Assembly (NCBI RefSeq): GCF_031157355.1
Contig: NZ_JAVIFT010000002.1
Span: 606,501-670,500 of the forward strand
DNA from: Hyphomicrobium sp. LHD-15
Lineage (GTDB): Bacteria; Pseudomonadota; Alphaproteobacteria; Rhizobiales; Hyphomicrobiaceae
Reading direction: 5' to 3'
Length of the DNA stretch: 64,000 nucleotides
The position numbers and the translations under genes are program-made. Shown in pieces: positions 1-64,000 of this stretch. The notes beneath the pieces were generated by a model. The model did not search any database. It was not told the DNA's origin and saw nothing but the letters and a program-made list of their open reading frames with translations. The stretch's first letter is position 1. Every line of letters begins with the position of its first letter.

Positions 1-2
1 AT

Positions 3-701
3 GTGCGCTGGAGCGGAACGCCGGGTGCCGTCTCGGTGCGCGTCACGCCGCCGATTGGACGGCGCGCGATTTTGGTCGGCGATCTCGTCGACCGTGGCCC
101 GCGCTCGCCGGATGTGCTGCGCATCGTCATGAGCATGGTGGAGAGCGGTGCGGCTTTGGCCGTGCCGGGGAACCACGACGCGAAATTTTCCCGCTGGCTG
201 GACGGCAAGGACGTTGCGGCGACGCACGGACTGGACCGCACAATCGCGCAGTTCGAGGCAGAGACGAAGGCGTTTTGCAAGAGCGTGCGAGAGTTCTTCG
301 GAAGCCTACCCAACTATCTCTGGCTCGAGGGCGGACGACTGGCCGTTGCGCACGCCGGCATCAAGGACAGCATGCTCGGGCGCAATTCGGGGGAAGTGCG
401 CCGCTTCTGCCTTTACGGCGAGACCGATGGCGAGACCGACGAGTTCGGATTGCCGATCCGCTATCACTGGGCAGCGGAGTATCGGGGGCAGACTGCGATC
501 GTCTACGGACATACGCCAGTGCCGACGGCGGGCTGGGTCAATAATACGCTCTGTATCGATACCGGCTGCGTTTTCGGCGGGAAGCTCTCCGCGTTGCGCT
601 GGCCGGAGCGAGAGATCGTCGCGGTGGCGGCAGAGCGGGTTTACACCGTGCCGGTGCGGCCGTTCGGGCATCCGCCGCTGAGACCTGGCGCGCAAGCCTG
701 A
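3..701 (+). CDS. Pnkp-like metallophosphatase, C-terminal part (5' end outside window)
   Basis: This is a calcineurin-like metallophosphoesterase cut by the left edge of the window; the reading frame is open to base 1 and the true start lies upstream. The metal-binding blocks GDLVDRGP and PGNHD are near the beginning, followed by AHAG and YGHTPVP. The stretch LYGETDGETDEFGLP and the block IDTGCVFGGKLSALRWPERE are characteristic of the phosphatase domain of polynucleotide kinase-phosphatase (Pnkp), the end-healing enzyme of bacterial Pnkp/Hen1 RNA repair. In known Pnkp proteins a kinase domain precedes this domain and an adenylyltransferase/ligase domain follows it. Here the protein stops about 25 residues after the phosphatase core, so the ligase domain is absent. 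Whether a kinase domain precedes it cannot be seen. An ApaH/PrpE-like general phosphatase is the less likely alternative. Confidence 0.75.
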   Translation: MRWSGTPGAVSVRVTPPIGRRAILVGDLVDRGPRSPDVLRIVMSMVESGAALAVPGNHDAKFSRWLDGKDVAATHGLDRTIAQFEAETKAFCKSVREFFGSLPNYLWLEGGRLAVAHAGIKDSMLGRNSGEVRRFCLYGETDGETDEFGLPIRYHWAAEYRGQTAIVYGHTPVPTAGWVNNTLCIDTGCVFGGKLSALRWPEREIVAVAAERVYTVPVRPFGHPPLRPGAQA

Positions 702-759
702 TCACGTCTCGAACGTTTAGCTTATTGGAGCGGAAGCAGGTTCGCGCCCGCTTTGCGCA

Positions 760-2127
760 TCATTGCGCGGCTTTTTTCGCGGGCACCTTATCCGAAACGG
801 CAGCGGCCGGCGCGGCGTCGGTCGAAGCGAAATCCTTCTCCGGCGGAGGCGCTGCGTTCTTGCTCGTGTCGACGATCTCGGCGGGTACGGTCGGCGGGAC
901 GTTGCCGCCGGCGGTCAGCACGGCTTTGCAGTCGGCCGGGAGATCGGCGAGCGTCATTTCGGGCTTCGGCGGCGCGGGCTTTGCCGGCTTCACGGGCGGC
1001 TTGGCAGCTTCGACCGGCGGCTTCGGTTTCGGCGCGACCTTCTTCAGCCAGTCCTTCAATTCGGCATCGCAGCCGTCGTCGCCCGGAACCGGAGGCTGGT
1101 GCTGGCAGTTCGCCGAGCCTTTCGGACAGCCGATGCGCATATGGAAGTGATAGTAGTGCCCGAAGTAGGGACGGACCTTGCTCAGCCAAGCGCGGTCGTT
1201 CTTGTCGGTCGCCTCGCACAACGCCTTCTTGATCGCGGGATGGACGAGGATGCGCTCGACGGCGGAGTAGGACGCTGCGCGCTTGATCAGCTTGACCTGA
1301 CCTTCGCCCCACACCTTGGGGTTTACGGCGTTATAGCTCGATAGCATCGAGGTGGCGGAGAGATCCTCGCGCTCGCGGCGGGTGAGCTTGCGGTCGGGCA
1401 TTGGCGTCAGCCAAATGTCGGCGTCGAGCCCCACTTGGTGACTCGCGTGGCCGGAGATCATCGGGCCTCCGCGCGGCTGGGAAATGTCGCCAACCAGAAG
1501 ACCGCTCCATTCCTTTTGGGCGGTGGTTTCGCGCGCCAGGCGCTCGACGATCGCAATCAAATCCGGGTGGCCCCACATGCGGTTGCGCGAAAGGCGCATG
1601 ACCTGCCAGCCCGGACCATCGACGGGAAGCGGCTTGGCGCCGGCAAGGCAGCCCTTGGCGTACCAGCCGACGGCGCGGGCCGCGAGCGGTGCACCGGTCT
1701 TGACTGTGCCGAACAGCTGCTTGGCGGTGACGACGGGCTTCTTGGGCTTGTCCTTGTCTTTCTCAGAGGGATTGTCTTTTGCTGTCTTGGCGTCGCCTTT
1801 GGCGGAGGGAGCCTTTTCAGCCGGAGCGGCTGCTTTCGCAGGCGCCGGGCTTGCGTCCTTGGTGATGGCTTTCTTTTGAGGAGCGGGTGCCTCGGAGGCT
1901 GGTCGCTCCGCGGGCTTGGGAGCGGGCGGGACGACAGCATCTTTGGTGGTTTGCGGGTTGGTGTTGGCGGCTTGCGTCGCGGCGGCTTCCGCGGTCGCGG
2001 CGGCGGGGCCGTGCCAAGTGCGGCTGGCTGGCTCGTCCGCGCCATCGCTGTCCTGGCCCATGGCGGGGCCGGACAGAATGGCGAGCGCCATCAGGAGCCA
2101 GATCGCTGTTCGTTGGCGGAAGGCCAT
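760..2127 (-). CDS. mepA: penicillin-insensitive murein endopeptidase
   Basis: A 455-residue secreted peptidase of family M74 (MepA), which cleaves D-alanyl-meso-diaminopimelyl cross-links in periplasmic peptidoglycan. The N-terminus MAFRQRTAIWLLMALAILSG ends in a signal-peptide-like segment; this start was preferred over one 17 codons upstream, which would put charged residues before the signal. A long Ala/Pro/Lys-rich linker follows (about residues 30-140). The catalytic part has SGHASHQVGLDADIWL and the terminal zinc-site block GHYYHFHMRIGCP, both typical of MepA. A second Pro/Lys/Ala tail covers the last 100 residues. The low-complexity flanks make it longer than the E. coli enzyme (about 274 residues). 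It is transcribed alone, divergently from the downstream hydrolase. Confidence 0.9.
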   Translation of the reverse strand: MAFRQRTAIWLLMALAILSGPAMGQDSDGADEPASRTWHGPAAATAEAAATQAANTNPQTTKDAVVPPAPKPAERPASEAPAPQKKAITKDASPAPAKAAAPAEKAPSAKGDAKTAKDNPSEKDKDKPKKPVVTAKQLFGTVKTGAPLAARAVGWYAKGCLAGAKPLPVDGPGWQVMRLSRNRMWGHPDLIAIVERLARETTAQKEWSGLLVGDISQPRGGPMISGHASHQVGLDADIWLTPMPDRKLTRREREDLSATSMLSSYNAVNPKVWGEGQVKLIKRAASYSAVERILVHPAIKKALCEATDKNDRAWLSKVRPYFGHYYHFHMRIGCPKGSANCQHQPPVPGDDGCDAELKDWLKKVAPKPKPPVEAAKPPVKPAKPAPPKPEMTLADLPADCKAVLTAGGNVPPTVPAEIVDTSKNAAPPPEKDFASTDAAPAAAVSDKVPAKKAAQ

Positions 2128-2285
2128 AGAACCCCGCAGCAAATCACGTTGCGGCATCCTAGCCCAAGGGAGGGCCAAATTGCGACACCGGTGTCGAATC
2201 GCGTGGAAATTGTCCTGACGCGGCGAAAAACTTGCCCCCTCTGTGGGGTGGTGCCAGGCTTCGCTCGCCCAAGGAAAGGTCTCTC

Positions 2286-2936
2286 ATGCCGGCTTTTTTG
2301 ACTGATGGTCCAGCCGATTCCGACACACTGCTCGTGCTTGCGCCCGGTGCGGGCGCGCCGATGACGAGCGACTGGATGAACGCCGTGTCGGATTCGCTGG
2401 CGGCCGTTGGGCTCAGGGTTGCGCGATTCGATTTTGCCTACATGGCCGCTCGTGTCGAAACGGGTTCGCGAAAGCCGCCGCCGAAAGCGGAGGCGCTTGT
2501 GGGAGAGTACGAAACGGCGCTCGACCAGATCGCGGGCAAGGAGCGTGCGCGACGCATCCTGATCGGTGGCAAGTCTCTGGGCGGGCGTGTGGCTAGCCTC
2601 GCGGCGGCGTCGCTCTTCGATCGCGGCAGGATATCTGGGCTCGCTTGCCTCAGTTATCCGTTTCATCCGCCGAAGCAACCCGCGTCTCTCAGGACCGCGC
2701 ATCTGTTGGCGCTCGCATGCCCAACACTGATCGTACAAGGCGAACGCGATCCGTTCGGCGTGCGATCCGAGGTCGAGAGCTACGGACTGCCGCCGAGCAT
2801 CACGGTTCATTGGGCCGTCGACGGCAATCACGATCTCTCGCCGCGCAAAGCTTCAGGCGCGACGCTTGCCGGCAATCTCGACGCCGCCGTGCAGGCGATT
2901 ACGCGTTTCGCGAAGGGCCTGCCTCACACGCGCTGA
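2286..2936 (+). CDS. alpha/beta hydrolase of the dienelactone hydrolase / KANL3-Tex30 type
   Basis: A 216-residue cytoplasmic alpha/beta hydrolase. The first strand LLVLAPGAGAPM carries the oxyanion region, the nucleophile elbow is GGKSLGGR (about residue 96), the acid is in QGERDPFG (about residue 155) and the histidine in DGNHDLSP (about residue 183), so a full Ser-Asp-His triad is visible. The family is often annotated as alpha/beta-hydrolase or KANL3/Tex30-like; no substrate can be assigned. The ATG is preceded by AAGGAAAGG about 8 bases upstream, which decides the start over an in-frame codon 18 codons earlier. Its last 13 bases overlap the convergent TerB-like gene. Confidence 0.75.
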   Translation: MPAFLTDGPADSDTLLVLAPGAGAPMTSDWMNAVSDSLAAVGLRVARFDFAYMAARVETGSRKPPPKAEALVGEYETALDQIAGKERARRILIGGKSLGGRVASLAAASLFDRGRISGLACLSYPFHPPKQPASLRTAHLLALACPTLIVQGERDPFGVRSEVESYGLPPSITVHWAVDGNHDLSPRKASGATLAGNLDAAVQAITRFAKGLPHTR

Positions 2937-3337
2937 TGACGGGCGCGGGCGGCACGCCGCAACGCTGCGCAGGTCAGCTCGTCGAGTTCCAATGCGGAAG
3001 CGAGGAGCTCCAGGAATTTCTCCTCTTCGGTGTGGACCGACAAGTCAGAGGCTGCGACCTCGGCGCACAGCACATAGGCGGTCTCGTAAAGGCGCGGCGG
3101 AAGGCTTTTCTTCACGAGCGTGAGCACGCTGTCGACGCCATTCGGCTTCTTCAGGATCTTGCCGCACTCCTGCGCGGCGTCGGCCAACCAGTCGTCGGTG
3201 TAGTCTCGGAACGGTGGCAGCTCGCGCACGATAGAGCCGATGCGAGCCAGCTCGTCGGTGTTGATGGTGCGGTCGGCGGCCGAGAGCGTCGTCATGGCGA
3301 AGATCAGGGCGACGGGCGGTGAGAGTTTGTCGGTCAT
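2924..3337 (-). CDS. TerB-like (tellurite resistance fold) small protein
   Basis: A 137-residue, mostly helical, soluble protein without signal or membrane segment. The N-terminal helix LIFAMTTLSAADRTINTDEL with an acidic loop and the C-terminal block AEVAASDLSVHTEEEKFLE resemble the paired acidic metal-binding helices of the TerB/DjlA-like fold (COG3793 group). The family is linked to tellurite resistance and metal or stress responses, but the exact role is unknown. The C-terminus is Arg-rich. It reads toward and overlaps the end of the upstream hydrolase, and is 35 bases from the stop... it begins just upstream of the next minus-strand hydrolase gene's end, so co-transcription with that gene (3373-4380) is possible. 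Confidence 0.65.
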   Translation of the reverse strand: MTDKLSPPVALIFAMTTLSAADRTINTDELARIGSIVRELPPFRDYTDDWLADAAQECGKILKKPNGVDSVLTLVKKSLPPRLYETAYVLCAEVAASDLSVHTEEEKFLELLASALELDELTCAALRRAARARHQRV

Positions 3338-3372
3338 GGGACTTCCGGTTGCGAAGGAAGAGGGCTTTGTAA

Positions 3373-4380
3373 CTATGGAGTGCCGAGTTTGGCGAGTGCG
3401 TCCAAGAGGGCCGCGTTGAATTCCGCTGGTTCTTCGACCTGAGGTGAATGGCCGAGCTTCGGGAACGTGATGAGGCGAGCGCCCTTGATCCGCGCTTCGG
3501 CTTCGCGCGCGAGATCGGCGTAGCGGCCGAGTTTCTCCGCAACCTCGGGCGAGGCGCGGTTCTTGCCAATGGCGGTGGTGTCGCGCTCGCCGATCAAAAG
3601 TACGACGGGGAGCGCGAGGCGCGGGAACTCGTGGACGACGGGCTGCGAAAAGATCATGTCGGATGCGCGAGCCTGCGAGAGCATGACAGCCTCGCTACCT
3701 TCGCCTTTGTACATAGAAGCCAGCATATCGACCCAGCGGTCGAACTCCGGCCGCCAGCGGCCATCGTAGTAAGTTTTCTGCTGATAGGCCTTGATGCGCG
3801 TGGCGTCGGTCTTGCGCTCCTCTTCCAGAAGCTCGTCGATGGTGCGTGTGGGAACGCCCTTGGCGCTCCAATCCTCGAGGCCGATTGGGTTGACGAGCAC
3901 GAGGGCGGTCGTCTCGGCGGGGAAGCTCAACGCATAGCGTGTCGCCAGCATGCCGCCCATCGAGTGGCCGACGACGATGGGTTGGGCAACGCCGATGTTC
4001 TCAAGGAGCGCGTGAGTATTGGCGGCGAGCTGATGAAAGCTCATCTGATAGGTTGCGGGCTTGGTGGATTTGCAGAAGCCGATCTGATCCGGCACGACGA
4101 CGCGATAGCCGGCCTTGGTGAGGGGGGCGATGACACCCTCCCAGGTGGCGCCGCAGAAATTCTTGCCGTGGAAGAGGACGACCGTCTTGCCGTTTGCCGG
4201 TGAGGCCGCGGGCACATCCATGTAGGCCATGGTGAGGGGCTGGCCCTGAGAGGTAAAGGCATACTCCTTGGCCGGATGGGGATAGGCGAAATCCCGGAGC
4301 ATGGCGTCGGCGCGGGCCTCGCCGCAGGCGGCCGAGGTCGCCACTCCAAATGCCAAAGCCAGTCCGAAACCGCGGATCAT
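3373..4380 (-). CDS. secreted alpha/beta hydrolase
   Basis: A 335-residue alpha/beta-fold hydrolase with an N-terminal signal peptide ([20 protein letters not shown], likely cut near ARADA), so it should act in the periplasm. The oxyanion region is FHGKNFCG, the nucleophile elbow is VGHSMGGM (about residue 132), the acid is in LIGERDTTA (about residue 265) and the histidine in [11 protein letters not shown] near the end. The cap and triad spacing resemble haloalkane dehalogenase, epoxide hydrolase and proline iminopeptidase relatives; the substrate is unknown. The ATG is preceded by a strong GGAGGGG site, which favours it over an upstream in-frame codon. It is divergent from folE across 308 bases. 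Confidence 0.8.
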
Positions 4381-4688
4381 GCCGCCCCTCCTGTCTGCTG
4401 CTGTCCCCACGGCCGGGATATGGCGCCGGATGCTGCGCCGCACAAGGTTGCGGCGTGGTGCCGCGATCGGCCATTAAGCATGCCCCAGAGGCCGGGTTCA
4501 GCATCCGAAGCGCAACTTCTTTCTGTTTCCCAACGCGGTCCCTATGTTATGGGGGGCCCGGACTTGCTGCGTTGCCACTCGGGGCTGGCCGCAGCTTCCT
4601 CGCCCTTTCGCTGCCGATGATTGATCCGGGACGGCGCCGGGCTCGTAGACGTTCGCATGTGAGTTGTAATTTTCCGAAAGTCCCCGCG
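4381..4688. other. intergenic region between the divergent hydrolase and folE genes
   Basis: This 308-base gap must hold the promoters of both flanking genes. The only clear element is the GGAGGGG ribosome binding site of the minus-strand hydrolase at its left end. The folE reading frame stays open through it, but the predicted residues there look unlike GTP cyclohydrolase. No convincing promoter, operator or RNA structure was recognised. Confidence 0.5.
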
Positions 4689-5315
4689 ATGAGGCAATCG
4701 CCGTCCCCCATGAAAAGCAAAATCATCGAAGCTTCGGCTGCCGATCTTCCCGTTCGTCCCACCCGCGCAGAGGCAGAAGATGCCGTGCGCACACTGTTGC
4801 GCTGGGCGGGTGAAAATCCGACGCGCGACGGGCTTATCGAAACGCCTTCGCGTGTCGTGAAGGCCTATGACGAGTATTTCCGCGGTTACAACGACGATCC
4901 CGAAGCGATCCTGCAAAAGACTTTCGAGGAGATCGAGGGCTATGACGAAATGATCGTGCTGCGCGCGATCCGTTTCGAAAGCCACTGCGAACACCACATG
5001 GCGCCGATCGTTGGGCGTGCGTGGGTCGGCTACATCCCGAACGGGCGCGTGGTCGGCATCTCGAAGCTCGCGCGCGTCGTCGAGACCTACGCGAAGCGGC
5101 TTCAGATCCAGGAGAAGATGACCTCGCAGATCGCCAACACGATCGAGCAGGTGCTCAATCCGCAGGGCGTGGCGGTCGTGATCAAGGCCGAGCATCACTG
5201 CATGACGACGCGCGGCGTGCACAAGCCGGGCACGGACCTGGTCACGAGCCGTATGCTGGGCGTGTTCCGCGAGAATGCGATCACGCGACAGGAATTCCTG
5301 TCGATGATCGACTGA
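4689..5315 (+). CDS. folE: GTP cyclohydrolase I
   Basis: A 208-residue cytoplasmic enzyme that converts GTP to 7,8-dihydroneopterin triphosphate, the first step of folate (and queuosine) synthesis. The conserved core contains [15 protein letters not shown], the zinc-site block [10 protein letters not shown], the strand [16 protein letters not shown], the QEKMTSQIA helix and the second zinc cysteine in [11 protein letters not shown]; both zinc Cys residues and the zinc His are present, so this is the classical zinc-dependent type IA enzyme. Length matches the family. The start at MRQSPSP gives a normal N-terminal extension; a second ATG lies 7 codons later. A strong rho-independent terminator follows. 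A PabB-PabC fusion, also in folate synthesis, is encoded at 36.7 kb. Confidence 0.95.
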
Positions 5316-5385
5316 CGGAGCGAGCGAAGTCGAATCCCGCAGCGTTAACTCGCTGATTAACCCTGGATTTCATCCGGAATGCCGG

Positions 5386-5429
5386 TTCGGCCCGCCACGA
5401 TGCTAAGCATGCGGCGGGCCGAATTTTTT
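5386..5429 (+). terminator. rho-independent terminator after folE
   Basis: A perfect 11-base-pair stem (TTCGGCCCGCC at 5386-5396 pairing with GGCGGGCCGAA at 5413-5423) is followed directly by six T residues. The loop can form an additional small ATGC/GCAT stem. It lies 70 bases after the folE stop and 24 bases before the next start codon. Confidence 0.9.
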
Positions 5430-5452
5430 CAAACAAGAAACGGAGTGTCAGC

Positions 5453-6271
5453 GTGAGCGCCGGCAAGACAGTGCTTATCACCGGAGCCTCGACCGGGATC
5501 GGACGGGTGACCGCTCAGATGTTCGCGGAACGCGGCTGGAACGTCGCTGCAACCATGCGCACGCCGGAGAAGAGCGATCTTGCGGCCAAGTCGGATCGCA
5601 TTCGTCTGTTCAAGCTTGACGTGACGGATCAAGCCTCGGTGGACGCGGCGGTGCGGGATGTGATCGCCCAATTCGGCGCGATCGATGTCGTCGTCAATAA
5701 TGCAGGTTATGGGCTGCTGGGGCCGTTCGAAGCGCAGACGGACGAGCAGATCCGGCGTCAGTTCGAAACGAATTTGTTTGGCGTACTCAACGTTACGCGT
5801 GCGGTGCTCCCGCACATGCGCGAACGCAAGCAGGGACGCATCGTCAATGTCGGCTCGGCTGCGGGGCGAATGACGATCCCGCTCTATTCGATGTACTCGG
5901 CGACCAAGTGGGCGCTGGAGGGCTTTTCGGAAGGTCTGTGGCTCGAGCTTCGCCAGCACAACATCAAGGTCAAGATCATCGAGCCGGGCATGATCAAGAC
6001 CGATTTCTTCGAGCGCGGACGCGAGGTCGCGACCAAGCCGGGTCTTACGGCCTACGACGATTTCACGGCACTCGTGATGCCGAACCTGACGGCCTGGGAA
6101 GAAGCGGGCGCGGAGCCCGAGGTGGTGGCGCGCAGCATCTGGCGCGCTTCGACGAGCATCTGGCCGCGCTTGCGCTATCAGCCGAATGCGACCTTCACCG
6201 TGTGGGGGCGCGGCTGGGTTCCCGGGCATCTTTACGTGCGGCTCATCCGCCGCATCTTCAACGCCTGGTGA
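5453..6271 (+). CDS. SDR family oxidoreductase
   Basis: A 272-residue classical short-chain dehydrogenase/reductase. The Rossmann nucleotide motif is TGASTGIG (residues 10-17), the adenine-ring region is LDVTD, the structural block NNAGYG is near residue 83, and the catalytic set is Ser in NVGSAAG and Tyr/Lys in YSMYSATK. The PG motif follows in IEPGMIKT. The pattern fits the classical NADP(H)-preferring group often annotated as ketoreductase-like; the substrate cannot be inferred. Translation begins at GTG, with ACGGAG placed suitably upstream. The gene is separated from folE by a terminator and is probably transcribed alone. Confidence 0.85.
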   Translation: MSAGKTVLITGASTGIGRVTAQMFAERGWNVAATMRTPEKSDLAAKSDRIRLFKLDVTDQASVDAAVRDVIAQFGAIDVVVNNAGYGLLGPFEAQTDEQIRRQFETNLFGVLNVTRAVLPHMRERKQGRIVNVGSAAGRMTIPLYSMYSATKWALEGFSEGLWLELRQHNIKVKIIEPGMIKTDFFERGREVATKPGLTAYDDFTALVMPNLTAWEEAGAEPEVVARSIWRASTSIWPRLRYQPNATFTVWGRGWVPGHLYVRLIRRIFNAW

Positions 6272-6406
6272 TATTTCGGCGCTGTCTTGGTCGTTCCGTT
6301 TTCTGTTGCAACGCAGAACGCCTTGAGACCGCTTGTTTTGTTGTGCTCCGTTAACGCAAAATCTGAGTTCGTATTTTCCAAGCGCGCTAGGGGCTAGTCC
6401 CTGGGG

Positions 6407-6420
6407 TTGATCACTCTCAA
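6407..6420 (+). promoter_or_regulatory. FNR/FixK-type box upstream of the usp gene
   Basis: TTGATCACTCTCAA matches the FNR/FixK consensus TTGAT-N4-ATCAA in 9 of 10 fixed positions. It ends 65 bases before the start codon of the universal stress protein gene, a position compatible with activation under low oxygen. FNR/FixK/Anr control of usp genes is known in proteobacteria; binding here is inferred. Confidence 0.5.
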
Positions 6421-6440
6421 ATACACATTGGCCACGAGAT

Positions 6441-6456
6441 GCGATCCTGGGATCGC
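6441..6456. promoter_or_regulatory. inverted repeat upstream of the usp gene
   Basis: GCGATCC and GGATCGC form a 7-bp inverted repeat around a 2-base centre, ending 29 bases before the usp start codon. It could be an operator overlapping the transcription start; no regulator is known for it. Confidence 0.3.
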
Positions 6457-6485
6457 TCAAAAAGCCAATAAGAGAAAGGTGCCCC

Positions 6486-6902
6486 ATGACAAAGATCCTT
6501 TGTGCAGTGGACGACAACGAGCATAGCAAGGCCGCGCTCGACCTTGCCGGCAAGCTCAGCGATGCCCTCAAGGCCGATCTTACGATCCTCGCGGTGAACC
6601 AGGTGGTCGGTGGATATGGCCGGTCAGGGCCGCCCGCGTCGCTGTGGTCGGACAAGGAAGCAGAGAACGTGCTTGCCGCTGCAGCCAAAGAGGCAAAAAG
6701 CGCAGGCGCGTCGAACGTCAAGACCGTTTGCGTCGAGAGCCGCGATCTGCCGCTCGCGATCACGCACTATGCCGAGCACAACGGCATCGATCACATCGTC
6801 GTCGGAAACGGCGGCAAGGGCGCGATCTCGCGGATGATGCTCGGATCAGTTTCGCGAGACGTGATGTCTCGCGCGCATTGCCCGGTGACGGTGGCGCGGT
6901 AA
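6486..6902 (+). CDS. universal stress protein, UspA family
   Basis: A 138-residue single-domain UspA protein. The N-terminal strand ILCAVDDNEHS and the C-terminal nucleotide loop GNGGKG...LGSVS fit the ATP-binding signature G-2X-G-9X-G-S, so it is probably of the ATP-binding class. Such proteins support survival under starvation, oxidative or low-oxygen stress; the exact role is unknown. The ATG follows GAGAAAGGTG. An FNR/FixK-type box and an inverted repeat lie in the upstream region. It ends 6 bases from the convergent truA gene, leaving no room for a separate terminator. Confidence 0.9.
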   Translation: MTKILCAVDDNEHSKAALDLAGKLSDALKADLTILAVNQVVGGYGRSGPPASLWSDKEAENVLAAAAKEAKSAGASNVKTVCVESRDLPLAITHYAEHNGIDHIVVGNGGKGAISRMMLGSVSRDVMSRAHCPVTVAR

Positions 6903-6908
6903 GCCGCG

Positions 6909-7664
6909 TTATTCAGAAGATCCTGATCCGTAGTCGACGGACATCAGGTAGAGACCCGACGCCGGAGCGACGGGGCCGCAAGCCGTGCGGTCTCGCGCTT
7001 CGAGGGCGCGACGGAGATCGTCGCGCGTCCACTTTCCATCGCCGACAAGCTTCAGGCTTCCGACCATCGAGCGTACCTGATTGTGCAGGAACGATCGGGC
7101 GGATGCCTGAATGCGGATTTCGTCGCCGTGGGATGTGACATCCAGGCGATCGAGGGTGCGGATGGGCGATTTAGCCTGGCACTGAGCGGCGCGGAAGGTC
7201 GTGAAATCGTGGCGGCCGACAAGCACGGCCGCAGCCTCGCGCATGGCTTTAGCGTCGATCGTGCGCGGGATCCACCAGACGCGATGGCGTTCGAGCGCGG
7301 GCGGAGCCCGGCGCGGTAGGATGCGATATTCGTAGTGGCGTGCCGTTGCGCTGAAGCGCGCATCGAAGTCGTCCGGCACTCGATCGCACGCGAGTACAAT
7401 GACCGGTAGTGGCTTCAGGTAGAAGTTCATGCCGTCGCGGATCTTGTCGGCGGGCCAATCCTTCTCGATGACGAAGTGGGCCACCTGGCCGCGTGCGTGA
7501 ACGCCGGCGTCGGTCCGGCCCGCGCCTCGGATTCCGGCCTTGCTTCCGGTGAGCTTCGAAATGGCGGTTTCGAGAGCGCCTTGCACGGAGATGCCCTCGG
7601 ACTGGATCTGCCAGCCGACAAAGGGCGTGCCGTCGTATTCGATGAAAAGGCGATAGCGGGGCAT
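6909..7664 (-). CDS. truA: tRNA pseudouridine(38-40) synthase
   Basis: A 251-residue TruA enzyme that makes pseudouridine at positions 38, 39 and 40 in the anticodon stem of many tRNAs. The start block [17 protein letters not shown] and the catalytic motif [15 protein letters not shown] with its aspartate nucleophile are intact, and the C-terminal block [16 protein letters not shown] is typical. An in-frame TTG three codons upstream is a less likely start. It is the last gene of the minus-strand block def, fmt, small secreted protein, truA, an order usual in alphaproteobacteria except for the inserted small gene. Confidence 0.95.
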
Positions 7665-7746
7665 CGGGCTCAAATGGTTTTGCGGGATGGCCCTTGCCTA
7701 CTCCGCCCGGCGCAGCATCTCAAGGGCGCCGCGCGGTTCGGCTCGC

Positions 7747-8007
7747 TCAGCGGCGCGCCTGGCCGTAAGCAGGAACGCCGGTAATCGGATCGTAGTAGTT
7801 GAGGCTCAAAGGCGTGCGGCCGGCGGGATTGACGATGACGTGGCGCTCCGAGGGGAGCGGGCGGAATACGCGAACGCCTTCCTCGATGGTGACGGTGGCG
7901 CCGTAGGCGTTCGACGGTTCGATGCGGGTGGTGTGGGCGTCCTGGGCCTGCGCGGCAGGGATCATGAGAAGAGCTGCGGCGCAGCTGGCGAAAAAGCGGG
8001 TCATCAT
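7747..8007 (-). CDS. small secreted hypothetical protein
   Basis: An 86-residue protein with a clear N-terminal signal peptide (MMTRFFASCAAALLMIPAAQ, predicted cleavage after AQA). The mature part of about 65 residues contains TRIEPSNAYGATVTIEEGVR and a tail LSLNYYDPITGVPAYGQ. It has no cysteine in the mature part and no recognised domain. The start at the first of two adjacent ATGs is supported by GGAG six bases upstream. It lies between fmt and truA with gaps of 107 and 82 bases and is probably co-transcribed. I do not recognise the family. Confidence 0.6.
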   Translation of the reverse strand: MMTRFFASCAAALLMIPAAQAQDAHTTRIEPSNAYGATVTIEEGVRVFRPLPSERHVIVNPAGRTPLSLNYYDPITGVPAYGQARR

Positions 8008-8114
8008 CGTCTCCGGCAAGGTCTCTGACGGGCGTTGGTTTGGCGCGAGTTTAGGAGACATTGCGGGTTGGCGGCGCTGGGTTCGCTCGCCATGCTTAAT
8101 GGGCGAGAGGCCTG

Positions 8115-9047
8115 TCAAATACGCGTGCCGCGCGGCAGGGCAAACCCGCGCTGGAACTCTTCGGCCGACATGGCGCGCTTGCCGGCGCGCTGGACTTCGA
8201 CCAGGCGGATCGCACCTTCGCCGCAGGCGATTGCAAGCTTGTTGTCGATCAGCTCTCCTGGTGCGCCCTGACCCTTGGCAATCTCGCTGCGAAGCACCTT
8301 GATGCGCTCCGGCTTGCCGCCTTGCGGCGTCGCCTCGAACCAGGCACCAGGGAACGGCGACAGGCCGCGGATGTGATTGTGGACCTCGCGCGCGGGTTTC
8401 GCGAAGTCGATCTGGCTTTCCTTCTTGTCGATCTTGGCGGCGTAGGTGATGCCATCCGCGGGCTGGGGCACGGTTTCAAGCGGGCCGTGTTCGAGCTTCG
8501 CGAGCGCTTCGACGATGAGGCGGGCGCCATGCTCGGACAGGGTATCGTGCAGCTCGCCGGCCGTGGTGTTCGGAGTGATCGGCACCAGATCGGTCAGTGC
8601 GACGGGGCCGGTATCCAGGCCCTCCTCCATGCGCATGACCATGACGGCGGTTCGCTCGTCTCCTGCCATGATGGCGCGCTGGATCGGTGCGGCGCCACGC
8701 CAGCGGGGCAGTTCCGAAGCGTGAACGTTGAAGCATCCGAGCTTCGTCGCGTCGAGGACGGCGCGCGGCAGCAGCAACCCATAGGCGATGACGACGGCTG
8801 CGTCGGCGCCGAGATCGGCAAAGGCGGCTTGGTCTTCCGGGGCTTTGAGCGTGCGCGGGGTGCGGACCGGAATGCCGAGTGCGGCGGCTTTTGCGTGCAC
8901 GGGAGAGGGGCGTTCCGCCATCCCGCGTCCGGCCGGGCGCGGGGGCTGGGAGTAGACCGCCACAACCTCATGGCCCGCGGCCACGATGGCTTCGAGGGCG
9001 GGCACCGAGAAGTCCGGCGTTCCCATGAAAACGAGCTTAAGCGGCAT
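8115..9047 (-). CDS. fmt: methionyl-tRNA formyltransferase
   Basis: A 310-residue enzyme that formylates Met-tRNAfMet with 10-formyltetrahydrofolate to make the initiator tRNA competent. The N-terminal Rossmann strand [14 protein letters not shown], the catalytic block [18 protein letters not shown] (Asn and His) and the later catalytic Asp in EEGLDTGPV are present. The C-terminal domain carries [10 protein letters not shown] and [13 protein letters not shown]. Length is normal. It lies 40 bases downstream of def, with which it forms a functional pair; the initiator tRNA gene is also in this window at 36.2 kb. Confidence 0.95.
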
Positions 9048-9087
9048 GAACGGAGCCTTCGGGCGGGCGACCTTGATCAGATGAAGG

Positions 9088-9606
9088 TCAGACGGACGCT
9101 TCGCCGCGAGCGGCCTTCTTGAACTTGCGGACGACGATATCGCGCTTCAGCCGCGACAGGAAATCGATGATCAGCTTGCCGTTCAAGTGATCGACCTCGT
9201 GCTGGATGGCGGTGGCCAGCAGGCCCTCGGCGACCAGCTCGCGGGGTTTACCTTCGCGGTCGAGATAACCCAGGGTGAGGCTCGAGGGGCGCTCGATATC
9301 GAGGCGGAAATCCGGGATCGAGAGGCAGCCTTCCTCGTGCACGCGGCCGACCGGGCCAAGCTTGAGGATTTCCGGGTTGATCAAGGTCAGCGGCTGCGGA
9401 TCGTTCTCGTCCTCGGAAACATCAAGCACAATCAAGCGTTTCAGAACGCCGACCTGGACGGCCGCCAAGCCGATGCCCGGCGCGTCGTACATGGTTTCGA
9501 GCATATCGTCGGCAAGCTTCAGCAGCTCGGCGTCGACCCGTTCGATGGGTTCCGACGTCTTGCGGAGGAGCGGGTCGGGCAAGGTTATGATCGGCAGCAT
9601 TGACAT
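9088..9606 (-). CDS. def: peptide deformylase
   Basis: A 172-residue iron/zinc peptide deformylase that removes the N-formyl group from nascent proteins. All three family motifs are visible: [18 protein letters not shown] (metal Cys) and QHEVDHLNG (two metal His and catalytic Glu). The N-terminus [20 protein letters not shown] fits alphaproteobacterial homologues, so the second of three clustered ATGs was chosen; no Shine-Dalgarno sequence decides it. This is the first gene of the def-fmt-truA block, divergent from the retropepsin-like gene. Confidence 0.95.
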
Positions 9607-9792
9607 GAGCATGAAATAGGAAAGTCCAGCGCATCGGTCAATCTGGTCGAAGAGGGGCGTGCTGGAGGTGCGGCAGATCGTTAACGGCTAAGTACTATTA
9701 CCAACACTTCACAAACACTCTGCATTCGGAGACGAGACTAATGTAGGATTGTCACGTGTTCTCTACAGAGACACCTGCAGAGAGGCAGACGC

Positions 9793-10260
9793 ATGAAGCC
9801 TGGGCTCAAGCCTCTGATCCTTGGACGCCGCGAGTGGGTGGCGCTGCCGGACCTTGGGATTTTCGCTATCAAGGCCAAGGTCGATACCGGCGCGCGCACG
9901 TCTGCGCTGCATGCAGAAGCCATCGAGGTTTTTGGTCCGGCCACGGCGCCGCGCGTGCGGTTTCTCATCCATCCCCTGCCGGAGCAGCCGGATCTTTCAG
10001 TGTGGTGCGAGGCGGAATTGCTCGGCACGCGGGAAGTGACTTGCTCCAACGGTGAGCGGGATACCCGCCATGTCATTTCCACGCGCCTCAGCGTCGGCGA
10101 TCGCGAATGGCCGATCGAGCTCGGGCTCACCGACCGGGGTGGCCTTGCTAACCGCATGCTGCTCGGCCGACAGGCTATCCGTCCCGGCATGCTGGTGGAT
10201 CCGGCGCATTCCTTCCTGCTGCCCAGGCTCAGCACGCGGCTCTATCGCGCGCCGGCTTAG
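9793..10260 (+). CDS. RimB/retropepsin-like protein (COG4067, ATP-dependent zinc protease family name)
   Basis: A 155-residue soluble protein of the COG4067 family. It shows the single-chain retropepsin signature KVDTGARTSALHA (about residues 30-42), where the Asp would be one half of an aspartic-protease dimer, and the second block NRMLLGRQAI, which corresponds to the flap/LLG-type strand of retropepsins. Homologues are encoded beside RimK-type glutamate ligases; no rimK is seen in the window, so this copy stands alone. Whether it is an active protease is not shown. The ATG is preceded by AGAGAGGC. The region from 9613 to 9792 is shared with divergent def. Confidence 0.75.
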   Translation: MKPGLKPLILGRREWVALPDLGIFAIKAKVDTGARTSALHAEAIEVFGPATAPRVRFLIHPLPEQPDLSVWCEAELLGTREVTCSNGERDTRHVISTRLSVGDREWPIELGLTDRGGLANRMLLGRQAIRPGMLVDPAHSFLLPRLSTRLYRAPA

Positions 10261-10278
10261 AAAGTTTCTCCGGAATAT

Positions 10279-11382
10279 TCACGCTAGATCGAGGACGCGC
10301 AGAAGCGCGGCATTGACGTCGTCGACGTTGAAGCGGCGTTGGGCCTTGAGGCGGGCCGCGCGCGATCCGGCCGGCAGCAGATCGGGATTGCGCAGGTAGC
10401 TTTCCATTGCGATCGCGAGGGCGTCTGTGTCCGCAGGAGGCACGAGGCAGCCGCTCACCTTCTCATCGACAGTGTCGGCGCAGCCGGATGTGCGTGTCGT
10501 GATGACGGGCCGTCCGGTGGCGAGCGCTTCGAGCACTGAACGCGGCATGCCTTCGCGATAAGATGGATAGACATAGACGTGGGCGGCGGCGAGGGCGGGA
10601 TAGACGTCGTCGAGGTGGCCGAGATATTCGACGGCGCCGCCTTCGGTCAGAACGTCGGGCGAAACAAAATCGGGTTGGCCACTGGCTGGTCCGGCAAAAC
10701 GGAAGATCGCATCGGGCCACGTTTTCTTGAGGCGCTGGGCGGCGGCCTTGTATTCCAGAACGCCGCGGCGGCGTTCGAGCCGCGCGAGCATCAGGAACAC
10801 GAGACCCTTATCGCGTGACGGCAAGGGTGCGGCGGGAAACGCCACGAGATCGATGCCGGTGCCGGGCACGATGACAGAGGGAATATTGGCCGGAAGCAGA
10901 CCCTGCTCGGACAAGAACCGCTGATCGTCGCGGTTGTGAAAGACGAGCGCATCGCTGGCACGGATGGCGTGCGCAAAACGCCGGCGGCCGACGCTTTCGA
11001 CGCCATCACTCGGCAGGCCGTTGATCATGGTCACGACGCGGCGGACATCGGCTCGGCGCGCAGCCATTGCCGCGAGCACGAGCGTACGCAGGCCGAAGCT
11101 CATGACGATGTTCGGTTGCCAGTCCTTGAACTGGGCGATCAGGCTCATGATCGTCTGCCAGTCGCTGATCATCCGAAGCGAGGGCGGCGGGGTTTCGATG
11201 ACGCGGTGCATGGCGCCGATGCCACGCAGGATGCGGATGTGTTTTCCGGCGCCAGGCGGCGTCAGGCACAGAACGCGATGCCCACGGCTGATCAACGCCT
11301 CGATCAAGTCACGCCGCAGGATGGCGGCGGCCTCTGCCGATGGAGCGACGAGGGCGATCCGTTCCGAGATTGGTTGGGTCAC
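10279..11382 (-). CDS. glycosyltransferase family 4 protein
   Basis: A 367-residue GT-B glycosyltransferase of the GT4 type, resembling PglA-like enzymes that add an N-acetylated sugar to undecaprenyl-linked sugars. The N-terminal domain begins with RIALVAPSAEAAAILRRDL and the C-terminal donor domain carries FLMLARLERRRGVLEY and the EX7E signature EGMPRSVLEALATGRPVIT, with TSGCADTVD after it. No membrane segment is present; it likely acts at the inner face of the membrane. Translation starts at GTG with no clear ribosome site. It is transcribed after the MATE gene on the same strand, but the gap is 118 bases. Donor and acceptor are unknown. Confidence 0.8.
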   Translation of the reverse strand: MTQPISERIALVAPSAEAAAILRRDLIEALISRGHRVLCLTPPGAGKHIRILRGIGAMHRVIETPPPSLRMISDWQTIMSLIAQFKDWQPNIVMSFGLRTLVLAAMAARRADVRRVVTMINGLPSDGVESVGRRRFAHAIRASDALVFHNRDDQRFLSEQGLLPANIPSVIVPGTGIDLVAFPAAPLPSRDKGLVFLMLARLERRRGVLEYKAAAQRLKKTWPDAIFRFAGPASGQPDFVSPDVLTEGGAVEYLGHLDDVYPALAAAHVYVYPSYREGMPRSVLEALATGRPVITTRTSGCADTVDEKVSGCLVPPADTDALAIAMESYLRNPDLLPAGSRAARLKAQRRFNVDDVNAALLRVLDLA

Positions 11383-11500
11383 TGCGCGAGGCCGATCATG
11401 TCGATTCGTGCCAGAATTTAGCCTACGCTTGCGTCAGGCAACAGCGAGATAGGCCGCCGCGACCGTGACATGCACAGCTTCGGACGGCGCTCAGCGGGGC

Positions 11501-12907
11501 TCAGTCCTGGGCGGCTTCGAGTTTGATCGTGCTGGGGCCGACGGGCTCGAGGCGGGCAAGCAACTTGTCCAGAAGATGCGAGCCTATCCACACCGAGAGA
11601 ACCCCGAACAGCACCCCGCCCACCATGTGCCCGGCGAGCACGCCTTCGGCGCCGGCCATCAGGCCGCCGACGTACACAAAAGGAATGGTGCCAAGCGTGG
11701 CGCGGCCCCAGTTCAGAAGCGTCGCGTAGTGGGGGTGATCGAGTGTGTTGAAGACGGCATTGGCGACGAATAGCGCCCCCATGAATGCGAACAACGGTGC
11801 GAGCCAGTAGTTGAAGAGGGCGATCAAGGCGGCTGCGTCACCGGTGGCGCCGAACAGGCGCACGAGCCAAGAGGAGATAAGCGCGAGGATGACCCAGGCC
11901 ACCAGTGTGAATGCGACATTGACTCCGAGACCGAGCTTGAAGGTTTGTTTGACGCGCGCGGCTTCGCCGGCGCCGTAGTTCTGTCCGATGATCGGGCCGA
12001 TCGAGGACGAGAGCGCGTAGATGGCGCCGAATGCCACCGGCAAAATGCGTCCGATGATGGCCCATCCGGCAACCGCGCCGTCGCCGTGGACCGCAATCGC
12101 GGCCGTGACGTAAGCGTTGGATGCGGGTGTCGCGACGTTGGTCAGGATGGCCGGAACGGCGACTTTGGCGAAGGCGGGCACGTCGGCGATGAAAGCGGGA
12201 AGGCGCGGGCGGGCGATGAGGCCGTGCACCACAATGACCCCGTAGAGGCCGACGATCATGAAGACGATGCGTGCGACGACGGTCGCCCACGCGGCGCCTT
12301 CGATGCCGAGGCCCATGGCGAGAATGAAGATGGGGTCGAGGATGGTGTTGACGATGGCGCCATACAACGTGACGTTCATGGCGCGCCGCGCGTCGCCCAC
12401 GGAGCGGAGAACGGATGCCGAGGTCATGGCGAGCGTCAACGCCGGCATCGCGGGCGTGAGGATGAAGAGATAGCGCGCGGCAAGGTCGTGGGTTCGACCG
12501 GCAGCGCCGAGCGCGGTCAACAGCCAGGGAATGCTGACGTAAACCACGGCAGCAGCGAGTATGCCCGCGGCGAGATTGGCAAGATGGGCGTTTACCGAGT
12601 AGCGCGCCGCCCGCAATCGGCGCCCTTCGCCAAGCGCGCGCGACACCAGCGTGGTGGCGGCAATCGCGAGGCCGATACCGATCGACGTCGTCAGGAACAG
12701 GATCGAGCTGGCGTAGCCGACCGCGGCGAGCACGGCCTGGTCGTCGAGCCAGGAGAGAAAGACGATGTTGGCGAGATCGCTGAGGAAGATCGCGCCAAGG
12801 CCGATGCCTCCGGCTCCGCTCATGATCAGGATGTGACGCAGCAGCGATCCGGTGACGAACTTGGCAGGAGGACGTGGGGGTGCTTCTGCCCCTGCTCGGA
12901 CGGTCAT
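11501..12907 (-). CDS. MATE family efflux transporter
   Basis: A 468-residue membrane protein with about 12 hydrophobic segments arranged as two six-helix halves, typical of NorM/DinF-like multidrug and toxic compound extrusion transporters. The first half has LILIMSGAGGIGLGAIFLSDL-like residues after a short cytoplasmic tail, and the second half begins near AVPAILTNVATPASN, the second MATE repeat; SSIGPIIGQNYGAG in helix 8 is the typical MATE repeat motif. It would export cationic compounds using H+ or Na+. It starts at ATG with GGAACAA upstream. It is separated from recR by about 100 bases. Confidence 0.85.
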   Translation of the reverse strand: MTVRAGAEAPPRPPAKFVTGSLLRHILIMSGAGGIGLGAIFLSDLANIVFLSWLDDQAVLAAVGYASSILFLTTSIGIGLAIAATTLVSRALGEGRRLRAARYSVNAHLANLAAGILAAAVVYVSIPWLLTALGAAGRTHDLAARYLFILTPAMPALTLAMTSASVLRSVGDARRAMNVTLYGAIVNTILDPIFILAMGLGIEGAAWATVVARIVFMIVGLYGVIVVHGLIARPRLPAFIADVPAFAKVAVPAILTNVATPASNAYVTAAIAVHGDGAVAGWAIIGRILPVAFGAIYALSSSIGPIIGQNYGAGEAARVKQTFKLGLGVNVAFTLVAWVILALISSWLVRLFGATGDAAALIALFNYWLAPLFAFMGALFVANAVFNTLDHPHYATLLNWGRATLGTIPFVYVGGLMAGAEGVLAGHMVGGVLFGVLSVWIGSHLLDKLLARLEPVGPSTIKLEAAQD

Positions 12908-13010
12908 TGTTGTTCCTTGCGGGCAGGAGGGTGGGCCGCTGCCAAGGCCGAGTTCAACCCTGCGCCAATCCGCAGCCGCCTTCGGCGCGGTCTACAGTCT
13001 TTTGTCGTCT

Positions 13011-13616
13011 CTATATTCTTTTCCGGGCCTTGATGGCGGCAGCCAGCGTGCCTTCGTCGAGGTAATCCAACTCACCCCCGATCGGGACACCCTGGGCGAG
13101 GCGAGAAACGGCGACGCCGGCGGGCGCCAGCTGCTCGGTCAGATAGTGCGCGGTCGACTGGCCTTCAACCGTTGCGTTGAGGGCAAGGATGACCTCTTTG
13201 ACATCGCCGGTTGCGGTGCGTTCGACGAGCTTGGCGATGTTCAAGCGTTCGGGGCCAATTCCGTCCAACGGCGACAGATGCCCGCCGAGCACGTGGTAGG
13301 ACGCGTTGATCACGGCGGCGCGTTCGAGCGCCCAAAGGTCGCCCATCTCCTCGACAACGACGATCACGGATTTGTCGCGGCGATCGTCGCGGCAGATGGT
13401 GCAGGGTGAGACGGTATCGAGGCTGCCGCAAACGGGGCATTCGACGATGCTGCTCACGGCCACGGCCAGCGCATCGGCCAGGGGCACCAGCAGCTCTTCG
13501 CGCCGTTTAAGAAGAGCGAGCGCCGCTTTCCGGGCGGACCGAGGTCCAAGGCCTGGAAGTCGCGACAAGAGCTGGACGAGCCGCTCGATCTCCGGGCCGG
13601 CAATTTTCTTAGACAT
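13011..13616 (-). CDS. recR: recombination mediator protein
   Basis: A 201-residue RecR, which with RecO (and RecF) loads RecA on gapped DNA. The helix-hairpin-helix [18 protein letters not shown] is at residues 15-32, the zinc finger [16 protein letters not shown] at 57-72, and the Toprim domain with [14 protein letters not shown] follows. The C-terminal Walker-B-like region contains [12 protein letters not shown]. In most bacteria recR is downstream of dnaX and ybaB; neither is found here, the upstream neighbour being an AraC regulator gene on the same strand more than 220 bases away. Confidence 0.95.
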
Positions 13617-13839
13617 TCACGTTTTCTGCTGGCGTGACGGTGCGATCGAATGGGGATCGATCACGCGCTAGCTGTTTGATTTGACCGATGTTTCGCGCTT
13701 CGGACTTTTCCTGCGCTGCCGATTCACGCCGCGCCCGATAGAGGCCGCGACGATCGGAGCGCGTGGGTCCGAAGCGATCATGGTCTAAGCACGTCGGGTG
13801 GGGCTTGTCACCCTCGCCGTTGGGGTTCCGGGACTGGTG

Positions 13840-14862
13840 TCAGGCCAGCTCGCGGATCAGCCGGTGCTCGATGGCCATCAGGCCTTTCAGATCCGTTCCC
13901 GTTTGCTCCAACGCCAGCCGCTGGCTGTTTCTCTGTCTGAAATCGGTTGGGCTCATGCCATAACGCGCCTTGAAGCGGCGGCCGAAGTGAGACAGATCCG
14001 AGAAGCCCCATTTGAACGCGATTTCGCCAATGCTGCGATGGGCTTGGGTGGTGTCGGCCAAGGCGCTGCGGCAGCGTGCCAGGCGGCGCTCGTTGAGATA
14101 ACGCTCGATCGACCAGTTTTCCTCTGCCAGCAAGGAGTTGGCGTAGCGGATGGAGATGCCTGCCTCGGATGCGATGCGTTCCGGCTTCAAGCCCGGCTCG
14201 ATCATCAGCCGTTCAACGATGGCTTTGAGGCGGAGGAGGGCTACGGCACGCGGCGACGACATGGCGGCGTCCTTACCGTAGTGCGTGGTGAATGTGAGCG
14301 CCATGAGGTCGACCAGCTGATTTGCAACCTGGAGGCCGGCGGCGGCGTCGAGCGTTTCAGCCTGCTCGGGCAGAAGCTCGAGAAATCCCATGGTCAGCGC
14401 GCCGATGCCGGTGACGGACGTGATCGGGCGCGCAGTCAGCCCCGCCGAGCTGCCGATCCGCGCTTCGAGCATGGTGCGGGGAATCTTGACGACGATGTTC
14501 CGGCTTTGGGAGTTCAGAATGGTGTCGAAGGGGCGGATCGGATCGAGCAGATAGAGGCCTCGCCCTTCGAGCGTGGAATCGTTGCCGTCCTGCGAGACGG
14601 TCAATTTTCCGGCGATCTGCATGCAGACCAGGAGATCGTTGGAATCCGCCCGGGCGGCGCTGCGCTCGGACCGGCTCACGTGAGCGGGTTCGACATCGAA
14701 GGTCGCCAAGCTCAACCCCGGGAGAGTGGCGGTCTGCACCCATCCCTTGAACGTTGCGCTGTCAGCGGGAAGGAAGTCGTGCTCGACGTAACCGCGCGTG
14801 GCGACCTCATGCCAGTAGCTGAGCCGTTCTCGCGGGTGAACGCCTTGGGTCGAATAGATCAT
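13840..14862 (-). CDS. AraC family transcriptional regulator
   Basis: A 340-residue regulator with an N-terminal AraC-binding-like (PF14525-type) domain of about 200 residues and a C-terminal AraC double helix-turn-helix domain (residues about 235-325). The first HTH lies around GLKPERIASEAGISIRYANSL and the second, conserved one around IGEIAFKWGFSDLSHFGRRF, followed by the family signature YGMSPTDFRQR. The N-terminus MIYSTQGVHPRERLSYWHEV is typical of this subfamily. The ligand and targets are unknown; divergent marR across 200 bases could be one target. Confidence 0.9.
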   Translation of the reverse strand: MIYSTQGVHPRERLSYWHEVATRGYVEHDFLPADSATFKGWVQTATLPGLSLATFDVEPAHVSRSERSAARADSNDLLVCMQIAGKLTVSQDGNDSTLEGRGLYLLDPIRPFDTILNSQSRNIVVKIPRTMLEARIGSSAGLTARPITSVTGIGALTMGFLELLPEQAETLDAAAGLQVANQLVDLMALTFTTHYGKDAAMSSPRAVALLRLKAIVERLMIEPGLKPERIASEAGISIRYANSLLAEENWSIERYLNERRLARCRSALADTTQAHRSIGEIAFKWGFSDLSHFGRRFKARYGMSPTDFRQRNSQRLALEQTGTDLKGLMAIEHRLIRELA

Positions 14863-15063
14863 CCCGATCCCCGTCTCGTGCTCTGATTGCCGGCTCAGTC
14901 GATAAGTAGTGCCGCCTCGTGCGAGCGCGGGCTTCCCCTTTGCATTTCAATACAATTTCTCCACTGAGGTGTCGACTGACGATTCCGGGTGCTGGCTGCG
15001 AGATTCCGTCCACATCCGGCTTTCTTCAGCTACTCCTGCGAGCAAAGGAAAGTTAAAGCAGCT

Positions 15064-15555
15064 ATGACGCGAAAAACTTCCGTGCCGGATCTTGGGCAGT
15101 CACCGTTGCATATGTTTCATCGGGCCGTTCAGGTGGTGACGGAAATCTATCAGGCAGAGATGGCGAGCCATGATCTTACGGCTCGCCAGTATGCCGTGCT
15201 GTTTGCCCTCGCCCATTCCGAGGGCCTCAGCCAGAGCAAGCTGGTCGATGCGACCGGTATCGACCGCTCGACGATGGCGGATATCGTGCGGCGGATGCTC
15301 AAAAAGGGCATCATCCAGCGCAAGCGCGACAAGGAAGATGCGCGCGCTTACGACGTCAAGATTACGGAAGAGGGCGTGCGCCTGTTCAAGGCCGTAACCC
15401 CGATCGTGAACCGTATCGAGGAAAAGCTGCTGTCTTCCCTCAAGGGGAAGCGTGTGGACGAGTTCCTGGAAGATCTCGGCGCGATCGTGGGAGGTGCACC
15501 CGCGCCTTCCGCCGGCGCCATCAGCAATGGGCACTTTGTGGAAGCCGTGAAGTAA
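15064..15555 (+). CDS. MarR family transcriptional regulator
   Basis: A 163-residue winged-helix regulator. Helix 1 begins at PLHMFHRAVQVVTEIYQ, the HTH spans LTARQYAVLFALAHSEG to ATGIDRSTMADIVRRM, and the wing holds KRDKEDARAYDVKITEEG with the conserved DxR motif. A Pro/Ala-rich tail of about 25 residues follows. It likely functions as a dimer that binds a palindrome and releases it on ligand binding; the ligand is unknown. The ATG follows AAGGAAAG. It is divergent from the AraC gene and ends in front of a strong hairpin. Confidence 0.9.
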   Translation: MTRKTSVPDLGQSPLHMFHRAVQVVTEIYQAEMASHDLTARQYAVLFALAHSEGLSQSKLVDATGIDRSTMADIVRRMLKKGIIQRKRDKEDARAYDVKITEEGVRLFKAVTPIVNRIEEKLLSSLKGKRVDEFLEDLGAIVGGAPAPSAGAISNGHFVEAVK

Positions 15556-15580
15556 CGCACCGCGCCGTGCCGAACAAAAA

Positions 15581-15613
15581 TACGGGGCAGCGCCGCTATC
15601 GGCCTGCCCCGTA
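15581..15613 (+). terminator. hairpin after the MarR gene, probable terminator
   Basis: TACGGGGCAG at 15581-15590 pairs perfectly with CTGCCCCGTA at 15604-15613, and the interior adds GCCG/CGGC around a CTAT loop with one bulged base. Only a weak T-rich stretch (GTGCTTTG) follows, so termination may be partial. Confidence 0.65.
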
Positions 15614-15838
15614 GTGCTTTGTAAGTTCTTGTTTCTTCCCGAATTTCCTGAGTCCGTTCCGGCCGGATTAGGCGGGCAGGCCCGCATAAGCTCCTCGCGG
15701 CAAAGTGCCGACACGTCGTCGCCCGGCTGATTCGCGGCGCGTGGCCGATGCGCCGTGTCCGTCCGGCTTGCCAATCGCCATGCCGCAAGAGCCGATCGCG
15801 GCGCGGTTCGACCAGATGGCGTGATCGGAAAGCCGGCG

Positions 15839-18028
15839 ATGGTTTCCACCTACCTCTCCTACCGAATGTACGCGGCCGACATGGCCAAGAGCACCGCGCG
15901 CACGCTCTCCGATCCGCAGGTCTCGCGCGAGGCGACGTACTACAAGGAGAACATCGGCAAGATCACTTCGGTCGACGAGCTGCTCAAGGATCAGCGGCTC
16001 TATGCCTATGCGATGAAGGCGCATGGAATCGAGGACATGACCTACGCCAAGGCCTTCATGAAGAAGGTATTGGAAAGCGATCTGACCGACAGCGCGAGCT
16101 TTGCGCGCAAGCTTTCAGATCAGCGCTACGTGACGTTCGCGAGATCGTTCAATTTCACCCCGACAGGCGGCGTGACGGCGGGCGCGACGATGGCGCAGGA
16201 CGCCGGCGACGAAACCGAGACGGTGGGCCTCTATACGGAGCAGCGCGTGCGCAAGGGCACGGCGGTTGCGACAGATGTCGACTACTACGAGAGCCGGATC
16301 GGTTCGATCACGACGGTGGATCAACTCGTCTCGGATGCGCGGCTGTTCTCGTTTGCGCTCAAGTCGTATGGAATTGACCCCGATATTGCGTCGGTGGCTG
16401 CCATCAAGAAGGTGCTGACCAGCGATCTCTCCGATTCTTCGAGCTACGCGAATTCGCTCAACGACGACCGTTACAAAAATCTCGCGGCGGCATTCTCGTT
16501 CGAGACAGATGGAAAAATTCCGGAAGACGGGCAGGCGCAAACCGCGACGCAGCTTTTTGAAACGATAAACGCCCACTACGAGGCGACCGGCAATGGGATC
16601 TCGCCGGCGGCGGCCGCGTTCAAGACCGACATGTATCGCAGCCTGATGGCCGACATCACGACGGTCGACGATTTCCTGGCCAATTCCTTCCTGCGGGACT
16701 TTGCGGTGTCTGCGGCTGGGCTCGACCCGGTGCTGACCTCGAACACGACGCTGCGCTCTGCGCTGACGAGTGATCTTTCAGATCCCGACAGCTTCGTGAA
16801 CGGACTCGATGACGAGGGCTACCGTACGCTGGCCTCCGCATTCAACTTCAATGCGGAGGGTGGTCTCGACGATGGGCAGCTGGCGCAGACCAGCACGCAG
16901 ATCACCGGCCTTACGGATCGCTACCTTTCCGTCTACGATTCCAAGGCGGAGACGACGGAAACCCAGCAGACGGACTACTACAAATCCGTAATCGCAACGA
17001 TCAAAAGCGTCGACGAGCTGCTGGCCGATACACGGCTCTACAACTATGTGCTCGCGGCGTTCGATCTCAATCCGGCGGAGGAGTCCAAGTCCAGTATCAA
17101 GAAGGTGCTGCAGAGCGATCTCTCGAATTCGTCGAGCTACGCCAACAGTCTGCGCGATTCGCGCTACACCGCGCTCGCTGCGGCGTTTAATTTCGGGACG
17201 GACGGCGCGGCGCAGGGGGCGATCCGGGCGCAGATCGCGTCGTCCAAATCGGACGCGATTTCACGCTACACCGCAGCGCTGGGCTCGGACGAGACGGCGC
17301 AAGCGCAAGGGAAGATCGAGAGCGAATACTACGCCACCAAGATCGATGCGATCGGTACGGTGGACGATCTCATTAGCGACACTCGTCTCGTGAGCTACAT
17401 CAAGAAGGCGTATGGGCTCGAGAACCGGAAGCTCACGAACGAAGAGCTGAAGCAGGCTCTGACCAGCGATCCGTTCGATACCAAGAGCTTCGTCAATACG
17501 GCTCCCAATACGGACCTGCGAGAGATTGCTGCAGCGTTCAACTTCTCGGCTGAGGGTGCCGCGGAACGCGTTTCCGCGGGGCAAGCGCAAGATCAAGACG
17601 ATCTCATGCGCACGCAGGATCTCTACATCCGCCAGACGATGGAGGAGACAGCGGGCGAGCAGCAGAGCGAGGGTGTTCGCCTTGCCCTCTATTTTGAGCG
17701 CAAGGCTTCCAGCATCACGTCGGCGTATTCGATCCTGGCCGACAAGGCTTTACTCGAGGTCGTGCTGACAGCACTCAATCTTCCGGACAGCGTTGCGCAG
17801 GCCGATGTCGATACGCAGGCCAAGATGCTCGAGAAGCGTCTCGATTTCGCGGACTTCAAGGATCCGAAGAAGCTCGACAAGTTCCTCACCCGCTTCGCTG
17901 CGCTTTATGACATGGCCAATCCCAGCACCACGTCTTCCGTTCCCTCGATCCTGCTCGGTCAGCAGCAAAGCGCTCTCATTGGGGAAGATCTTCTGACCAG
18001 CATCCAGTCGTTGAAACGACGCCTCTAG
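15839..18028 (+). CDS. DUF1217 domain protein with six tandem repeats
   Basis: A 729-residue soluble protein built from six related units of about 115 residues, starting near residues 34, 147, 263, 379, 496 and 617. Each unit begins with an aromatic pair (YYKEN, YYESR, YYKSV, YYATK or similar), followed by I-x-(T/S)VD-(E/D)L, a hydrophobic helix, KKVLxSDLSDSxSYANSL and an (A)AFNF segment. This is the DUF1217 pattern; in other Hyphomicrobiales DUF1217 genes are found inside flagellar gene clusters, but no flagellar gene is near here. The first residues MVSTYLSYRMYAADM resemble an exported flagellar-type N-terminus without a Sec signal. The role is unknown; a structural or exported flagellar-associated protein is the best guess. 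The start is supported by GGAAAG. Confidence 0.8.
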   Translation: MVSTYLSYRMYAADMAKSTARTLSDPQVSREATYYKENIGKITSVDELLKDQRLYAYAMKAHGIEDMTYAKAFMKKVLESDLTDSASFARKLSDQRYVTFARSFNFTPTGGVTAGATMAQDAGDETETVGLYTEQRVRKGTAVATDVDYYESRIGSITTVDQLVSDARLFSFALKSYGIDPDIASVAAIKKVLTSDLSDSSSYANSLNDDRYKNLAAAFSFETDGKIPEDGQAQTATQLFETINAHYEATGNGISPAAAAFKTDMYRSLMADITTVDDFLANSFLRDFAVSAAGLDPVLTSNTTLRSALTSDLSDPDSFVNGLDDEGYRTLASAFNFNAEGGLDDGQLAQTSTQITGLTDRYLSVYDSKAETTETQQTDYYKSVIATIKSVDELLADTRLYNYVLAAFDLNPAEESKSSIKKVLQSDLSNSSSYANSLRDSRYTALAAAFNFGTDGAAQGAIRAQIASSKSDAISRYTAALGSDETAQAQGKIESEYYATKIDAIGTVDDLISDTRLVSYIKKAYGLENRKLTNEELKQALTSDPFDTKSFVNTAPNTDLREIAAAFNFSAEGAAERVSAGQAQDQDDLMRTQDLYIRQTMEETAGEQQSEGVRLALYFERKASSITSAYSILADKALLEVVLTALNLPDSVAQADVDTQAKMLEKRLDFADFKDPKKLDKFLTRFAALYDMANPSTTSSVPSILLGQQQSALIGEDLLTSIQSLKRRL

Positions 18029-18146
18029 CACAGGTTGCATTCTGCGGCGGAGCGGATGCACGTCCGTCGACACCTCGCGTGGTGGCTTGGTGATTTATGA
18101 CGTTCATCAAGTGCCGATCTACATTGAATTAATTACATCCTGTAAC

Positions 18147-18168
18147 TGACAACTTTCGAAAGTTGTCA
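18147..18168. promoter_or_regulatory. perfect 22-bp palindrome
   Basis: The half-site TGACAACTTTC is followed directly by its reverse complement, giving 22 symmetric bases. As RNA it would be a 9-bp stem with a TCGA loop, and TTTTT begins 10 bases after it, so a weak terminator for the DUF1217 gene is the alternative to an operator. Confidence 0.5.
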
Positions 18169-18217
18169 AACGTCCTGCTTTTTAATTTCCCCAGAAGCTC
18201 GTCTTATAATGGCTCAG

Positions 18218-18240
18218 TTATACAATTTATAGTTGCATAA
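18218..18240. promoter_or_regulatory. inverted repeat, possible GntR-type operator
   Basis: TTATACAA and TTGCATAA form an inverted repeat (7 of 8 positions) with a 7-base spacer, about 146 bases before the GntR start codon. It is AT-rich and overlaps TATAAT-like hexamers. Confidence 0.3.
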
Positions 18241-18386
18241 TGATTTTCTCACCCCTACAATTTTTATGAGCTCAACAGAGGGCAATTGTCGGCCGGTCTA
18301 CGTGAGCTCGTCCGGTGCGCGAGGGTTTGGTCGCGCCGTCATGGATCACACGTTTGATACGTCGTCATTTTAGCGGGGGAAATGGC

Positions 18387-19109
18387 ATGCCCGATCTCGA
18401 GACGCGTCTTGCGGCGCGGCCGCTCTATCTGCAGGTGCGTGATGTGCTCGTGCAAAGGATCGTCGTCGGCCACTGGAAGCCTGGTGCGACGCTTCCGAAT
18501 GAAACCCAGCTTGCCCAGCAACTGGGGATTAGCATCGGCACGGTGCGCAAGGCGCTGGACCTCATGGAGTTGGAGCGTATCGTCACGCGCCGGCAAGGGC
18601 GGGGAACGTTCGTCAACGACTACGCGTCGGCCGAGAATACATTCCCGTTTTCAATGTTCCACGATCTCGAAGGACAGCGCATTTCCGGCCGGAAGCGGGG
18701 ACGCGCGCTCTCGCGTGGACCAGCGGGTGCCGAGGAAGCGGCGCGTCTCGGCCTGAGGCGGGGTGACGAGGTCATCAAGATCGAGCGGGTTCGCGAAAAT
18801 CAGGGGCAGACCTTCATGACCGAAACCTGTTTCCTGCCTGGAAAGCTCTTCACGCGGTTTCCGGATGATTTCGGTAGCTATCGTCTCTCCGCGCTCGCAC
18901 AGCTCAATTCCATTCTCGTCGGCCGGGCCGATGAGCGGGTGGAAATCGTACCCGCGAATGAAGCGTCCGCGCGGGATCTGGATGTGGCCGAGGGAACGCC
19001 GCTGTTGAGCTTGGATCGAGTCATCTTTTCCGATCACGAGGATCCGCTCGAATGGCGTGTTGCCCAGTGCTACATGCGCCATGAGCGTTATCTCGTCCGG
19101 TTCAATTGA
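18387..19109 (+). CDS. GntR family regulator with UTRA domain (HutC subfamily)
   Basis: A 240-residue regulator. The N-terminal GntR winged helix (residues about 10-78) has LYLQVRDVLVQRIVVGHWKP, the recognition helix SIGTVRKALDLMELE and the wing RRQGRGTFV. The C-terminal UTRA ligand-binding domain follows, with EVIKIERVRENQG, MTETCFLP and LSLDRVIFSDHEDPLEW; the ending is the usual HutC pattern. Effectors of this family include sugars, histidine intermediates and phosphonates; none can be assigned. The ATG is preceded by GGGGGA. No target gene adjoins it: the DUF1217 gene is upstream and the TadE gene is 250 bases downstream. Confidence 0.9.
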   Translation: MPDLETRLAARPLYLQVRDVLVQRIVVGHWKPGATLPNETQLAQQLGISIGTVRKALDLMELERIVTRRQGRGTFVNDYASAENTFPFSMFHDLEGQRISGRKRGRALSRGPAGAEEAARLGLRRGDEVIKIERVRENQGQTFMTETCFLPGKLFTRFPDDFGSYRLSALAQLNSILVGRADERVEIVPANEASARDLDVAEGTPLLSLDRVIFSDHEDPLEWRVAQCYMRHERYLVRFN

Positions 19110-19359
19110 GCGGCTCATTCGCGTTTCTGTCGCCCAGACTGGATGGGCTTTTCATTGGATCGGCGCTTCTGTCTTCGGATGGGGTTCTCTATCGGATGAA
19201 GAATGCATGTTGGTTCTGTTTGGACTGCACGATGACTTTTGTCTGTTTAGCAGCAAAATAATCGTGCCGCGAAATAGCGCGCTTTCAAGGGTGCGCTATT
19301 AATCGCTCTTCATCATCGCACACCTAGGCTCAGCCTCATGTCAAAGTGAGGTCCTTGCG

Positions 19360-19824
19360 ATGAAGTCGTTCCCTCTCTCCGAAGAACCTGCATTCTCCGC
19401 AACAGAGGTCCAGCGTGCGATACGCGCTGAGACGGGTTCGGTTGCCGTCGAGTTCGCGATGATATTTCCGGTCGCGCTGGTCTTCTTCTGCGGCCTTCTC
19501 GCGTACGGCATCTATTTCGGAGCTGCCCATTCCGTTCAGCAGCTCGCCGCTGACGCGGCGCGGGCCTCGGTGGCGGGGCTCGACGATACGGAGCGTGCCT
19601 CGATCGCCATGGCGCACGTCTCGTCAAGCAGCGCCGCCTATCCGCTTCTGAGATCCGATCGCATCGCTGTGACGGCTCGCCCGCTTGCAGCCGATTCGTC
19701 GCAGTTCGAGGTGCGGGTGGCCTTCAATTCCGTGGACCTCCCGATCTGGTCGCTCAGTGGTCTCGTGCCGTTGCCGTCGCGGCTGATCGAGCGCGCGGCC
19801 GTCATCAAGCGCGGCGGTTACTAA
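19360..19824 (+). CDS. TadE-like pilus assembly protein
   Basis: A 154-residue membrane-anchored pseudopilin. The hydrophilic head of about 25 residues is followed by the TadE motif GSVAVEFAMIFPVALVFFCG with the conserved Glu inside the helix and the second helix half LLAYGIYFGAAHSVQQLAAD, as in Flp/Tad minor pilins. The periplasmic part is short. It is 11 bases upstream of a TadG-like gene and surely co-transcribed. The rest of the Tad machinery (CpaA to TadC) is not in the window, so this is a satellite minor-pilin pair. Confidence 0.85.
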   Translation: MKSFPLSEEPAFSATEVQRAIRAETGSVAVEFAMIFPVALVFFCGLLAYGIYFGAAHSVQQLAADAARASVAGLDDTERASIAMAHVSSSSAAYPLLRSDRIAVTARPLAADSSQFEVRVAFNSVDLPIWSLSGLVPLPSRLIERAAVIKRGGY

Positions 19825-19835
19825 GGGGCTCGCTC

Positions 19836-21497
19836 ATGAAATTTGCGCAGGCTCTCTCCGTCTTCCGCGATCGCAGTGGTGCGATCGGTATCGTCATGGC
19901 GCTGTTCTTTTCGGTCTGCGTCGGCTTGTCGGCCCTCGCAGTCGATGTCGGCTCGCTCTATCTCGAGCGGCGTACGGTGCAGGGCGTTGCGGATCTTGCG
20001 GCGCTCGCGGCCGCGAGCGAACTCGCGCGGGCGGACGCTGCGGCGCGGGCGACCCTTGCGGTCAACGGCTTCGGCGATATCCGCTCTCTCGCGGTGATCA
20101 AGGGCCGATACGAGATGGATCGCTCCGTCGCGCATGGATTGCGCTTCACTGGCGGCAAGCAACCCTACAACGCCGTGCAGCTCGACGTAGGGCTTCAGGG
20201 AAAACTTTATTTTGCCAAGTCTTTCATGAGGGCGCCGGATATTTCCGTCTCGGCCATCGGCACCACAGATGCCCAGGCGATGTTCTCGATCGGCAGCCGT
20301 TTGGTGTCCGTGCGCGGCGGGCTGACCAATGCGATCCTGGGCGCACTGCTCGGCGGTAGTGTCAATCTGTCGGTCATGGACTACAGGGCCCTGCTCGATG
20401 CGAACGTGACGCTGCTGAGCTTTCTCTCCGCATTGGCGACGGAAGTCGGAGTTAGCGCTGGAACCTACAGCGAGGTGATCGCCGCGAATGCGACCGTTGG
20501 CAATGTGCTCAGCGCGCTCGTACGTGCCGGCCAAGCGACCGGACAGCAGCAGGCGGCGCAAGTCCTCACGACGCTTCTTTCTCAGGCAAACCTCAGCGCA
20601 ACGGTGTCGCTGTCGGGTCTGGTGAATCTCGGTCCACTGGCGCACGCCGAAGTTGGGCAGCCGCATTCCGGGCTCGGTTCCGAGGTCAACGTGATGTCGC
20701 TCGTTTCGGCCGTTGCGTCGCTGGCCAATGGCGACAACCAAGTTGCGGTCAATCTCGGCGCCGCTGTTCCCGGGCTGCTCAGCTTGAAGATGGATCTTGC
20801 GATCGGAGAGCCGTCGCAGCATTCGACGTGGGTGACGGTGGGACAAGCAGGCGCAACGGTTCAGACCGCGCAGACCAGGCTTCGTCTGCTTGCGGAAGTC
20901 GGTGGCACAGGGCTCCTGAGCGGAGTTCGCGTCCGGCTGCCGATCTACGTCGAGGTTGGGCAAGCAGAAGCCCGTTTGGCGGCTCTAACGTGCCAGGGTG
21001 GCCAGAGCGGCGAGGCTGTGATCGAAGCGAAACCCGCCGTCGTCAGGGCGTGGGTCGGCGATGTCGCGCCCGGTGGGTTGTCATCATTCAGGACCGGCGT
21101 TCCCGTTTCCGCCGGCAAGATTGTGGACACGCCTTTGCTCAGCGTAAAGGCCGCGGCTTATGTCGAGATGGGCAACGGGTCGTCTCGAGAACTTCGCTTC
21201 ACGCAGAGCGACGTTGCGGGGCGTGTGGTCAAGACCGCCGAGGTTCATGACTATCTGTCTTCGCTTACGACCAGCCTTCTCCAGAACGCGGAGCTTCGCG
21301 TTGATATTTTGGGGCTTGGGATCGGGCTCGGCTCCGTCTCGGCGATCAAGTCCCTTGTTCTGGCCTTGCTCGCGCCGGTGACGTCGCTGCTTGACGGTTT
21401 GCTCGCGCCGCTGCTCGAAACCGTTGGCGTGCATCTCGGGGAGGTCGATGTGCAAGTCAATGGCATGCGGTGCGGAAGTGCGGTTCTTGCGGGTTAG
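19836..21497 (+). CDS. TadG-like protein
   Basis: A 553-residue protein whose N-terminus RDRSGAIGIVMALFFSVCVG starts the typical TadG/TadE-like membrane helix, followed by VDVGSLYLERRTVQGVADLA, the conserved pseudopilin segment after the membrane. The large remainder is predicted to be outside the cytoplasm and rich in Ala, Val and Leu; it carries loosely repeated EVGQ blocks (residues about 270, 330 and 370) and no von Willebrand motif was recognised. It probably contributes to Flp pilus assembly or surface attachment. The gene's last four bases overlap the convergent histidine kinase gene. Confidence 0.8.
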   Translation: MKFAQALSVFRDRSGAIGIVMALFFSVCVGLSALAVDVGSLYLERRTVQGVADLAALAAASELARADAAARATLAVNGFGDIRSLAVIKGRYEMDRSVAHGLRFTGGKQPYNAVQLDVGLQGKLYFAKSFMRAPDISVSAIGTTDAQAMFSIGSRLVSVRGGLTNAILGALLGGSVNLSVMDYRALLDANVTLLSFLSALATEVGVSAGTYSEVIAANATVGNVLSALVRAGQATGQQQAAQVLTTLLSQANLSATVSLSGLVNLGPLAHAEVGQPHSGLGSEVNVMSLVSAVASLANGDNQVAVNLGAAVPGLLSLKMDLAIGEPSQHSTWVTVGQAGATVQTAQTRLRLLAEVGGTGLLSGVRVRLPIYVEVGQAEARLAALTCQGGQSGEAVIEAKPAVVRAWVGDVAPGGLSSFRTGVPVSAGKIVDTPLLSVKAAAYVEMGNGSSRELRFTQSDVAGRVVKTAEVHDYLSSLTTSLLQNAELRVDILGLGIGLGSVSAIKSLVLALLAPVTSLLDGLLAPLLETVGVHLGEVDVQVNGMRCGSAVLAG

Positions 21498-24436
21498 ACC
21501 TTGTCTGCAGTTTCCGGGACGCGCGCGAGCACCCGGTTTATGGCAGCGGCGAGATCTTCCTGCCGATAGGGTTTCGAGAGGCGCGGCACCTCCGGCACGG
21601 GATTGTTGGGCAATTCCGCCCAGCCGGTCGCGAGAATGATTGGAAGCGCCGGGCGCTGCTCGCGGATTTTTTTGATGAGTTCGGTGCCCGTCATGACCGG
21701 CATGGCCTGGTCGGTGATCACGAGATCGACGTTCGAATCCGTTTCCAAAACCTTGAGCGCCTGGGTGCCAGACGAAGCCTCTATTACAGAGTGGCCAAGA
21801 TCCTCGAGCATTGCCGACGTGCCCATTGCGACGAGTGGATCGTCATCGACGATGAGAACGCGGCATCCCTGGATCGGATCGGCGGTGGGGGTCGATTTCT
21901 GGACAGCGGGAGAAGCCGCCTGATCGGAAGCCGGAATCCATATGCTGATCGTGGTGCCCCGGCCAACCTTGCTCTCGATTTTCATCGCGCCGCCCGATTG
22001 GGCGACCAAGCCCTGGACCATCGAAAGGCCGAGGCCGGTTCCCTTGCCGATACCCTTGGTGGTGAAAAAAGGTTCGATGGCGCGGCGAAGGGTCTCTTCG
22101 TCCATGCCGACGCCCGTATCGCGCACGCTGATGCGGACATAACGGCCGGGCTTCAGATCGATATCGGCGGGTGCGTTGGCCACGATTTCGTCCGATATAC
22201 GGATCGTCAGCGCGCCGCCGTTCGGCATGGCGTCTCTCGCGTTGATCGCGAGATTGAAGATTGCAAGCTCGAGCTGGGTGGGATCGATGCGCGCCGTGGT
22301 CGGCCCGCCGGACGACGTTATGTCGATCGCGATCGTAGAGAGCCCCACGGAGCGGCTCAAAAGCTCGGTCATGTCGGCTACGAGCTTCGAAACGTCGACG
22401 ATCTCGGGCTTCAAATCCTGGCGGCGGGCGAATGTCAAAAGACGCTGCGTGAGGGAGGCGCCCCGTTCTGCTGCGCTCACCGCGTTTTCGAGAAGCCGAA
22501 CGGATTGTGGGTCGTTCGGCAGCCGCTTTTCGAGAAGGCGGAGGCTGGAAATGATGGCGGCAAGCAGGTTGTTGAAGTCGTGCGCGACGCCGCCTGTCAG
22601 TTGCCCGATGGTCTCCATTTTCTGGGCTTGCGCGAGTTCGTCCCGTGTCTGCTCTAACGCGAGCATCGCCTCTCGCTTCTCGGTGACGTCACGCGTGATC
22701 TTGCCGAATCCGACAAGTTTGCCGTCGATATCGTAAATGGCGTCGATGACGACGTTGGCCCAGAACCGGGAGCCGTCCTTGCGCACGCGCCAGCCTTCTC
22801 CCTCGTAACGGCCTTCGAGAGCCGCCGTCTTGAGCGCGTGGCCGGGGAGATCCGTGGCCCGGTCTTCGGGTGTGTAAAAGGTGCTGACGTGCCGTCCGAG
22901 GATCTCCTCGCGGCTGTAGCGCTTGATCCGGGCCGCACCCGCGTTCCAGCTCACGATCCGGCCGTTCGGGTCGAGCATGAAGATCGCATAGTCATGGATG
23001 CCGTTGACGAGGCGCCGAAGCTGCTCCTCGCTTTCGCGGAGCGCGATGTCCGCAGCCTTCTGGGTCGTGATGTCCTGACAAATCCCCATAAGCTCGACGA
23101 CGTTGCCGTCGCCGTCTTTTACGACCTCGCCGTGGCTTTCCAGGTGGCGGATCTCGCCATCGGGGCGGACAATCCGTTCGCGGGAGCGAAAGCCGGTGCC
23201 AGCCTGGTAGGCGGCGGTGATGGTCTTGACGACCTCGTCGCGATCGTCCGGGTGGATGCGGGCCAGAAAATCCTCGCGCGTTCCGGCAAATGTCTCGGGC
23301 GCGAGGCCATAGATCTCATAGAGCTGAGGCGACCAGGTTACGGTATCGGTCGCGACGTTCCACGACCAGCTTCCGAGGTTCGCGAGCCGTTGCGCTTCGA
23401 CGAGCTGGTGGCGCTGTTGCTCGTTCGCGGCTTCCAGATCCTTTCTTTGCTCGATCATTCGGCGCAATTCGGTGTTGGTACGCACCAGCGCGGCGGTTCG
23501 GGATTGGACCCTCTCTTCCAGCTCTTCCTGGGCATGCTGAAGCCTTTCGCCGGAGCGGCTTCGTTTGGCGATCTCTGCGCTTAGCGCCAGGCTCGGAAGC
23601 GACGTGCTGACCAAAAAAACCAAGGTTGCGAGCAGGGCGGTATTCAGCTCGGCGTCGGCCGATCCTCCGGCAGAGGCAAGCGTTCCCCAGACGGCAATGG
23701 CGGAGAGAAGCAACGAGACGGTGGCGGTGTCCCGCTGGCTGCGGCTCAAAGCCGTCACCATCAGGGGAATGAGGGCTGCGAAGCCGACAAATCCGCGGTT
23801 TATCCAATCAGCGAGCGCCGGGCCGAAGGCGATCAGGCCGATGAGGGTCGTGAGGGCCAGAATTGGCAAGAGTGCACGAAGTTCGCCACGGGTTGGCGGG
23901 CGGCGAAACCACAACACGACGGCGGGGGTGACGACGAGCACGCCTGTGATGTTTCCGAGCCACCAAGTTAGCCAAAGCGACGAAATCGGGACCGGGGTTC
24001 CGAAAAGCCAGAGGGCGAGGGTGCCGATGGTCGCGCTGAGCGGCGTCGAGACGAGCGCTGCGACGAGGGCGAAGGTTGCGATGTTGGCCGGCGTATCGAA
24101 CGCACGGAGACCGCCCGCGTAGCGTTTAAGGAGATAGCTGCCAGCCAGGGCTTCCAGCGTGTTGCCCGCGGCAATGATCAAAGCGGGCGCTACGGCGTCC
24201 AGCGTTGTCGCGTTGGCGAGAAACGATCCGATAAAAATCGCGGGAGAAATTCGAGGGCCCCACAGCAGAACCGCCGCCAAAGCCAGGCCGGCAGCCGGCC
24301 ATATGGCGCTCGCGCCCGGATGCACGATCGCCAACATCAATCCGCCCTTCGCCAGGGTGAAGTAGGTGAGCCCTACCGCAAACTGTCGAAGCGCAAGGGT
24401 AGGCCGGGACGTCAGCGCCATTGTACTTGGATTCAT
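21494..24436 (-). CDS. MASE1-PAS-PAS hybrid sensor histidine kinase with receiver domain
   Basis: A 980-residue membrane-bound hybrid kinase. Residues 1-300 form a MASE1-type sensor with about eight membrane helices (ending near LPSLALSAEIAKRS). A coiled coil (about 300-345) leads to two PAS domains, the first with WSPQLYEIYGLAPETF and a PAC segment, the second with WNAGAARIKRYSREEILGRH. The phosphoacceptor region is GGVAHDFNNLLAAI, a HisKA variant with HDFNN common in hybrid kinases; N-box NLAINARDAMPNGG, G1 DTGVGM and G2 GTGLGLSM follow. The C-terminal receiver has VLIVDDDPLVAMG and the phosphoacceptor Asp in VITDQAMP. No separate response regulator is next to it, so an output partner is elsewhere. 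Confidence 0.9.
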   Translation of the reverse strand: MNPSTMALTSRPTLALRQFAVGLTYFTLAKGGLMLAIVHPGASAIWPAAGLALAAVLLWGPRISPAIFIGSFLANATTLDAVAPALIIAAGNTLEALAGSYLLKRYAGGLRAFDTPANIATFALVAALVSTPLSATIGTLALWLFGTPVPISSLWLTWWLGNITGVLVVTPAVVLWFRRPPTRGELRALLPILALTTLIGLIAFGPALADWINRGFVGFAALIPLMVTALSRSQRDTATVSLLLSAIAVWGTLASAGGSADAELNTALLATLVFLVSTSLPSLALSAEIAKRSRSGERLQHAQEELEERVQSRTAALVRTNTELRRMIEQRKDLEAANEQQRHQLVEAQRLANLGSWSWNVATDTVTWSPQLYEIYGLAPETFAGTREDFLARIHPDDRDEVVKTITAAYQAGTGFRSRERIVRPDGEIRHLESHGEVVKDGDGNVVELMGICQDITTQKAADIALRESEEQLRRLVNGIHDYAIFMLDPNGRIVSWNAGAARIKRYSREEILGRHVSTFYTPEDRATDLPGHALKTAALEGRYEGEGWRVRKDGSRFWANVVIDAIYDIDGKLVGFGKITRDVTEKREAMLALEQTRDELAQAQKMETIGQLTGGVAHDFNNLLAAIISSLRLLEKRLPNDPQSVRLLENAVSAAERGASLTQRLLTFARRQDLKPEIVDVSKLVADMTELLSRSVGLSTIAIDITSSGGPTTARIDPTQLELAIFNLAINARDAMPNGGALTIRISDEIVANAPADIDLKPGRYVRISVRDTGVGMDEETLRRAIEPFFTTKGIGKGTGLGLSMVQGLVAQSGGAMKIESKVGRGTTISIWIPASDQAASPAVQKSTPTADPIQGCRVLIVDDDPLVAMGTSAMLEDLGHSVIEASSGTQALKVLETDSNVDLVITDQAMPVMTGTELIKKIREQRPALPIILATGWAELPNNPVPEVPRLSKPYRQEDLAAAINRVLARVPETADKV

Positions 24437-24559
24437 TCGGATGCCTCAGGGGCGAGACATCAGCATAAAACTCCGAGCCGTGAAATGGGTTCCCCGCCCG
24501 CCGGAAATTTTGTGTGTCGGCTTTCGTCCGTGTTCGCTCCTGCGGCGAGGTTGGCCTTT

Positions 24560-27403
24560 TTAGTTCGGAGATGATGAGCGGGCGGCGACGGCCCGGGGGG
24601 TATCGCCGAGGTTTTGGGGGAGCTGTGGGACAGGTTCGAGGCCGTCGAAAATACCGAGGCGGCGCAACAGGATCTTTTCGGTTTCCAGGATGGCCATCAG
24701 GAGGACACCGGCTGCCAGGATCACGAGGCCGTCGGCCAGCGCCACGGGGCGCGTGTCGAACAGCTGATGCATGACCGGGGCGTAGGTAAACGCGAGCTGG
24801 GCTCCGATCACGACGGCAAGGGCCGTCAGAACCGCGGGCGTGCCGACGACACCCCTCAGGGTGAATGACGTCATATGCAGATAGCGCACGTTGAACAGAT
24901 AGAAAATTTCAAACACGACGATGACGTTGACGACCATCGTGCGGGCCATCTCCAAACCGAGGCCGTTTTGGAGGGCGTAGAAGTAGATCGCCAAGGCGCC
25001 CGCGGTGAACAGGGCGGAGACGAAGAAAATCCTCCAGACCAGAAATTGCGAGAGAAGCGGCGCGTCGGCGCGCCTCGGCGGGCGCTGCATCACGCCCGGC
25101 TCCGGCGGCTCGAAGGCGAGCACGAGGCCGAGCGTGACGGTCAGGATCAGGTTGATCCAGAGAATTTGCGCCGGGGTCATCGGCATGGTGAAGCCGAAGA
25201 GGATGGCCGCGATCACCGTCAGGGCTTCGCCGCCATTGGTGGGGATGGTCCAGGCGATTACCTTGCGAATGTTGTCGTAGACGGTGCGACCTTCGTGCAC
25301 CGCCGAGACGATCGAGACGAAGTTGTCGTCCAGCAGCACCATCTCGGAGGCTTCTTTTGCAGCCTCCGTGCCTTTGCGGCCCATGGCGATGCCGACGTCG
25401 GCCTGCTTCAAGGCAGGCGCGTCGTTCACGCCGTCGCCCGTCATGGCGACAATGGCGCCGGTGGATTGCAGCGCGCGCACGATGCGCAGCTTGTGCTCCG
25501 GATTGGTGCGCGCAAACACCTCGGTGCGCGCGGCGATCGATTTCAGCTCTTCGTCGGTGGCTTTGTCGAGATCGGCTCCGGTCACGACGTCGGTGCCGTT
25601 TGTAAGGCCGAGCTGGCGCGCGATGGCCGATGCGGTCGCGGCGTGATCGCCGGTGATCATCTTGACGCCGATGCCGGCAGACCGGCATTCGGCGATGGCG
25701 CGCACGACTTCGTCACGCGGCGGATCGATGAAGCCGACGATGCCAAGGAAGACCATGCCGTGCTCGACATCCGAGAATGTCACGTTGGATTGCTGGGAAG
25801 ACGGCACCTTCATCGCGAAGCCGAGAACGCGTTCGCCTTCGGCGGCGGCGCGGGCGATCCGGTTCGACCAGTAGGCGGTGTCGAGCGGGCTCGATGCGCC
25901 GGAGGCGTGGGCCTGCTCGGCGCACATCGCAAGCAAGGCTTCCGGCGCCCCCTTGACGAAAATCGCGTTGCCGTGCGGATGCGGTGCGCCGTGTGTGCCG
26001 GTCGCCGCAGTGTGACGAGTTGCCATGAAGCGATGCTGAGCATCGAACGGAATTTCGTCGGTGCGCGGCCACTCGCCGCGGACATGCTCCGGGTTCAACC
26101 CGGCCTTCATGGCGAGGGCGACGAGCGCGCCTTCCATGGGGTCGCCATCGACGATCCATTGACCACCGGCCTTGCGCAGGTGTGCGTCGTTGCAGAGCAG
26201 CCCCGAGCGGATGAGGGAGGCCGAGGCTTCGAGGGCGGCGACATCGTCTTCGCCATCGTCCTGAGCCGTCAGCTCTCCCTCGGGTTCGTATCCGGAGCCG
26301 CCGACGAGAAGCGTGTGATCGGCGGTGACGATCCGGCGGGCCGTCATTTCATTTCTGGTCAAGGTGCCGGTTTTGTCGGAGCAGATGACGGACGTGGCGC
26401 CGAGCGTCTCTACGGCCGGAAGACGCCGGATAACGGCGTTGCGCGTCGCCATGCGCTGGACGCCGATCGCGAGCGTGATGGTGATGACCGCGGGCAGGCC
26501 TTCGGGCACCACGCCGACGGCGAGGGCGACGACGGCGATCAGCGCGTCAGGCCAGGGATAGCCGCGGAAAAAGGTGGCGAAGAGAAACAATACGACGGCC
26601 GCCGACAGCGCTATCCAGGTGAAGCGCTCGCCGAAGCGGTTGATCTGACGCAGAAGCGGTGTCGTCAGCAGTTCGACGCCTTGAATGAGTGCGCTGATGT
26701 GCCCGATCTCGGTTTCGCCGCCGGTGGCGATGACGACGCCAGTGCCTTGGCCTGCGGCCACGAGCGTGCCGGAATAGGCCATGCCGACGCGGTCGCCCAG
26801 CGGGGCATCGGTGGGTGCGGTGCTCTCCTGCTTTTCGGCGGTGACAGATTCGCCGGTGAGCATCGCTTCGTCGATCAGCAGGCCGCGCACGCGCGTCAGG
26901 CGGAGATCGGCGGGGACGCGGTCGCCGGCTTCGATCAGCACGATGTCGCCGGGGACGATTTCGGCGACGGGAAGGCTCAGTCGACGCGCGTCGCGCCAGA
27001 CGCTGGCGCGGGGAGAGATCATTTTCCGGATCGCGCTCAGCGCTTTCTCGGCCTTGTCCTCCTGGATGAAGCCGACGATGGCGTTGATGGTGACGACCGC
27101 AACGATGACGGATGCGTCGATGATGTGACCGAGCGACCAGGCCGCCACGGCGGCCATCAGCAAGAAGTAGATCAGGATATTGTTGAACTGCGCCAGGAAG
27201 CGCAGAAATGGGTTGCGGCGCGCCGTCTCGGGCAGAACGTTGGGTCCGTATTGGGTGAGCCGGCGGGCAGCTTCATCGGTGGTGAGACCGCCGGGTGCGG
27301 TCGAGAGAATGCCGAACAGCTCGTCAGCCGGTATCGAATGCCAGGGCCGCTCTTGCGATGTGGTCCGCTGGTTGTTCGTGTTCGCTACCGTCTGACCACC
27401 CAT
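24560..27403 (-). CDS. cation-translocating P-type ATPase (P2-like)
   Basis: A 947-residue P-type ATPase. The cation_ATPase_N domain starts with WHSIPADELFGILST; the actuator has LTGESVT (TGES); the phosphorylation site is CSDKTGTLTRNE; the nucleotide region has FVKGAPEAL and the hinge MTGDGVNDAPALKQADVG. Helix M4 contains VPEGLPAVITITLAIG, as in SERCA/PMR1. The helix M6 block reads WINLILTVTLG, so the SERCA Asp800 position is Thr; this TVTL pattern marks a bacterial subgroup whose ion is not established. Na+, Ca2+ or Mn2+ export are all possible. About ten membrane helices are visible. The start is preceded by GGAGAAG. Confidence 0.9.
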   Translation of the reverse strand: MGGQTVANTNNQRTTSQERPWHSIPADELFGILSTAPGGLTTDEAARRLTQYGPNVLPETARRNPFLRFLAQFNNILIYFLLMAAVAAWSLGHIIDASVIVAVVTINAIVGFIQEDKAEKALSAIRKMISPRASVWRDARRLSLPVAEIVPGDIVLIEAGDRVPADLRLTRVRGLLIDEAMLTGESVTAEKQESTAPTDAPLGDRVGMAYSGTLVAAGQGTGVVIATGGETEIGHISALIQGVELLTTPLLRQINRFGERFTWIALSAAVVLFLFATFFRGYPWPDALIAVVALAVGVVPEGLPAVITITLAIGVQRMATRNAVIRRLPAVETLGATSVICSDKTGTLTRNEMTARRIVTADHTLLVGGSGYEPEGELTAQDDGEDDVAALEASASLIRSGLLCNDAHLRKAGGQWIVDGDPMEGALVALAMKAGLNPEHVRGEWPRTDEIPFDAQHRFMATRHTAATGTHGAPHPHGNAIFVKGAPEALLAMCAEQAHASGASSPLDTAYWSNRIARAAAEGERVLGFAMKVPSSQQSNVTFSDVEHGMVFLGIVGFIDPPRDEVVRAIAECRSAGIGVKMITGDHAATASAIARQLGLTNGTDVVTGADLDKATDEELKSIAARTEVFARTNPEHKLRIVRALQSTGAIVAMTGDGVNDAPALKQADVGIAMGRKGTEAAKEASEMVLLDDNFVSIVSAVHEGRTVYDNIRKVIAWTIPTNGGEALTVIAAILFGFTMPMTPAQILWINLILTVTLGLVLAFEPPEPGVMQRPPRRADAPLLSQFLVWRIFFVSALFTAGALAIYFYALQNGLGLEMARTMVVNVIVVFEIFYLFNVRYLHMTSFTLRGVVGTPAVLTALAVVIGAQLAFTYAPVMHQLFDTRPVALADGLVILAAGVLLMAILETEKILLRRLGIFDGLEPVPQLPQNLGDTPRAVAARSSSPN

Positions 27404-27788
27404 TCGGATTTCTTCTCCGTGCGTTTGACGTTGGCGGGGGAGGTGTGCGCGACATTACGACGGCGCATAGCGCGCGTGCGTCGCTGTTGTCCCCTCAGGA
27501 ACTTCCGTATGCGTTGGCTTTGCCGATTTTCGCGAGTGACGGAACATTCGCTTTCCTAGCTTGGGTGATAGGTGCCGGGCGCCTCGCGATCCTTGATCTC
27601 CATCAACCTGACGTAGGAAATCTCCTTGCGGCCAAGGACATCGCATACGCGCTGCGGGCCATTCCGCTTTCCATCTGTCTCTCGTGCGTCGCGTCGCGAT
27701 CTCGGATAAGGCGCGATGTGATTGTGCGGTGATGGTTACGGTTTGGACCGGCGTTGGTTTTTTGGAGTTCGCATGGGGTCGGTAACCG

Positions 27789-27809
27789 GCGCGCATGCTT
27801 CGTGCGCGC
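27789..27809. other. hairpin in the intergenic region
   Basis: GCGCGCA at 27789-27795 pairs with TGCGCGC at 27803-27809 around the loop TGCTTCG, followed by CTTTGGTTTC. It may be a weak terminator or an RNA element of the leader. Confidence 0.35.
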
Positions 27810-27926
27810 GCTTTGGTTTCACGGCAATTCGGAGGCAATTGCGTGCGGTCCCTTCCGACAACTTCGCCCTCTCTCGATCGTCTCTTTCCCGCTTTCCTAT
27901 CGCTTCTGCGTGTCGGAGCTGCTTGA

Positions 27927-27944
27927 CGGATGTTATAATATCCG
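27927..27944. promoter_or_regulatory. candidate Zur-type operator
   Basis: CGGATGTTATAATATCCG is a palindrome with one mismatched pair and a TTATAA centre. The left half ATGTTATAA matches the half-site of the Zur consensus (TGTTATANTATAACA); the right half is degenerate. It lies 233 bases before the start of a COG0523 GTPase, a family commonly repressed by Zur under zinc sufficiency. Confidence 0.45.
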
Positions 27945-28177
27945 CTTTAGTTATTAGGCAGCAGGCAGGGCCGACTGATGTCCTGTCCGAGCGCTCGACG
28001 CATCGAGCACGGTTTCGAAGGCATTTGAGCCGCTCGCGAGCGGCCTGTTGCGAGCGATCAGGTGTGATCGGTCAGTCGTGAGAGATCAGTTTTTGTAAGG
28101 CGGCCCAAGCGGTGGTCCGGCGTGTATCGCGGGCTGTTTTCCGTCATGGGCAAACCACGAGCGGGAGACGTGCGGGA

Positions 28178-29437
28178 ATGGACAAGAAACTTGCGGATCA
28201 TTTGGAAGGCGCCGCATCACGCGTGGATCGGCGTTTGCCCGTCACCGTGCTTTCGGGCTTTCTTGGCGCGGGCAAGACAACGCTGCTCAACCACGTGTTG
28301 AACAATCGCGATGGTCTCAAGGTCGCGGTGATCGTCAACGACATGAGCGAAGTGAACATCGATGCCGATCTCGTCGAAAAGGGCGGCGCCAATCTCTCGC
28401 GCACGGACGAGATGCTGGTCGAGATGTCGAACGGCTGCATCTGCTGCACACTGCGCGACGATCTTCTGAAGGAAGTGCGCCGGCTCGCCGCGGAACGGCG
28501 CTTCGATTACCTGCTGATCGAATCGACGGGTATCGCCGAGCCGTTGCCGGTCGCCACGACTTTCGAATTCCGCGACGAGGACGGCCACAGTCTTTCTGAC
28601 GTTGCGCGCCTCGACACGATGGTGACGGTGGTCGATGCGGCGCACCTTCTCAGGGATTACTCCTCGCAAGATTTCCTCAAGGATCGCGGAGAGGTGGCCG
28701 GCGACGAGGACGAGCGGCCGCTGGTGCAGCTTCTCGTCGATCAGATCGAGTTCGCGGATGTCATCGTGCTGAACAAGATCGACGTGGCGGCGCCGCAGGA
28801 CGTCGAGGCCGCGCGCGCTATCATCCGGTCGCTCAACGCCGATGCCCGCGTGATCGAGACGAGCCATGCCCGTGTCGATGGCCGCGATATTCTCGACACG
28901 GGGCTTTTCAATTTCGAGACCGCGCACCGTCATCCGACCTGGTTCAAGGAGCTGAACGGCTTCAAGGATCACAAGCCCGAGACCGAGGAGTACGGAATCT
29001 CGAGCTTCGTCTATCGGGCCCGCGGTCCGTTCGAGCCCGCGAAGCTGCATTCATTCTTGAACCAATCCTGGCCGGGCGTCGTTCGCGCCAAGGGCTTCTT
29101 CTGGCTTGCGACGCGTCCGCAGTGGGTGGGAGAGCTGGCGCAAGCGGGTGCGCTCGTGCGGCACGAGGCAATCGGCTACTGGTGGGCGGCCGTGCCGAAG
29201 AAGAACTGGCCGCAGGATGACGATCTCGTCGGGCGTATCAACAAGACCTGGCATAAACTGTGGGGCGACCGGCGCCAGGAGATCGTTTTCATCGGAACGC
29301 GGGACATGGACAAGGCGGCGATGCTGGCCGCGCTGGATGCGTGTCTCCTGAAGCTTCCTGAGGATGGCGCCGTCGATACGGCGCAATGGGCGAAGCTGCC
29401 CGATCCGTTCCCGGAATGGGAACGCGATGCGGCATAA
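28178..29437 (+). CDS. CobW/P47K (COG0523) GTPase, putative zinc metallochaperone
   Basis: A 419-residue G3E-family P-loop GTPase. The Walker A is [17 protein letters not shown], the metal-binding CxCC motif is [11 protein letters not shown], the Walker B region is [14 protein letters not shown] and the guanine motif is LNKID. The C-terminal CobW_C domain starts near [16 protein letters not shown] and ends in [11 protein letters not shown]. Members supply metals, mostly zinc, to target proteins under limitation; the length and the WKKL-like end fit the ZigA/ZagA-type subgroup. It starts at ATG with GCGGGA close before. A Zur-like operator lies in the long leader; no known zinc protein is encoded beside it, so its client is open. 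Confidence 0.85.
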
Positions 29438-29442
29438 ACAAA

Positions 29443-29475
29443 ATGCGCCAGGGCAATGTGTTTGACCTGGCGCAT
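29443..29475. terminator. bidirectional terminator
   Basis: ATGCGCCAGG (29443-29452) and CCTGGCGCAT (29466-29475) form a perfect 10-bp stem with a 13-base loop between two convergent genes. On the minus strand it is followed by TTTTGTTTA, on the plus strand by CTCTTTC. Confidence 0.8.
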
Positions 29476-29480
29476 CTCTT

Positions 29481-30209
29481 TCAAAGACGCTGAACGCGCC
29501 GGTAGAGCACCACGAGATAGAAGAAGATAAACATATAGTAGAAGGTTTCGGTCACTTCGCTCGGGCGTGCGACCAAGTCGGGTACGAGATCGTTTTTCTG
29601 CAGCCGGTCTATGACCTTGAAAACGACCGCGCACAGCGAGACCGGAAGCAGAGCGATCGGTGGCGTCAAAATCGCGATCAAGTCGCCGCCGATGGGGCCG
29701 CGTGCTTGCACGACGAAAGGCGCAACGATGCCACCCAGTACGATCGCAAGCTCAAGGACAAGCTGGGGCCCTTGGTTGAAGTAGTACGACGTGTTGTGCA
29801 GGTTGGTCTCGTCCTGCCGATTGATGTTCGACCACGCTTCCGGCGTGCTCCATTGAAAGAAATGCTGCCCCCAGCTTTCTTCCTCTCCGGCGATGTAAAA
29901 GCACGCGACGGCGAACGCGATGACGGCACCGCGAAGGTAGGCAATTCGCCGGGTTTGCTCCATGCGGAGGATCCGGAGACAAATGAGAACTCCGATTGCC
30001 GGAAGCAGGAAATGAGAGCGCTCCAGATATCCGGAGTGCTCCGGCAGGAAGTGGCTGATGTAGTAGTCGGGCGCCAGCGCGTACGTGACAAGCGCGATGA
30101 CGGCCACCGCAGGCGGAATGGCCCACCACCAAACCTCGCGGGGCGAGGGGCCCCACAATGCCGCGGGCGGATAGTCATGGGCGGCGCGTTGGTGAAACTC
30201 CTTCGTCAT
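29481..30209 (-). CDS. multi-pass membrane protein of unknown function
   Basis: A 242-residue integral membrane protein with about six hydrophobic helices (for example VWWWAIPPAVAVIALVTYAL, LRGAVIAFAVACFYIAG and FYYMFIFFYLVVLY). Between helices it carries GEEESWGQHFFQWSTPEAW and DETNLHNTSYYFN; I recall a similar EEISWGQ...NLHN pattern in uncharacterised bacterial membrane proteins, with no function known. The conserved Glu-Glu, Trp, His and Asn residues could form an active or binding site facing the membrane surface. The start codon overlaps the stop of the preceding small gene by four bases (ATGA), and GGAGGG lies upstream, so the two are translationally coupled. A bidirectional terminator ends the unit. 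Confidence 0.75.
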   Translation of the reverse strand: MTKEFHQRAAHDYPPAALWGPSPREVWWWAIPPAVAVIALVTYALAPDYYISHFLPEHSGYLERSHFLLPAIGVLICLRILRMEQTRRIAYLRGAVIAFAVACFYIAGEEESWGQHFFQWSTPEAWSNINRQDETNLHNTSYYFNQGPQLVLELAIVLGGIVAPFVVQARGPIGGDLIAILTPPIALLPVSLCAVVFKVIDRLQKNDLVPDLVARPSEVTETFYYMFIFFYLVVLYRRVQRL

Positions 30210-30412
30210 TCCGCCCTCCGCTTGATCACGAGCGGCGGGCGAGGAGCGGCTGGCGTGGTTTTCGGAAGCAGATAGAGCACACCGACGAGCGGGGGGAGCA
30301 GCAAGCACCAGGCTGCCCATGACGACACATTTCTGTTTCTGCTTTTGGCGAGGATGGCGCCAGCGATTGCGGATGTGAGTGCGATGGCACCCCAAACAAC
30401 GATTTCAATCAT
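30206..30412 (-). CDS. small membrane protein coupled to the downstream membrane protein
   Basis: A 68-residue protein with two hydrophobic helices (IEIVVWGAIALTSAIAGAIL and WAAWCLLLPPLVGVLYLL) separated by a short basic loop, and a basic Pro-rich tail. The topology is that of PLDc_N-type or similar small membrane proteins, but no family motif is certain. Its stop overlaps the start of the next gene by four bases, so a joint function is likely. I do not recognise it further. Confidence 0.65.
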   Translation of the reverse strand: MIEIVVWGAIALTSAIAGAILAKSRNRNVSSWAAWCLLLPPLVGVLYLLPKTTPAAPRPPLVIKRRAE

Positions 30413-30543
30413 GCACGAGTTCTTTCAACGGATGATCCGAACGTTTCGAAGCAAGACCCCATGTCACGGCAACGTCGCTCGGCGTCTCGAACCGAGCGAC
30501 GGGGCGAGATGCGGCTGACGGGCCATGAAGGGTGAGAAAACGG

Positions 30544-30879
30544 TCAGGCGGACGGTGGGCCGCGTGGTGTGTTGGCCGGATCGCGGACTTGATGCGTGAT
30601 TGAAAGGAAAGGCGTCGCACGCGGCTGAGATGAGTGCCGATCCGGTTTCGGAAACTCCGCGCGCGCAACGTCGGCCGGAGCGCTTTCGAACTTGATCGTG
30701 CTGAGGCGCTGGCAGAAGGCTTTCGGCGCTTCTTCGTCGAACTGGTCTTCGCCCTGTGGGCGCGTGTTGGCGAATGCGCCGTCTGCGTCAGTGGCGCCGA
30801 TCAGGACCTGAAGATGCGGAGCGGCTTCAGCCGGAGGCGAAGCTGCAGCGGCAACTGCGGCCAGGAAAATCGCCAGCAA
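30544..30879 (-). CDS. hypothetical secreted protein
   Basis: An open frame of 111 residues beginning MLAIFLAAVAAAASPPAEAA, a signal-peptide-like segment. The hydrophobic stretch continues in frame for several codons upstream of this TTG (Ser-Ile-Leu-Arg-Thr), so the real start may be an unusual CTG about 18 bases earlier; no ATG or GTG fits. The mature part has one Cys and no recognised domain. The composition is close to that of antisense frames, so it is only a moderately likely gene. Confidence 0.4.
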   Translation of the reverse strand: MLAIFLAAVAAAASPPAEAAPHLQVLIGATDADGAFANTRPQGEDQFDEEAPKAFCQRLSTIKFESAPADVARAEFPKPDRHSSQPRATPFLSITHQVRDPANTPRGPPSA

Positions 30880-31074
30880 TGTTCGTAAGATCGACAGCCG
30901 AGTGTCCCCAGGTTCGAGAGCGGTTCGCTTGTGCCAACGACAAGGTGCCTAAATTAAGGAAATTGCGATCAAATGATTGCTGGAGGCAGGCCGGCGCCTG
31001 TCTTTTCGAGCGGATTCGCCTTGCGCCGATTGGCCGATTGCGTGCTTCGGGCGCCTTCTTGGAGATGACGTGCG

Positions 31075-32118
31075 TTGATCTCGTTCCGGCCGGCCATGCA
31101 TCTCCTCAAGAAAGCGTGTGGCTGGCAAGAGCCGGATCTCGAGGCGACGGCGCCTGAGCGCTGGGTTATTGCTCCGAGCGACAAGCGGTATATTCAACCC
31201 GCGAAGTTCCTGCCGGGGCAGCTCGAACGTATTCGTGCGGCAGAGTTCGGCAGCGTCGAAGAGGTCGTGCGCGACCTGCGCGGTGGCTTCGAGGCTAGCC
31301 AGGGGCCGACCCTGGGCTTCAGGCTCAAGCATGTCGATTTCGTCGATGGGGTGCTCTATGCGCCAGGAGCGTTCAAGCACCTGCGGCGGCGCCAGCACAA
31401 GTATCCGGCCTATGTGATCCCGACCGAACGGGTCAGCGGGGCGCTCTACGAGAGCTGGATCGGCAACACCTGGTTCGGCACCTGGCTTTGCGAGGATTGC
31501 CTGACCTATCCGCTCGCCGAGCAGTATGGGGCGCCGGTGACGACCGCGCCGACGCCGAAAGGGCATGTCGCGACCTACGAGGTGAAGCTCGGGCACCGTC
31601 CGCGCCGGATCGAGCGGGCTCATTTCGACGAGCTCATTCTGTTCAGTGACGGGGCGCACAACGCGCACCGCAAGGCGCGGGCCGACCAGCTGCGCGCCCG
31701 CCTCGTCGCCGGGGTACCGATTGAGCCGAACCCGGGGGTGTTTCTGCTCCGCGGACAATCGGGCATGCGCCGTCTGCTGCTCAACGAGCGGGAGATTGCC
31801 GACAAGGTTGCGGCCACAAAAGGATTCCGGGTCCTCGATCCGATGAACAGCACGGTTGACGAGATCATCGCGGCTTGCGCGGGGGCCAGCGTGGTCATGG
31901 GCGTGGAGGGGAGCCAGCTGGTGCACGGGCTCATGGTGATGCCGCAGGATGCCACCCTTTTCGTGATCCAGCCGCCGGATCGAGCCGTCTCCGCCCTCAA
32001 GGTGATTACGGATCGCCAGGGGCAGGGCTATTCATTCGTGGTGGGGACGGGAAGCCAGGACGGGTTTACGGCAAGCTGGGACGAAATTGAACGTACATTC
32101 GATTTGATTTTAAACTGA
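31075..32118 (+). CDS. glycosyltransferase family 61 protein
   Basis: A 347-residue protein of the GT61 (DUF563) family, which transfers xylose or N-acetylglucosamine in eukaryotes and serves polysaccharide synthesis in bacteria. The C-terminal half carries the family core: VFLLRGQSGMRRLLLNE, GFRVLDP, and AGASVVMGVEGSQLVHGLMV, followed by TLFVIQPPDR. No signal peptide or membrane helix is seen. A TTG start with GGAG 10 bases upstream was taken; an ATG 7 codons later is an alternative without a clear ribosome site. It precedes by 253 bases the acetyltransferase-ligase-ACP-decarboxylase operon, and the two may jointly build a modified surface glycan. Confidence 0.75.
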   Translation: MISFRPAMHLLKKACGWQEPDLEATAPERWVIAPSDKRYIQPAKFLPGQLERIRAAEFGSVEEVVRDLRGGFEASQGPTLGFRLKHVDFVDGVLYAPGAFKHLRRRQHKYPAYVIPTERVSGALYESWIGNTWFGTWLCEDCLTYPLAEQYGAPVTTAPTPKGHVATYEVKLGHRPRRIERAHFDELILFSDGAHNAHRKARADQLRARLVAGVPIEPNPGVFLLRGQSGMRRLLLNEREIADKVAATKGFRVLDPMNSTVDEIIAACAGASVVMGVEGSQLVHGLMVMPQDATLFVIQPPDRAVSALKVITDRQGQGYSFVVGTGSQDGFTASWDEIERTFDLILN

Positions 32119-32371
32119 TTTTTTCCTCTTCATAACGCGTTAGGCGATATCGCCATTTTCGTTTGATCGGACCCCTCGGTAGGGTGCATTTTGCAACCTG
32201 GGCTTGCTCTCCGTATTTACTTAGTTGCGCGATGACGCGGCGAAAACACAGGTTTTTCCGTACGCGAACTGAAAATTATTCTATTATACCGAAGTCTATA
32301 TCTCTGCGTTAACATGCGGAGGTGTAGCTACCTATGTAAGCGTACGCCCATTGGGGAGAGATACTGGGCGA
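32119..32371. other. AT-rich intergenic region, probable promoter of the ligase operon
   Basis: The 253 bases are AT-richer than the surroundings, with stretches such as AAATTATTCTATTATACC around 32270-32290, and a small palindrome GGCGATATCGCC at 32143-32154. This likely drives the four-gene operon that follows. Confidence 0.4.
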
Positions 32372-32920
32372 ATGACGGATACGTTGTTTAATCTTGTCCG
32401 CGGCGACTACGAACGACACGGCGGGTCTCTTGCAAGCACCGCTTTCTTGTCGTTGTGCGTCTACCGCTTTGGTCGGTGGGGTCTTGCACTTCCCAGCCCG
32501 ATCGCGCGCAACGTGGTCAGTAAGGTTTACGGCGTCATCAATTTCGTGGTCGCGAACGTGACAAAGATCTGGATCCCGCCACAGGTGCAGATCGGCAAGG
32601 ACTTCCACATTATCCACGCGGAAGGTTCTCTCTCCATCCATCCCGATGTCGTCATCGGCGACAGGCTCGGCGTAATGCATAACGTGACGATCGGGACGAA
32701 CATGGATACTGCGTGCCCGGTTATCGGGAACGATGTTTTTATCGGGGTGAATTCGACCGTGCTCGGCGGCATAACGGTCGGCGATCGCGTGCGTATTGCC
32801 GCCAACACAGCGGTGACGACCGACGTACCTTCGGATTCGATCGTCGTCGGCTCACCGGCCAAGATCTATCCGCGTCTTGCTCCGATCATGAGCAAAAGCG
32901 CCGCAACCCAAGCGGCTTGA
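32372..32920 (+). CDS. serine acetyltransferase-like (LbH) O-acetyltransferase
   Basis: A 182-residue left-handed beta-helix acyltransferase of the CysE/WcaB type. After an N-terminal helical part, hexapeptide repeats run from about residue 70 to 165: VQIGKDFHIIHAEGSLSIHP, VIGDRLGVMHNVTIGTN and VIGNDVFIGVNSTVLGGITV, ending in VVGSPAKIY. It is shorter than E. coli CysE (273 residues), as are the acetyltransferases found in polysaccharide clusters. It could make O-acetylserine, or acetylate a sugar or the carrier-bound product of the neighbours. An in-frame TTG seven codons upstream was rejected. It is 43 bases ahead of the ligase. Confidence 0.75.
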   Translation: MTDTLFNLVRGDYERHGGSLASTAFLSLCVYRFGRWGLALPSPIARNVVSKVYGVINFVVANVTKIWIPPQVQIGKDFHIIHAEGSLSIHPDVVIGDRLGVMHNVTIGTNMDTACPVIGNDVFIGVNSTVLGGITVGDRVRIAANTAVTTDVPSDSIVVGSPAKIYPRLAPIMSKSAATQAA

Positions 32921-32963
32921 GGCGATTCCAACGGCACTTGTGACGAATACCGGAGAAACGGCC

Positions 32964-34577
32964 GTGAACGCGCTGACGACAAATTTCTATCAGCTGCTCG
33001 CGGACAATCTCAGCCTGCGTCCGAACAAGACGGCGTTGGTGGATGCCGACCGTTCCGTGACCTTCGCGGAAGTGGCCGCCGAGGTCGATCGGATCGCTGG
33101 CTATCTTCAGGCGCAGGGCATCCGGCCAGGCGATCGTGTCATCGTTCATCTTCGCAAGCGCATCGCCGAGGTCACGACGATGTTCGCCGCCTCCAAGGTC
33201 GGCGCGGTGGTGGTCAACGTCAACGTCCAATGGACGCTCGAACAGCTTGCCTACATCGCCGACGACTGCGGGGCGCGCCTCGCGATCGTGGAGCCGAGGA
33301 CGGCCAACGCGCTTGCGGGCAGCTCGCTGCCCCGGACCGTCTCACGCGTGCTGGTGGCGGGGGAGGCTCCCGATGCCGCTGGCTTCGACGGCTGGGCGGT
33401 TGCGATGGGCAGCTCTGGAGGCTCGGAAGTCTCGCGCCTCGATAGCGAGCTCGCGATGATCATCTACACGTCTGGCTCGACCGGTAAGCCCAAGGGCGTG
33501 ATGCTGAGCCACCGCAACATCGTGGCCGGCGCGCGCTCCGTGGCGCGTTATCTCAAGCTCGGCGAGGACGATCGGCTCTTGAGCGTGCTCCCGTACAGTT
33601 TCGACTACGGGCTCAACCAGCTCACGACGATGATGTTGGTCGGCGGCTTGGTGGTGCATCAGCCCGTCGTCATGGCGGCCGAGATTGTGAACGCGCTCGA
33701 AAAGCATGCGATTACGGGTCTCGCGGCGGTTCCTCCGCTCTGGGGCCAGATCGTTCGGTTGCTCGACGAGAGCCCGCGATCGCTTCCGGCGCTCCGGCGG
33801 ATCACGAATTCCGGCGGCAAGGTGCCGTCGAACGTTCTCGAGCGTATGCCTGCGGTGTTTCCGAACGTCGATGTCGTGCTGATGTATGGGCTGACGGAAG
33901 CTTTTCGTTCCACCTATCTCGCGCCGGAGAAATTTGCGCGGAAGAAGGGCTCTATCGGACGGGCCATTCCCGGCGCGGAAGTTTACGTCATCAAGCACGG
34001 TGAAGGCGTCGCCAAGCCCGGCGAGCAGGGTGAGCTGGTTCATCGCGGACCGCTCGTCAGCCTGGGCTATTGGGGAAAGCCGGAGGTGACGGCGGAAAAA
34101 ATTCGGCCCTGTCCCGAGCTTTCCTCGTTGATCGGAGACGAGCCGGTCGTCTACAGCGGCGATACCGTGAAGATCGACGCGGATGGGGACCTCTGGTTTG
34201 TCTCGCGCAACGACGCCATGATCAAGACGAGCGGATTCCGGTTGAGCCCCGAAGAGGTGGAGGATCTAATCCACCGCAGTGGCATGGTGGGAGACGCGGT
34301 CGCTTTCGGCGTCGCCGACGACGAGCTTGGCGAGGTCGTTCATGTCGCCGTTACGCCGCTCGATGGCTACGACGAGCGCGCGCTGACCAAGCACTGCCGG
34401 CTGGTGATGCCGCATTACATGATTCCGCGGGAGGTTCATGTTTGGCGTGGAAGCATGCCGCGCACGTCGAGCGGAAAGCTTGCGCGGCCGGATATTGTCG
34501 CAAGGTGCCGCGAAAGGCTGTCGCGGGGGGCACCATGTGACGCGGACGCGGGGATGAGCCAGCCACTGGCTGGTTGA
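32964..34577 (+). CDS. AMP-forming acyl/aminoacyl ligase (exosortase A-associated type)
   Basis: A 537-residue ANL-superfamily adenylating enzyme. Motifs in order: YTSGSTGKPKGVMLSH (A3), YGLTEAFRSTYL (A5), YSGDTVKIDADGDLWFVSR (A7-A8) and the catalytic Lys block MPRTSSGKLARP (A10). It would activate a carboxylic acid as adenylate and load the thiol of the adjacent carrier protein. The combination with an ACP and a lysA-like PLP decarboxylase matches the exosortase A-associated acyl-CoA ligase family (TIGR03098). The start at GTG 32964 was chosen because CCGGAG lies 8 bases before it; a GTG eight codons upstream lacks one. It follows the acetyltransferase and precedes the ACP by 23 bases. Confidence 0.8.
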   Translation: MNALTTNFYQLLADNLSLRPNKTALVDADRSVTFAEVAAEVDRIAGYLQAQGIRPGDRVIVHLRKRIAEVTTMFAASKVGAVVVNVNVQWTLEQLAYIADDCGARLAIVEPRTANALAGSSLPRTVSRVLVAGEAPDAAGFDGWAVAMGSSGGSEVSRLDSELAMIIYTSGSTGKPKGVMLSHRNIVAGARSVARYLKLGEDDRLLSVLPYSFDYGLNQLTTMMLVGGLVVHQPVVMAAEIVNALEKHAITGLAAVPPLWGQIVRLLDESPRSLPALRRITNSGGKVPSNVLERMPAVFPNVDVVLMYGLTEAFRSTYLAPEKFARKKGSIGRAIPGAEVYVIKHGEGVAKPGEQGELVHRGPLVSLGYWGKPEVTAEKIRPCPELSSLIGDEPVVYSGDTVKIDADGDLWFVSRNDAMIKTSGFRLSPEEVEDLIHRSGMVGDAVAFGVADDELGEVVHVAVTPLDGYDERALTKHCRLVMPHYMIPREVHVWRGSMPRTSSGKLARPDIVARCRERLSRGAPCDADAGMSQPLAG

Positions 34578-34600
34578 AGGAAAGGGGTAGAGGGAACGCC

Positions 34601-34837
34601 GTGAAACTGACCGAAATGAAATTGATCACGTTTCTCAATGGAACGCTGAAGATCGATGGGGAGCTGGTTGCCGATACCGAGCTCTTCTCTTCGGGTGCGC
34701 TCGATTCAGTTGCGATGCTGCAGCTCATCACGTTCGTCGAGGAAGAGGCGGGAATTCGCGTACGGCCGGAAGACGTCACGCTCGACAACTTCGATTCAGC
34801 AACCCGGATCGTGCGTTTTGCAGAAAGCCAATTGTGA
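34601..34837 (+). CDS. acyl carrier protein
   Basis: A 78-residue carrier protein. The phosphopantetheine site is LDSVAM, with Ser36 as the attachment residue (a DSV variant of the usual DSL). Acidic helix II (LQLITFVEEEAGI) and the C-terminal FDSATRIVRFAESQL follow the canonical ACP fold. It would carry the acyl or aminoacyl group made by the ligase. GTG is taken as start because GAGGGAA lies 6 bases upstream; an ATG five codons later is possible. It is one base upstream of the PLP decarboxylase start, a sign of translational coupling. Confidence 0.85.
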   Translation: MKLTEMKLITFLNGTLKIDGELVADTELFSSGALDSVAMLQLITFVEEEAGIRVRPEDVTLDNFDSATRIVRFAESQL

Positions 34838-34838
34838 C

Positions 34839-36077
34839 ATGGCCGGTGGCATTGCCACCATCGATCAGCAACTCGAGAATGCCGCGCGTGCTTTCGGCAC
34901 GCCCACGTATGTCTATTTCGCCGATGCCATCGAGACGCGCGCGCAACGGCTGCAGGCTGCGTTCGGGGGAAGGTTTGCGCTGAGCTATGCGGCCAAGAGC
35001 AATCCCAATCCGGGGGTGCTTTCCTGGCTGAAGGCGCATGTCGCGTTTCTGGACGTCTCATCGATCGGCGAGCTTCGGCTCGGAATCGGGGCCGGATGGG
35101 ATGCCAAACGGGCAAGCTTCACCGGGCCGGGCAAGCGCGAATTCGAGCTTCGTGAGGCCATTGAAAACGGTGTCGGAGAGCTGGTGGTCGAATCCGTGCG
35201 CGAGGCAATCGCGGCGGACCGGATCGCGGCGTTACTCGGGCGGGTGCAGGATGTGATGATCCGCATTGCCCCCGCACGGGTGCCGAAAGGCTTCGGAGAC
35301 CAGATGGCGGGGCGCCCGGTTGCATTCGGGATCGATGTCGAATGCATGCACGACGAGCTGCCGAAGATCTTTGCACTGGCGAACCTTCGCGTCATGGGCC
35401 TCCACATCTATTCGGGAACCCAGTGCCTCAAGCCGGATGCGATCTCGGAAAACTATCGAACCTTCATCGCCGTGTTTCGTGAAGTCTCAGAGCGCTATGG
35501 GTTCAGTCCCGAAAAGCTCGTGTTCGGATCCGGTCTCGGCATCCCTTATCACAATGGCGACGCACCGCTCGATCTCGACGCGGTCGCGAGCGGAATTGTC
35601 GACGAGCTCGATGCGCTCAAGAGCGAGCCGCGCTTTTCGGGTACGCAGCTCGTGCTGGAACTCGGCCGGTATCTGGTCGGCGAGGCCGGATATTTCCTGA
35701 CCCGCGTGATCTCGGTGAAGGACTCGCGCGGGAGCCGGATTGCGATCTGCGACGGGGGTATGAACAATCACCTGCCCGCATCCGGGCATTTCGGAATGGT
35801 CATCCACCGCAACTATCTCATGCACAAAGTGGGCGGCAGCGATGCAGGGCTCGAGAAGGTCGATCTCGTCGGGCCGCTCTGCACCTCGATCGACCGGCTG
35901 GCCAGCGGTGTCATGCTGCCGCGGGTGGAGGAGGGGGATCTCATTGCCGTGCACGGCAGCGGGGCCTACGGCCTGACGGCAAGCCCTATTCATTTCATTA
36001 GCCACGCCGCCCCGCGCGAGGTGCTCGTCGATCAATATGGGCAGCATGACGTGACGCGGGCGTTCGGCGCGCTCTGA
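34839..36077 (+). CDS. PLP-dependent decarboxylase, type III (exosortase A-associated type)
   Basis: A 412-residue alanine-racemase-fold decarboxylase related to diaminopimelate decarboxylase LysA. The PLP lysine is in LSYAAKSNPNPG (about residue 49), the phosphate glycines are in VFGSGLGIPY, and the cofactor/substrate block GRYLVGEAGYF lies near residue 275. The active-site cysteine motif reads GPLCTSIDRLA, whereas canonical LysA has CESGD, so the Glu that contacts the substrate is replaced and diaminopimelate is unlikely as substrate. Members of this family (TIGR03099 type) stand beside an ACP and an acyl ligase in exosortase A clusters. The start lies next to the ACP stop with no proper ribosome site of its own. 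Confidence 0.8.
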   Translation: MAGGIATIDQQLENAARAFGTPTYVYFADAIETRAQRLQAAFGGRFALSYAAKSNPNPGVLSWLKAHVAFLDVSSIGELRLGIGAGWDAKRASFTGPGKREFELREAIENGVGELVVESVREAIAADRIAALLGRVQDVMIRIAPARVPKGFGDQMAGRPVAFGIDVECMHDELPKIFALANLRVMGLHIYSGTQCLKPDAISENYRTFIAVFREVSERYGFSPEKLVFGSGLGIPYHNGDAPLDLDAVASGIVDELDALKSEPRFSGTQLVLELGRYLVGEAGYFLTRVISVKDSRGSRIAICDGGMNNHLPASGHFGMVIHRNYLMHKVGGSDAGLEKVDLVGPLCTSIDRLASGVMLPRVEEGDLIAVHGSGAYGLTASPIHFISHAAPREVLVDQYGQHDVTRAFGAL

Positions 36078-36175
36078 TCGCGCAGCATTGCGCGCGGAGA
36101 TCTAGTGATCTCGGGGCGCGAAGCCACCTGCGCGATGCAGGCACCCATCATAATTTATTGATTTTGTTTTGAAAT

Positions 36176-36252
<77 letters not shown>

Positions 36253-36693
36253 ATACCGACGTGTATTCAGCCCGACGCGCTCCCTTTTGGAAACCGTGTC
36301 GCGCCGCTCGAATGATCTGGCCAGCTTTTGATCTTGGCGCTGATCTGGGCCTGAAGACCCCGCACTGCGGGACGGCCCGTTCGAAGGAGCCGCAGCAGCG
36401 CGGCTCGGGAGGGTCTATAGCACGATTTTTGGCTTTGTGAACCCCACTCGCGCGGGTGTTGTGCATGACCGTGGATAGCCCGAACGGCCGCCCAGGAAAG
36501 CCGGGGCCAAAACGGGGATTCCGGCTTCGAATAGTCTCGGCTGCGGGGCTGTTCTTTCGTATAAGGTGGCCATCGATACGGCGGTCAGTATCCATGGCGT
36601 CGCCGCTTCCGTTGCATCGCTACGATGCCCATCGACCGAGCTTTCCTTTTCGAGGGCCGGTTCCTGGAGAACTCTAGGCGAGACTTCCCACGT
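36253..36693. other. intergenic region between tRNA-fMet and pabBC
   Basis: The 441 bases must contain the tRNA promoter (minus strand) and the pabBC promoter (plus strand). No confident promoter or operator was identified. The pabBC frame is open back to 36625, so up to 23 extra codons could belong to that gene. Confidence 0.4.
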
Positions 36694-38544
36694 ATGACAT
36701 CAGCCGACCCCAAACGCTCCCGCCAGCCTGCCGACAAGAACACGATGCGCGCGGGGCTCGAGGAAACGTTCGTCCTTCTCGACAACAGCTCCGGCCGGGG
36801 GGCGCCCTCTCTGCTGTTTACCGAGCCCACGGAGATCGTCTCGGCCGTCACGCCGGAAGAGGTTCCGGCTGCGCTCGCGCGCCTCGAAGCGGGAACGACG
36901 GCTGGGCTCTATGCGGCTGGCTTCTTCGCCTATGAGCTCGGGTACGTGCTGGAGCCCAAGATCCGCGATCTGCTTCCGGAAGGGCGGAACGTGCCGCTGT
37001 TGTGGTTCGGGCTTTATCGCGCCCCGCGCGAGATGAGCGAGCGCGAGGTCGATCATTGGCTTTCGACGCATACCCGCAGCGGTTCCTACCAGTTCACGTC
37101 GGTCGCGTGTGCCTGGGATGGGGCCGAGTACGAACAGCGCTTTTCGGCCGTCCAGGACAAGATCCGCGCCGGCGACATCTATCAGTTGAACCTCACTTTC
37201 AAGGCCCGGTTCCGCCTCGAGGGTTCGCCGCTCACCTTCTATCGCGACATGCGCCAGCGCCAGCGTGTGGCCTATGCGGGGATCGTCGATACGGGTGAGG
37301 TGACGGTGCTGTCCGCCAGCCCGGAGCTGTTCATCGAAAAGCACGGGCGTGTGGTGTCCACGCGGCCGATGAAGGGAACCGCGCCCAGGGCCGGAACGCC
37401 GGAAGCGGACGCGGATCAGCGCCGCGTGCTTTCGAGCGACGTCAAGCAGCGCGCCGAAAACCTCATGATCGTCGATCTGATGCGCAATGATCTCGGTCGT
37501 ATCGCCGAGGTCGGCAGCGTCAGCGTCACGGATCTATTCACGGTCGAGACCTATCGCACCTTGCATCAGCTGACTTCGGGCGTGAAGGCGACGCTCAAGA
37601 AGGAGGTCGGTCTTGCTGATCTCGTGCGCGCGATCTTTCCGCCGGGCTCCGTGATCGGTGCGCCGAAGATCCGCGCGATGGAACTGATCCGGGACTACGA
37701 AACCGAGCCGCGCGGCGTTTATTGCGGTGCGATCGGCCACATCAGCCCAAAAGGCGAAGCGCTGTTCAACGTGGCTATTCGCACGCCGGTCATCTTCCGC
37801 GACGGGCGTGGCGAGATGGGGATCGGATCGGGCGTGGTGTACGATTCCGTGGGTGCGAAGGAATACGCCGAGTGCCTGCTCAAGATGAAGTTCCTAACCG
37901 ATCCGCCGAAGAGCTTCGAACTGATCGAAACGCTGCTGCATGACGCCGGCTCCGGCTATTGGCTTCTTGAAAGGCACGTGAAGCGGCTCGAGGCTTCTGC
38001 CGCCTATTTCGGATACGCGTTCGACGAAAGCGCCGTTCGCGCGGCGCTGGCCGATGCCGTCAAGGGGCGTGCCGACGAACGCTTGAGGGTGCGCCTGCTC
38101 CTGGCCGAGGACGGCAAGCTCACGATCACGGTTACGGAGCAGCCGGCACAGAAGCCCGATGCCGTCATGCGCTACGTCATCTCGGAGACGCGGCTCGACA
38201 GCACGAACGCTTTCCTGTTCCACAAGACGACGCGGCGAGAACTCTACGATCGCGAGTGGCAGCACTATGCCGATACGAAGAAAGCCGACGAGGTGCTCTA
38301 TCTCAATGAGCGCGGGGAGCTGGCGGAAGGCAGCCGGACCAACATCTTCGTTGAGCGGGGCGGCAAGCTCGTCACGCCGCCGCTTTCGTCCGGGTTGCTA
38401 CCGGGGGTGCTTCGCAGCGAATTGCTCGCAAATGGCAAAGCCGTCGAAGCCGCGTTAACGCCCAACGATCTCAAGGGCGGCAATGTCGTCTATGTAGGAA
38501 ATTCGGTTCGGGGATTGGTGCGGGCCGAGCCGTTGGCCGGATAA
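36694..38544 (+). CDS. pabBC: aminodeoxychorismate synthase component I fused to aminodeoxychorismate lyase
   Basis: A 616-residue fusion for p-aminobenzoate synthesis in the folate pathway. Residues about 1-370 are PabB: RAGDIYQLNLTFKARFRLEG, STRPMKGTAPRAGTPEADA, NLMIVDLMRNDLGRI and the chorismate-binding block PPGSVIGAPKIRAMELI. The rest (from about residue 410) is a fold type IV PLP enzyme, PabC: GYWLLERHVKRLEASAAYFG, HKTTRRELYDRE with the PLP Lys, NERGELAEGSRTNIFV and the end SGLLPGVLRSELL. The PabB half makes 4-amino-4-deoxychorismate and the PabC half releases pyruvate. Such fusions are common in bacteria. The start is uncertain: ATGs at 36625, 36694 and 36745 are in frame. Glutamine amidotransferase PabA is not nearby. 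Confidence 0.9.
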   Translation: MTSADPKRSRQPADKNTMRAGLEETFVLLDNSSGRGAPSLLFTEPTEIVSAVTPEEVPAALARLEAGTTAGLYAAGFFAYELGYVLEPKIRDLLPEGRNVPLLWFGLYRAPREMSEREVDHWLSTHTRSGSYQFTSVACAWDGAEYEQRFSAVQDKIRAGDIYQLNLTFKARFRLEGSPLTFYRDMRQRQRVAYAGIVDTGEVTVLSASPELFIEKHGRVVSTRPMKGTAPRAGTPEADADQRRVLSSDVKQRAENLMIVDLMRNDLGRIAEVGSVSVTDLFTVETYRTLHQLTSGVKATLKKEVGLADLVRAIFPPGSVIGAPKIRAMELIRDYETEPRGVYCGAIGHISPKGEALFNVAIRTPVIFRDGRGEMGIGSGVVYDSVGAKEYAECLLKMKFLTDPPKSFELIETLLHDAGSGYWLLERHVKRLEASAAYFGYAFDESAVRAALADAVKGRADERLRVRLLLAEDGKLTITVTEQPAQKPDAVMRYVISETRLDSTNAFLFHKTTRRELYDREWQHYADTKKADEVLYLNERGELAEGSRTNIFVERGGKLVTPPLSSGLLPGVLRSELLANGKAVEAALTPNDLKGGNVVYVGNSVRGLVRAEPLAG

Positions 38545-38693
38545 GCCCTTCTCAGTAGGCCACTGGCTTCTAAAGCACTTGCTCGTGTCGGGTCGGCGGG
38601 ACGCGAAGCGATCAGGATATGGTGAAGGCGATTTAAAGGCTTGGTTGCGTCCAGGCCAAGGCCTCGGACGCATTGGCTCGCTCGTTGCGACAG

Positions 38694-38900
38694 TTAATTG
38701 GAACTGTTCTGAGCGGCGTCTTCAGCGGGCGAAATCGCGGCTGTTTCCGAGCCATGGCCGTGAAGTGCGGCCACAACAAACACTAGGGCAGCAAGCGTCA
38801 GGACGACGGCCAACGTGATTTCACGTACGGACCGGCGCGCTCGCTCGGCGAAGGGGCCAGACTGGAGTTTTCTGATCATCATGAGCGCCAATTTGTGCAT
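38694..38900 (-). CDS. small single-pass membrane protein
   Basis: A 68-residue open frame with a basic N-terminal half (IRKLQSGPFAERARRSVRE), one membrane helix (ITLAVVLTLAALVFVVAAL) and a short acidic Ser/Ala/Asn tail, consistent with an inner-membrane protein with the N-terminus inside. Three in-frame ATGs cluster at the start, and none has a clear ribosome site. No family is recognised. It is the only candidate in the stretch between pabBC and the next small gene. Confidence 0.4.
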   Translation of the reverse strand: MHKLALMMIRKLQSGPFAERARRSVREITLAVVLTLAALVFVVAALHGHGSETAAISPAEDAAQNSSN

Positions 38901-39047
38901 TCAAACACGACAGATCCAGAGTTTCGAACGCCGCGCGACAGAAGGGCACAGCGATTGGGTGCAAGCCTTTTACGTTTGCTGCGTTGAACCCCGGATCGGG
39001 CAGCCATCCCCCCGGAACGGCAAAGCCCGTCACGCTCGAAGGCCGCC

Positions 39048-39224
39048 TCACAGACCGCGCATGATGCAGCCGAACACGAGTACGAACTGAGCCAGCAGAA
39101 TAACCCAGAATTCTTGACCCGTAATGTATGGAATTGTCGCGCCGAAGACGTATGTGACCAGTGCGAGCACTGTGAGGATGACTGACAACATAAACGTAAG
39201 GATGCCAGGGGCTTTCAGTGCCAT
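39048..39224 (-). CDS. small two-helix membrane protein
   Basis: A 58-residue protein with two hydrophobic helices (LTFMLSVILTVLALVTYVFG and FWVILLAQFVLVFGCIMRGL) joined by the short loop ATIPYITGQE. The ATG is supported by GGGAG 11 bases upstream, which decides it over a codon 21 residues earlier. Similar short proteins occur in Hyphomicrobiales, with unknown function; this last point is recollection and not tested. It is divergent from the repeat protein gene. Confidence 0.65.
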   Translation of the reverse strand: MALKAPGILTFMLSVILTVLALVTYVFGATIPYITGQEFWVILLAQFVLVFGCIMRGL

Positions 39225-39559
39225 TGGTCGCGCTCTCCCTCGAGGCTTTGTTTCTATGGACACTTCGACAGATGCGTTTGCGCGCAATCCTGTTCGACTC
39301 GCCCAACTGCCGGCTTATAGCAGGCAGCCCCGTAGTCTGACACGAGCAGGGCGGCAACACCCCGCGGCGACATGGCGCGGGGGCGAGATCGAATCTCGCC
39401 TTTGATCGCAGGCTGTGCTATTATCATATTGATTTTTATGCAATTTGTTGCCTGCTTTATTGACGTGCTTCGCGATGAACCGTTACCGCTCGTGTGCGTT
39501 TCGTGGTGGAGTACTCGTTATCGCCTGGTCCCGGATCAGCAGACCGAGATGGAGACGAG
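39225..39559. other. divergent intergenic region of the small membrane and repeat proteins
   Basis: A 335-base stretch with a hairpin at 39382-39400 and an AT-rich part around 39415-39460 (TGCTATTATCATATTG) that could be the promoter of the repeat protein gene. Confidence 0.45.
39382..39400. promoter_or_regulatory. 8-bp inverted repeat, operator or hairpin
   Basis: GGCGAGAT and ATCTCGCC are separated by CGA. It lies 160 bases before the repeat protein start and directly before an AT-rich segment, so it could be an operator next to the promoter. Confidence 0.3.
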
Positions 39560-40720
39560 ATGCTGCGTACCTGCGTATTGGCTTTCGTCACGGCGCTCTT
39601 GGCGTTTCCGGCAGGAGCGCTCGCCTATAGCGACGACGTGCGGAAAAATTGCCGTTCCGACTATCTGACGCATTGCAGTCAGCATCAGCTGGGCAGCGAG
39701 GGGCTATCTGCTTGCATGCGCAATGTCGGGCCCAATCTGCAGCCGGCCTGTATCGATGCGCTGGTGAAGTCCGGTGCAGCTTCGGGCGCGAAGTCCGCTT
39801 CGCCGGTGCCTGCCAGCGCTGGGCCGATCAACAAGCCGCTCAAGGGTGAGCCGGGTACGTTGACCGCTCAGGGCTCTAAGCAGACAGCGAAGTCAAAGCA
39901 GGCCGCAACGCCGGAGCAGACCGCGAAGGCGAAGAAGGTGGTGAAGGTTAGCCAGCCTGGGACGTCGCAGCAGGCGGTGGTGCCAAAGCAGACGTTAAAG
40001 TCGAAACAGGTGGTGAAAGCGACCCAGGCAGGGACGTTGCAGCAGGTTCCGACGCAGAAGAACGCTACGAAGCAGGCCGCGAAGGCCAAGCAGGTGGTCA
40101 AGGTCAGTCAGCCGGGAACGTCTCAGCAGGCTGTCGTGCCGAAGCAGGCCACGAAGACGAAGCAGGTGGTGAAGGCCGGCCAGACGGGCACGTCCCAACA
40201 GGCTGCGGTGCCGAAGCAAACCGCGAAGGCCAAGCAGGTGGTGAAGGCCAGCCAGACAGGCACGTCCCAGCAGGCTGTGGTGCCGAAGCAGGCCACGAAG
40301 GCGAAGCAGGTGGTGAAGGCCGGCCAGATGGGCACGTCCCAACAGGCTGCGGTGCCGAAGCAAACCGCGAAGGCCAAGCAGGTGGTCAAGGTCAGTCAGC
40401 CGGGAACGTCTCAGCAGGCGGCTGTGCCGAAGCAAACCGCGAAGGCGAAGCAGGTGGTGAAGGCTAGCCAGACGGGGACGGCTCAGCAGGCTGTGGTGCC
40501 GAAGCAGGCCACGAAGTCGAAGCAAGTGGTGAAGGCCAGCCAGACGGGAACGTCTCAGCAAGCTGCCACACAGAAGAAAGCTACGAAGCAGACCGTCAAG
40601 GCGAACGCATCTGGTGTTGCCAAGCAAACGGCGAAGACGGGCCAAGGCGGCAAGCCGAAAAAGGCTGCTGCCTTGAAGCACACGACCAAGGCAAATGCCG
40701 ATTCCGCCGCGAACAATTAG
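39560..40720 (+). CDS. secreted Cys-rich/Lys-Gln-rich tandem repeat protein
   Basis: A 386-residue exported protein. A signal peptide (MLRTCVLAFVTALLAFPAGA, cut near ALA-YS) is followed by a short cysteine module CRSDYLTHCS...ACMRNV...ACIDAL with four cysteines, of the type seen in many alphaproteobacterial secreted proteins. From residue 119 nine tandem units of 24 residues (one of 28) follow, each like KQTAKAKQVVKASQTGTSQQ followed by AVVP. The repeats are strongly basic, without aromatic residues, and end in a Lys/Ala tail. The function is unknown; binding to anionic polymers such as DNA, teichoic-like or capsular material is a guess. GGAG precedes the ATG. The array is recent in part (see repeat feature). 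Confidence 0.8.
   Translation: MLRTCVLAFVTALLAFPAGALAYSDDVRKNCRSDYLTHCSQHQLGSEGLSACMRNVGPNLQPACIDALVKSGAASGAKSASPVPASAGPINKPLKGEPGTLTAQGSKQTAKSKQAATPEQTAKAKKVVKVSQPGTSQQAVVPKQTLKSKQVVKATQAGTLQQVPTQKNATKQAAKAKQVVKVSQPGTSQQAVVPKQATKTKQVVKAGQTGTSQQAAVPKQTAKAKQVVKASQTGTSQQAVVPKQATKAKQVVKAGQMGTSQQAAVPKQTAKAKQVVKVSQPGTSQQAAVPKQTAKAKQVVKASQTGTAQQAVVPKQATKSKQVVKASQTGTSQQAATQKKATKQTVKANASGVAKQTAKTGQGGKPKKAAALKHTTKANADSAANN
39914..40573 (+). repeat. nine tandem 72-bp coding repeats (one 84 bp)
   Basis: Units start at 39914, 39986, 40058 (84 bases), 40142, 40214, 40286, 40358, 40430 and 40502. Units at 40142 and 40286 agree at nearly every base, including synonymous positions, and the following units at 40214 and 40358 do so in their first half, so a 144-bp pair was duplicated recently. 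All unit lengths are multiples of three and the frame is kept throughout. Confidence 0.9.
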
Positions 40721-40750
40721 AAATTCGCTGCCCTGAAACCGCAGGCGGCA

Positions 40751-43264
40751 TCAGGTTCCGCGCGGCTTGGCCCGGCTTGTCGGCGCCGCATTGGCGGGAT
40801 CATCGGGCCAGGGGTGACGCGGATAGCGCCCCTTCATTTCAGCCTTCACCGCCGCCCACGATCCGCTCCAGAACCCCGGCAGGTCGCGCGTAATCTGAAT
40901 CGGGCGATGGGCCGGCGACAACAGGTGCAAGGTCAGCGGTAGCCGGCCGCCGGCGATGGCCGGGTGTGCTTTGAGACCAAACAGCTCCTGGACGCGGATA
41001 TGCAAGGCTGGTGCGCCGGCGCCTTCGTATTCGATGGCGTGACGGTTTCCGGTCGGCGCTTCGAAATGAGTTGGCGCCTCCTCGTCGAGGCGGCGCTTCA
41101 GAGCCCAGGGGATCAGCGCGTCCAACGCTTGACCCAGGTCGTCGGCTGCGACATCTGCGAGGCGGGTTTTTCCCGAGAGATAAGGGCCGAGCCATTCCGG
41201 CAGTGTGGCGGTGAGGGTTGCGTCCGTCAGGTCGGGCCAATCGTCTTCACCGGCTGCGCGGAGGAATGCGATGCGGTCGCGGAGCTGAAGCTGCGCTTTG
41301 CTCCAGGGCAGGCGCGCTGCACCGAGAGATGCGAGACCGGCAGCGAGTGCGGCTTCGACTTCGGGGCTTTGCTCGGCAGGCCGCGGCTCGCTCGCGAGCT
41401 CGATGGCGTCGAGACGGCGGACGCGGCGGGCACGCACGGCAGCAGCTTCCCGATCGAACGTGATCTCGTCGCGGGCGGCGATGCGGTGTCCGGCAAAGCT
41501 CAGGATGTCCGCTTCGCTGGTTTCGACGGCGAGCAGAATGCGTGTCGCGGCGGCCGTCCCCTGCATTTCGCCAACGACCAGGAAGGGCGCGCGGGCCAAC
41601 GCGTCGGCAGCGTCTAGGATTGCGCCGCGCCCGTTGGCGAGGAGGAACTGGCCGCGTGCGCCGCGGGCCTTGGCGATGCGGTCAGGATAGGCGAGGGCGA
41701 GGAGAGCGGCGGTCGAGTGTTCGCCCCCATCGGTTTTGGTCTTGCCGTCTCGTTGGCGATCTCCGCGAGACGTTCGGGCCCAGCCTTCGGCGAGACGGCG
41801 CATCTCGGTGGCGCGGTGGGAGCGGTCGCGGCGGAAGTTATCCAGACGATGATCGAGCGATGTATCGTTTCCGCCGAGGCCGCGCTCGACGAGAAGGGCC
41901 GCGATATCGGCTGCTCGCGCTTCGGTTCCCACTTTCGCGGATGCGATCAGCATGGCCGCGAGGCGCGGCGGCAAAGGAAGCGCGCGGAGGGCACGGCCGG
42001 TTTCCGTCATTCGTCCGGAAGCATCCAGCGCGCCGAGCGTTTCGAGTTCCTCGTGAGCAGCTTCGATTGCGGCGGGTGTCGGTGGGTCCAGCCAGGCGAG
42101 CGTACGCGGGTCGGTGACGCCCCATTCGGCGCAATCGAGCAAAAGGGGGGCGAGATCGGCTGAGCGGATCTCCGGCTCGCCGAACGCCGGCAGGCTCGAA
42201 GTTTCGGCTTCGTCCCAGAGGCGATAGCAGACGCCGGGCTCGGTGCGGCCGGCGCGTCCGCGGCGCTGATCGGCGGAGGCGCGGGAGACGCGGACGGTTT
42301 GGAGGCGGGTGACACCAACATCAGGGTCGAAGCGAGGAACGCGGGCAGTGCCGCAGTCGACGACGACGCGAACGCCTTCGATGGTGAGTGAGGTTTCGGC
42401 AATCGACGTTGCGAGCACGACCTTGCGTTTGCCCGGTGGGGCGGGCTCGATGGCCTGATCCTGCTCGCGCCGGTCGAGCGCGCCGTAGAGTGGCGCCAGG
42501 ATGGTGGTGGCGGGATCTATCCGTTCGCGCAAGCGCTCCTCGGTGCGGTGGATTTCGCCTTGCCCCGGCAGAAACGCCAGGATGGAACCGCCTTCGGCCC
42601 GCAACGCGCGGTCAATGGCGTCGGCCATGCGATCTTCGAGACGCAATGCGGGGTTCTTACCGACGTAACGGGTCTCGACTGGAAACGAGCGGCCCGCGCT
42701 TTCGATGATGGGGGCGTTGTCGAGAAGCTCCGCAACGCGATCGCCCGCGAGCGTTGCCGACATGACGAGGAGCCGCAAATCGGTGCGCAGGCTTTTCTGC
42801 GCGTCGAGGGCGAGCGCGAGTCCGAGATCGGCGTCGAGCGAGCGTTCGTGGAATTCGTCGAACAGCACGGCGCCGATGCCTTCGAGCGTCGGATCGTCGA
42901 GGATCATGCGCGTGAAGACGCCCTCGGTCAGAACCTCGATGCGGGTTTTGCGCGAAACGCGGGTTTCCAGGCGAGCGCGCAGTCCGACGGATTCGCCGAC
43001 CTCTTCGCCGAGGGAGGCGGCCATCCGGCGTGCGGCGCCGCGAGCGGCCAGGCGGCGCGGCTCGAGAACGAGGATCTTGCGGCCTTCCAGCCAAGAAGCG
43101 CCGTCGAGCGCGAGCGGAACACGCGTTGTCTTGCCGGCGCCGGGTGGGGCGATCAGAACGGCTTTGGCACCGTTTTCTAGCGCAGCGGCAAGCGGTTCCA
43201 GCACTTCGTCGATCGGAAGCGGCGGCGCGAATCGCTTTGCAAACGGTGGGGCTGGTTTCGTCAT
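40751..43264 (-). CDS. hrpB: ATP-dependent helicase HrpB
   Basis: An 837-residue DEAH-box helicase of the HrpB family. Walker A is APPGAGKTTRVPL (about residue 45), the box-II motif is DEFHERS, motif III is SATLAG, and motif VI is QRRGRAGRTEPG. The HA2/HrpB C-terminal regions follow, with the family-specific end PVAHRPIQITRDLPGFW-like block (here SPAHRPIQITRDLPGFW). Its role in the cell is not settled; RNA metabolism is assumed. The start MTKPAPPFAKRF was chosen because the upstream extension lacks homology-like character. It is convergent with the repeat protein gene. Confidence 0.9.
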   Translation of the reverse strand: MTKPAPPFAKRFAPPLPIDEVLEPLAAALENGAKAVLIAPPGAGKTTRVPLALDGASWLEGRKILVLEPRRLAARGAARRMAASLGEEVGESVGLRARLETRVSRKTRIEVLTEGVFTRMILDDPTLEGIGAVLFDEFHERSLDADLGLALALDAQKSLRTDLRLLVMSATLAGDRVAELLDNAPIIESAGRSFPVETRYVGKNPALRLEDRMADAIDRALRAEGGSILAFLPGQGEIHRTEERLRERIDPATTILAPLYGALDRREQDQAIEPAPPGKRKVVLATSIAETSLTIEGVRVVVDCGTARVPRFDPDVGVTRLQTVRVSRASADQRRGRAGRTEPGVCYRLWDEAETSSLPAFGEPEIRSADLAPLLLDCAEWGVTDPRTLAWLDPPTPAAIEAAHEELETLGALDASGRMTETGRALRALPLPPRLAAMLIASAKVGTEARAADIAALLVERGLGGNDTSLDHRLDNFRRDRSHRATEMRRLAEGWARTSRGDRQRDGKTKTDGGEHSTAALLALAYPDRIAKARGARGQFLLANGRGAILDAADALARAPFLVVGEMQGTAAATRILLAVETSEADILSFAGHRIAARDEITFDREAAAVRARRVRRLDAIELASEPRPAEQSPEVEAALAAGLASLGAARLPWSKAQLQLRDRIAFLRAAGEDDWPDLTDATLTATLPEWLGPYLSGKTRLADVAADDLGQALDALIPWALKRRLDEEAPTHFEAPTGNRHAIEYEGAGAPALHIRVQELFGLKAHPAIAGGRLPLTLHLLSPAHRPIQITRDLPGFWSGSWAAVKAEMKGRYPRHPWPDDPANAAPTSRAKPRGT

Positions 43265-43423
43265 CGTGGCGGGCTTAGCACGCTCTATCCCGGATAAAGA
43301 AGGGGGCATGCTGCTTCGCCTTTACAACATCACGGTGCTGGCCGATACGGGGTGCTCGGATGGCGCGCCTTCCGCTCTGTATTGTGGAGCGGATATGCCG
43401 TGATGCGGGACAAAGGAAACAAC

Positions 43424-43936
43424 ATGCATCGCTTCGCATACTTTCTGGCCCTGCTGATGCTGGCGGGCTTCGGAAGCCTCGCAACGTCGCGTCCTGCGCT
43501 TGCGACCGAGCTCGACGGATTCTGGATGGATTCGCACGGCGAAGTGGTGCTGGAGGTAGGGCCGTGCGGGGACGGCATGTGCGCCAAGGTCGTGTGGCTG
43601 CGGCTGCCGTATGGGCCCGATCGTCTTCCGCTCAAGGACTACCGCAATCCCGATAGCCAGCGGCAGAACCGGCAGGTGTGCGGCTTGCGTGTCATCGAAG
43701 GCTTCACGAAGCAGCCGGACGGCACTTGGGGCGGCGGCGACGTCTACGTTCCCGATCTCGGCATGAGCTTCAAAGGCTACGCCACGGTCTTGAGCCCGAC
43801 GCAGATCGACGTGCGGGGCTACGTGCTGCTGCCGCTGTTCGGCTCGTCGGAAGTGTGGAGCAAGGTGGCAAAGCCCGCCTACCACTGCGAGAAGGACGGC
43901 GTGCCGCCCGCGCCGGATCGGCCGAAGGCGCCTTAA
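43424..43936 (+). CDS. DUF2147 domain secreted protein
   Basis: A 170-residue protein with a signal peptide (MHRFAYFLALLMLAGFGSLA, cut near ALA) and a DUF2147 domain: LDGFWMDSHGEVVLEVGPCG, VVWLRLPYG, a CGL motif after the Gln/Asn loop, and GGGDVYVPDLGMSFKGYATV. The domain has a lipocalin-like beta-barrel character and three or four cysteines that may form disulfides. Function is unknown; it acts in the periplasm. The ATG follows AAAGGAAA. Two strong hairpins follow it. Confidence 0.8.
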   Translation: MHRFAYFLALLMLAGFGSLATSRPALATELDGFWMDSHGEVVLEVGPCGDGMCAKVVWLRLPYGPDRLPLKDYRNPDSQRQNRQVCGLRVIEGFTKQPDGTWGGGDVYVPDLGMSFKGYATVLSPTQIDVRGYVLLPLFGSSEVWSKVAKPAYHCEKDGVPPAPDRPKAP

Positions 43937-43962
43937 GGCGGCCCTTCCTTTAGCGCGCGTGG

Positions 43963-43982
43963 ACCCCGGCCTTCGCCGGGGT
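43963..43982. repeat. palindromic GC-rich element
   Basis: ACCCCGGC and GCCGGGGT form a perfect 8-bp stem with a CTTC loop. The sequence around it (GGACCCCGGCCTTCGCCGGG) matches a dispersed palindrome that I recall as very common in Hyphomicrobiales and other alphaproteobacterial genomes. Confidence 0.6.
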
Positions 43983-44021
43983 GACGTTTGCGGGTGAACA
44001 GTCGAGACCCACCATATGGAC

Positions 44022-44047
44022 AACACCCCGACGCAGGTCGGGGTGTT
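44022..44047. terminator. strong hairpin between convergent genes
   Basis: AACACCCCGAC (44022-44032) and GTCGGGGTGTT (44037-44047) pair perfectly over 11 bp with a 4-base loop. It lies 26 bases from the cfa stop and probably stops transcription from both sides, although no T-tract follows. Confidence 0.6.
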
Positions 44048-44073
44048 AAGGCGTGTCACCCTTTCACGACGTT

Positions 44074-45321
44074 CTAGCCGTTCGGAAAGATGCCCTTTCC
44101 GGGCTCGAGCTGAAGGAAGGCGCGCTGGGTGTCGGTGATGTAGTCGCGCACGATCGGCACGGCATCGCGCTTCTTCGCAAGCTGCATGTGGAAGACGAGC
44201 TGGCTGCCGGTGCGGAACATCATTTCACAGCTGATCAGGTAGAACTCCCACATCCTGCAGAAGCGCTCGTCGTACATCTCCGCAACCTTGGCGCGGTTCG
44301 CTTCGAAGCGGCTGACCCAGTGCGCGAGCGTCTTGGCATAGTGCACGCGCAGGAATTCGAGATCCGTCACCCACAGGCTGTTCTGCTCGACTGCGGTGAA
44401 CACTTCCGAGAGCGCGGGCGAATAGGCGCCGGGGAAGATGTACTTCCGGAGCCAGGGGCTAGCGGTGCCGGGCGGGCTCATGTGTCCGATGGAATGCAAA
44501 AGCATGACGCCGGTGTCGGTCAAAAGCTCGTTCACCTTGGCGAAATATTCGCCGTAGTGATGGACGCCGACGTGCTCGAACATGCCGACCGAGACGATGC
44601 GGTCGAAGCGTTCGGTCAGGTCGCGGTAATCGCGAAGCTCGAAGCGGACACGATCGGCAAGGCCGAGGTTCTTGGCTTTTTCGTTGGCGAGCTTGCACTG
44701 CTCCTTCGAGAGCGTGACGCCGACGACCTGTACGTCCGCCATGCGCCCGAGATAGAGCGCCATGTCACCCCAACCGCACCCGATGTCGAGCACCTTCTGC
44801 CCGGGCTTCAGATCGAGCTTGGAGGCGATCAGGCGCAGCTTGTTCTGCTGGGCTTCTTCCAGCGTGTTGTCGTCGTTGGTGAAGTAGGCGCAGGAGTACT
44901 GCATGCCGCGATCAAGGAAGAGGCGGTAGAAGTCGTTACCGATGTCGTAGTGGTGGGCGACGTTCTTCTGCGCCTTGCCGATCGGGTTTGCCTGCTGAAA
45001 GCGCTTGAGGCCGCGAGAAACGGTGCGCAGAACCTTCTGCAGCGGATAGGAGCCGAGTGACAGGCGGTTCACCGAGAACAGGGTCAGGAAGTCGCGGAGC
45101 GTCGAGTTCTCGAAGCTCATGCGGCCGTCCATATAGGCTTCGCCGGCGGCGAGCTCCGGATTGAAGAACAGGCTGCGGTAGAGCGTCGGATCGGTGAGAC
45201 GCATGGTGACGTCGGGACCGGGAGCCCGGCCGCCGAAAATATGTGTGCGGCCTTCCGCGTCGATGACCTTCAAGGTGCCGACGCGAATGAACGACTTCAG
45301 CATGTGTGAAAGCGGAAACAT
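44074..45321 (-). CDS. cfa: cyclopropane-fatty-acyl-phospholipid synthase
   Basis: A 415-residue SAM-dependent enzyme that adds a methylene group across double bonds of membrane phospholipid acyl chains, usually in stationary phase or acid stress. After an N-terminal domain (GTLKVIDAEGRTHIFG, GEAYMDGRMSFENSTLRDFL), the SAM site VLDIGCGWGDMALYLG is near residue 193 and SIGMFEHVG-type VSVGMFEHVGVHHYGEYF follows; HHYDIGNDFYRLFLD and the late block FEANRAKVAEMYDERFCRMW are typical of Cfa. The start is favoured by GAGG just upstream. It is 38 bases downstream of rpe on the same strand. Confidence 0.9.
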   Translation of the reverse strand: MFPLSHMLKSFIRVGTLKVIDAEGRTHIFGGRAPGPDVTMRLTDPTLYRSLFFNPELAAGEAYMDGRMSFENSTLRDFLTLFSVNRLSLGSYPLQKVLRTVSRGLKRFQQANPIGKAQKNVAHHYDIGNDFYRLFLDRGMQYSCAYFTNDDNTLEEAQQNKLRLIASKLDLKPGQKVLDIGCGWGDMALYLGRMADVQVVGVTLSKEQCKLANEKAKNLGLADRVRFELRDYRDLTERFDRIVSVGMFEHVGVHHYGEYFAKVNELLTDTGVMLLHSIGHMSPPGTASPWLRKYIFPGAYSPALSEVFTAVEQNSLWVTDLEFLRVHYAKTLAHWVSRFEANRAKVAEMYDERFCRMWEFYLISCEMMFRTGSQLVFHMQLAKKRDAVPIVRDYITDTQRAFLQLEPGKGIFPNG

Positions 45322-45359
45322 GTGACCTCGTTGGATTGAGGGGCCGAGCAAATCGCTCT

Positions 45360-46052
45360 TCAGGCGGCCGATTTCGATGCGCGCGCCTTCTCGGCGGATG
45401 CGCGGATTGCGGCGATGTTGGCGGCGTAGCTTTCCTTGGTGCCGCCCTTGAAGACGGCAGAGCCGGCGACGAGCGCATTGGCGCCGGCCGCCACGACGAG
45501 GCCCGCCGTTTCCGGCGTGACGCCGCCGTCGACCTCGATGTCGATCGGGCGGTTGCCGACCATCTCGCGCACGCGGCGGATCTTCTCGAGCTGAGCGGGA
45601 ATGAAGGCCTGGCCACCGAAGCCGGGGTTGACCGTCATGAGCAGAATGAGATCCACCCGATCGAGCACGTGCTCGATCACGCTCTCATGCGTCGAGGGAT
45701 TGAGCGAGACGCCCGCGCGGCAGCCGAGGGCGCGGATCGCCTGCAGAGAGCGGTCAAGATGGGGGCCTGCTTCCGCGTGCACAGTGATGATCTCGGCGCC
45801 GGCCTTAGCGAACGCTTCGAGATAGGGATCGGCCGGCGCGATCATCAGATGGCAATCGAAGGTTTTCTTGGAGCTTCCGCGGATGGCGTTGATCACCGGC
45901 GGCCCGAAGGTGATGTTGGGAACGAAATGTCCGTCCATCACATCCAAGTGGATCCAGTCCGCACCCGCAGCGTCAACGGCGGCGACTTCAGCGCCGAGCC
46001 GCGAGAAATCCGCCGACAGGATCGAGGGGGCGATGATGAGTGGCCGCGGCAT
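45360..46052 (-). CDS. rpe: ribulose-phosphate 3-epimerase
   Basis: A 230-residue TIM-barrel enzyme interconverting ribulose 5-phosphate and xylulose 5-phosphate in the pentose phosphate and Calvin pathways. Motifs: [13 protein letters not shown], the metal-binding [33 protein letters not shown] and the catalytic Asp in [11 protein letters not shown] long in-frame extension upstream is not homologous in character, so the start [10 protein letters not shown] is taken. It lies upstream of cfa. Phosphoribulokinase and fructose-bisphosphatase are encoded 11 kb further on, so rpe could feed either pathway. Confidence 0.95.
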
Positions 46053-46290
46053 CGGGTGTCCGTGCTCCCGTTCGAGGATCGGTCTCTCGTGAGAGACTCC
46101 TGGCCCTTGCCCTACACGCGGGCCTGCCGCTCGACAAGGGCGGACGGCGACGTTTTTGTTGAGACCCCGGTTCCCACGCTTTCTATCAGCAGGCGGGCGC
46201 TTTGTCAGACATGGTGAATATACTACTTGTGCCTCGTCAGGCCATCGCTTTCCCGGAAAACAGACTGCTGACAACAGGTTGCCTCGAAAT

Positions 46291-48012
46291 TCAGCGTGTG
46301 CGGCGTGTGGCGCACGATTGGGCAATGGCGGGTATGTCCGGAAGGGGGCGACGGGCCTCTACGACGGTGATCAAACCGTCGGTGCGGTATTTCTTGACCA
46401 GGAGGACATTCGCCACGTCCGGCCAAAGATCCGACCGCGGCTGTGCGTTATCCCTCTCCCGTACGATGGCGAGGCCATCCGGGTGCGCCAGTATCCAGCA
46501 CGCCAACTGCGGTGGCGGAACATATTCCGGTGGCCGGGTGAGGCGCGCGAGGAAGCCGAACTCGCCACGCGATTCCTGCGTCATCGCAATCGGCCGATCC
46601 CGCGACTGGGCAATGATATCCGCGACGGGCGCGAGATCAAAAAGTTGGGTGAGGGGCGCGCGGGACTGGGTCGCAAGGCTGGTCAGGACGACGAGGTTTG
46701 CGAGCACGAGGCCGATCAACGAGCGGCGCAGGGAAGGTCCAACGATTGCGATCGCGGCCAAAGCCAATGCCCCGGCTAGCAGCAGTGGCGGAAAGCTCAG
46801 AGACAAAGAGATCGCCGTCACCATCGTGTCGTCCGAGATCCCCCTCAATCCGGTGACGGAAAGAATGGAGAGTGCGATCAGAATAAATCCGGCAAAAGCG
46901 AGAGGCGCAATGCGATCGGACTTGCGGAGTTCGATACGTTCGAGCCCGAGCGCGGCCAGGAGTGCGACGGCGGGGAGCAGCGGGATCAGATAGTGAAGCT
47001 GCTTGCCGCTGACGAGGCTGAGGCCAATGAAGGCGGGCGCTGCCCAGGCCAGAAGGAAGTTCCTGGCGGGGCTTGCCTCGCCCAAGACATTGCGAAGACT
47101 GCTCAGGGCGGGACGCCAGAGCAGGATTGGCGTCAGGAGCATCAGGATGATCGGTAGATAGAACCAGATCGGGCGCGCATGCGCGAATGAGGAGGTGATG
47201 CGTCCGGCAGACTGCTTCCAGAACAGCATTTCCGCAAACTCCGGTCCGCCGAGGTAGGCGGCGCGGAGGGCCCAAGCCAATGCGATCGCCACGCCGAAGC
47301 TGACGGAGAGCGCGATGCGCCAAGTCCAGCCCCGCTTTTGCGTGGCATCGATCCACACCGGGCCGAGTAATGCAGCAGGCAGCGTGAACAACAGAGCGAC
47401 CGGACCTTTTGCGAGCAAACCCAGGCCGACGCAAATCGCATACCCTACGAACGCGCGACGCGAGCCGGTGCGCCCGGCAATCCAGAGTGCGAGCATCGCT
47501 CCGGTCACGGTCGCGGTCAGCAGCATGTCGAACATGATCGAGAAGCCGAGCGCGACGAACAACGGCAGAGCGAGCAGCATTAGAGCGCTGGCCGCTGGCC
47601 CCGCGGCCGAGCGGGGGAGGAGCCGCTTTTCGAGCATGTGGGTTAGTACCAGAACGGCTGCCATCGACAGCGCGCCGATCAAGCGGGCGGGCCAGACCGC
47701 GAGACCGAAGATGGACCAGCTTGTATTGATCAGCCAGAACAACAGCGGCGGTTTGTGGGAATAGGGCTCGAAGTTGAGGGTCGGAAGGCTCCAGTTTCCC
47801 GTCGCGCGCATTTCCCACGCGACCGTAAGGTATCGGGTTTCGTCGATCGGCACGGCAGGGAGCAACGCAACGGCGACGCAGAGCGCCGCGAACAGGATAA
47901 CGACGGCTGCGCATGTCGCGCGCGCTAGGACGGCCGGATCGCGTGCGAGCAAGGGACGGCTCAAGGGATCAGCCTGTCGCGGCGACTGTCGGTTGGGACT
48001 GCCGCCCGGCAC
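46291..48012 (-). CDS. ArnT-like glycosyltransferase (GT39/GT83 family)
   Basis: A 573-residue polytopic membrane glycosyltransferase of the ArnT / dolichyl-phosphate mannosyltransferase family. The first loop has the conserved [12 protein letters not shown] (acidic DE/RY motif), followed by [14 protein letters not shown], and at least ten membrane helices. A periplasmic C-terminal domain of about 100 residues follows the last helices. It would transfer a sugar from an undecaprenyl carrier to lipid A or another periplasmic acceptor. The GTG start overlaps the upstream LABN gene by 44 bases; a TTG just behind that gene's stop is another possible start. It is the last gene of a five-gene unit with GT2, LABN and the two-component genes. 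Confidence 0.85.
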
Positions 48013-48268
48013 CGGAAACGAAATAGAGATTGCGGCTATAGATGCCTATTCCGGAAGCTTGGCCGAGGATGAAGATCGGATCGGCGCGCCACACCGCGTA
48101 GGCCAAGAGAACCAATCCACCGGCGAGGCTGAAATACCAGAACGCCGGCGGGATCACGGATTGGCGCTTTCGCTCCGATGCAAGCCATTGCACGAAGAAG
48201 CGCATGAAGAACAGGCTCTGGCCGACAAGACCGATGCAGAGCCAGATGGTTTCGGACGATGGTTTCAT
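47969..48268 (-). CDS. lipid A biosynthesis N-terminal domain (LABN) protein
   Basis: A 99-residue small membrane protein with three helices and the PF07578 (LABN) pattern: CIGLVGQSLFFMRFFVQWLA, SVIPPAFWYFSLAGGLVLL and IFILGQASGIGIYSRNLYF. These small proteins are related in topology to EmrE-like units and resemble the undecaprenyl-phosphate-sugar flippase components encoded beside GT2/ArnT enzymes; the role here is inferred. Its ATG overlaps the stop of the GT2 gene by four bases, and GGAGG precedes it, so they are translationally coupled. Confidence 0.85.
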   Translation of the reverse strand: MKPSSETIWLCIGLVGQSLFFMRFFVQWLASERKRQSVIPPAFWYFSLAGGLVLLAYAVWRADPIFILGQASGIGIYSRNLYFVSGAGRQSQPTVAATG

Positions 48269-48993
48269 AGCACGTCCTCCAGCTCCACATTGGCGATCTG
48301 TCTCCTGATCAGCCATTGCACGCCGATCAGATCGTGAATTCCGACCCACAGACGGTCCCACAGACCATACTTCGAACGCCCCGCCTTGCGGGGTCTGTGG
48401 CTGACCTCGACCAGCGCGACGGCGACGCCGGATGCCTTCATCATCGCTGGGATAAAGCGATGGATGTGATCGAAGAACGGGAGCGCGAGGAAGTCTTCGC
48501 GGCGGAACAGCTTCAGGCTGCAGCCGGTGTCGCGGACATTGTCGTTCAGGATGCTGGCGCGCACGCCGTTAGCAATGCGCGAGGAGAGGCGACGGACGAA
48601 ACTGTCTTCACGCCTGGCGCGCTGACCGGCGACGAGAAGTCGGGGATAGCGTGCCTGACGGGCGCTGTAGGTTGCGAACAGCTTGCCGAAATCGGCGGGA
48701 TCGTTCTGTCCGTCAGCGTCGAGCGTGACGATGAGGTCTTGAGAGGCGGCTTGGATGCCCGTGAGAAGCGCTCGGCTCTGGCCGAGGCGGCGGACATGGC
48801 GAATGATGCGTAAGGTCGAGTTGACGCCCTTCCATTCGGCGATGGCGCGCGCAGCTGTGGCGTCGGAGCTGCCATCGTCGACGAGGATGATCTCACGCAC
48901 GGGAAGCTGATCGAGCGCGTTGCGGATTTCGCGCAAAAGAGCGCCGATGCTCTCTTCCTCGTTGTAGGCGGGCAAAACGACGGTCGCGTACAT
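48265..48993 (-). CDS. ArnC-like GT2 glycosyltransferase (undecaprenyl-phosphate sugar synthase type)
   Basis: A 242-residue GT-A glycosyltransferase of the dolichol-phosphate mannosyltransferase family. The nucleotide-binding start is VVLPAYNEEESIG, the metal site TLDADGQNDP and the acceptor region DTGCSLKLFRRED. No C-terminal membrane helices are seen, unlike E. coli ArnC. It would charge undecaprenyl phosphate with a sugar that the LABN protein and the ArnT-like enzyme then use. The stop overlaps the LABN start. It is 109 bases downstream of the histidine kinase gene. Confidence 0.85.
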   Translation of the reverse strand: MYATVVLPAYNEEESIGALLREIRNALDQLPVREIILVDDGSSDATAARAIAEWKGVNSTLRIIRHVRRLGQSRALLTGIQAASQDLIVTLDADGQNDPADFGKLFATYSARQARYPRLLVAGQRARREDSFVRRLSSRIANGVRASILNDNVRDTGCSLKLFRREDFLALPFFDHIHRFIPAMMKASGVAVALVEVSHRPRKAGRSKYGLWDRLWVGIHDLIGVQWLIRRQIANVELEDVL

Positions 48994-49102
48994 GTCTTCC
49001 CCCCGGACAGGCTTTTGCCTAATCGGGTTATCGAGTGTGAAGCTGAAAACAACCTGACAACGCGGACGCGCCGGTCTGTTCGCGTTGGAAAACCAGAAGC
49101 GC

Positions 49103-50449
49103 TCAGATTGCGCCTGGAAATGTCAGAGAAATCTCAAAGCCGTCGTCACGGTTCTCGGCCGGAGACCGCAGCGTCACGGTACCGCCGGCCTGCCGCATGA
49201 TGGTGTCGATGATGGCGAGCCCAAGGCCACTGCCGGGCCCGTTCGGAAGAGCGCCGCGGCGAAAGCGGCCTTTGAGATCGGCGAGCATATCGGGCGCGAT
49301 TGCGGGACAGGCGTTGACGACCTTGACCGTACAATTGCTCGCAATGTGCACTTCTATGAGTTCGGTTGCTGCTCCGTGGTTAACAGCGTTTTCGATGGCG
49401 TTGCGCAAAACAATCGCGAGCGCGTCCTGATCCATGGCCACCCAGCAGCTTTCGTCGCTTGCCGTTTCCAACCTCAGGCGTGGGCCGACATCCGAACGCC
49501 GCCGGTAGTCTTCGACCAGCAGAGTCGCGATGGCGAACAGATCGCTGCGATCGCGAGATTGACCGAGGCCAGCTTCGGCGCGCGACATTTGCAGCAGCTT
49601 CTCGATGCGGCGCCCAAGCTGGCCCAGCTGTGAAGCGATGTTGTCGGCGCGGGCCTGCTCGGGTGTGCCGAGGAGATTGTCGGCGAGAACCTGGATCTGC
49701 GCGCGCGCCGACGCGATGGGATTTCGCAATTCATGCGCCGCGTTGGCAGCAAAGGCCCGTTCGTTGTCGAGTGCGGCCTTGAGCCGGCTCATCAGCGTGT
49801 TGATGGCATCGGCGACAGGAGACAGCTCACCCGGCAACCCGGTTCCGTCGATCGGTTCCAGATAATCTCCGCCGCGCGTTTCGAGCTCGTGCGATACGCT
49901 GTTGATCGGGTCGGTCGCACGGCCGACCGTGCGCCAGATCGCGAAGGCGGCGATCGGCAGGAGGGCCAAAAGGGGTGAGGCGAGCGCGAGCCAAAGCCCG
50001 AACGCGGTTTCACGGCGCTCGTGCAACTCCTGTGCGACCTCGATCCACTTGCTCTCGGTGGGCAAGAAGCGTGCGTAGTAGCGAAAATTTCCGCGATTAT
50101 CGAAGCCGTTCCGCGTGGGTGGGGGTAGTTGGTCTTTCGGCGCGCCGGTGGAGGCGACGAGGATCGTGCCGTCCTTGTCGCGCAGCAGGAAATGCATGTG
50201 CCCCCTGCTGAATGACAGGGATTGCTTGGCGTCGCCGAAAATGGCGGCCTCGCTGGATCTGCCGATCCGGTACTCGTGAAGTGCGATGGGAACGACCTGC
50301 CCGGTTGTTTCCCTCAACGCGCTGTCGAAGACTTCGTCGACCTCGTGGCGGACGACGAGGCCGGCGATGACGACGCCCGCAATCCAGAATATGGCGACGA
50401 AAGCGATGAGCGACTTGAGCAGGCGTCGCTTGATGGTCCATTGGGCCAT
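49103..50449 (-). CDS. QseC/PmrB-type sensor histidine kinase
   Basis: A 448-residue inner-membrane kinase. Two membrane helices (about residues 12-34 and 150-172) flank a periplasmic sensor of about 115 residues (EYRIGRSSEAAIF and onwards). A HAMP-like linker leads to the H-box AAHELRNPIA, the N-box NAIENAVNHG and the G boxes with GPGSGLGLAIIDTI. The phosphoacceptor His is followed by LRNP instead of LRTP. It lies three bases downstream of the response regulator. Because its operon ends in lipid A-type sugar transfer genes, it may sense envelope stress such as cationic peptides or low divalent metal, as PmrB and QseC do. Confidence 0.9.
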   Translation of the reverse strand: MAQWTIKRRLLKSLIAFVAIFWIAGVVIAGLVVRHEVDEVFDSALRETTGQVVPIALHEYRIGRSSEAAIFGDAKQSLSFSRGHMHFLLRDKDGTILVASTGAPKDQLPPPTRNGFDNRGNFRYYARFLPTESKWIEVAQELHERRETAFGLWLALASPLLALLPIAAFAIWRTVGRATDPINSVSHELETRGGDYLEPIDGTGLPGELSPVADAINTLMSRLKAALDNERAFAANAAHELRNPIASARAQIQVLADNLLGTPEQARADNIASQLGQLGRRIEKLLQMSRAEAGLGQSRDRSDLFAIATLLVEDYRRRSDVGPRLRLETASDESCWVAMDQDALAIVLRNAIENAVNHGAATELIEVHIASNCTVKVVNACPAIAPDMLADLKGRFRRGALPNGPGSGLGLAIIDTIMRQAGGTVTLRSPAENRDDGFEISLTFPGAI

Positions 50450-50452
50450 GAT

Positions 50453-51106
50453 CTAGCGATCCATCCGGTAGCCCAATCCGCGAAGGGTGCGGATCACGTC
50501 GCTGCCGAGCTTCTTTCTCAGGCGGCTGACGTAAACTTCGACTGCGTTGCTTTCGATGTCTGAGCCGAAATCGTAAAGCGCTTCTTCGAGCTTGGCCTTG
50601 GAGACGATGGTGTCGAGGCGATGGACGAAGCACTCGAGCAAGGCCCACTCGCGCGCGGTGAGAGTGACTTCCTCGCCGTCGCGCCAGACCTGGCGGGTGG
50701 TCTGGTCGATCTCGAGCCCGCGGATGGTCTGGCGGGGGTTCGGCATGGCGGTTGCGCGCCGCTGCACGGCCTGGATGCGGGCGGACAATTCGTCGAGGTC
50801 GAAGGGCTTCACGATGTAGTCGTCGGCACCGGCATTGAGGCCGTCGATGCGATCGCGAACCTGGTCGCGTGCGGTGATGACGATGACGGGGAGCGATTGC
50901 CCTAGCTTGCGGACCGCGCGCAGGAGGTCGAGGCCATGGCCGTCCGGCAGGTTGAGATCGAGAAGCAGAAGATCGTAGGCGACCGTGCGCATGGCTTCAG
51001 CGCCGTCATCCAGCGATTCCAGCCAGTCGACCGCATGTTGCCGCTTCAGATGGGTGGCCACCGCTTCGCCCAGCAGCGGCTCGTCTTCGATCAGGAGAAT
51101 TCTCAT
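50453..51106 (-). CDS. OmpR/PhoB-family response regulator (QseB/PmrA type)
   Basis: A 217-residue two-domain regulator. The receiver has the acidic triad ILLIEDEPLLGEAV, the phosphoacceptor Asp in LLLLDLNLPDGHGLDLL and the Lys in YIVKPFDL. The winged-helix output begins near residue 125 and contains VTLTAREWALLECF, SDIESNAVEVYVSRLRKKLG and the ending IRTLRGLGYRMD. The start MRILLIEDE was selected over an upstream in-frame codon. First gene of the unit that continues into the kinase and the three lipid A-type genes; it likely controls them. Confidence 0.9.
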   Translation of the reverse strand: MRILLIEDEPLLGEAVATHLKRQHAVDWLESLDDGAEAMRTVAYDLLLLDLNLPDGHGLDLLRAVRKLGQSLPVIVITARDQVRDRIDGLNAGADDYIVKPFDLDELSARIQAVQRRATAMPNPRQTIRGLEIDQTTRQVWRDGEEVTLTAREWALLECFVHRLDTIVSKAKLEEALYDFGSDIESNAVEVYVSRLRKKLGSDVIRTLRGLGYRMDR

Positions 51107-51289
51107 CCGGAAAGCCGGTTGGAGGATTTTGGTCGCCGGGGACCTATTCAGCCCAAGCTTACAACCAGCTGAATGATCCTCCGATAGGGCCAAAAGGGGG
51201 CAAGTCGGGTCTCCCGGGGAATTTGCAAGTCTGACAGGGCCGCTGATGCCCGGGCGGGCGATCCGCTCGATCGCCCGCCCGCGCTTTTG

Positions 51290-52252
51290 TCAGGCCGTCA
51301 TGTGTTGGGGCGTGCGCCGGGCCTGGTCTGGCGTGGCCGCCTCCGGCGCCTTGACTCTCGGCGCCTCGCGCGGAACGCGAATGTTCCACCACTGCCACTG
51401 CTCGGGATGCTCGCGAATCCAGGCCTCAAACTGGCTGAAGATCATCTGCGTTGCGTGGCAGGCGTCCTCGCGCTTGTCATCGCTGGTTGGGAGATCGAGC
51501 TTCCTGGCGTCGATCCGGAAGCGGCTCTCCGTTCCGATGCGTATGGTTCGTGCCACCCAGACTTGCGCATTGGTGTGACGCGCGATGAGGGCGGGGACAT
51601 GGGTGACGCGAATGTCCTGGCCGAGGAAATCGACGGGAATACCGCGCCGGTCGACATGGTCCGCGACAAAGCCAAGCCAGCCTCCGTTGCGCACGAAATC
51701 GATCATCACCTTCGCGGCGCGCGGCCCTTCTTCGGGGCCTTTCGCAAACAGGCCGCCGCTGAACAGCGCCGATCTGCGGGTCCGAACCAGGCGATCGATA
51801 AGGGGGTTCGAGAGGGGGCGATAGACCCCAGCCGGATCGCCACCCAGCTTCTTCACCGGCCAGATCGCAAGCTCCCAGTTTCCGGCGTGCAAGGTCACGC
51901 CGACCTGCGGCTCACGGTTTCTCACCGCGGTTTCGAGTTCTTCCGTGCCCGTAATTGCAACGCGTGCAGGATCGGCAAGGATACGATCGAGCAGGATCAA
52001 CTCGGCGGCGACCCGCCCCATGTTGTCCCACATCGCAAGAGCAATACGCGCACGTTCGGTGGCGCTCTTGTGGGGGAATGCGATCGCAAGGTTTCTCAGG
52101 CTCTGCTGGTGTCTTCTGGTGCGTGGTCCGATCTTGCGGCCGAGCCAGGCGAATGCATGGGCGGAAGCGTCGATGCCCGCCATCCGCATGACCCCGATGG
52201 CTAGTCTCGACAGGGCATATTCGACCCAATGCCTTAGGGTTTTGAGTGGCAC
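51290..52252 (-). CDS. LpxL/HtrB-type lysophospholipid (lipid A) acyltransferase
   Basis: A 320-residue membrane-associated acyltransferase. The catalytic HX4(D/E) block is LHAGNWELAI (about residue 122), followed by GVYRPLSNPLIDRLVRTRR and FVADHVDRRGIPVDFLGQD, the typical conserved regions of LpxL/LpxM. An N-terminal hydrophobic helix anchors it at the inner membrane. It would add a secondary acyl chain to lipid A, or acylate a related lipid. The C-terminal tail of about 30 residues is Pro/Ala-rich. It is 183 bases upstream of the response regulator gene on the same strand, so it may belong to the same envelope-modification group. Confidence 0.85.
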   Translation of the reverse strand: MPLKTLRHWVEYALSRLAIGVMRMAGIDASAHAFAWLGRKIGPRTRRHQQSLRNLAIAFPHKSATERARIALAMWDNMGRVAAELILLDRILADPARVAITGTEELETAVRNREPQVGVTLHAGNWELAIWPVKKLGGDPAGVYRPLSNPLIDRLVRTRRSALFSGGLFAKGPEEGPRAAKVMIDFVRNGGWLGFVADHVDRRGIPVDFLGQDIRVTHVPALIARHTNAQVWVARTIRIGTESRFRIDARKLDLPTSDDKREDACHATQMIFSQFEAWIREHPEQWQWWNIRVPREAPRVKAPEAATPDQARRTPQHMTA

Positions 52253-52384
52253 GTCACATCCTTTCGCGACCTGATGAGGTCTGCGTCACGTTTGATGGTC
52301 TCCTCCCGGTTCGACGCGCACGTCGGCATGCGCTCACTGCCCCCAGAAAAGGGGCAAGCGTAACGGCGAGAGGAACTGAACTGA

Positions 52385-52738
52385 CTAGGCGCTCAGGGTG
52401 CGAGAGGGCGGCGCGCGCGGTGCGCACGAGTGAAGAAACACGACAGGTTTCAATAAAGCCCGCCGCGGCGGGGCTATCGTGATCGCGAGTGATGCGCTGT
52501 GATGGTGCTGTGGCGCGGCTGCGCCAAGGTCGAGAGCTGCTTTGCCACCGCCACTCCGGGCGCTGACGCAGGGCTGGCGTTCGACGTCTTCAGTATCCTG
52601 GCCCTGATGGGCGGGCGCTGGTTTGAAAACCTTGGCGGCTTGCGCAACGTGTTGGGCCAGCGCCATGCGCTCCGCGCCGGAAACCGCCGCGGATGACACG
52701 AGGACTGCTAAGATCAAGGCGAGCAACGCTCGCAACAT
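52385..52738 (-). CDS. hypothetical secreted protein, His/Pro-rich
   Basis: A 117-residue open frame with a strong signal-peptide start (MLRALLALILAVLVSSAAVS, cut near SGA). The mature part includes QHHHSA and a Pro/Arg-rich tail with two cysteines. No domain is recognised and the second half resembles an antisense reading frame. I give it moderate weight only because of the signal peptide. Confidence 0.35.
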   Translation of the reverse strand: MLRALLALILAVLVSSAAVSGAERMALAQHVAQAAKVFKPAPAHQGQDTEDVERQPCVSARSGGGKAALDLGAAAPQHHHSASLAITIAPPRRALLKPVVFLHSCAPRAPPSRTLSA

Positions 52739-52924
52739 CGGCCTGATCCTTCGAAGCTGGCGTCGCGGAGATCTTAGCAACAATCCAGCGAGTCCAACGA
52801 GCAAAAGGACAGATGTTTCCACAGTGGACTGAAAGAGCGCGGCGATATGATCGCTGTTCGGCTTTCCGTTCTCCGGCGAGCGAGTACTCGGGCGCGAGGG
52901 AGGCCTGTCTTGCCAGCAGGCGTG

Positions 52925-53581
52925 TTAGTGCGCGTAGCCGGGCAGACGCGCTGCCATCCGCGACTTGCACAGCTTCAGTGCTTGCCTCACGGCTTCCTTC
53001 GGATCGCGGCGGATCGTCGACTGCGCGATGTGATCGCGGAAGAAGTTTGCCCAGCGGAATTCGGCATAGGGCTCAGAAACTTTGTGAAAGCCTTCCGCCT
53101 CGCGCACCTCCCAGGCGAGATCGCGATAGGGATCGTGTCGCAGCGCGTGGAGAGAGGGCGGCAGCAACGCGGGTTGGATGCGCCGGCCGAATTCGTCGTA
53201 CAGATAAAGGCGGCCAGCGTCTTCCATGCGCCGCCAGAACGCCGCGCGCGAGAGGCTGGAAATATCCTCGATGACGCGGACATAGGCGGTCTCGACTTCG
53301 GCCAGACACAAGGCCATTCCGAAATGGTGGTGGTCGACGATGAAGAAGTCGCCGCCGGGACCGCAAACTGCCGGGATCGGCCGATTGAGAAGCAGCTTCT
53401 CGAACTTTCGGCGTTTGCCGACGCGCCGCTCGACCTTGCGCATCTTACGCGTTACCGAGCGCATGCCGACGGTCATTTGGGTCGGCCGCAGGGAAGCCAG
53501 GGGAGCTTCGATAAGGATGGCATTGCGACTGCTGCGATGAGATCCACGATCATCTCGCGCTTCCGCATCGCGCATGTGCAT
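52925..53581 (-). CDS. ParB-like nuclease domain (ParBc_2, PF08857) protein
   Basis: A 218-residue soluble protein. It matches the ParBc_2 pattern: the opening APLASLRPTQMTVGMRSV, a basic helix KMRKVERRVGKRRKFEKLL and the catalytic-like DHHHFGMAL. It differs from chromosomal ParB in lacking an HTH and a dimerisation domain. ParBc_2 proteins occur across proteobacteria; nuclease or CTP-dependent activity is not established. The first 20 residues are probably a disordered extension. It is encoded on the same strand as the DUF6894 gene 150 bases upstream. Confidence 0.75.
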   Translation of the reverse strand: MHMRDAEARDDRGSHRSSRNAILIEAPLASLRPTQMTVGMRSVTRKMRKVERRVGKRRKFEKLLLNRPIPAVCGPGGDFFIVDHHHFGMALCLAEVETAYVRVIEDISSLSRAAFWRRMEDAGRLYLYDEFGRRIQPALLPPSLHALRHDPYRDLAWEVREAEGFHKVSEPYAEFRWANFFRDHIAQSTIRRDPKEAVRQALKLCKSRMAARLPGYAH

Positions 53582-53728
53582 CCCCCGTCTCGCGCCGATT
53601 GTTGTGGCAACTCCCTAAAAACTAGCGAGACTTTGGTAAACGCGAGGTAAATTTTGCGGTGATGTCCAGGGCTGAGCAGAGCAGGGGTGCGTGTCTCGGT
53701 CGTTCCGCTCGGGTTACCTGCGGATCGG

Positions 53729-53947
53729 CTATTCGGACTCCACGGTGGCGGCAATCGGTACCCGCAAGACTTCCGTGTTGTTCGTGCCGACAACCAACAA
53801 CGACCAGCCTTTCCATTTTTCGAGCTTGCTAAGCTCACGCGCTGCTGCGGTGGCGTGATCTTTCATGCTTTTGGCATCCGGAAATTCTTGGCCCATGTGA
53901 TCCAGGTGGACACTGGTCGCGTGTTCCAAATGAAAATAGTAGCGCAT
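53729..53947 (-). CDS. DUF6894 family small protein
   Basis: A 72-residue protein beginning MRYYFHLEHATSVHLDHMGQ, the typical start of DUF6894 proteins, which are abundant in Hyphomicrobiales, often in many paralogues. The acidic middle and a C-terminal strand LLVVGTNNTEVLRVPIAA complete a small alpha/beta fold. The function is unknown. The start ATG follows GAGATAG. Confidence 0.7.
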   Translation of the reverse strand: MRYYFHLEHATSVHLDHMGQEFPDAKSMKDHATAAARELSKLEKWKGWSLLVVGTNNTEVLRVPIAATVESE

Positions 53948-54359
53948 GATCTATCTCGATCTTGGTTGTTGTGTTGATGATCCCAACGGCAGCGCTCGCC
54001 CTCACTTGCACGGAAATTTGCAAGGTGATGTTCAATGCGCGGACGCTGGGGAAACTCGGCCCTTCGGGACGGCGCTCAAGGACGCGATTTCGCGTCCGGC
54101 GCTTTTGGATGCGTTTGCATCCGGAGGTCGTGCTTTGCCGGAAACTCGCCGACTGCGAAAGTTTGCGGAAAGTAGGCCAACTGATCGTAAGCCGGGTAGT
54201 ATGACACCGTTAAATACCGTTACATCCGTCGTTACGTCGCGATGGGCGGTTCGATAAAATCTCTATACGTCAATAGCTTGTCCGGCCTGCTCCTATCGGG
54301 TGGCCGGCACAGTGTATTTTGCCCGTGGTGGGTTGGGTTTCGATCGGATCAAAGGGGAA
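53948..54359. other. intergenic region upstream of the TolB/TPR gene
   Basis: A 412-base gap. A plus-strand frame from 53962 (about 80 codons) starts with a signal-like stretch (VVVLMIPTAALALTCTEI) but turns into Arg-rich sequence and was not accepted. Near the right end, at 54206-54235, ACCGTTAAAT and ACCGTTACAT are followed by CCGTCGTTAC, a 10-base-period repeat that could bind a regulator. Confidence 0.4.
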
Positions 54360-56141
54360 ATGGCTCCAGAGCGCGCCGCCATCGAAGAGCAGCTTGAGGC
54401 GATTTTCGCGTCGGAGGCCTTTTCCTCGGCGCCGAAAATGAGATCTCTTCTGCGCTATCTGGTCGATGCAACGCTCGCCGGCGATGTGGATCGTCTCAAG
54501 GGGTATGCCATCGGGGTTGATGTGTTCGAGCGCGGCGAGGCGTTCGATCCGGGAACGGATCCGATCGTGCGCGTGCAGGCCGGCCGCCTGCGCAAGCTGC
54601 TCGAGGCCTACTACCACGCACATGGCGGAACCGATTCCATCCGGATCGAGATTCCGAAGGGTGGCTATGCCGTCGAATTCCTGACCTCAGGGGCGGAGCC
54701 CGCGACGGCTGCAGTGTCCGCTTCCGAAGGCCCTATCCAGCCCAAGACAAGTCGTTGGAACGTGTGGAGTAGGGCTGGGCATTTGCCGCTCGCCGCTCCG
54801 ATCGGCGTATCAGCGCTCGTCCTGCTTGTTTTCTTGTCTGTTTTCTTCGGCAACAAGGATGCCGCCGAGCGCGGCTCGCCAAGCAAAATGCCGGCCGACT
54901 ACACCGCCAATACGGACGCCATTACGTTCGCGGTTCTGCCCTTCGCGAACATGTCCGAGGACGCGTCGAAGACTGGTTTCGCCGATGGTTTGACAGATGC
55001 GCTCACGACCGCATTCGCGCGGGTCAAATCCATATCGCTCGCGTCGCGGACATCCGCGTTCCAGTATCGCGCGGCCGCCGATCTTCGCCAGGTCGGGCGG
55101 GAGCTTGGGGTGAGGTATATTCTCGAGGGCGGCTTGCAGCACGACGGCGAGCGGATGAGCGTGAACGTTCAGCTGATCGACGCTCTGACAGGCGCGCATC
55201 TCTGGGCGCAGAAATTCGATCGGCCGGCAGGAGACGATCTGATCAATCAGGGCGAACTTGTCGCGATGATTGCGGCCGAGGTTCGCCCACAGCTGTTTGG
55301 CGCTGCGAAGAGGGCGATACGGGCAAATGCCGGTCCACAGGCGACAGCCTGGCAGCTCTATATGCAATCGACCTGGATGCCGGGCGAGGCGCGAAACAGC
55401 CTCGCTTGGGAGAAGGAGCGCGTGGCGCTTGCGACGCGGGCTCTGGAGATCGATCCGGATCTCGGGGCGGCCAATTCGGTTCTTGCCGACAAGCTTTCCT
55501 ACCTGGCGAATGTCGATCCGCCGTCGGATACGGAGGAAGCTCGTAACAAGGCGACCGAGCATGCGCGCCGTGCGCTGGAGCGGGCACCCGCTGACGCCGA
55601 CGTGATGTTCAATCTCTCTGTCCATCATTGGCACGCAGGTCGTATCAAGGAGTCGTTCGAGGCGACGCAACGGACGCTCGAACTCGATCCTAATCACGTG
55701 CTTGCGCGTTTTCTCGTCAAGGCCATCCCGTTCACGTGCTCGGATGCGCCCCAGGGCGTCATCGACGAACTCGTCGCTTTCGATGCGGCGATCTCATCCG
55801 ACAATCCGGTGCGTTGGGTTACGCTGACCTGGATTAGTCTCCTCTATTTGAATAATGGAGATTTCGCCCGTGCAGCCGACGCAGCCCGGCGCTCGGATCA
55901 GGTTTTCCGCACTCCCAATACGTTTTACCGGCTCGCCGCCATTCTCGTGCAGCTCGGCGAGGTCAAGGCGGCCGTCGAGCAGATCAAGCAGCAGCAGGAC
56001 AACTGGCCCAATCTCAGTCCGCGCCATTACGCCGACGTCGTCATTCCGAGGCGCTGCGGGGATGCGCCGAAGGCTGCGTTTCTCCGGCGCGTTTATGGCG
56101 ATCTTGCAGATGCGTTCGAGGCGGCTCGGCGCGGAGGGTAG
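54360..56141 (+). CDS. TolB/TPR membrane protein with N-terminal winged-helix-like domain
   Basis: A 593-residue protein of a type often annotated adenylate cyclase-like or CadC-like. An N-terminal soluble domain of about 95 residues (LKGYAIGVDVFERGEAFDPG ... EIPKGGYAVEF) leads to a single membrane helix (about 143-160) and then a FlgO/TolB-like segment, FADGLTDALTTAFARVKSI and YILEGGLQHDGERMSVNVQL. Several TPR repeats cover the C-terminal half (ALEIDPDLGAANSVLADKLS, ALERAPADADVMFNLSVHHW). The N-terminal domain shares the layout of DNA-binding regulators with a transmembrane sensor; whether it binds DNA is not known. GTG at 54300 is a second start, but AAGGGGA favours 54360. Confidence 0.8.
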   Translation: MAPERAAIEEQLEAIFASEAFSSAPKMRSLLRYLVDATLAGDVDRLKGYAIGVDVFERGEAFDPGTDPIVRVQAGRLRKLLEAYYHAHGGTDSIRIEIPKGGYAVEFLTSGAEPATAAVSASEGPIQPKTSRWNVWSRAGHLPLAAPIGVSALVLLVFLSVFFGNKDAAERGSPSKMPADYTANTDAITFAVLPFANMSEDASKTGFADGLTDALTTAFARVKSISLASRTSAFQYRAAADLRQVGRELGVRYILEGGLQHDGERMSVNVQLIDALTGAHLWAQKFDRPAGDDLINQGELVAMIAAEVRPQLFGAAKRAIRANAGPQATAWQLYMQSTWMPGEARNSLAWEKERVALATRALEIDPDLGAANSVLADKLSYLANVDPPSDTEEARNKATEHARRALERAPADADVMFNLSVHHWHAGRIKESFEATQRTLELDPNHVLARFLVKAIPFTCSDAPQGVIDELVAFDAAISSDNPVRWVTLTWISLLYLNNGDFARAADAARRSDQVFRTPNTFYRLAAILVQLGEVKAAVEQIKQQQDNWPNLSPRHYADVVIPRRCGDAPKAAFLRRVYGDLADAFEAARRGG

Positions 56142-56159
56142 GGCGTATGGCGCAAATGC

Positions 56160-57038
56160 TCAGAAGAATGTTCGGCGCTTGCGCTCGATGAGCTGAAGGA
56201 TCATCGGCGTCAGGATGAGCTGCATCGCGAGATCCAGGCTTCCGCCGGGGATTACGATCGAGTTGGCGCGGGACATGAAGCTGTTCTTGATCATCGACAG
56301 CAGATAGGAAAAGTCGATGCCGCGCGGGTTTTTGAAACGGATGACGACCATCGATTCTTCCGGCGTCGGAATCCAACGGGCAACGAACGGATTGGACGTG
56401 TCGACGGTCGGGATGCGCTGGAAGTTGATGTCGGTCTCGGTGAACTGCGGGCAGATGTACTTCACGTAGTCCGGCATCCGGCTGAGGATGACGTCGGTGA
56501 TGGCTTCCGGTGAATAGCCGCGTTCGTCCTTGTCGCGATGGATCTTCTGGATCCATTCGAGGTTGATGACCGGCACGACGCCGATGCGCAGGTCCGCGTG
56601 GCGGGCGATGTTGACCTTGTTGGTGATGGCTGCGCCGTGCAGGCCTTCGTAAATCATCAGGTCGGTGCCGTACGGAATTTCTTCCCAGGGCGTGAACGTG
56701 CCGGGAGGGACATTGTAGATGTCCGCTTCCGCCTGGTCGTGGACGTAGTGGCGCGCGCGGCCGGTGCCGATCTCGCCGTAGGTTTTGAAAAGCTGCTCGA
56801 GCTCGGGAAGAAGGTTTGCTTCCTCGCCGAAGTGGCTCAGCCTTTGGTCGCCTTCGGCAGTTGCGGCGGCGGACGCGGCGATCATCTCGGCGCGGTTGTA
56901 ACGATGAAACGCGTCGCCCTCGATGAAGACGGCGGTGACCTTCTCGCGCCGGAAAATCTGTTCGAACGTGCGGCGAACGCTCGTCGTTCCTGCGCCGGAG
57001 GAGCCGGTAACGGAGATGATGGGGTGCTTGGCGGACAT
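56160..57038 (-). CDS. prkB: phosphoribulokinase
   Basis: A 292-residue class I phosphoribulokinase, phosphorylating ribulose 5-phosphate to ribulose 1,5-bisphosphate. The P-loop is GSSGAGTTSVRRTF, then EGDAFHRYNRAEM, the central LMIYEGLHG and RMPDYVKYICPQFTETDINF. The length is typical of proteobacterial CbbP/PrkB. It follows fructose-bisphosphatase after 54 bases, which indicates a Calvin-type sugar phosphate unit. No RuBisCO (cbbLS) or CbbR gene is in the window, so the enzyme could serve carbon fixation encoded elsewhere or the regulatory RuBP production known from serine-cycle methylotrophs. The ATG lacks a strong ribosome site. Confidence 0.9.
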   Translation of the reverse strand: MSAKHPIISVTGSSGAGTTSVRRTFEQIFRREKVTAVFIEGDAFHRYNRAEMIAASAAATAEGDQRLSHFGEEANLLPELEQLFKTYGEIGTGRARHYVHDQAEADIYNVPPGTFTPWEEIPYGTDLMIYEGLHGAAITNKVNIARHADLRIGVVPVINLEWIQKIHRDKDERGYSPEAITDVILSRMPDYVKYICPQFTETDINFQRIPTVDTSNPFVARWIPTPEESMVVIRFKNPRGIDFSYLLSMIKNSFMSRANSIVIPGGSLDLAMQLILTPMILQLIERKRRTFF

Positions 57039-57092
57039 TTAATTAATTTGGCCTGGTTCGCGTTCTGATTGTTGAGTGCGGGCGCTTTCGGA

Positions 57093-58133
57093 TCAGGTTC
57101 TGAAGAGGCCACGGCGCCCGAACAGAGGCGAACGCTCGCCCAAGCCATGCGGATCGTGGTGGAGACGCGCAAGATACTCCACCTCGGTCTTCGATCCGCC
57201 AATGAAAGGCGTGCGTTGGTGAAGAGCGGTGGGCTCGTGGTCGAGAATGCGCTCGAAGCCTGAGGTGGCTGCGCCGCCAGCCTGCTCGATGATCCAGGCG
57301 AGCGGATTGGCCTCGTAGACGAGGCGCAAGCGGCCCATCGTGTAGTTGTCGCGGAGATCTCCCGGATAAAGGAAAATGCCGCCGCGAGTCAGGATGCGAT
57401 AGATGTCGGCCACCGGGGAGGCGGTCCATCGCATGTTGAAGTTCTTGCCGCGTGGGCCCTCGCGGCCGCGCAGGCAGTCGTCGATGTAGGTGCGGATGGC
57501 CTCGTCCCAATAGCGATAGTTCGAGGCGTTAATCGCATACTCGCGCGTGGAGGTGGGAATCTCGACGTTGGGGGCGGTGAGAATGAATTGCCCGGCTGTC
57601 CGTTGCAGCGTGAAAATGTGCGTGCCGTTGCCGACGGTAAGAACGAGTGTCGTGTACGGCCCGTAAAGCACGAAGCCAGCCGCAAGCTGGGCGCTGCCCT
57701 TTTGCAGGAAGCTCGACGTGTCCACGCCGTTGGCGCGGGCGGGAAGCACCGTGAAGATGGTGCCAATCGAGACGTTGCAGTCGATGTTGGACGAGCCATC
57801 GATCGGATCGACGGCCACGGCCAGGGGTGCGCCCGGATTGATCGGCAGGGCCCACTCGAGTTCCTCGGACCCGAGCGACGCGACCGGAGCCTCTTTAAGG
57901 GCGGCGATGATCAGATCGTTGGCGCGAACGTCGATCTCTTTCTGGGCGTCGACACCGCTCTGGCGGCCGGTTTCCGAGCCAAGCGCGCCCGCGAGCGATC
58001 CAAGGTTTATCAGGCTGCCGATGCGGCAGCACGCTTCCGACAGGCGAACGACTGTAACGGCAACATCGGCTCGGGCTGGATCTGCCTGTGCCCAGCGATC
58101 AAGAAAGGCCCCTAAATCAATGGGGTCAGTCAT
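57093..58133 (-). CDS. fbp: fructose-1,6-bisphosphatase class I
   Basis: A 346-residue class I FBPase, hydrolysing fructose 1,6-bisphosphate (and often sedoheptulose 1,7-bisphosphate) for gluconeogenesis and the Calvin cycle. The metal site is in SLGSEELEW and DPIDGSSNIDCNVSIGTIF, and the C-terminal signature ILDHEPTALHQRTPFIGGSKTEVE-type block (HQRTPFIGGSKTEVEYLAR) is present. The start MTDPIDLGAF is preceded by GGGAGGA. It is followed by phosphoribulokinase on the same strand and likely co-transcribed with it; the pair resembles cbbF-cbbP. Confidence 0.9.
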   Translation of the reverse strand: MTDPIDLGAFLDRWAQADPARADVAVTVVRLSEACCRIGSLINLGSLAGALGSETGRQSGVDAQKEIDVRANDLIIAALKEAPVASLGSEELEWALPINPGAPLAVAVDPIDGSSNIDCNVSIGTIFTVLPARANGVDTSSFLQKGSAQLAAGFVLYGPYTTLVLTVGNGTHIFTLQRTAGQFILTAPNVEIPTSTREYAINASNYRYWDEAIRTYIDDCLRGREGPRGKNFNMRWTASPVADIYRILTRGGIFLYPGDLRDNYTMGRLRLVYEANPLAWIIEQAGGAATSGFERILDHEPTALHQRTPFIGGSKTEVEYLARLHHDPHGLGERSPLFGRRGLFRT

Positions 58134-58356
58134 TCGTCTTAATCCTCCCATGGCACCGCCCGGTCGTTGCGTGGGTCGTGAAGACCGCCGCGCGTTGTGC
58201 CTGTCGACATTCGAGGGGTAGCCGGACCTTCGCGCAAGGTTGAACTTTAGTCTGCCCCCTCCATAGCCTCCATCTGATGAACATTTCTTAGCAAATGCGC
58301 GCTTATATCCTTTGGCGTGTATATTTATTTCTTATGCAATTAAAGGATGTATATCT

Positions 58357-59349
58357 ATGGAGAGCGCCAGACAGACCGGGTCGATGGGCGGTGTCCCGGG
58401 TTGGATGCCGAGCAAAGATGCGGGCGGGTATGAGCCTTTGGTGCGGGGAGACAGCGACGGGCTTGGCGTTTGGACTTCACTGCTCTGGCCGATGCTGGGG
58501 CTGTCGGGGATGCTCAACGGGCTTCAGCTCTCCGTTTCTCTCTATGTGATCGGTATCTACGATCACGTGCTGCCGACGCGGAGCCTTACTGCGCTCGCTC
58601 TCCTGACCGGCGCGGTGCTCGCGCTCCACGTCTTGTTCGCGCTGCTGGACTGGTTGCGGTCGCTCGCGCTGTTTCAGGCGAGCGCTTGCTTCCTACGGGT
58701 GCTCGATGGATATGCGCTTGGCGTGATCTGCACAGGTGCGCCGCGCCGAGGTCTCGCGGCGGTTCGCGATGTGGAACGAGTGGGGCGCTTTCTGATTGGC
58801 GGCGGTCCGGCTGCGTTTCTCGATGTTCTCTGGACGCCCATTTTCCTTGGTGCGGTGTTTTGGCTGAACCCGGCGCTCGGGAGTTTCGCCGGTGCGGGGT
58901 TTCTCCTCGTCGCGGGGCTCGGCATCGCGGCGGAGCGCCGATCGCGGGGTACGGCGCGAAGGATCTCCCGAAAACACTATCTGCGTTTTGCAGTGGCGCG
59001 CGATGCAGAGGCCGCGAAAGCGTCACGCAGCCGCGTGCCTGTGTCCCAGGTCTCGTCTCGCTGGAGCGCCGCGTCTCGATCCTACTACGTTCACAGATCG
59101 CGCGGCGCTCTTCGGGCGATGCAGTCCGCAGCGCTGGGAAAGGCCCTGCGCTTGATGTTTCTGTCGGGCGGGCTTGCGCTCGGTGCGTTGCTCTTCATCG
59201 AGGGGGCGATGAGCGCGGGCGGATTGGTGGCGTCGTCCGTCCTCATGGGACGGCTATTCATGTCGCTCGACGCCGCTCTCATGCATTGGCGCTCGTTCGT
59301 TGGGGCGCGGACGAGCTACACCCGGCTCGTGACAAAAACTAGATCTTGA
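58357..59349 (+). CDS. orphan PrtD-type ABC exporter membrane domain (no ATPase domain)
   Basis: A 330-residue membrane protein resembling the N-terminal half of type I secretion ABC transporters of the PrtD/HlyB-like group: SGMLNGLQLSVSLYVIGIYD for helix 1, then HVLPTRSL, FLIGGGPAAFLDVLWTPIFL and a C-terminal LFIEGAMSAGGLVASSVLMG with an ending RSFVGARTSYTRL. At this point PrtD proteins continue with an ATPase domain of about 220 residues; here a stop follows 9 residues later. An N-terminal extension of about 45 residues precedes the first helix. Several usual residues appear degenerate. Either the ATPase was lost or it acts with a separate one. SD AAAGGA sits 9 bases before the ATG. The last 11 bases overlap the convergent Anbu gene. 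Confidence 0.7.
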   Translation: MESARQTGSMGGVPGWMPSKDAGGYEPLVRGDSDGLGVWTSLLWPMLGLSGMLNGLQLSVSLYVIGIYDHVLPTRSLTALALLTGAVLALHVLFALLDWLRSLALFQASACFLRVLDGYALGVICTGAPRRGLAAVRDVERVGRFLIGGGPAAFLDVLWTPIFLGAVFWLNPALGSFAGAGFLLVAGLGIAAERRSRGTARRISRKHYLRFAVARDAEAAKASRSRVPVSQVSSRWSAASRSYYVHRSRGALRAMQSAALGKALRLMFLSGGLALGALLFIEGAMSAGGLVASSVLMGRLFMSLDAALMHWRSFVGARTSYTRLVTKTRS

Positions 59350-60070
59350 ACTCTTCGATGTTGGCGAACGCTCCGCGCAGAGCGTCGGACCACGACGAGG
59401 ACAGCTTCTTGAAATACTCGTCGTCCTGGTAGATGCGCTTTTCGCGCCGGACGTCGAGGCTATCGCGATCGTAGATCAGGATGTCGATCGGCATGCCGAC
59501 CGAGAGGTTCGAGCGCAACGTGGAATCGAATGAGAGCAGCACCAGCTTCGCGGCCTCTCCGAGCCGCATCTCCGGACGCGCAACGCGATCGAGGATCGGC
59601 TTGCCATACTTGTGCTCGCCGATCTGAAGGAAGGGCGTATCGTCGGTTGCCTCGATGAAGTTGCCTTCGGCGTAGATCTGATAGAGACGGGGGCGCTCGG
59701 CGCCGATCTGTCCGCCGAGAATGAAAGACGCCGCAAAGCCCGCCTTGCTCATCTCCAGCGCGGGGCCATCCTGACGGCGCACATCGCGCACGGCATCGCC
59801 GACGAGGCGCGCGGCGCGGTACATGGATGGGACGTTGAACAACGTCGTCCCGGTGTAGTCGGGCGTGGCGAGCTGTTCGTTCAAGTTGCTCACGACCGAC
59901 TGGGTGACAGCCAGATTGCCCGCCGACAGCAGCACGATCACTCTGTCGCCGGGCTGGCGCCAGAAGTGGAGCTTGCGGTACTGGGCGATATTGTCGACAC
60001 CGGCGTTGGTGCGGGTGTCGGCGGCAAACACGAGGCCGCCGTCCAGTCTCAGCGCGACGCAATAGGTCAT
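59339..60070 (-). CDS. proteasome-type protease Anbu
   Basis: A 243-residue Ntn-hydrolase related to proteasome beta subunits (Anbu, COG3484). The N-terminus is MTYCVALRLDGGLVFAADTR: removal of Met would expose Thr1, with Asp17 and Lys32 close to the positions of the catalytic set in proteasome beta subunits. Conserved blocks TRTNAGVDNIAQYRKLH and YGKPILDR are typical. The second ATG was chosen because GAAGGA lies 9 bases upstream and because it places Thr at position 2. It is the last gene of the minus-strand operon with transglutaminase, alpha-E and ATP-grasp proteins. Peptidase activity of Anbu has been hard to show, so its substrate is unknown. Confidence 0.9.
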   Translation of the reverse strand: MTYCVALRLDGGLVFAADTRTNAGVDNIAQYRKLHFWRQPGDRVIVLLSAGNLAVTQSVVSNLNEQLATPDYTGTTLFNVPSMYRAARLVGDAVRDVRRQDGPALEMSKAGFAASFILGGQIGAERPRLYQIYAEGNFIEATDDTPFLQIGEHKYGKPILDRVARPEMRLGEAAKLVLLSFDSTLRSNLSVGMPIDILIYDRDSLDVRREKRIYQDDEYFKKLSSSWSDALRGAFANIEEFKI

Positions 60071-60188
60071 CGCGAGCATTCCTTCTTTTGGGGCCGCAGG
60101 GCGCTTAAGCCCCCAGGAGCTTCGGTACCCCGATTTTTCTTTTTTGGCGGTCTTTCGTCGGAGGGCCGATATTTACCCTTCGCGGCAC

Positions 60189-61016
60189 TCATTGCTGTTG
60201 CTGAGCGCCTTGCTGCTCAACTTCGACCTTTACGTCAAGGGCTTCGTTCTCGCCGCCGCGCTGGGTGCCTCGAATGGGGGAGGCCGATCCGGCGTCGAAA
60301 CCGCAGGCGAGGCGCACGTAACGCTCGGTCGGGCACATGCCGTTGGCAGGATCGAAGCCGACCCAGCCAAGCCCGTCGACCCAGGCTTCCGCCCAGGCAT
60401 GGTGGGCTTCCGACGGGGCGAGGGTGCCGGACAGGAAGTAGCCGTTGACGTAGCGCGCCGGGATGCCGATCACGCGGGCCGCCGAAATGAACACATGAGC
60501 GTGGTCCTGGCAGACGCCTTTTCCCTCGGCCAGCGCCTCGGCGGCGCTGGTGTGCTCGTGGGTGGCGCCGATCTCGTAATCGACGGCGTCGCGAACGGTG
60601 CGCATCAGGGCATGCAGGCAATCGAGGCTATCGGTCGGGATCTTGCCGTTGCTGACGCTGCGGGCAAGCTCGCGGATGGCCTTGTCGGGTGCGGTCCTCG
60701 GGGTCTCGCGGAGAAAGACGCGGCGGGGTGCCATTTCGCTCAGGCCGTGGATGATGCCGCAGGTGTCCTCGGTGTCGACTATCCCCGATGCCTCGATGGT
60801 GATGCCGTCGTGCAGCGCCCCTAACGAGGCGAGGTGGACGATGTTGCCGAAGCCGTCGCGATATTCGATGTGCTTATCGAAGCCCGGTGCGGAGATCGCC
60901 CAGCTCAAGACGTTCTGTCCCTCGAACGACGGCGGCGTCAGGCGCAGGCTTTGAATCGAATAGCGCGCCGGCGTGTCGTAGCTGTAGGTCGTTATATGGC
61001 GAATTTCGATCAGCAT
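60189..61016 (-). CDS. transglutaminase-like cysteine peptidase family protein
   Basis: A 275-residue protein with an N-terminal beta domain (bacterial transglutaminase-like N-terminal, IRHITTYSYDTPARYSIQ) and a transglutaminase core. The Cys is in GKGVCQDHAHVF, the His in EAHHAWAEAW and the Asp in GFDPANG; the intact triad suggests an active amidase or peptidase. It ends in an acidic Gln-rich tail (EQQGAQQQQ). It lies 7 bases downstream of the alpha-E gene and 118 bases upstream of Anbu. This gene set is a known conserved cluster for a predicted peptide tagging or short-peptide pathway. Confidence 0.85.
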   Translation of the reverse strand: MLIEIRHITTYSYDTPARYSIQSLRLTPPSFEGQNVLSWAISAPGFDKHIEYRDGFGNIVHLASLGALHDGITIEASGIVDTEDTCGIIHGLSEMAPRRVFLRETPRTAPDKAIRELARSVSNGKIPTDSLDCLHALMRTVRDAVDYEIGATHEHTSAAEALAEGKGVCQDHAHVFISAARVIGIPARYVNGYFLSGTLAPSEAHHAWAEAWVDGLGWVGFDPANGMCPTERYVRLACGFDAGSASPIRGTQRGGENEALDVKVEVEQQGAQQQQ

Positions 61017-61023
61017 CCGCCCC

Positions 61024-61971
61024 TCACGAATTGAAGTGGTAAGCCTCTGAGATCTCGTGCGCGACCCTGTTGTTGCGTGCGATGAACTCGAGCAGGAATT
61101 CGTGTAGGCCCGACTGGAAAATTGTGTCGATGTCTCCCTTTTCGAGCAGGGCGAGGGTCGATCTCGCGGTCTCGGCGCAGGGCTCCTGCTCGCCGTAGAG
61201 ACCCGAAAGATCGTCCAGCGTGTTGTCGATCTCGGTGTAGCAGGCGCGCAGCGAGCGCGGCATGGCGCGGTTGAGGATCAGATAGTCCGCGATCCGCCAG
61301 GAGCGATAACTGTCCTTGTAAACCCAGCGATAGCTACGGTGGGCGGATACCGAGCGCAGAATGGCCTCCCACTGCGCGTTGTCGACGCCGCTCCCGATCA
61401 TGCTCGTGGAGGGCAGCAGCACGTAATATTTCACGTCGAGAATGCGCGCGGTGTTGTCGGCGCGCTCGAGGAAGGTGCCGAGCTGGCTGAAGAAGAAGGT
61501 GTCGTTGCGCAGGATGGTGTTGAGAAGCGCGCCGCGATATCCGGCCGAACGCTCCTTGATCCAGTCGAGGATGCGGGGCAAGGCATCTGGCCTGAGCGTC
61601 TCCGGGCGAATGGTCTGGAACTCGAGCCAAGAACCGTTGAGGCTTTCCCACATCTCGCGCGTCAATGCCGTGCGCTGGGCGCGCGCGTTGCGGCGCGCGG
61701 TTGCGAGGCACGTGTGGATGCTGGAAGGGTTGCTGGCGTCGAACAGCAGGAAATCAACGACGTTGCGTGTGTCGAGGACGCCGTGTTTGGCCTTGTACTG
61801 CTGCGTGCAGCCGGCGCTCTCCAACGTCGACGCCCATTCCTGATTGCGATCGTCTCCGGCTCTCGGCAGGAGCGCGATGCGATACCCCGCTTCGATCAGG
61901 CGGGCCATGTTCTCGGCTCGCTCGATGTAGCGCGATAGCCAGAAGAGATCGTTTGCCGTGCGCCCTAGCAT
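61024..61971 (-). CDS. alpha-E domain protein (DUF403)
   Basis: A 315-residue all-helical protein. It begins MLGRTANDLFWLSRYIERAE, the typical N-terminal signature of alpha-E domains, and carries a repeated helical pattern with YRWVYKDSYRSWRIADYLILN-like and ERADNTARILDVKYY. It has no known catalytic motif; in this conserved operon it may form a scaffold or a peptide-binding partner of the ATP-grasp enzyme. It is 73 bases downstream of the ATP-grasp gene and 7 bases upstream of the transglutaminase gene. Confidence 0.9.
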   Translation of the reverse strand: MLGRTANDLFWLSRYIERAENMARLIEAGYRIALLPRAGDDRNQEWASTLESAGCTQQYKAKHGVLDTRNVVDFLLFDASNPSSIHTCLATARRNARAQRTALTREMWESLNGSWLEFQTIRPETLRPDALPRILDWIKERSAGYRGALLNTILRNDTFFFSQLGTFLERADNTARILDVKYYVLLPSTSMIGSGVDNAQWEAILRSVSAHRSYRWVYKDSYRSWRIADYLILNRAMPRSLRACYTEIDNTLDDLSGLYGEQEPCAETARSTLALLEKGDIDTIFQSGLHEFLLEFIARNNRVAHEISEAYHFNS

Positions 61972-62044
61972 GTGTTTCGTGCGACCTGTCTTGTTCTCGG
62001 ACTTTTGATCTTTTGTCGGCCGTGCGTGTTGGTTGAAAGCGCCC

Positions 62045-63484
62045 CTAGTCTTGGAGCACCCACGTGTCTTTGGTTCCGCCTCCCTGGCTGGAGTTGACGA
62101 CGAGAGATCCTTTTTTGAGCGCGACGCGCGTCAAGCCGCCGGGGACGAGGCGGACCTCGTCGCCGATCAGCACGAACGGCCGCAAATCGAGATGGCGGGG
62201 CGCAATGCCTTCGTCGACGAGCGTCGGGCATGTCGAGAGGGCCAGCGTCGGCTGTGCGATGTAGTTATCGGGCTTGGCTCTGACGAGTGCCCGGAATGTC
62301 TCGACCTGCTCTTTCGTCGAGGTCGGGCCTACCAGCATTCCGTAGCCACCCGAGCCGTGGACTTCCTTGACGACAAGCTCGGCCATGTTCTCGAGCACGT
62401 ACTTCAAGGCGTCGGGCTTGCGGCAATTGTAGGTGGGCACGTTCTTCAGGATCGGCGGGCGACCCATGTAGAACTCGATGATCTCTGGGATGTAGGTGTA
62501 GATCGCCTTGTCGTCGGCGATGCCGGCGCCTGGGGCGTTGACGATGGTGACATTGCCGGCGCGATAGACGTCGAACAGACCCGGCACGCCGAGAACGGAA
62601 CTCGGATCGAAGGTCAGCGGATCGAGGAAGGCGTCATCGACACGGCGATAAAGAACATCGACGCGGCAGAGCCCCTGCGTCGTCTTCATGTTCAGGTAGC
62701 CGTCCATGACGACGAGATCCGATCCCTCGACCAGCTCGACACCCATCTGGTCGGCGAGGAACGCGTGCTCGTAATAGGCGCTGTTGTAAATTCCCGGCGT
62801 CAGCACCGCGATGACCGGATCCCCGTCGAGCTTGTGAGGCGCGACGCTTTCCAGCGTCTTCAAGAGATTGTCCGGATAGGTTTCGACCGGAGCGACGCGG
62901 TTCTCCGCGAACAGGTGCGGGAACATGTGCATCATCGTTTCGCGGTTCTCCAGCATGTAGGAGACGCCGGACGGCGTGCGCGTGTTGTCCTCGAGAACGT
63001 AGAACTCGTTCTCCGCGGTTCGCACGATGTCGATGCCGATAATGTGGGAGTAGATGCCGAGCTCCGGCTCGACGCCGATCATCTCGGGCACGAAGGCGCT
63101 GTTCTGGATGACCAGCTCTGCCGGGATGCGCCCGGCTTTGATGATCTCCTGCCGGTGGTAGATGTCGTACATGAAGGCGTTCAAGGCTTTCACGCGCTGC
63201 TCGATGCCGGCGGAAAGGCGCCGCCATTCGGCGGCGGCGATGATGCGGGGCACGACGTCGAACGGGATCAGCCGCTCGGATGCCTCCGCGTCTCCATAGA
63301 CGTTAAAAGTGATGCCGGTTCTCCGAAACAGGAGTTCGGCTTCGGCGCTCTTTTTTCGAAGATCCTCGACCCGGACCGAGTCGAGCCATCCTGAAACTGC
63401 AGAGTACGGCTCGCGGACGCCCTGTCCGAAGCCGTTCATTTCGTCAAACGCTGGCTTCAATTCGGCGGCCCTGATTTGCTCCAT
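62045..63484 (-). CDS. circularly permuted type 2 ATP-grasp peptide ligase
   Basis: A 479-residue protein of the CP_ATPgrasp_1/2 (DUF404/DUF407) family. Conserved blocks: RTGITFNVYGDAEASERLIP, GIDIVRTAENEFYVLEDNTR, TPGIYNSAYYEHAFLADQMG, FDVYRAGNVTIVNAPGAG, ELVVKEVHGSGGYGMLVG and the C-terminal SSQGGGTKDTWVLQD. These enzymes are predicted to form amide bonds between amino acids without a template. It is the first gene of the operon alpha-E, transglutaminase, Anbu. The ATG is at the promoter-proximal end with a weak AGTGAAG ribosome site. Confidence 0.9.
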   Translation of the reverse strand: MEQIRAAELKPAFDEMNGFGQGVREPYSAVSGWLDSVRVEDLRKKSAEAELLFRRTGITFNVYGDAEASERLIPFDVVPRIIAAAEWRRLSAGIEQRVKALNAFMYDIYHRQEIIKAGRIPAELVIQNSAFVPEMIGVEPELGIYSHIIGIDIVRTAENEFYVLEDNTRTPSGVSYMLENRETMMHMFPHLFAENRVAPVETYPDNLLKTLESVAPHKLDGDPVIAVLTPGIYNSAYYEHAFLADQMGVELVEGSDLVVMDGYLNMKTTQGLCRVDVLYRRVDDAFLDPLTFDPSSVLGVPGLFDVYRAGNVTIVNAPGAGIADDKAIYTYIPEIIEFYMGRPPILKNVPTYNCRKPDALKYVLENMAELVVKEVHGSGGYGMLVGPTSTKEQVETFRALVRAKPDNYIAQPTLALSTCPTLVDEGIAPRHLDLRPFVLIGDEVRLVPGGLTRVALKKGSLVVNSSQGGGTKDTWVLQD

Positions 63485-63876
63485 GCTTCACTTATGGCAA
63501 GAGACGGGCCAATCGGGAGGCACGAGAAAAACCAAGCATTGCCGTGCTTTTCTCCAAGAGGTCCTGCCTATCCGATGATCATGTGCCCGGTGGCTGAGCG
63601 CGACGTGATCAATCTGTGGTCAATCGTATCGGCTCAACGCGGCTTGCCTCGCGCGGAGCATTGAATCACGAAACCCGGCTGTGAGCCACTGGCCGCGTTC
63701 CGTCGGTGCGGAATTTGTTGCGGGCAACCGGGGCGGGCGTCGAGCGTCTTTCACAACGGGGCTTTGGCGGCGCGTCGGTGCACCTGCTCGTGCGGGTTGC
63801 ACCTTTCTGTCCGTGGCGGGAGCATCCTGGCGGGTGCCTCTTGACGCGGGCGGGTTTCTGTTCTTTTATTTCTGTC
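63485..63876. other. intergenic region between the Anbu operon and the GbsR/MarR-type regulator
   Basis: This 392-base divergent gap should contain the promoters of the Anbu operon and of the regulator. No gene was supported; frames are short and Arg-rich. The only striking element is the palindrome at its right end (63866-63889). Confidence 0.5.
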
Positions 63877-63889
63877 ATGACAGAAATAA
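63866..63889. promoter_or_regulatory. perfect 24-bp palindrome spanning the start codon
   Basis: The half-site TTATTTCTGTCA is followed directly by its reverse complement, and the ATG of the next gene is at the centre (63877). There is no ribosome binding site before the ATG. Such a palindrome on the start of a MarR-type gene is a strong candidate for autorepression. Confidence 0.7.
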
Positions 63890-64000
63890 CAGTAAGACAA
63901 GAACCGCTGCCTCCCGCGATCGAGCGGTTCGTGGTGGCTTGGGGCGAGATGGGCGAGGTGTGGGGCGTCAACCGCTCGGTCTCGCAAATCCATGCGCTCC
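63877..64000 (+). CDS. GbsR/MarR family transcriptional regulator, N-terminal part (3' end outside window)
   Basis: The first 41 codons of a regulator cut by the right edge. After MTEITVRQEPLPP the block AIERFVVAWGEMGEVWGVNR and SVSQIHAL match the N-terminal helix and winged-helix start of GbsR/YvaV-like MarR-family regulators, in which this segment precedes the DNA-binding domain. Such proteins often control glycine betaine, osmolyte or multidrug genes. The ATG sits in the middle of a 24-bp palindrome and lacks a Shine-Dalgarno sequence, so the mRNA may be leaderless. Target and ligand cannot be inferred. Confidence 0.75.
   Translation, partial: MTEITVRQEPLPPAIERFVVAWGEMGEVWGVNRSVSQIHAL

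Follow-up and report, generated by a model that had tools for sequence, protein, structure and literature searches.

A GT61-associated ligase, carrier protein and decarboxylase cassette in Hyphomicrobium sp. LHD-15, with a predicted aminoacyl thioester chemistry

Genes of the locus and their conservation

Five genes on one strand and a flanking tRNA gene make up the locus, which lies in the window, the whole stretch of 64,000 nucleotides from Hyphomicrobium sp. LHD-15 that was analyzed. The first-pass annotation had described a GT61 glycosyltransferase followed by an LbH acetyltransferase, an AMP-forming ligase, an acyl carrier protein (ACP) and a decarboxylase, and all five are found in this order and on this strand:

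31075..32118, plus strand: GT61 glycosyltransferase (PF04577, 56.1 bits); the TTG start fits the homologues, and an ATG at 31096 is possible
32119..32371, plus strand: GT61-LbH intergenic stretch of low G+C, possibly the promoter region of the four-gene operon
32372..32920, plus strand: LbH transferase of the serine-acetyltransferase fold (hexapeptide PF00132, 44 bits)
32940..34577, plus strand: AMP-forming ligase, probably an amino acid--ACP ligase (AMP-binding PF00501, 284 bits)
33603..33605, plus strand: ligase D222, equivalent of VinN D230 (amine binding) in a gapless phmmer alignment
33906..33908, plus strand: ligase R323, equivalent of VinN R331 in the VinN alignment, probably binding the free carboxylate
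34601..34837, plus strand: acyl carrier protein of 78 aa (PP-binding PF00550, 24 bits)
34706-34708, plus strand: phosphopantetheine site Ser36 of the ACP
34839..36077, plus strand: BtrK-like PLP decarboxylase of the alanine-racemase fold (fold III) (Orn_Arg_deC_N PF02784, 112 bits)
34995-34997, plus strand: PLP-binding Lys53 of the decarboxylase
35880-35882, plus strand: decarboxylase Cys348 in GPLCTSID
36176..36252, minus strand: tRNA-Met (ARAGORN), 3' end towards the cassette; it may mark the edge of an insertion

Comparison with homologues makes the starts of LbH (32372), ACP (34601) and decarboxylase (34839) likely. The gaps between LbH, ligase, ACP and decarboxylase measure 19, 23 and 1 bp, and the tight operon claimed earlier is thereby confirmed for these four genes. 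The GT61 gene lies 253 bp upstream of LbH, the sequence in between having 47% G+C (0.474, compared with 0.624 over the window), and may form a transcription unit of its own. A sigma-70 scan gives no plus-strand site within 32119..32371, and promoter and terminator scans stay near background (3 against 1.3 and 7 against 5.7, respectively). Taken as a whole, the cassette does not look foreign by its base composition (61.5% against 62.4%). The tRNA-Met gene adjoins pabBC in all seven Hyphomicrobium loci compared, two of which carry the cassette; in this genus the cassette is present or absent as one unit beside the tRNA gene. No gene for glycan polymerization or export is adjacent to it. The earlier statement that no glycan-chain gene is seen holds with the caveat that a GT4 gene (10279-11382) and a MatE-family gene (11501-12907) lie about 18 kb off, annotation having covered part of the window ORFs.

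We collected 73 loci through their decarboxylase, which is therefore present in 73/73 by construction. The neighborhood comparison proposed with the first-pass annotation recovers the core: 70 of the 73 loci preserve the order LbH-ligase-ACP-decarboxylase, GT61 stands directly upstream of LbH in 61, and the carrier serine noted earlier in LDSVAM is Ser in 73/73 ACPs. An esterase-like gene lies upstream in 34/73 loci and is of the CE2 type (CE2_N domain) in all three that were scanned. In a Neorhizobium record (L001) the cassette sits amid sugar transferase, polysaccharide export and glycosyltransferase genes, and the ORF families that occupy these positions, themselves unannotated, are found again in 14-16 of 68 loci. 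Other recurrent neighbor ORF families, judged as a group, resemble either shadows antisense to the cassette or synteny within a lineage, as exemplified by an Mrp antiporter annotated in L002.

Relationship to the exosortase A accessory families

The first-pass annotation had placed the ligase and decarboxylase with the accessory genes of exosortase A systems. TIGR03098 and TIGR03099 are indeed the nearest named families, but the ligase (548.9 bits) falls below the curated cut-off of TIGR03098 (592.35), and the decarboxylase (359.9 bits) below that of TIGR03099 (478.45). General acyl-CoA synthetases (299 bits against 549) and LysA (242 against 360) score lower still, in line with that annotation. 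The decarboxylase also stays under the LysA cut-off of TIGR01048 (297.9) and carries CTSID in place of C-E-[ST]-x-D. We rejected a LysA duplicate: a true LysA is encoded elsewhere (480 bits), and the closest solved structure by sequence is BtrK. The proposed difference in substrate from LysA stands, the substrate being probably not diaminopimelate. The motif GPLCTSIDRL is present as reported, instead of CESGD, but is not special to the locus: GPLCT is common to BtrK and to 71/71 cassette decarboxylases compared (rows L050 and L073 left out), and exosortase-linked decarboxylases have GCLCT instead.

A genome-wide search of LHD-15 (scored 100% complete) gives no exosortase match to PF09721 at E<=1, which extends the absence noted at the locus to the genome. 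PF07589 likewise gives no PEP-CTERM match at E<=1, as a short, insensitive model described as missing many instances (PMC1569441). We searched 49 cassette genomes, drawn from 50 of the 68 genome loci with L051 left out: 17 have an exosortase, and 32 have none at E<=0.001. In the tree, the cassette decarboxylases form a clade (support 100/100) apart from the exosortase-linked clade (100/99). In seven sphingomonad genomes both forms are present: the over-cut-off form lies 9-57 kb from the exosortase, and a different contig carries the cassette form. Against TIGR03099, the cassette-type members of 17 genomes other than LHD-15, these seven included, score 347-402 bits, and the over-cut-off members of the seven 545-586.

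These data bear on a reading in which the cassette is an accessory set of exosortase A, decayed or moved, that shares family and function with TIGR03098/TIGR03099 after loss of the exosortase from the genome. Besides the best NCBIfam matches and the 17 genomes with an exosortase, such a remnant is favored by ten of these 17, in which TIGR03099 matches nothing but the cassette-type gene at E<=1e-60 (in four, G086, G090, G093 and G123, the exosortase is strong, at 201-236 bits), and by weak exosortase matches within 30 kb of the cassette-type gene in G112, G125 and G093. However, both cut-offs are missed, the clade is separate and the two forms coexist in seven genomes, and the cassette is therefore better described as a sister family than as an exosortase set lacking a part. 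Scores, clade and paralogues, along with the 32 genomes without an exosortase, disfavor the remnant, which is largely refuted as to family and which we consider quite unlikely overall. Both TIGR models are still classed as 'hypoth_equivalog' in NCBIfam. In the literature searched, which covers few subscription journals, we found no paper naming them and none joining an exosortase with such a ligase and decarboxylase.

Predicted chemistry and its alternatives

Of 173 distinct matches to the pocket region of the ligase, VinN stands at the top (82.0 bits, gapless alignment), followed by a peptide synthetase (81.4 bits, two domains summed) and a match at 70.5 bits. With the full-length ligase VinN is not at the top, LgrA and another peptide synthetase (two domains summed in both) and FadD5 scoring higher. 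VinN takes 3-methylaspartate as a beta-amino acid through pocket residues of described roles (PMC11253843). Its D230, S299 and R331 correspond to D222, S291 and R323 of the window ligase, F231 is replaced by Tyr and K330 by Phe, and the short beta13-beta14 loop is aligned without a gap. The D222 and R323 columns are invariant in 84/84 ligases: 70 of the cassette (L073 left out, L050 and L060 having no ligase match), seven exosortase-linked and seven other relatives. The S299 column is Thr in 43/70 cassette ligases, the F231 column is Ala in 40/70, with Tyr and Ala varying within the clade, and no relative keeps K330; the substrate may therefore vary or differ. The five other readable AMP ligases of the LHD-15 genome (a sixth, L133, left out by the motif filter) have neither an R323 equivalent nor the TNS motif, and two of them have the D222-equivalent Asp. 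Loading of an amino acid on the ACP is well supported as the first-pass annotation had it; that annotation named neither the amino acid and the carboxylate nor the VinN and BtrK precedents.

Among solved structures, BtrK is the nearest to the decarboxylase by sequence (224 bits), followed by diaminopimelate decarboxylase (147). Closest to BtrK, apart from LysA and carrying GPLCT, the enzyme is probably a BtrK-type aminoacyl-ACP decarboxylase, an activity predicted from sequence. The place of BtrK in the tree is unsure because BtrK is a flagged long branch.

The best NCBIfam match of LbH is EpsC, at 88 bits against a cut-off of 150. A single AlphaFold model out of five reaches good confidence (pLDDT 85.3; the others 56-63), and it matches serine acetyltransferases in fold and N-terminal helices. 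His79, His90 and His103 are invariant in 71/71 members. We take the serine-pocket residues of CysE to be D92, D157, H158, R192 and H193. Among the 71, one has Asp in the D92 column, none Asp in D157, four Arg in R192 and none His in H193, while 63 have His in the H158 column. Since these columns are replaced in most members, a serine acetyltransferase making O-acetylserine is disfavored. LbH is the probable acyltransferase of the system, and its donor could be acetyl-CoA and not the ACP. The GT61 assignment is clear (56.1 bits against a gathering score of 27), and the gene is the only PF04577 match of the LHD-15 genome at E<=0.001. Its AlphaFold model (pLDDT 91.5) has POMGNT2 as the best Foldseek match (E 4e-8, TM-score just 0.42-0.46), indicating the family fold and no sugar specificity; a sequence search among solved structures gave nothing useful.

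On balance we favor, as rather probable, the reading that the cassette enzymes build an omega-aminoacyl thioester on the cassette ACP and that the group ends up on a glycan. The ligase would adenylate an acidic amino acid at its side-chain carboxylate, L-aspartate being the likeliest and glutamate the second choice, D222 gripping the amine and R323 the free alpha-carboxylate, and load it on Ser36 of the ACP. The decarboxylase would then strip the alpha-carboxylate to leave beta-alanyl-S-ACP (or 4-aminobutyryl-S-ACP). LbH, its serine pocket gone, would probably pass the aminoacyl group to a sugar amine or hydroxyl, and GT61 would place or receive the modified sugar in a surface glycan. For loading and decarboxylation this is the best reading of residue-level and family evidence; transfer by LbH, the GT61 step and the choice of amino acid we infer from gene order and fold. 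The link to a glycan draws on the sole GT61 of the genome, on the Neorhizobium polysaccharide cluster with its recurrent ORF families, and on the esterase-like gene upstream in 34/73 loci. The precedents disagree on chain length, BtrK using Glu and VinN an Asp derivative, and the literature on polysaccharides bearing beta-alanyl or GABA groups yielded nothing usable.

The antibiotic relatives also suggest a small specialized-metabolite pathway with a VinN/VinO-like starter unit and no glycan modification. For the ligase pocket as for the decarboxylase, the closest characterized relatives found belong to antibiotic pathways, a Tritonibacter relative of the decarboxylase sits among KS-III, ACP, AMP-ligase and P450 genes, and NRPS-like A5 motifs occur in other open frames of the LHD-15 genome. 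Yet the cassette has no PKS or NRPS gene, and with GT61 directly upstream in most loci and the Neorhizobium example we regard this pathway as unlikely. A decarboxylase of the ornithine/lysine or polyamine type that uses a free amino acid, while the ligase activates an unrelated acyl group for joining to the amine, would agree with the fold common to ornithine and lysine decarboxylases, and LbH enzymes often use CoA esters. It appears improbable when lysine and ornithine decarboxylases reach at most 76 bits against 224 for BtrK, the ligase keeps its amine-binding Asp, and the clade holding BtrK is reported to have no relation to polyamine metabolism (PMC7857480). Among named carriers the ACP comes nearest to the OlsHI and DltC models, as would suit an amino acid used undecarboxylated in the manner of DltA/DltC, the decarboxylase being a racemase or acting on another substrate; but ligase, ACP and decarboxylase occur together in 70/73 loci (chosen by decarboxylase), the nearest solved relative of the latter acts on ACP thioesters, and we give this very little credence.

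The VinN and BtrK link gives both families a concrete, testable chemistry, in which Asp or Glu becomes a thioester of beta-alanine or GABA, and it predicts amine-bearing substituents on the glycans at the surface of Neorhizobium, Paracoccus, Novosphingobium and Hyphomicrobium. The exosortase A ligase-decarboxylase pair would fall under this predicted chemistry as well. More tentatively, though by no means implausibly, the cassette trio and the exosortase A trio could be one superfamily of omega-aminoacyl-ACP synthases, whose beta-alanyl- or 4-aminobutyryl-ACP would put free amines onto surface polysaccharides. We know of no general aminoacyl-ACP route for amine decoration of polysaccharides. 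It would alter the charge of exopolysaccharides and share its origin with antibiotic starter-unit chemistry.

Comparison with known systems

LbH resembles CysE and EpsC in fold and N-terminal helices, and differs in its serine pocket and in missing the EpsC cut-off. The Dlt and Alm systems of envelope aminoacylation share the logic of ligase, carrier and transferase. To our knowledge they have no decarboxylase, and their transferases differ from that of the cassette; for AlmE, glycine and LPS modification are given (PMC11253843). The exosortase A-associated ligase and decarboxylase are 38-44% identical to the window proteins, and the D and R pocket residues are identical in 7/7 of these ligases. 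That pair differs in having GCLCTP against GPLCT[SP] and in its separate clade, and the cassette has LbH and GT61 partners of its own and scores under the cut-offs.

BtrJ-BtrI-BtrK of the butirosin side chain resembles the cassette in its small standalone ACP, decarboxylation on the ACP by a fold-III PLP enzyme, and GPLCT, though BtrK is only distantly related to the cassette decarboxylase. BtrJ is not known to be an AMP-forming ligase of the cassette type, and the side chain is passed to an aminoglycoside, BtrG and BtrH taking part. BtrK acts on BtrI-S-glutamate (PMC7857480), turning glutamyl-ACP into GABA-ACP. The macrolactam systems VinN-VinL-VinO, FlvO and PacE-PacC-PacF have a similar ligase pocket, a standalone ACP and a decarboxylase that leads to beta-amino acyl-ACP, VinO being compared by description only. 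We know of no GT61 or LbH gene in these starter-unit systems. VinN differs from the cassette ligases at K330 and in part at F231 and S299. In the macrolactam pathways an adenylation enzyme, a standalone ACP and a decarboxylase give beta-amino acyl units, the Pac steps being proposed ones (PMC10662134), and the course differs from there on: an Ala-protecting ligase acts next, followed by an acyltransferase that delivers the unit to the PKS (PMC10662134).

Gene content and distribution of the cassette

The first-pass annotation described a glycosyltransferase gene followed by a compact ligase–carrier–decarboxylase operon, and this gene description is borne out by the annotation of the locus:

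31075-36077, plus strand: five cassette genes, whose products are in order a GT61 glycosyltransferase, a transferase of the left-handed beta-helix (LbH) type, an AMP-forming ligase, an acyl carrier protein (ACP) and a PLP decarboxylase of fold III

The last four genes are tightly packed, and the GT61 gene lies 253 bp upstream of this block, across a gap low in G+C. The decarboxylase alignment, scanned against a genome collection covering 84,980 species, returned 68 loci, all titled Alphaproteobacteria except one bin labelled Ramlibacter; because the scan used two peptide patterns, it may understate the actual spread. Adding the window and four more loci brought the set to 73, of which 71 are distinct (L001/L082 and L023/L043 are repeat records). 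The decarboxylase is present in 73/73 by construction, since the loci were chosen by it; the ACP is likewise found in all 73, the LbH transferase and the ligase in 71 each, and GT61 in 65, immediately upstream in 61. The order LbH–ligase–ACP–decarboxylase is kept in 70 of the 73, the exceptions being locus L060 and two contigs under 4 kb (L050 and L073).

Within Hyphomicrobium, a cassette-type decarboxylase occurs in two of eight genomes. A tRNA-Met gene (window 36176-36252) stands beside pabBC in all seven Hyphomicrobium loci compared (genome G003 was left out), and the cassette occupies this locus in two of the seven, the window and H. zavarzinii, on the 3' side of the tRNA. The pattern fits gain of the cassette as a unit beside the tRNA gene, or its loss in other Hyphomicrobium; the tRNA-Met gene is a possible insertion site, and the base composition of the cassette carries no foreign signature. 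The window pabBC is a PabB-PabC-like fusion (36625-38544), with aminodeoxychorismate synthase component I and a C-terminal PRK07546-matching stretch in a single frame. Also in the window are the zinc metallochaperone GTPase ZigA (28112-29437; 616.5 bits, over the NCBIfam cut-off of 600), for which the H. zavarzinii stretch L023 gave no match, and a Lys/Gln/Ala-rich open frame (39494-40720) with many near-repeats like KAKQVVKxxQxGTSQQ and no Pfam match.

Relation to the exosortase A set

The module had been assigned to the exosortase A type, lacking an exosortase. In profile searches TIGR03098 and TIGR03099, the exosortase A-associated ligase and decarboxylase families, are the best named matches, and general ligases and diaminopimelate decarboxylase (LysA) score far lower, yet the window proteins reach 548.9 and 359.9 bits and miss the curated cut-offs of 592.35 and 478.45. 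The lack of an exosortase match extends to the whole window genome (4.29 Mb, completeness score 100%), which gave no match at E<=1; PEP-CTERM gave none at E<=1 either, with an insensitive model.

Among 49 cassette-bearing genomes, drawn from 50 of the 68 loci, 17 contain an exosortase, and these were searched with TIGR03099 at E<=1e-60. In seven of them, all sphingomonads, the exosortase shares its contig with an over-cut-off TIGR03099 member (545-586 bits), about 9-10 kb away in six genomes and 57 kb in the seventh; all seven have a second, cassette-type match (358-402 bits) on a separate contig. In a tree of 42 decarboxylases (seven exosortase-linked, 20 of the 71 cassette sequences, 12 others, BtrK and two further window-genome genes), the cassette sequences form one clade (support 100/100) and the exosortase-linked ones another, together with a Sinorhizobium meliloti pSymB gene (100/99); the tree has an arbitrary root, and BtrK, the Tritonibacter mobilis sequence L004 and one window-genome fragment are flagged as long branches. 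The filing under exosortase A is therefore loose. On the sub-cut-off scores, the separate clades and the co-occurrence of both forms in seven sphingomonads, the cassette is best called a sister family of the exosortase A set. Against this reading, the cassette-type gene is the sole TIGR03099 match at that threshold in the other 10 exosortase genomes, four of which (G086, G090, G093 and G123) have a strong exosortase, and it lies <30 kb from a weak exosortase (48-65 bits) in G112, G125 and G093. The sole TIGR03099-like gene of the four strong-exosortase genomes is on a contig other than that of the strong exosortase.

Ligase–decarboxylase pairs also adjoin polysaccharide genes on S. meliloti pSymB (L006, 8316-11131) and a Shinella plasmid (L005, 7111-10161). 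The former pair is annotated as exosortase A-associated, and no exosortase is annotated in the stretches shown of either; the label may be used more widely than exosortases occur.

Predicted chemistry of the ligase and decarboxylase

The nearest solved structures to the decarboxylase by sequence are two BtrK entries (224 bits), followed by diaminopimelate decarboxylase (147 bits). A PLP decarboxylase of this type requires a free alpha-amino and alpha-carboxyl group, so an ACP-bound substrate must hang by its side-chain carboxylate, which agrees with a VinN-like ligase pocket. BtrK itself decarboxylates glutamate on the carrier BtrI, giving GABA-BtrI, according to passages of PMC7857480. The motif GPLCT[SP][IL]D, found in 71/71 cassette decarboxylases examined (L050 and L073 excluded), does differ from the LysA-like C-E-[ST]-x-D, as first noted for the window; similar motifs in BtrK (GPLCTPED) and in 7/7 exosortase-linked enzymes (GCLCTP[LI]D) show that the CESGD-type Glu is lost across the whole group, and the loss is therefore not peculiar to this locus. 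On the T. mobilis plasmid (L004, 8962-11400), an annotated acyl-CoA dehydrogenase gene contains a decarboxylase relative (39% identity), an apparent fusion that clusters with KS-III, ACP, AMP ligases and a P450.

In the ligase pocket region (33432-33974), VinN ranks first of 173 distinct solved sequences (82.0 bits, gapless alignment), ahead of a peptide synthetase (81.4 bits, two domains summed) and a next match at 70.5 bits; over the full length, LgrA and the same peptide synthetase (both two-domain counts) and FadD5 outscore VinN. Passages of PMC11253843 describe VinN as taking 3-methylaspartate as a beta-amino acid, with D230 holding the amine and the pocket shaped by F231, S299 and a loop with K330 and R331. 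In the printed alignment these five residues correspond, in order, to D222, Y223, S291, F322 and R323 of the ligase, and we infer that R331, hence R323, would bind the free carboxylate. Equivalents of D222 and R323 are invariant in 70/70 cassette ligases (of 71; the cut L073 excluded, the window and two repeat records included), 7/7 exosortase-linked ligases and 7/7 other relatives. Ser and Thr both occur at the S291 column, as do Tyr and Ala at that of Y223; VinN K330 is kept in no ligase compared. Six other AMP-ligase stretches of the window genome served as a control: the Arg and the TNS motif are missing from all five readable ones, and the Asp is kept in two. From these sequence comparisons we consider it quite probable that the ligase loads an acidic amino acid on the ACP and that decarboxylation takes place there, with aspartate favoured over glutamate as the substrate.

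Proposed acyl transfer and glycan link

Of five AlphaFold models of the LbH protein, the best (pLDDT 85.3; 56-63 for the rest) has a serine acetyltransferase fold, and the 50 Foldseek matches shown are all serine acetyltransferases. In most members the columns of that enzyme's serine-binding residues carry Trp, Ile/Val, Gly and Ala. All 71 members compared share His79, His90 and His103; at the catalytic-His column 63 have His and eight have Asn. The protein would be an acyltransferase whose acceptor has changed and which may use the ACP thioester. For the GT61 model, Foldseek finds POMGNT2 at E 4e-8 with TM-scores of just 0.42-0.46, and GT61 is the sole PF04577 match in the window genome.

A glycan would be the likely target, given the GT61 gene, the neighbouring genes of three loci and the two polysaccharide export proteins that the window genome encodes away from the cassette. 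The genes surrounding the Neorhizobium locus L001 include those for a polysaccharide export protein, a bacterial sugar transferase and glycosyltransferases of families GT4 and GT2. A DegT aminotransferase gene occurs at the Ruegeria locus L030 and also upstream at the Paracoccus locus L002, where gmd and a GDP-fucose synthase gene accompany it. Other scanned loci have unrelated neighbours, e.g. a sugar ABC transporter in L034. By tblastn an esterase-like gene was found in 34 of the 73 loci but not in the window, and its product may trim or move acyl groups of the same glycan. In three loci a CE2_N-domain esterase gene lies upstream of GT61:

L002, 7271-8434: CE2_N-domain esterase
L003, 5316-6431: CE2_N-domain esterase
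L042, 3373-4311: CE2_N-domain esterase

The best-supported account, which we regard as moderately probable overall, is an omega-aminoacyl carrier cassette; for transfer of the aminoacyl group to a glycan we put the chances slightly above even. The main value of this reading is that it predicts a function for the uncharacterised exosortase A pair too. For macrolactams, passages of PMC10662134 propose that an adenylation enzyme loads 3-methylaspartate on a standalone ACP and that a decarboxylase then converts it to the beta-amino acyl unit, and name VinO/FlvO-type decarboxylases for 3-amino-2-methylpropionate and beta-alanine starters. The chemistry predicted for the cassette is a variant of one already known, in a different setting.
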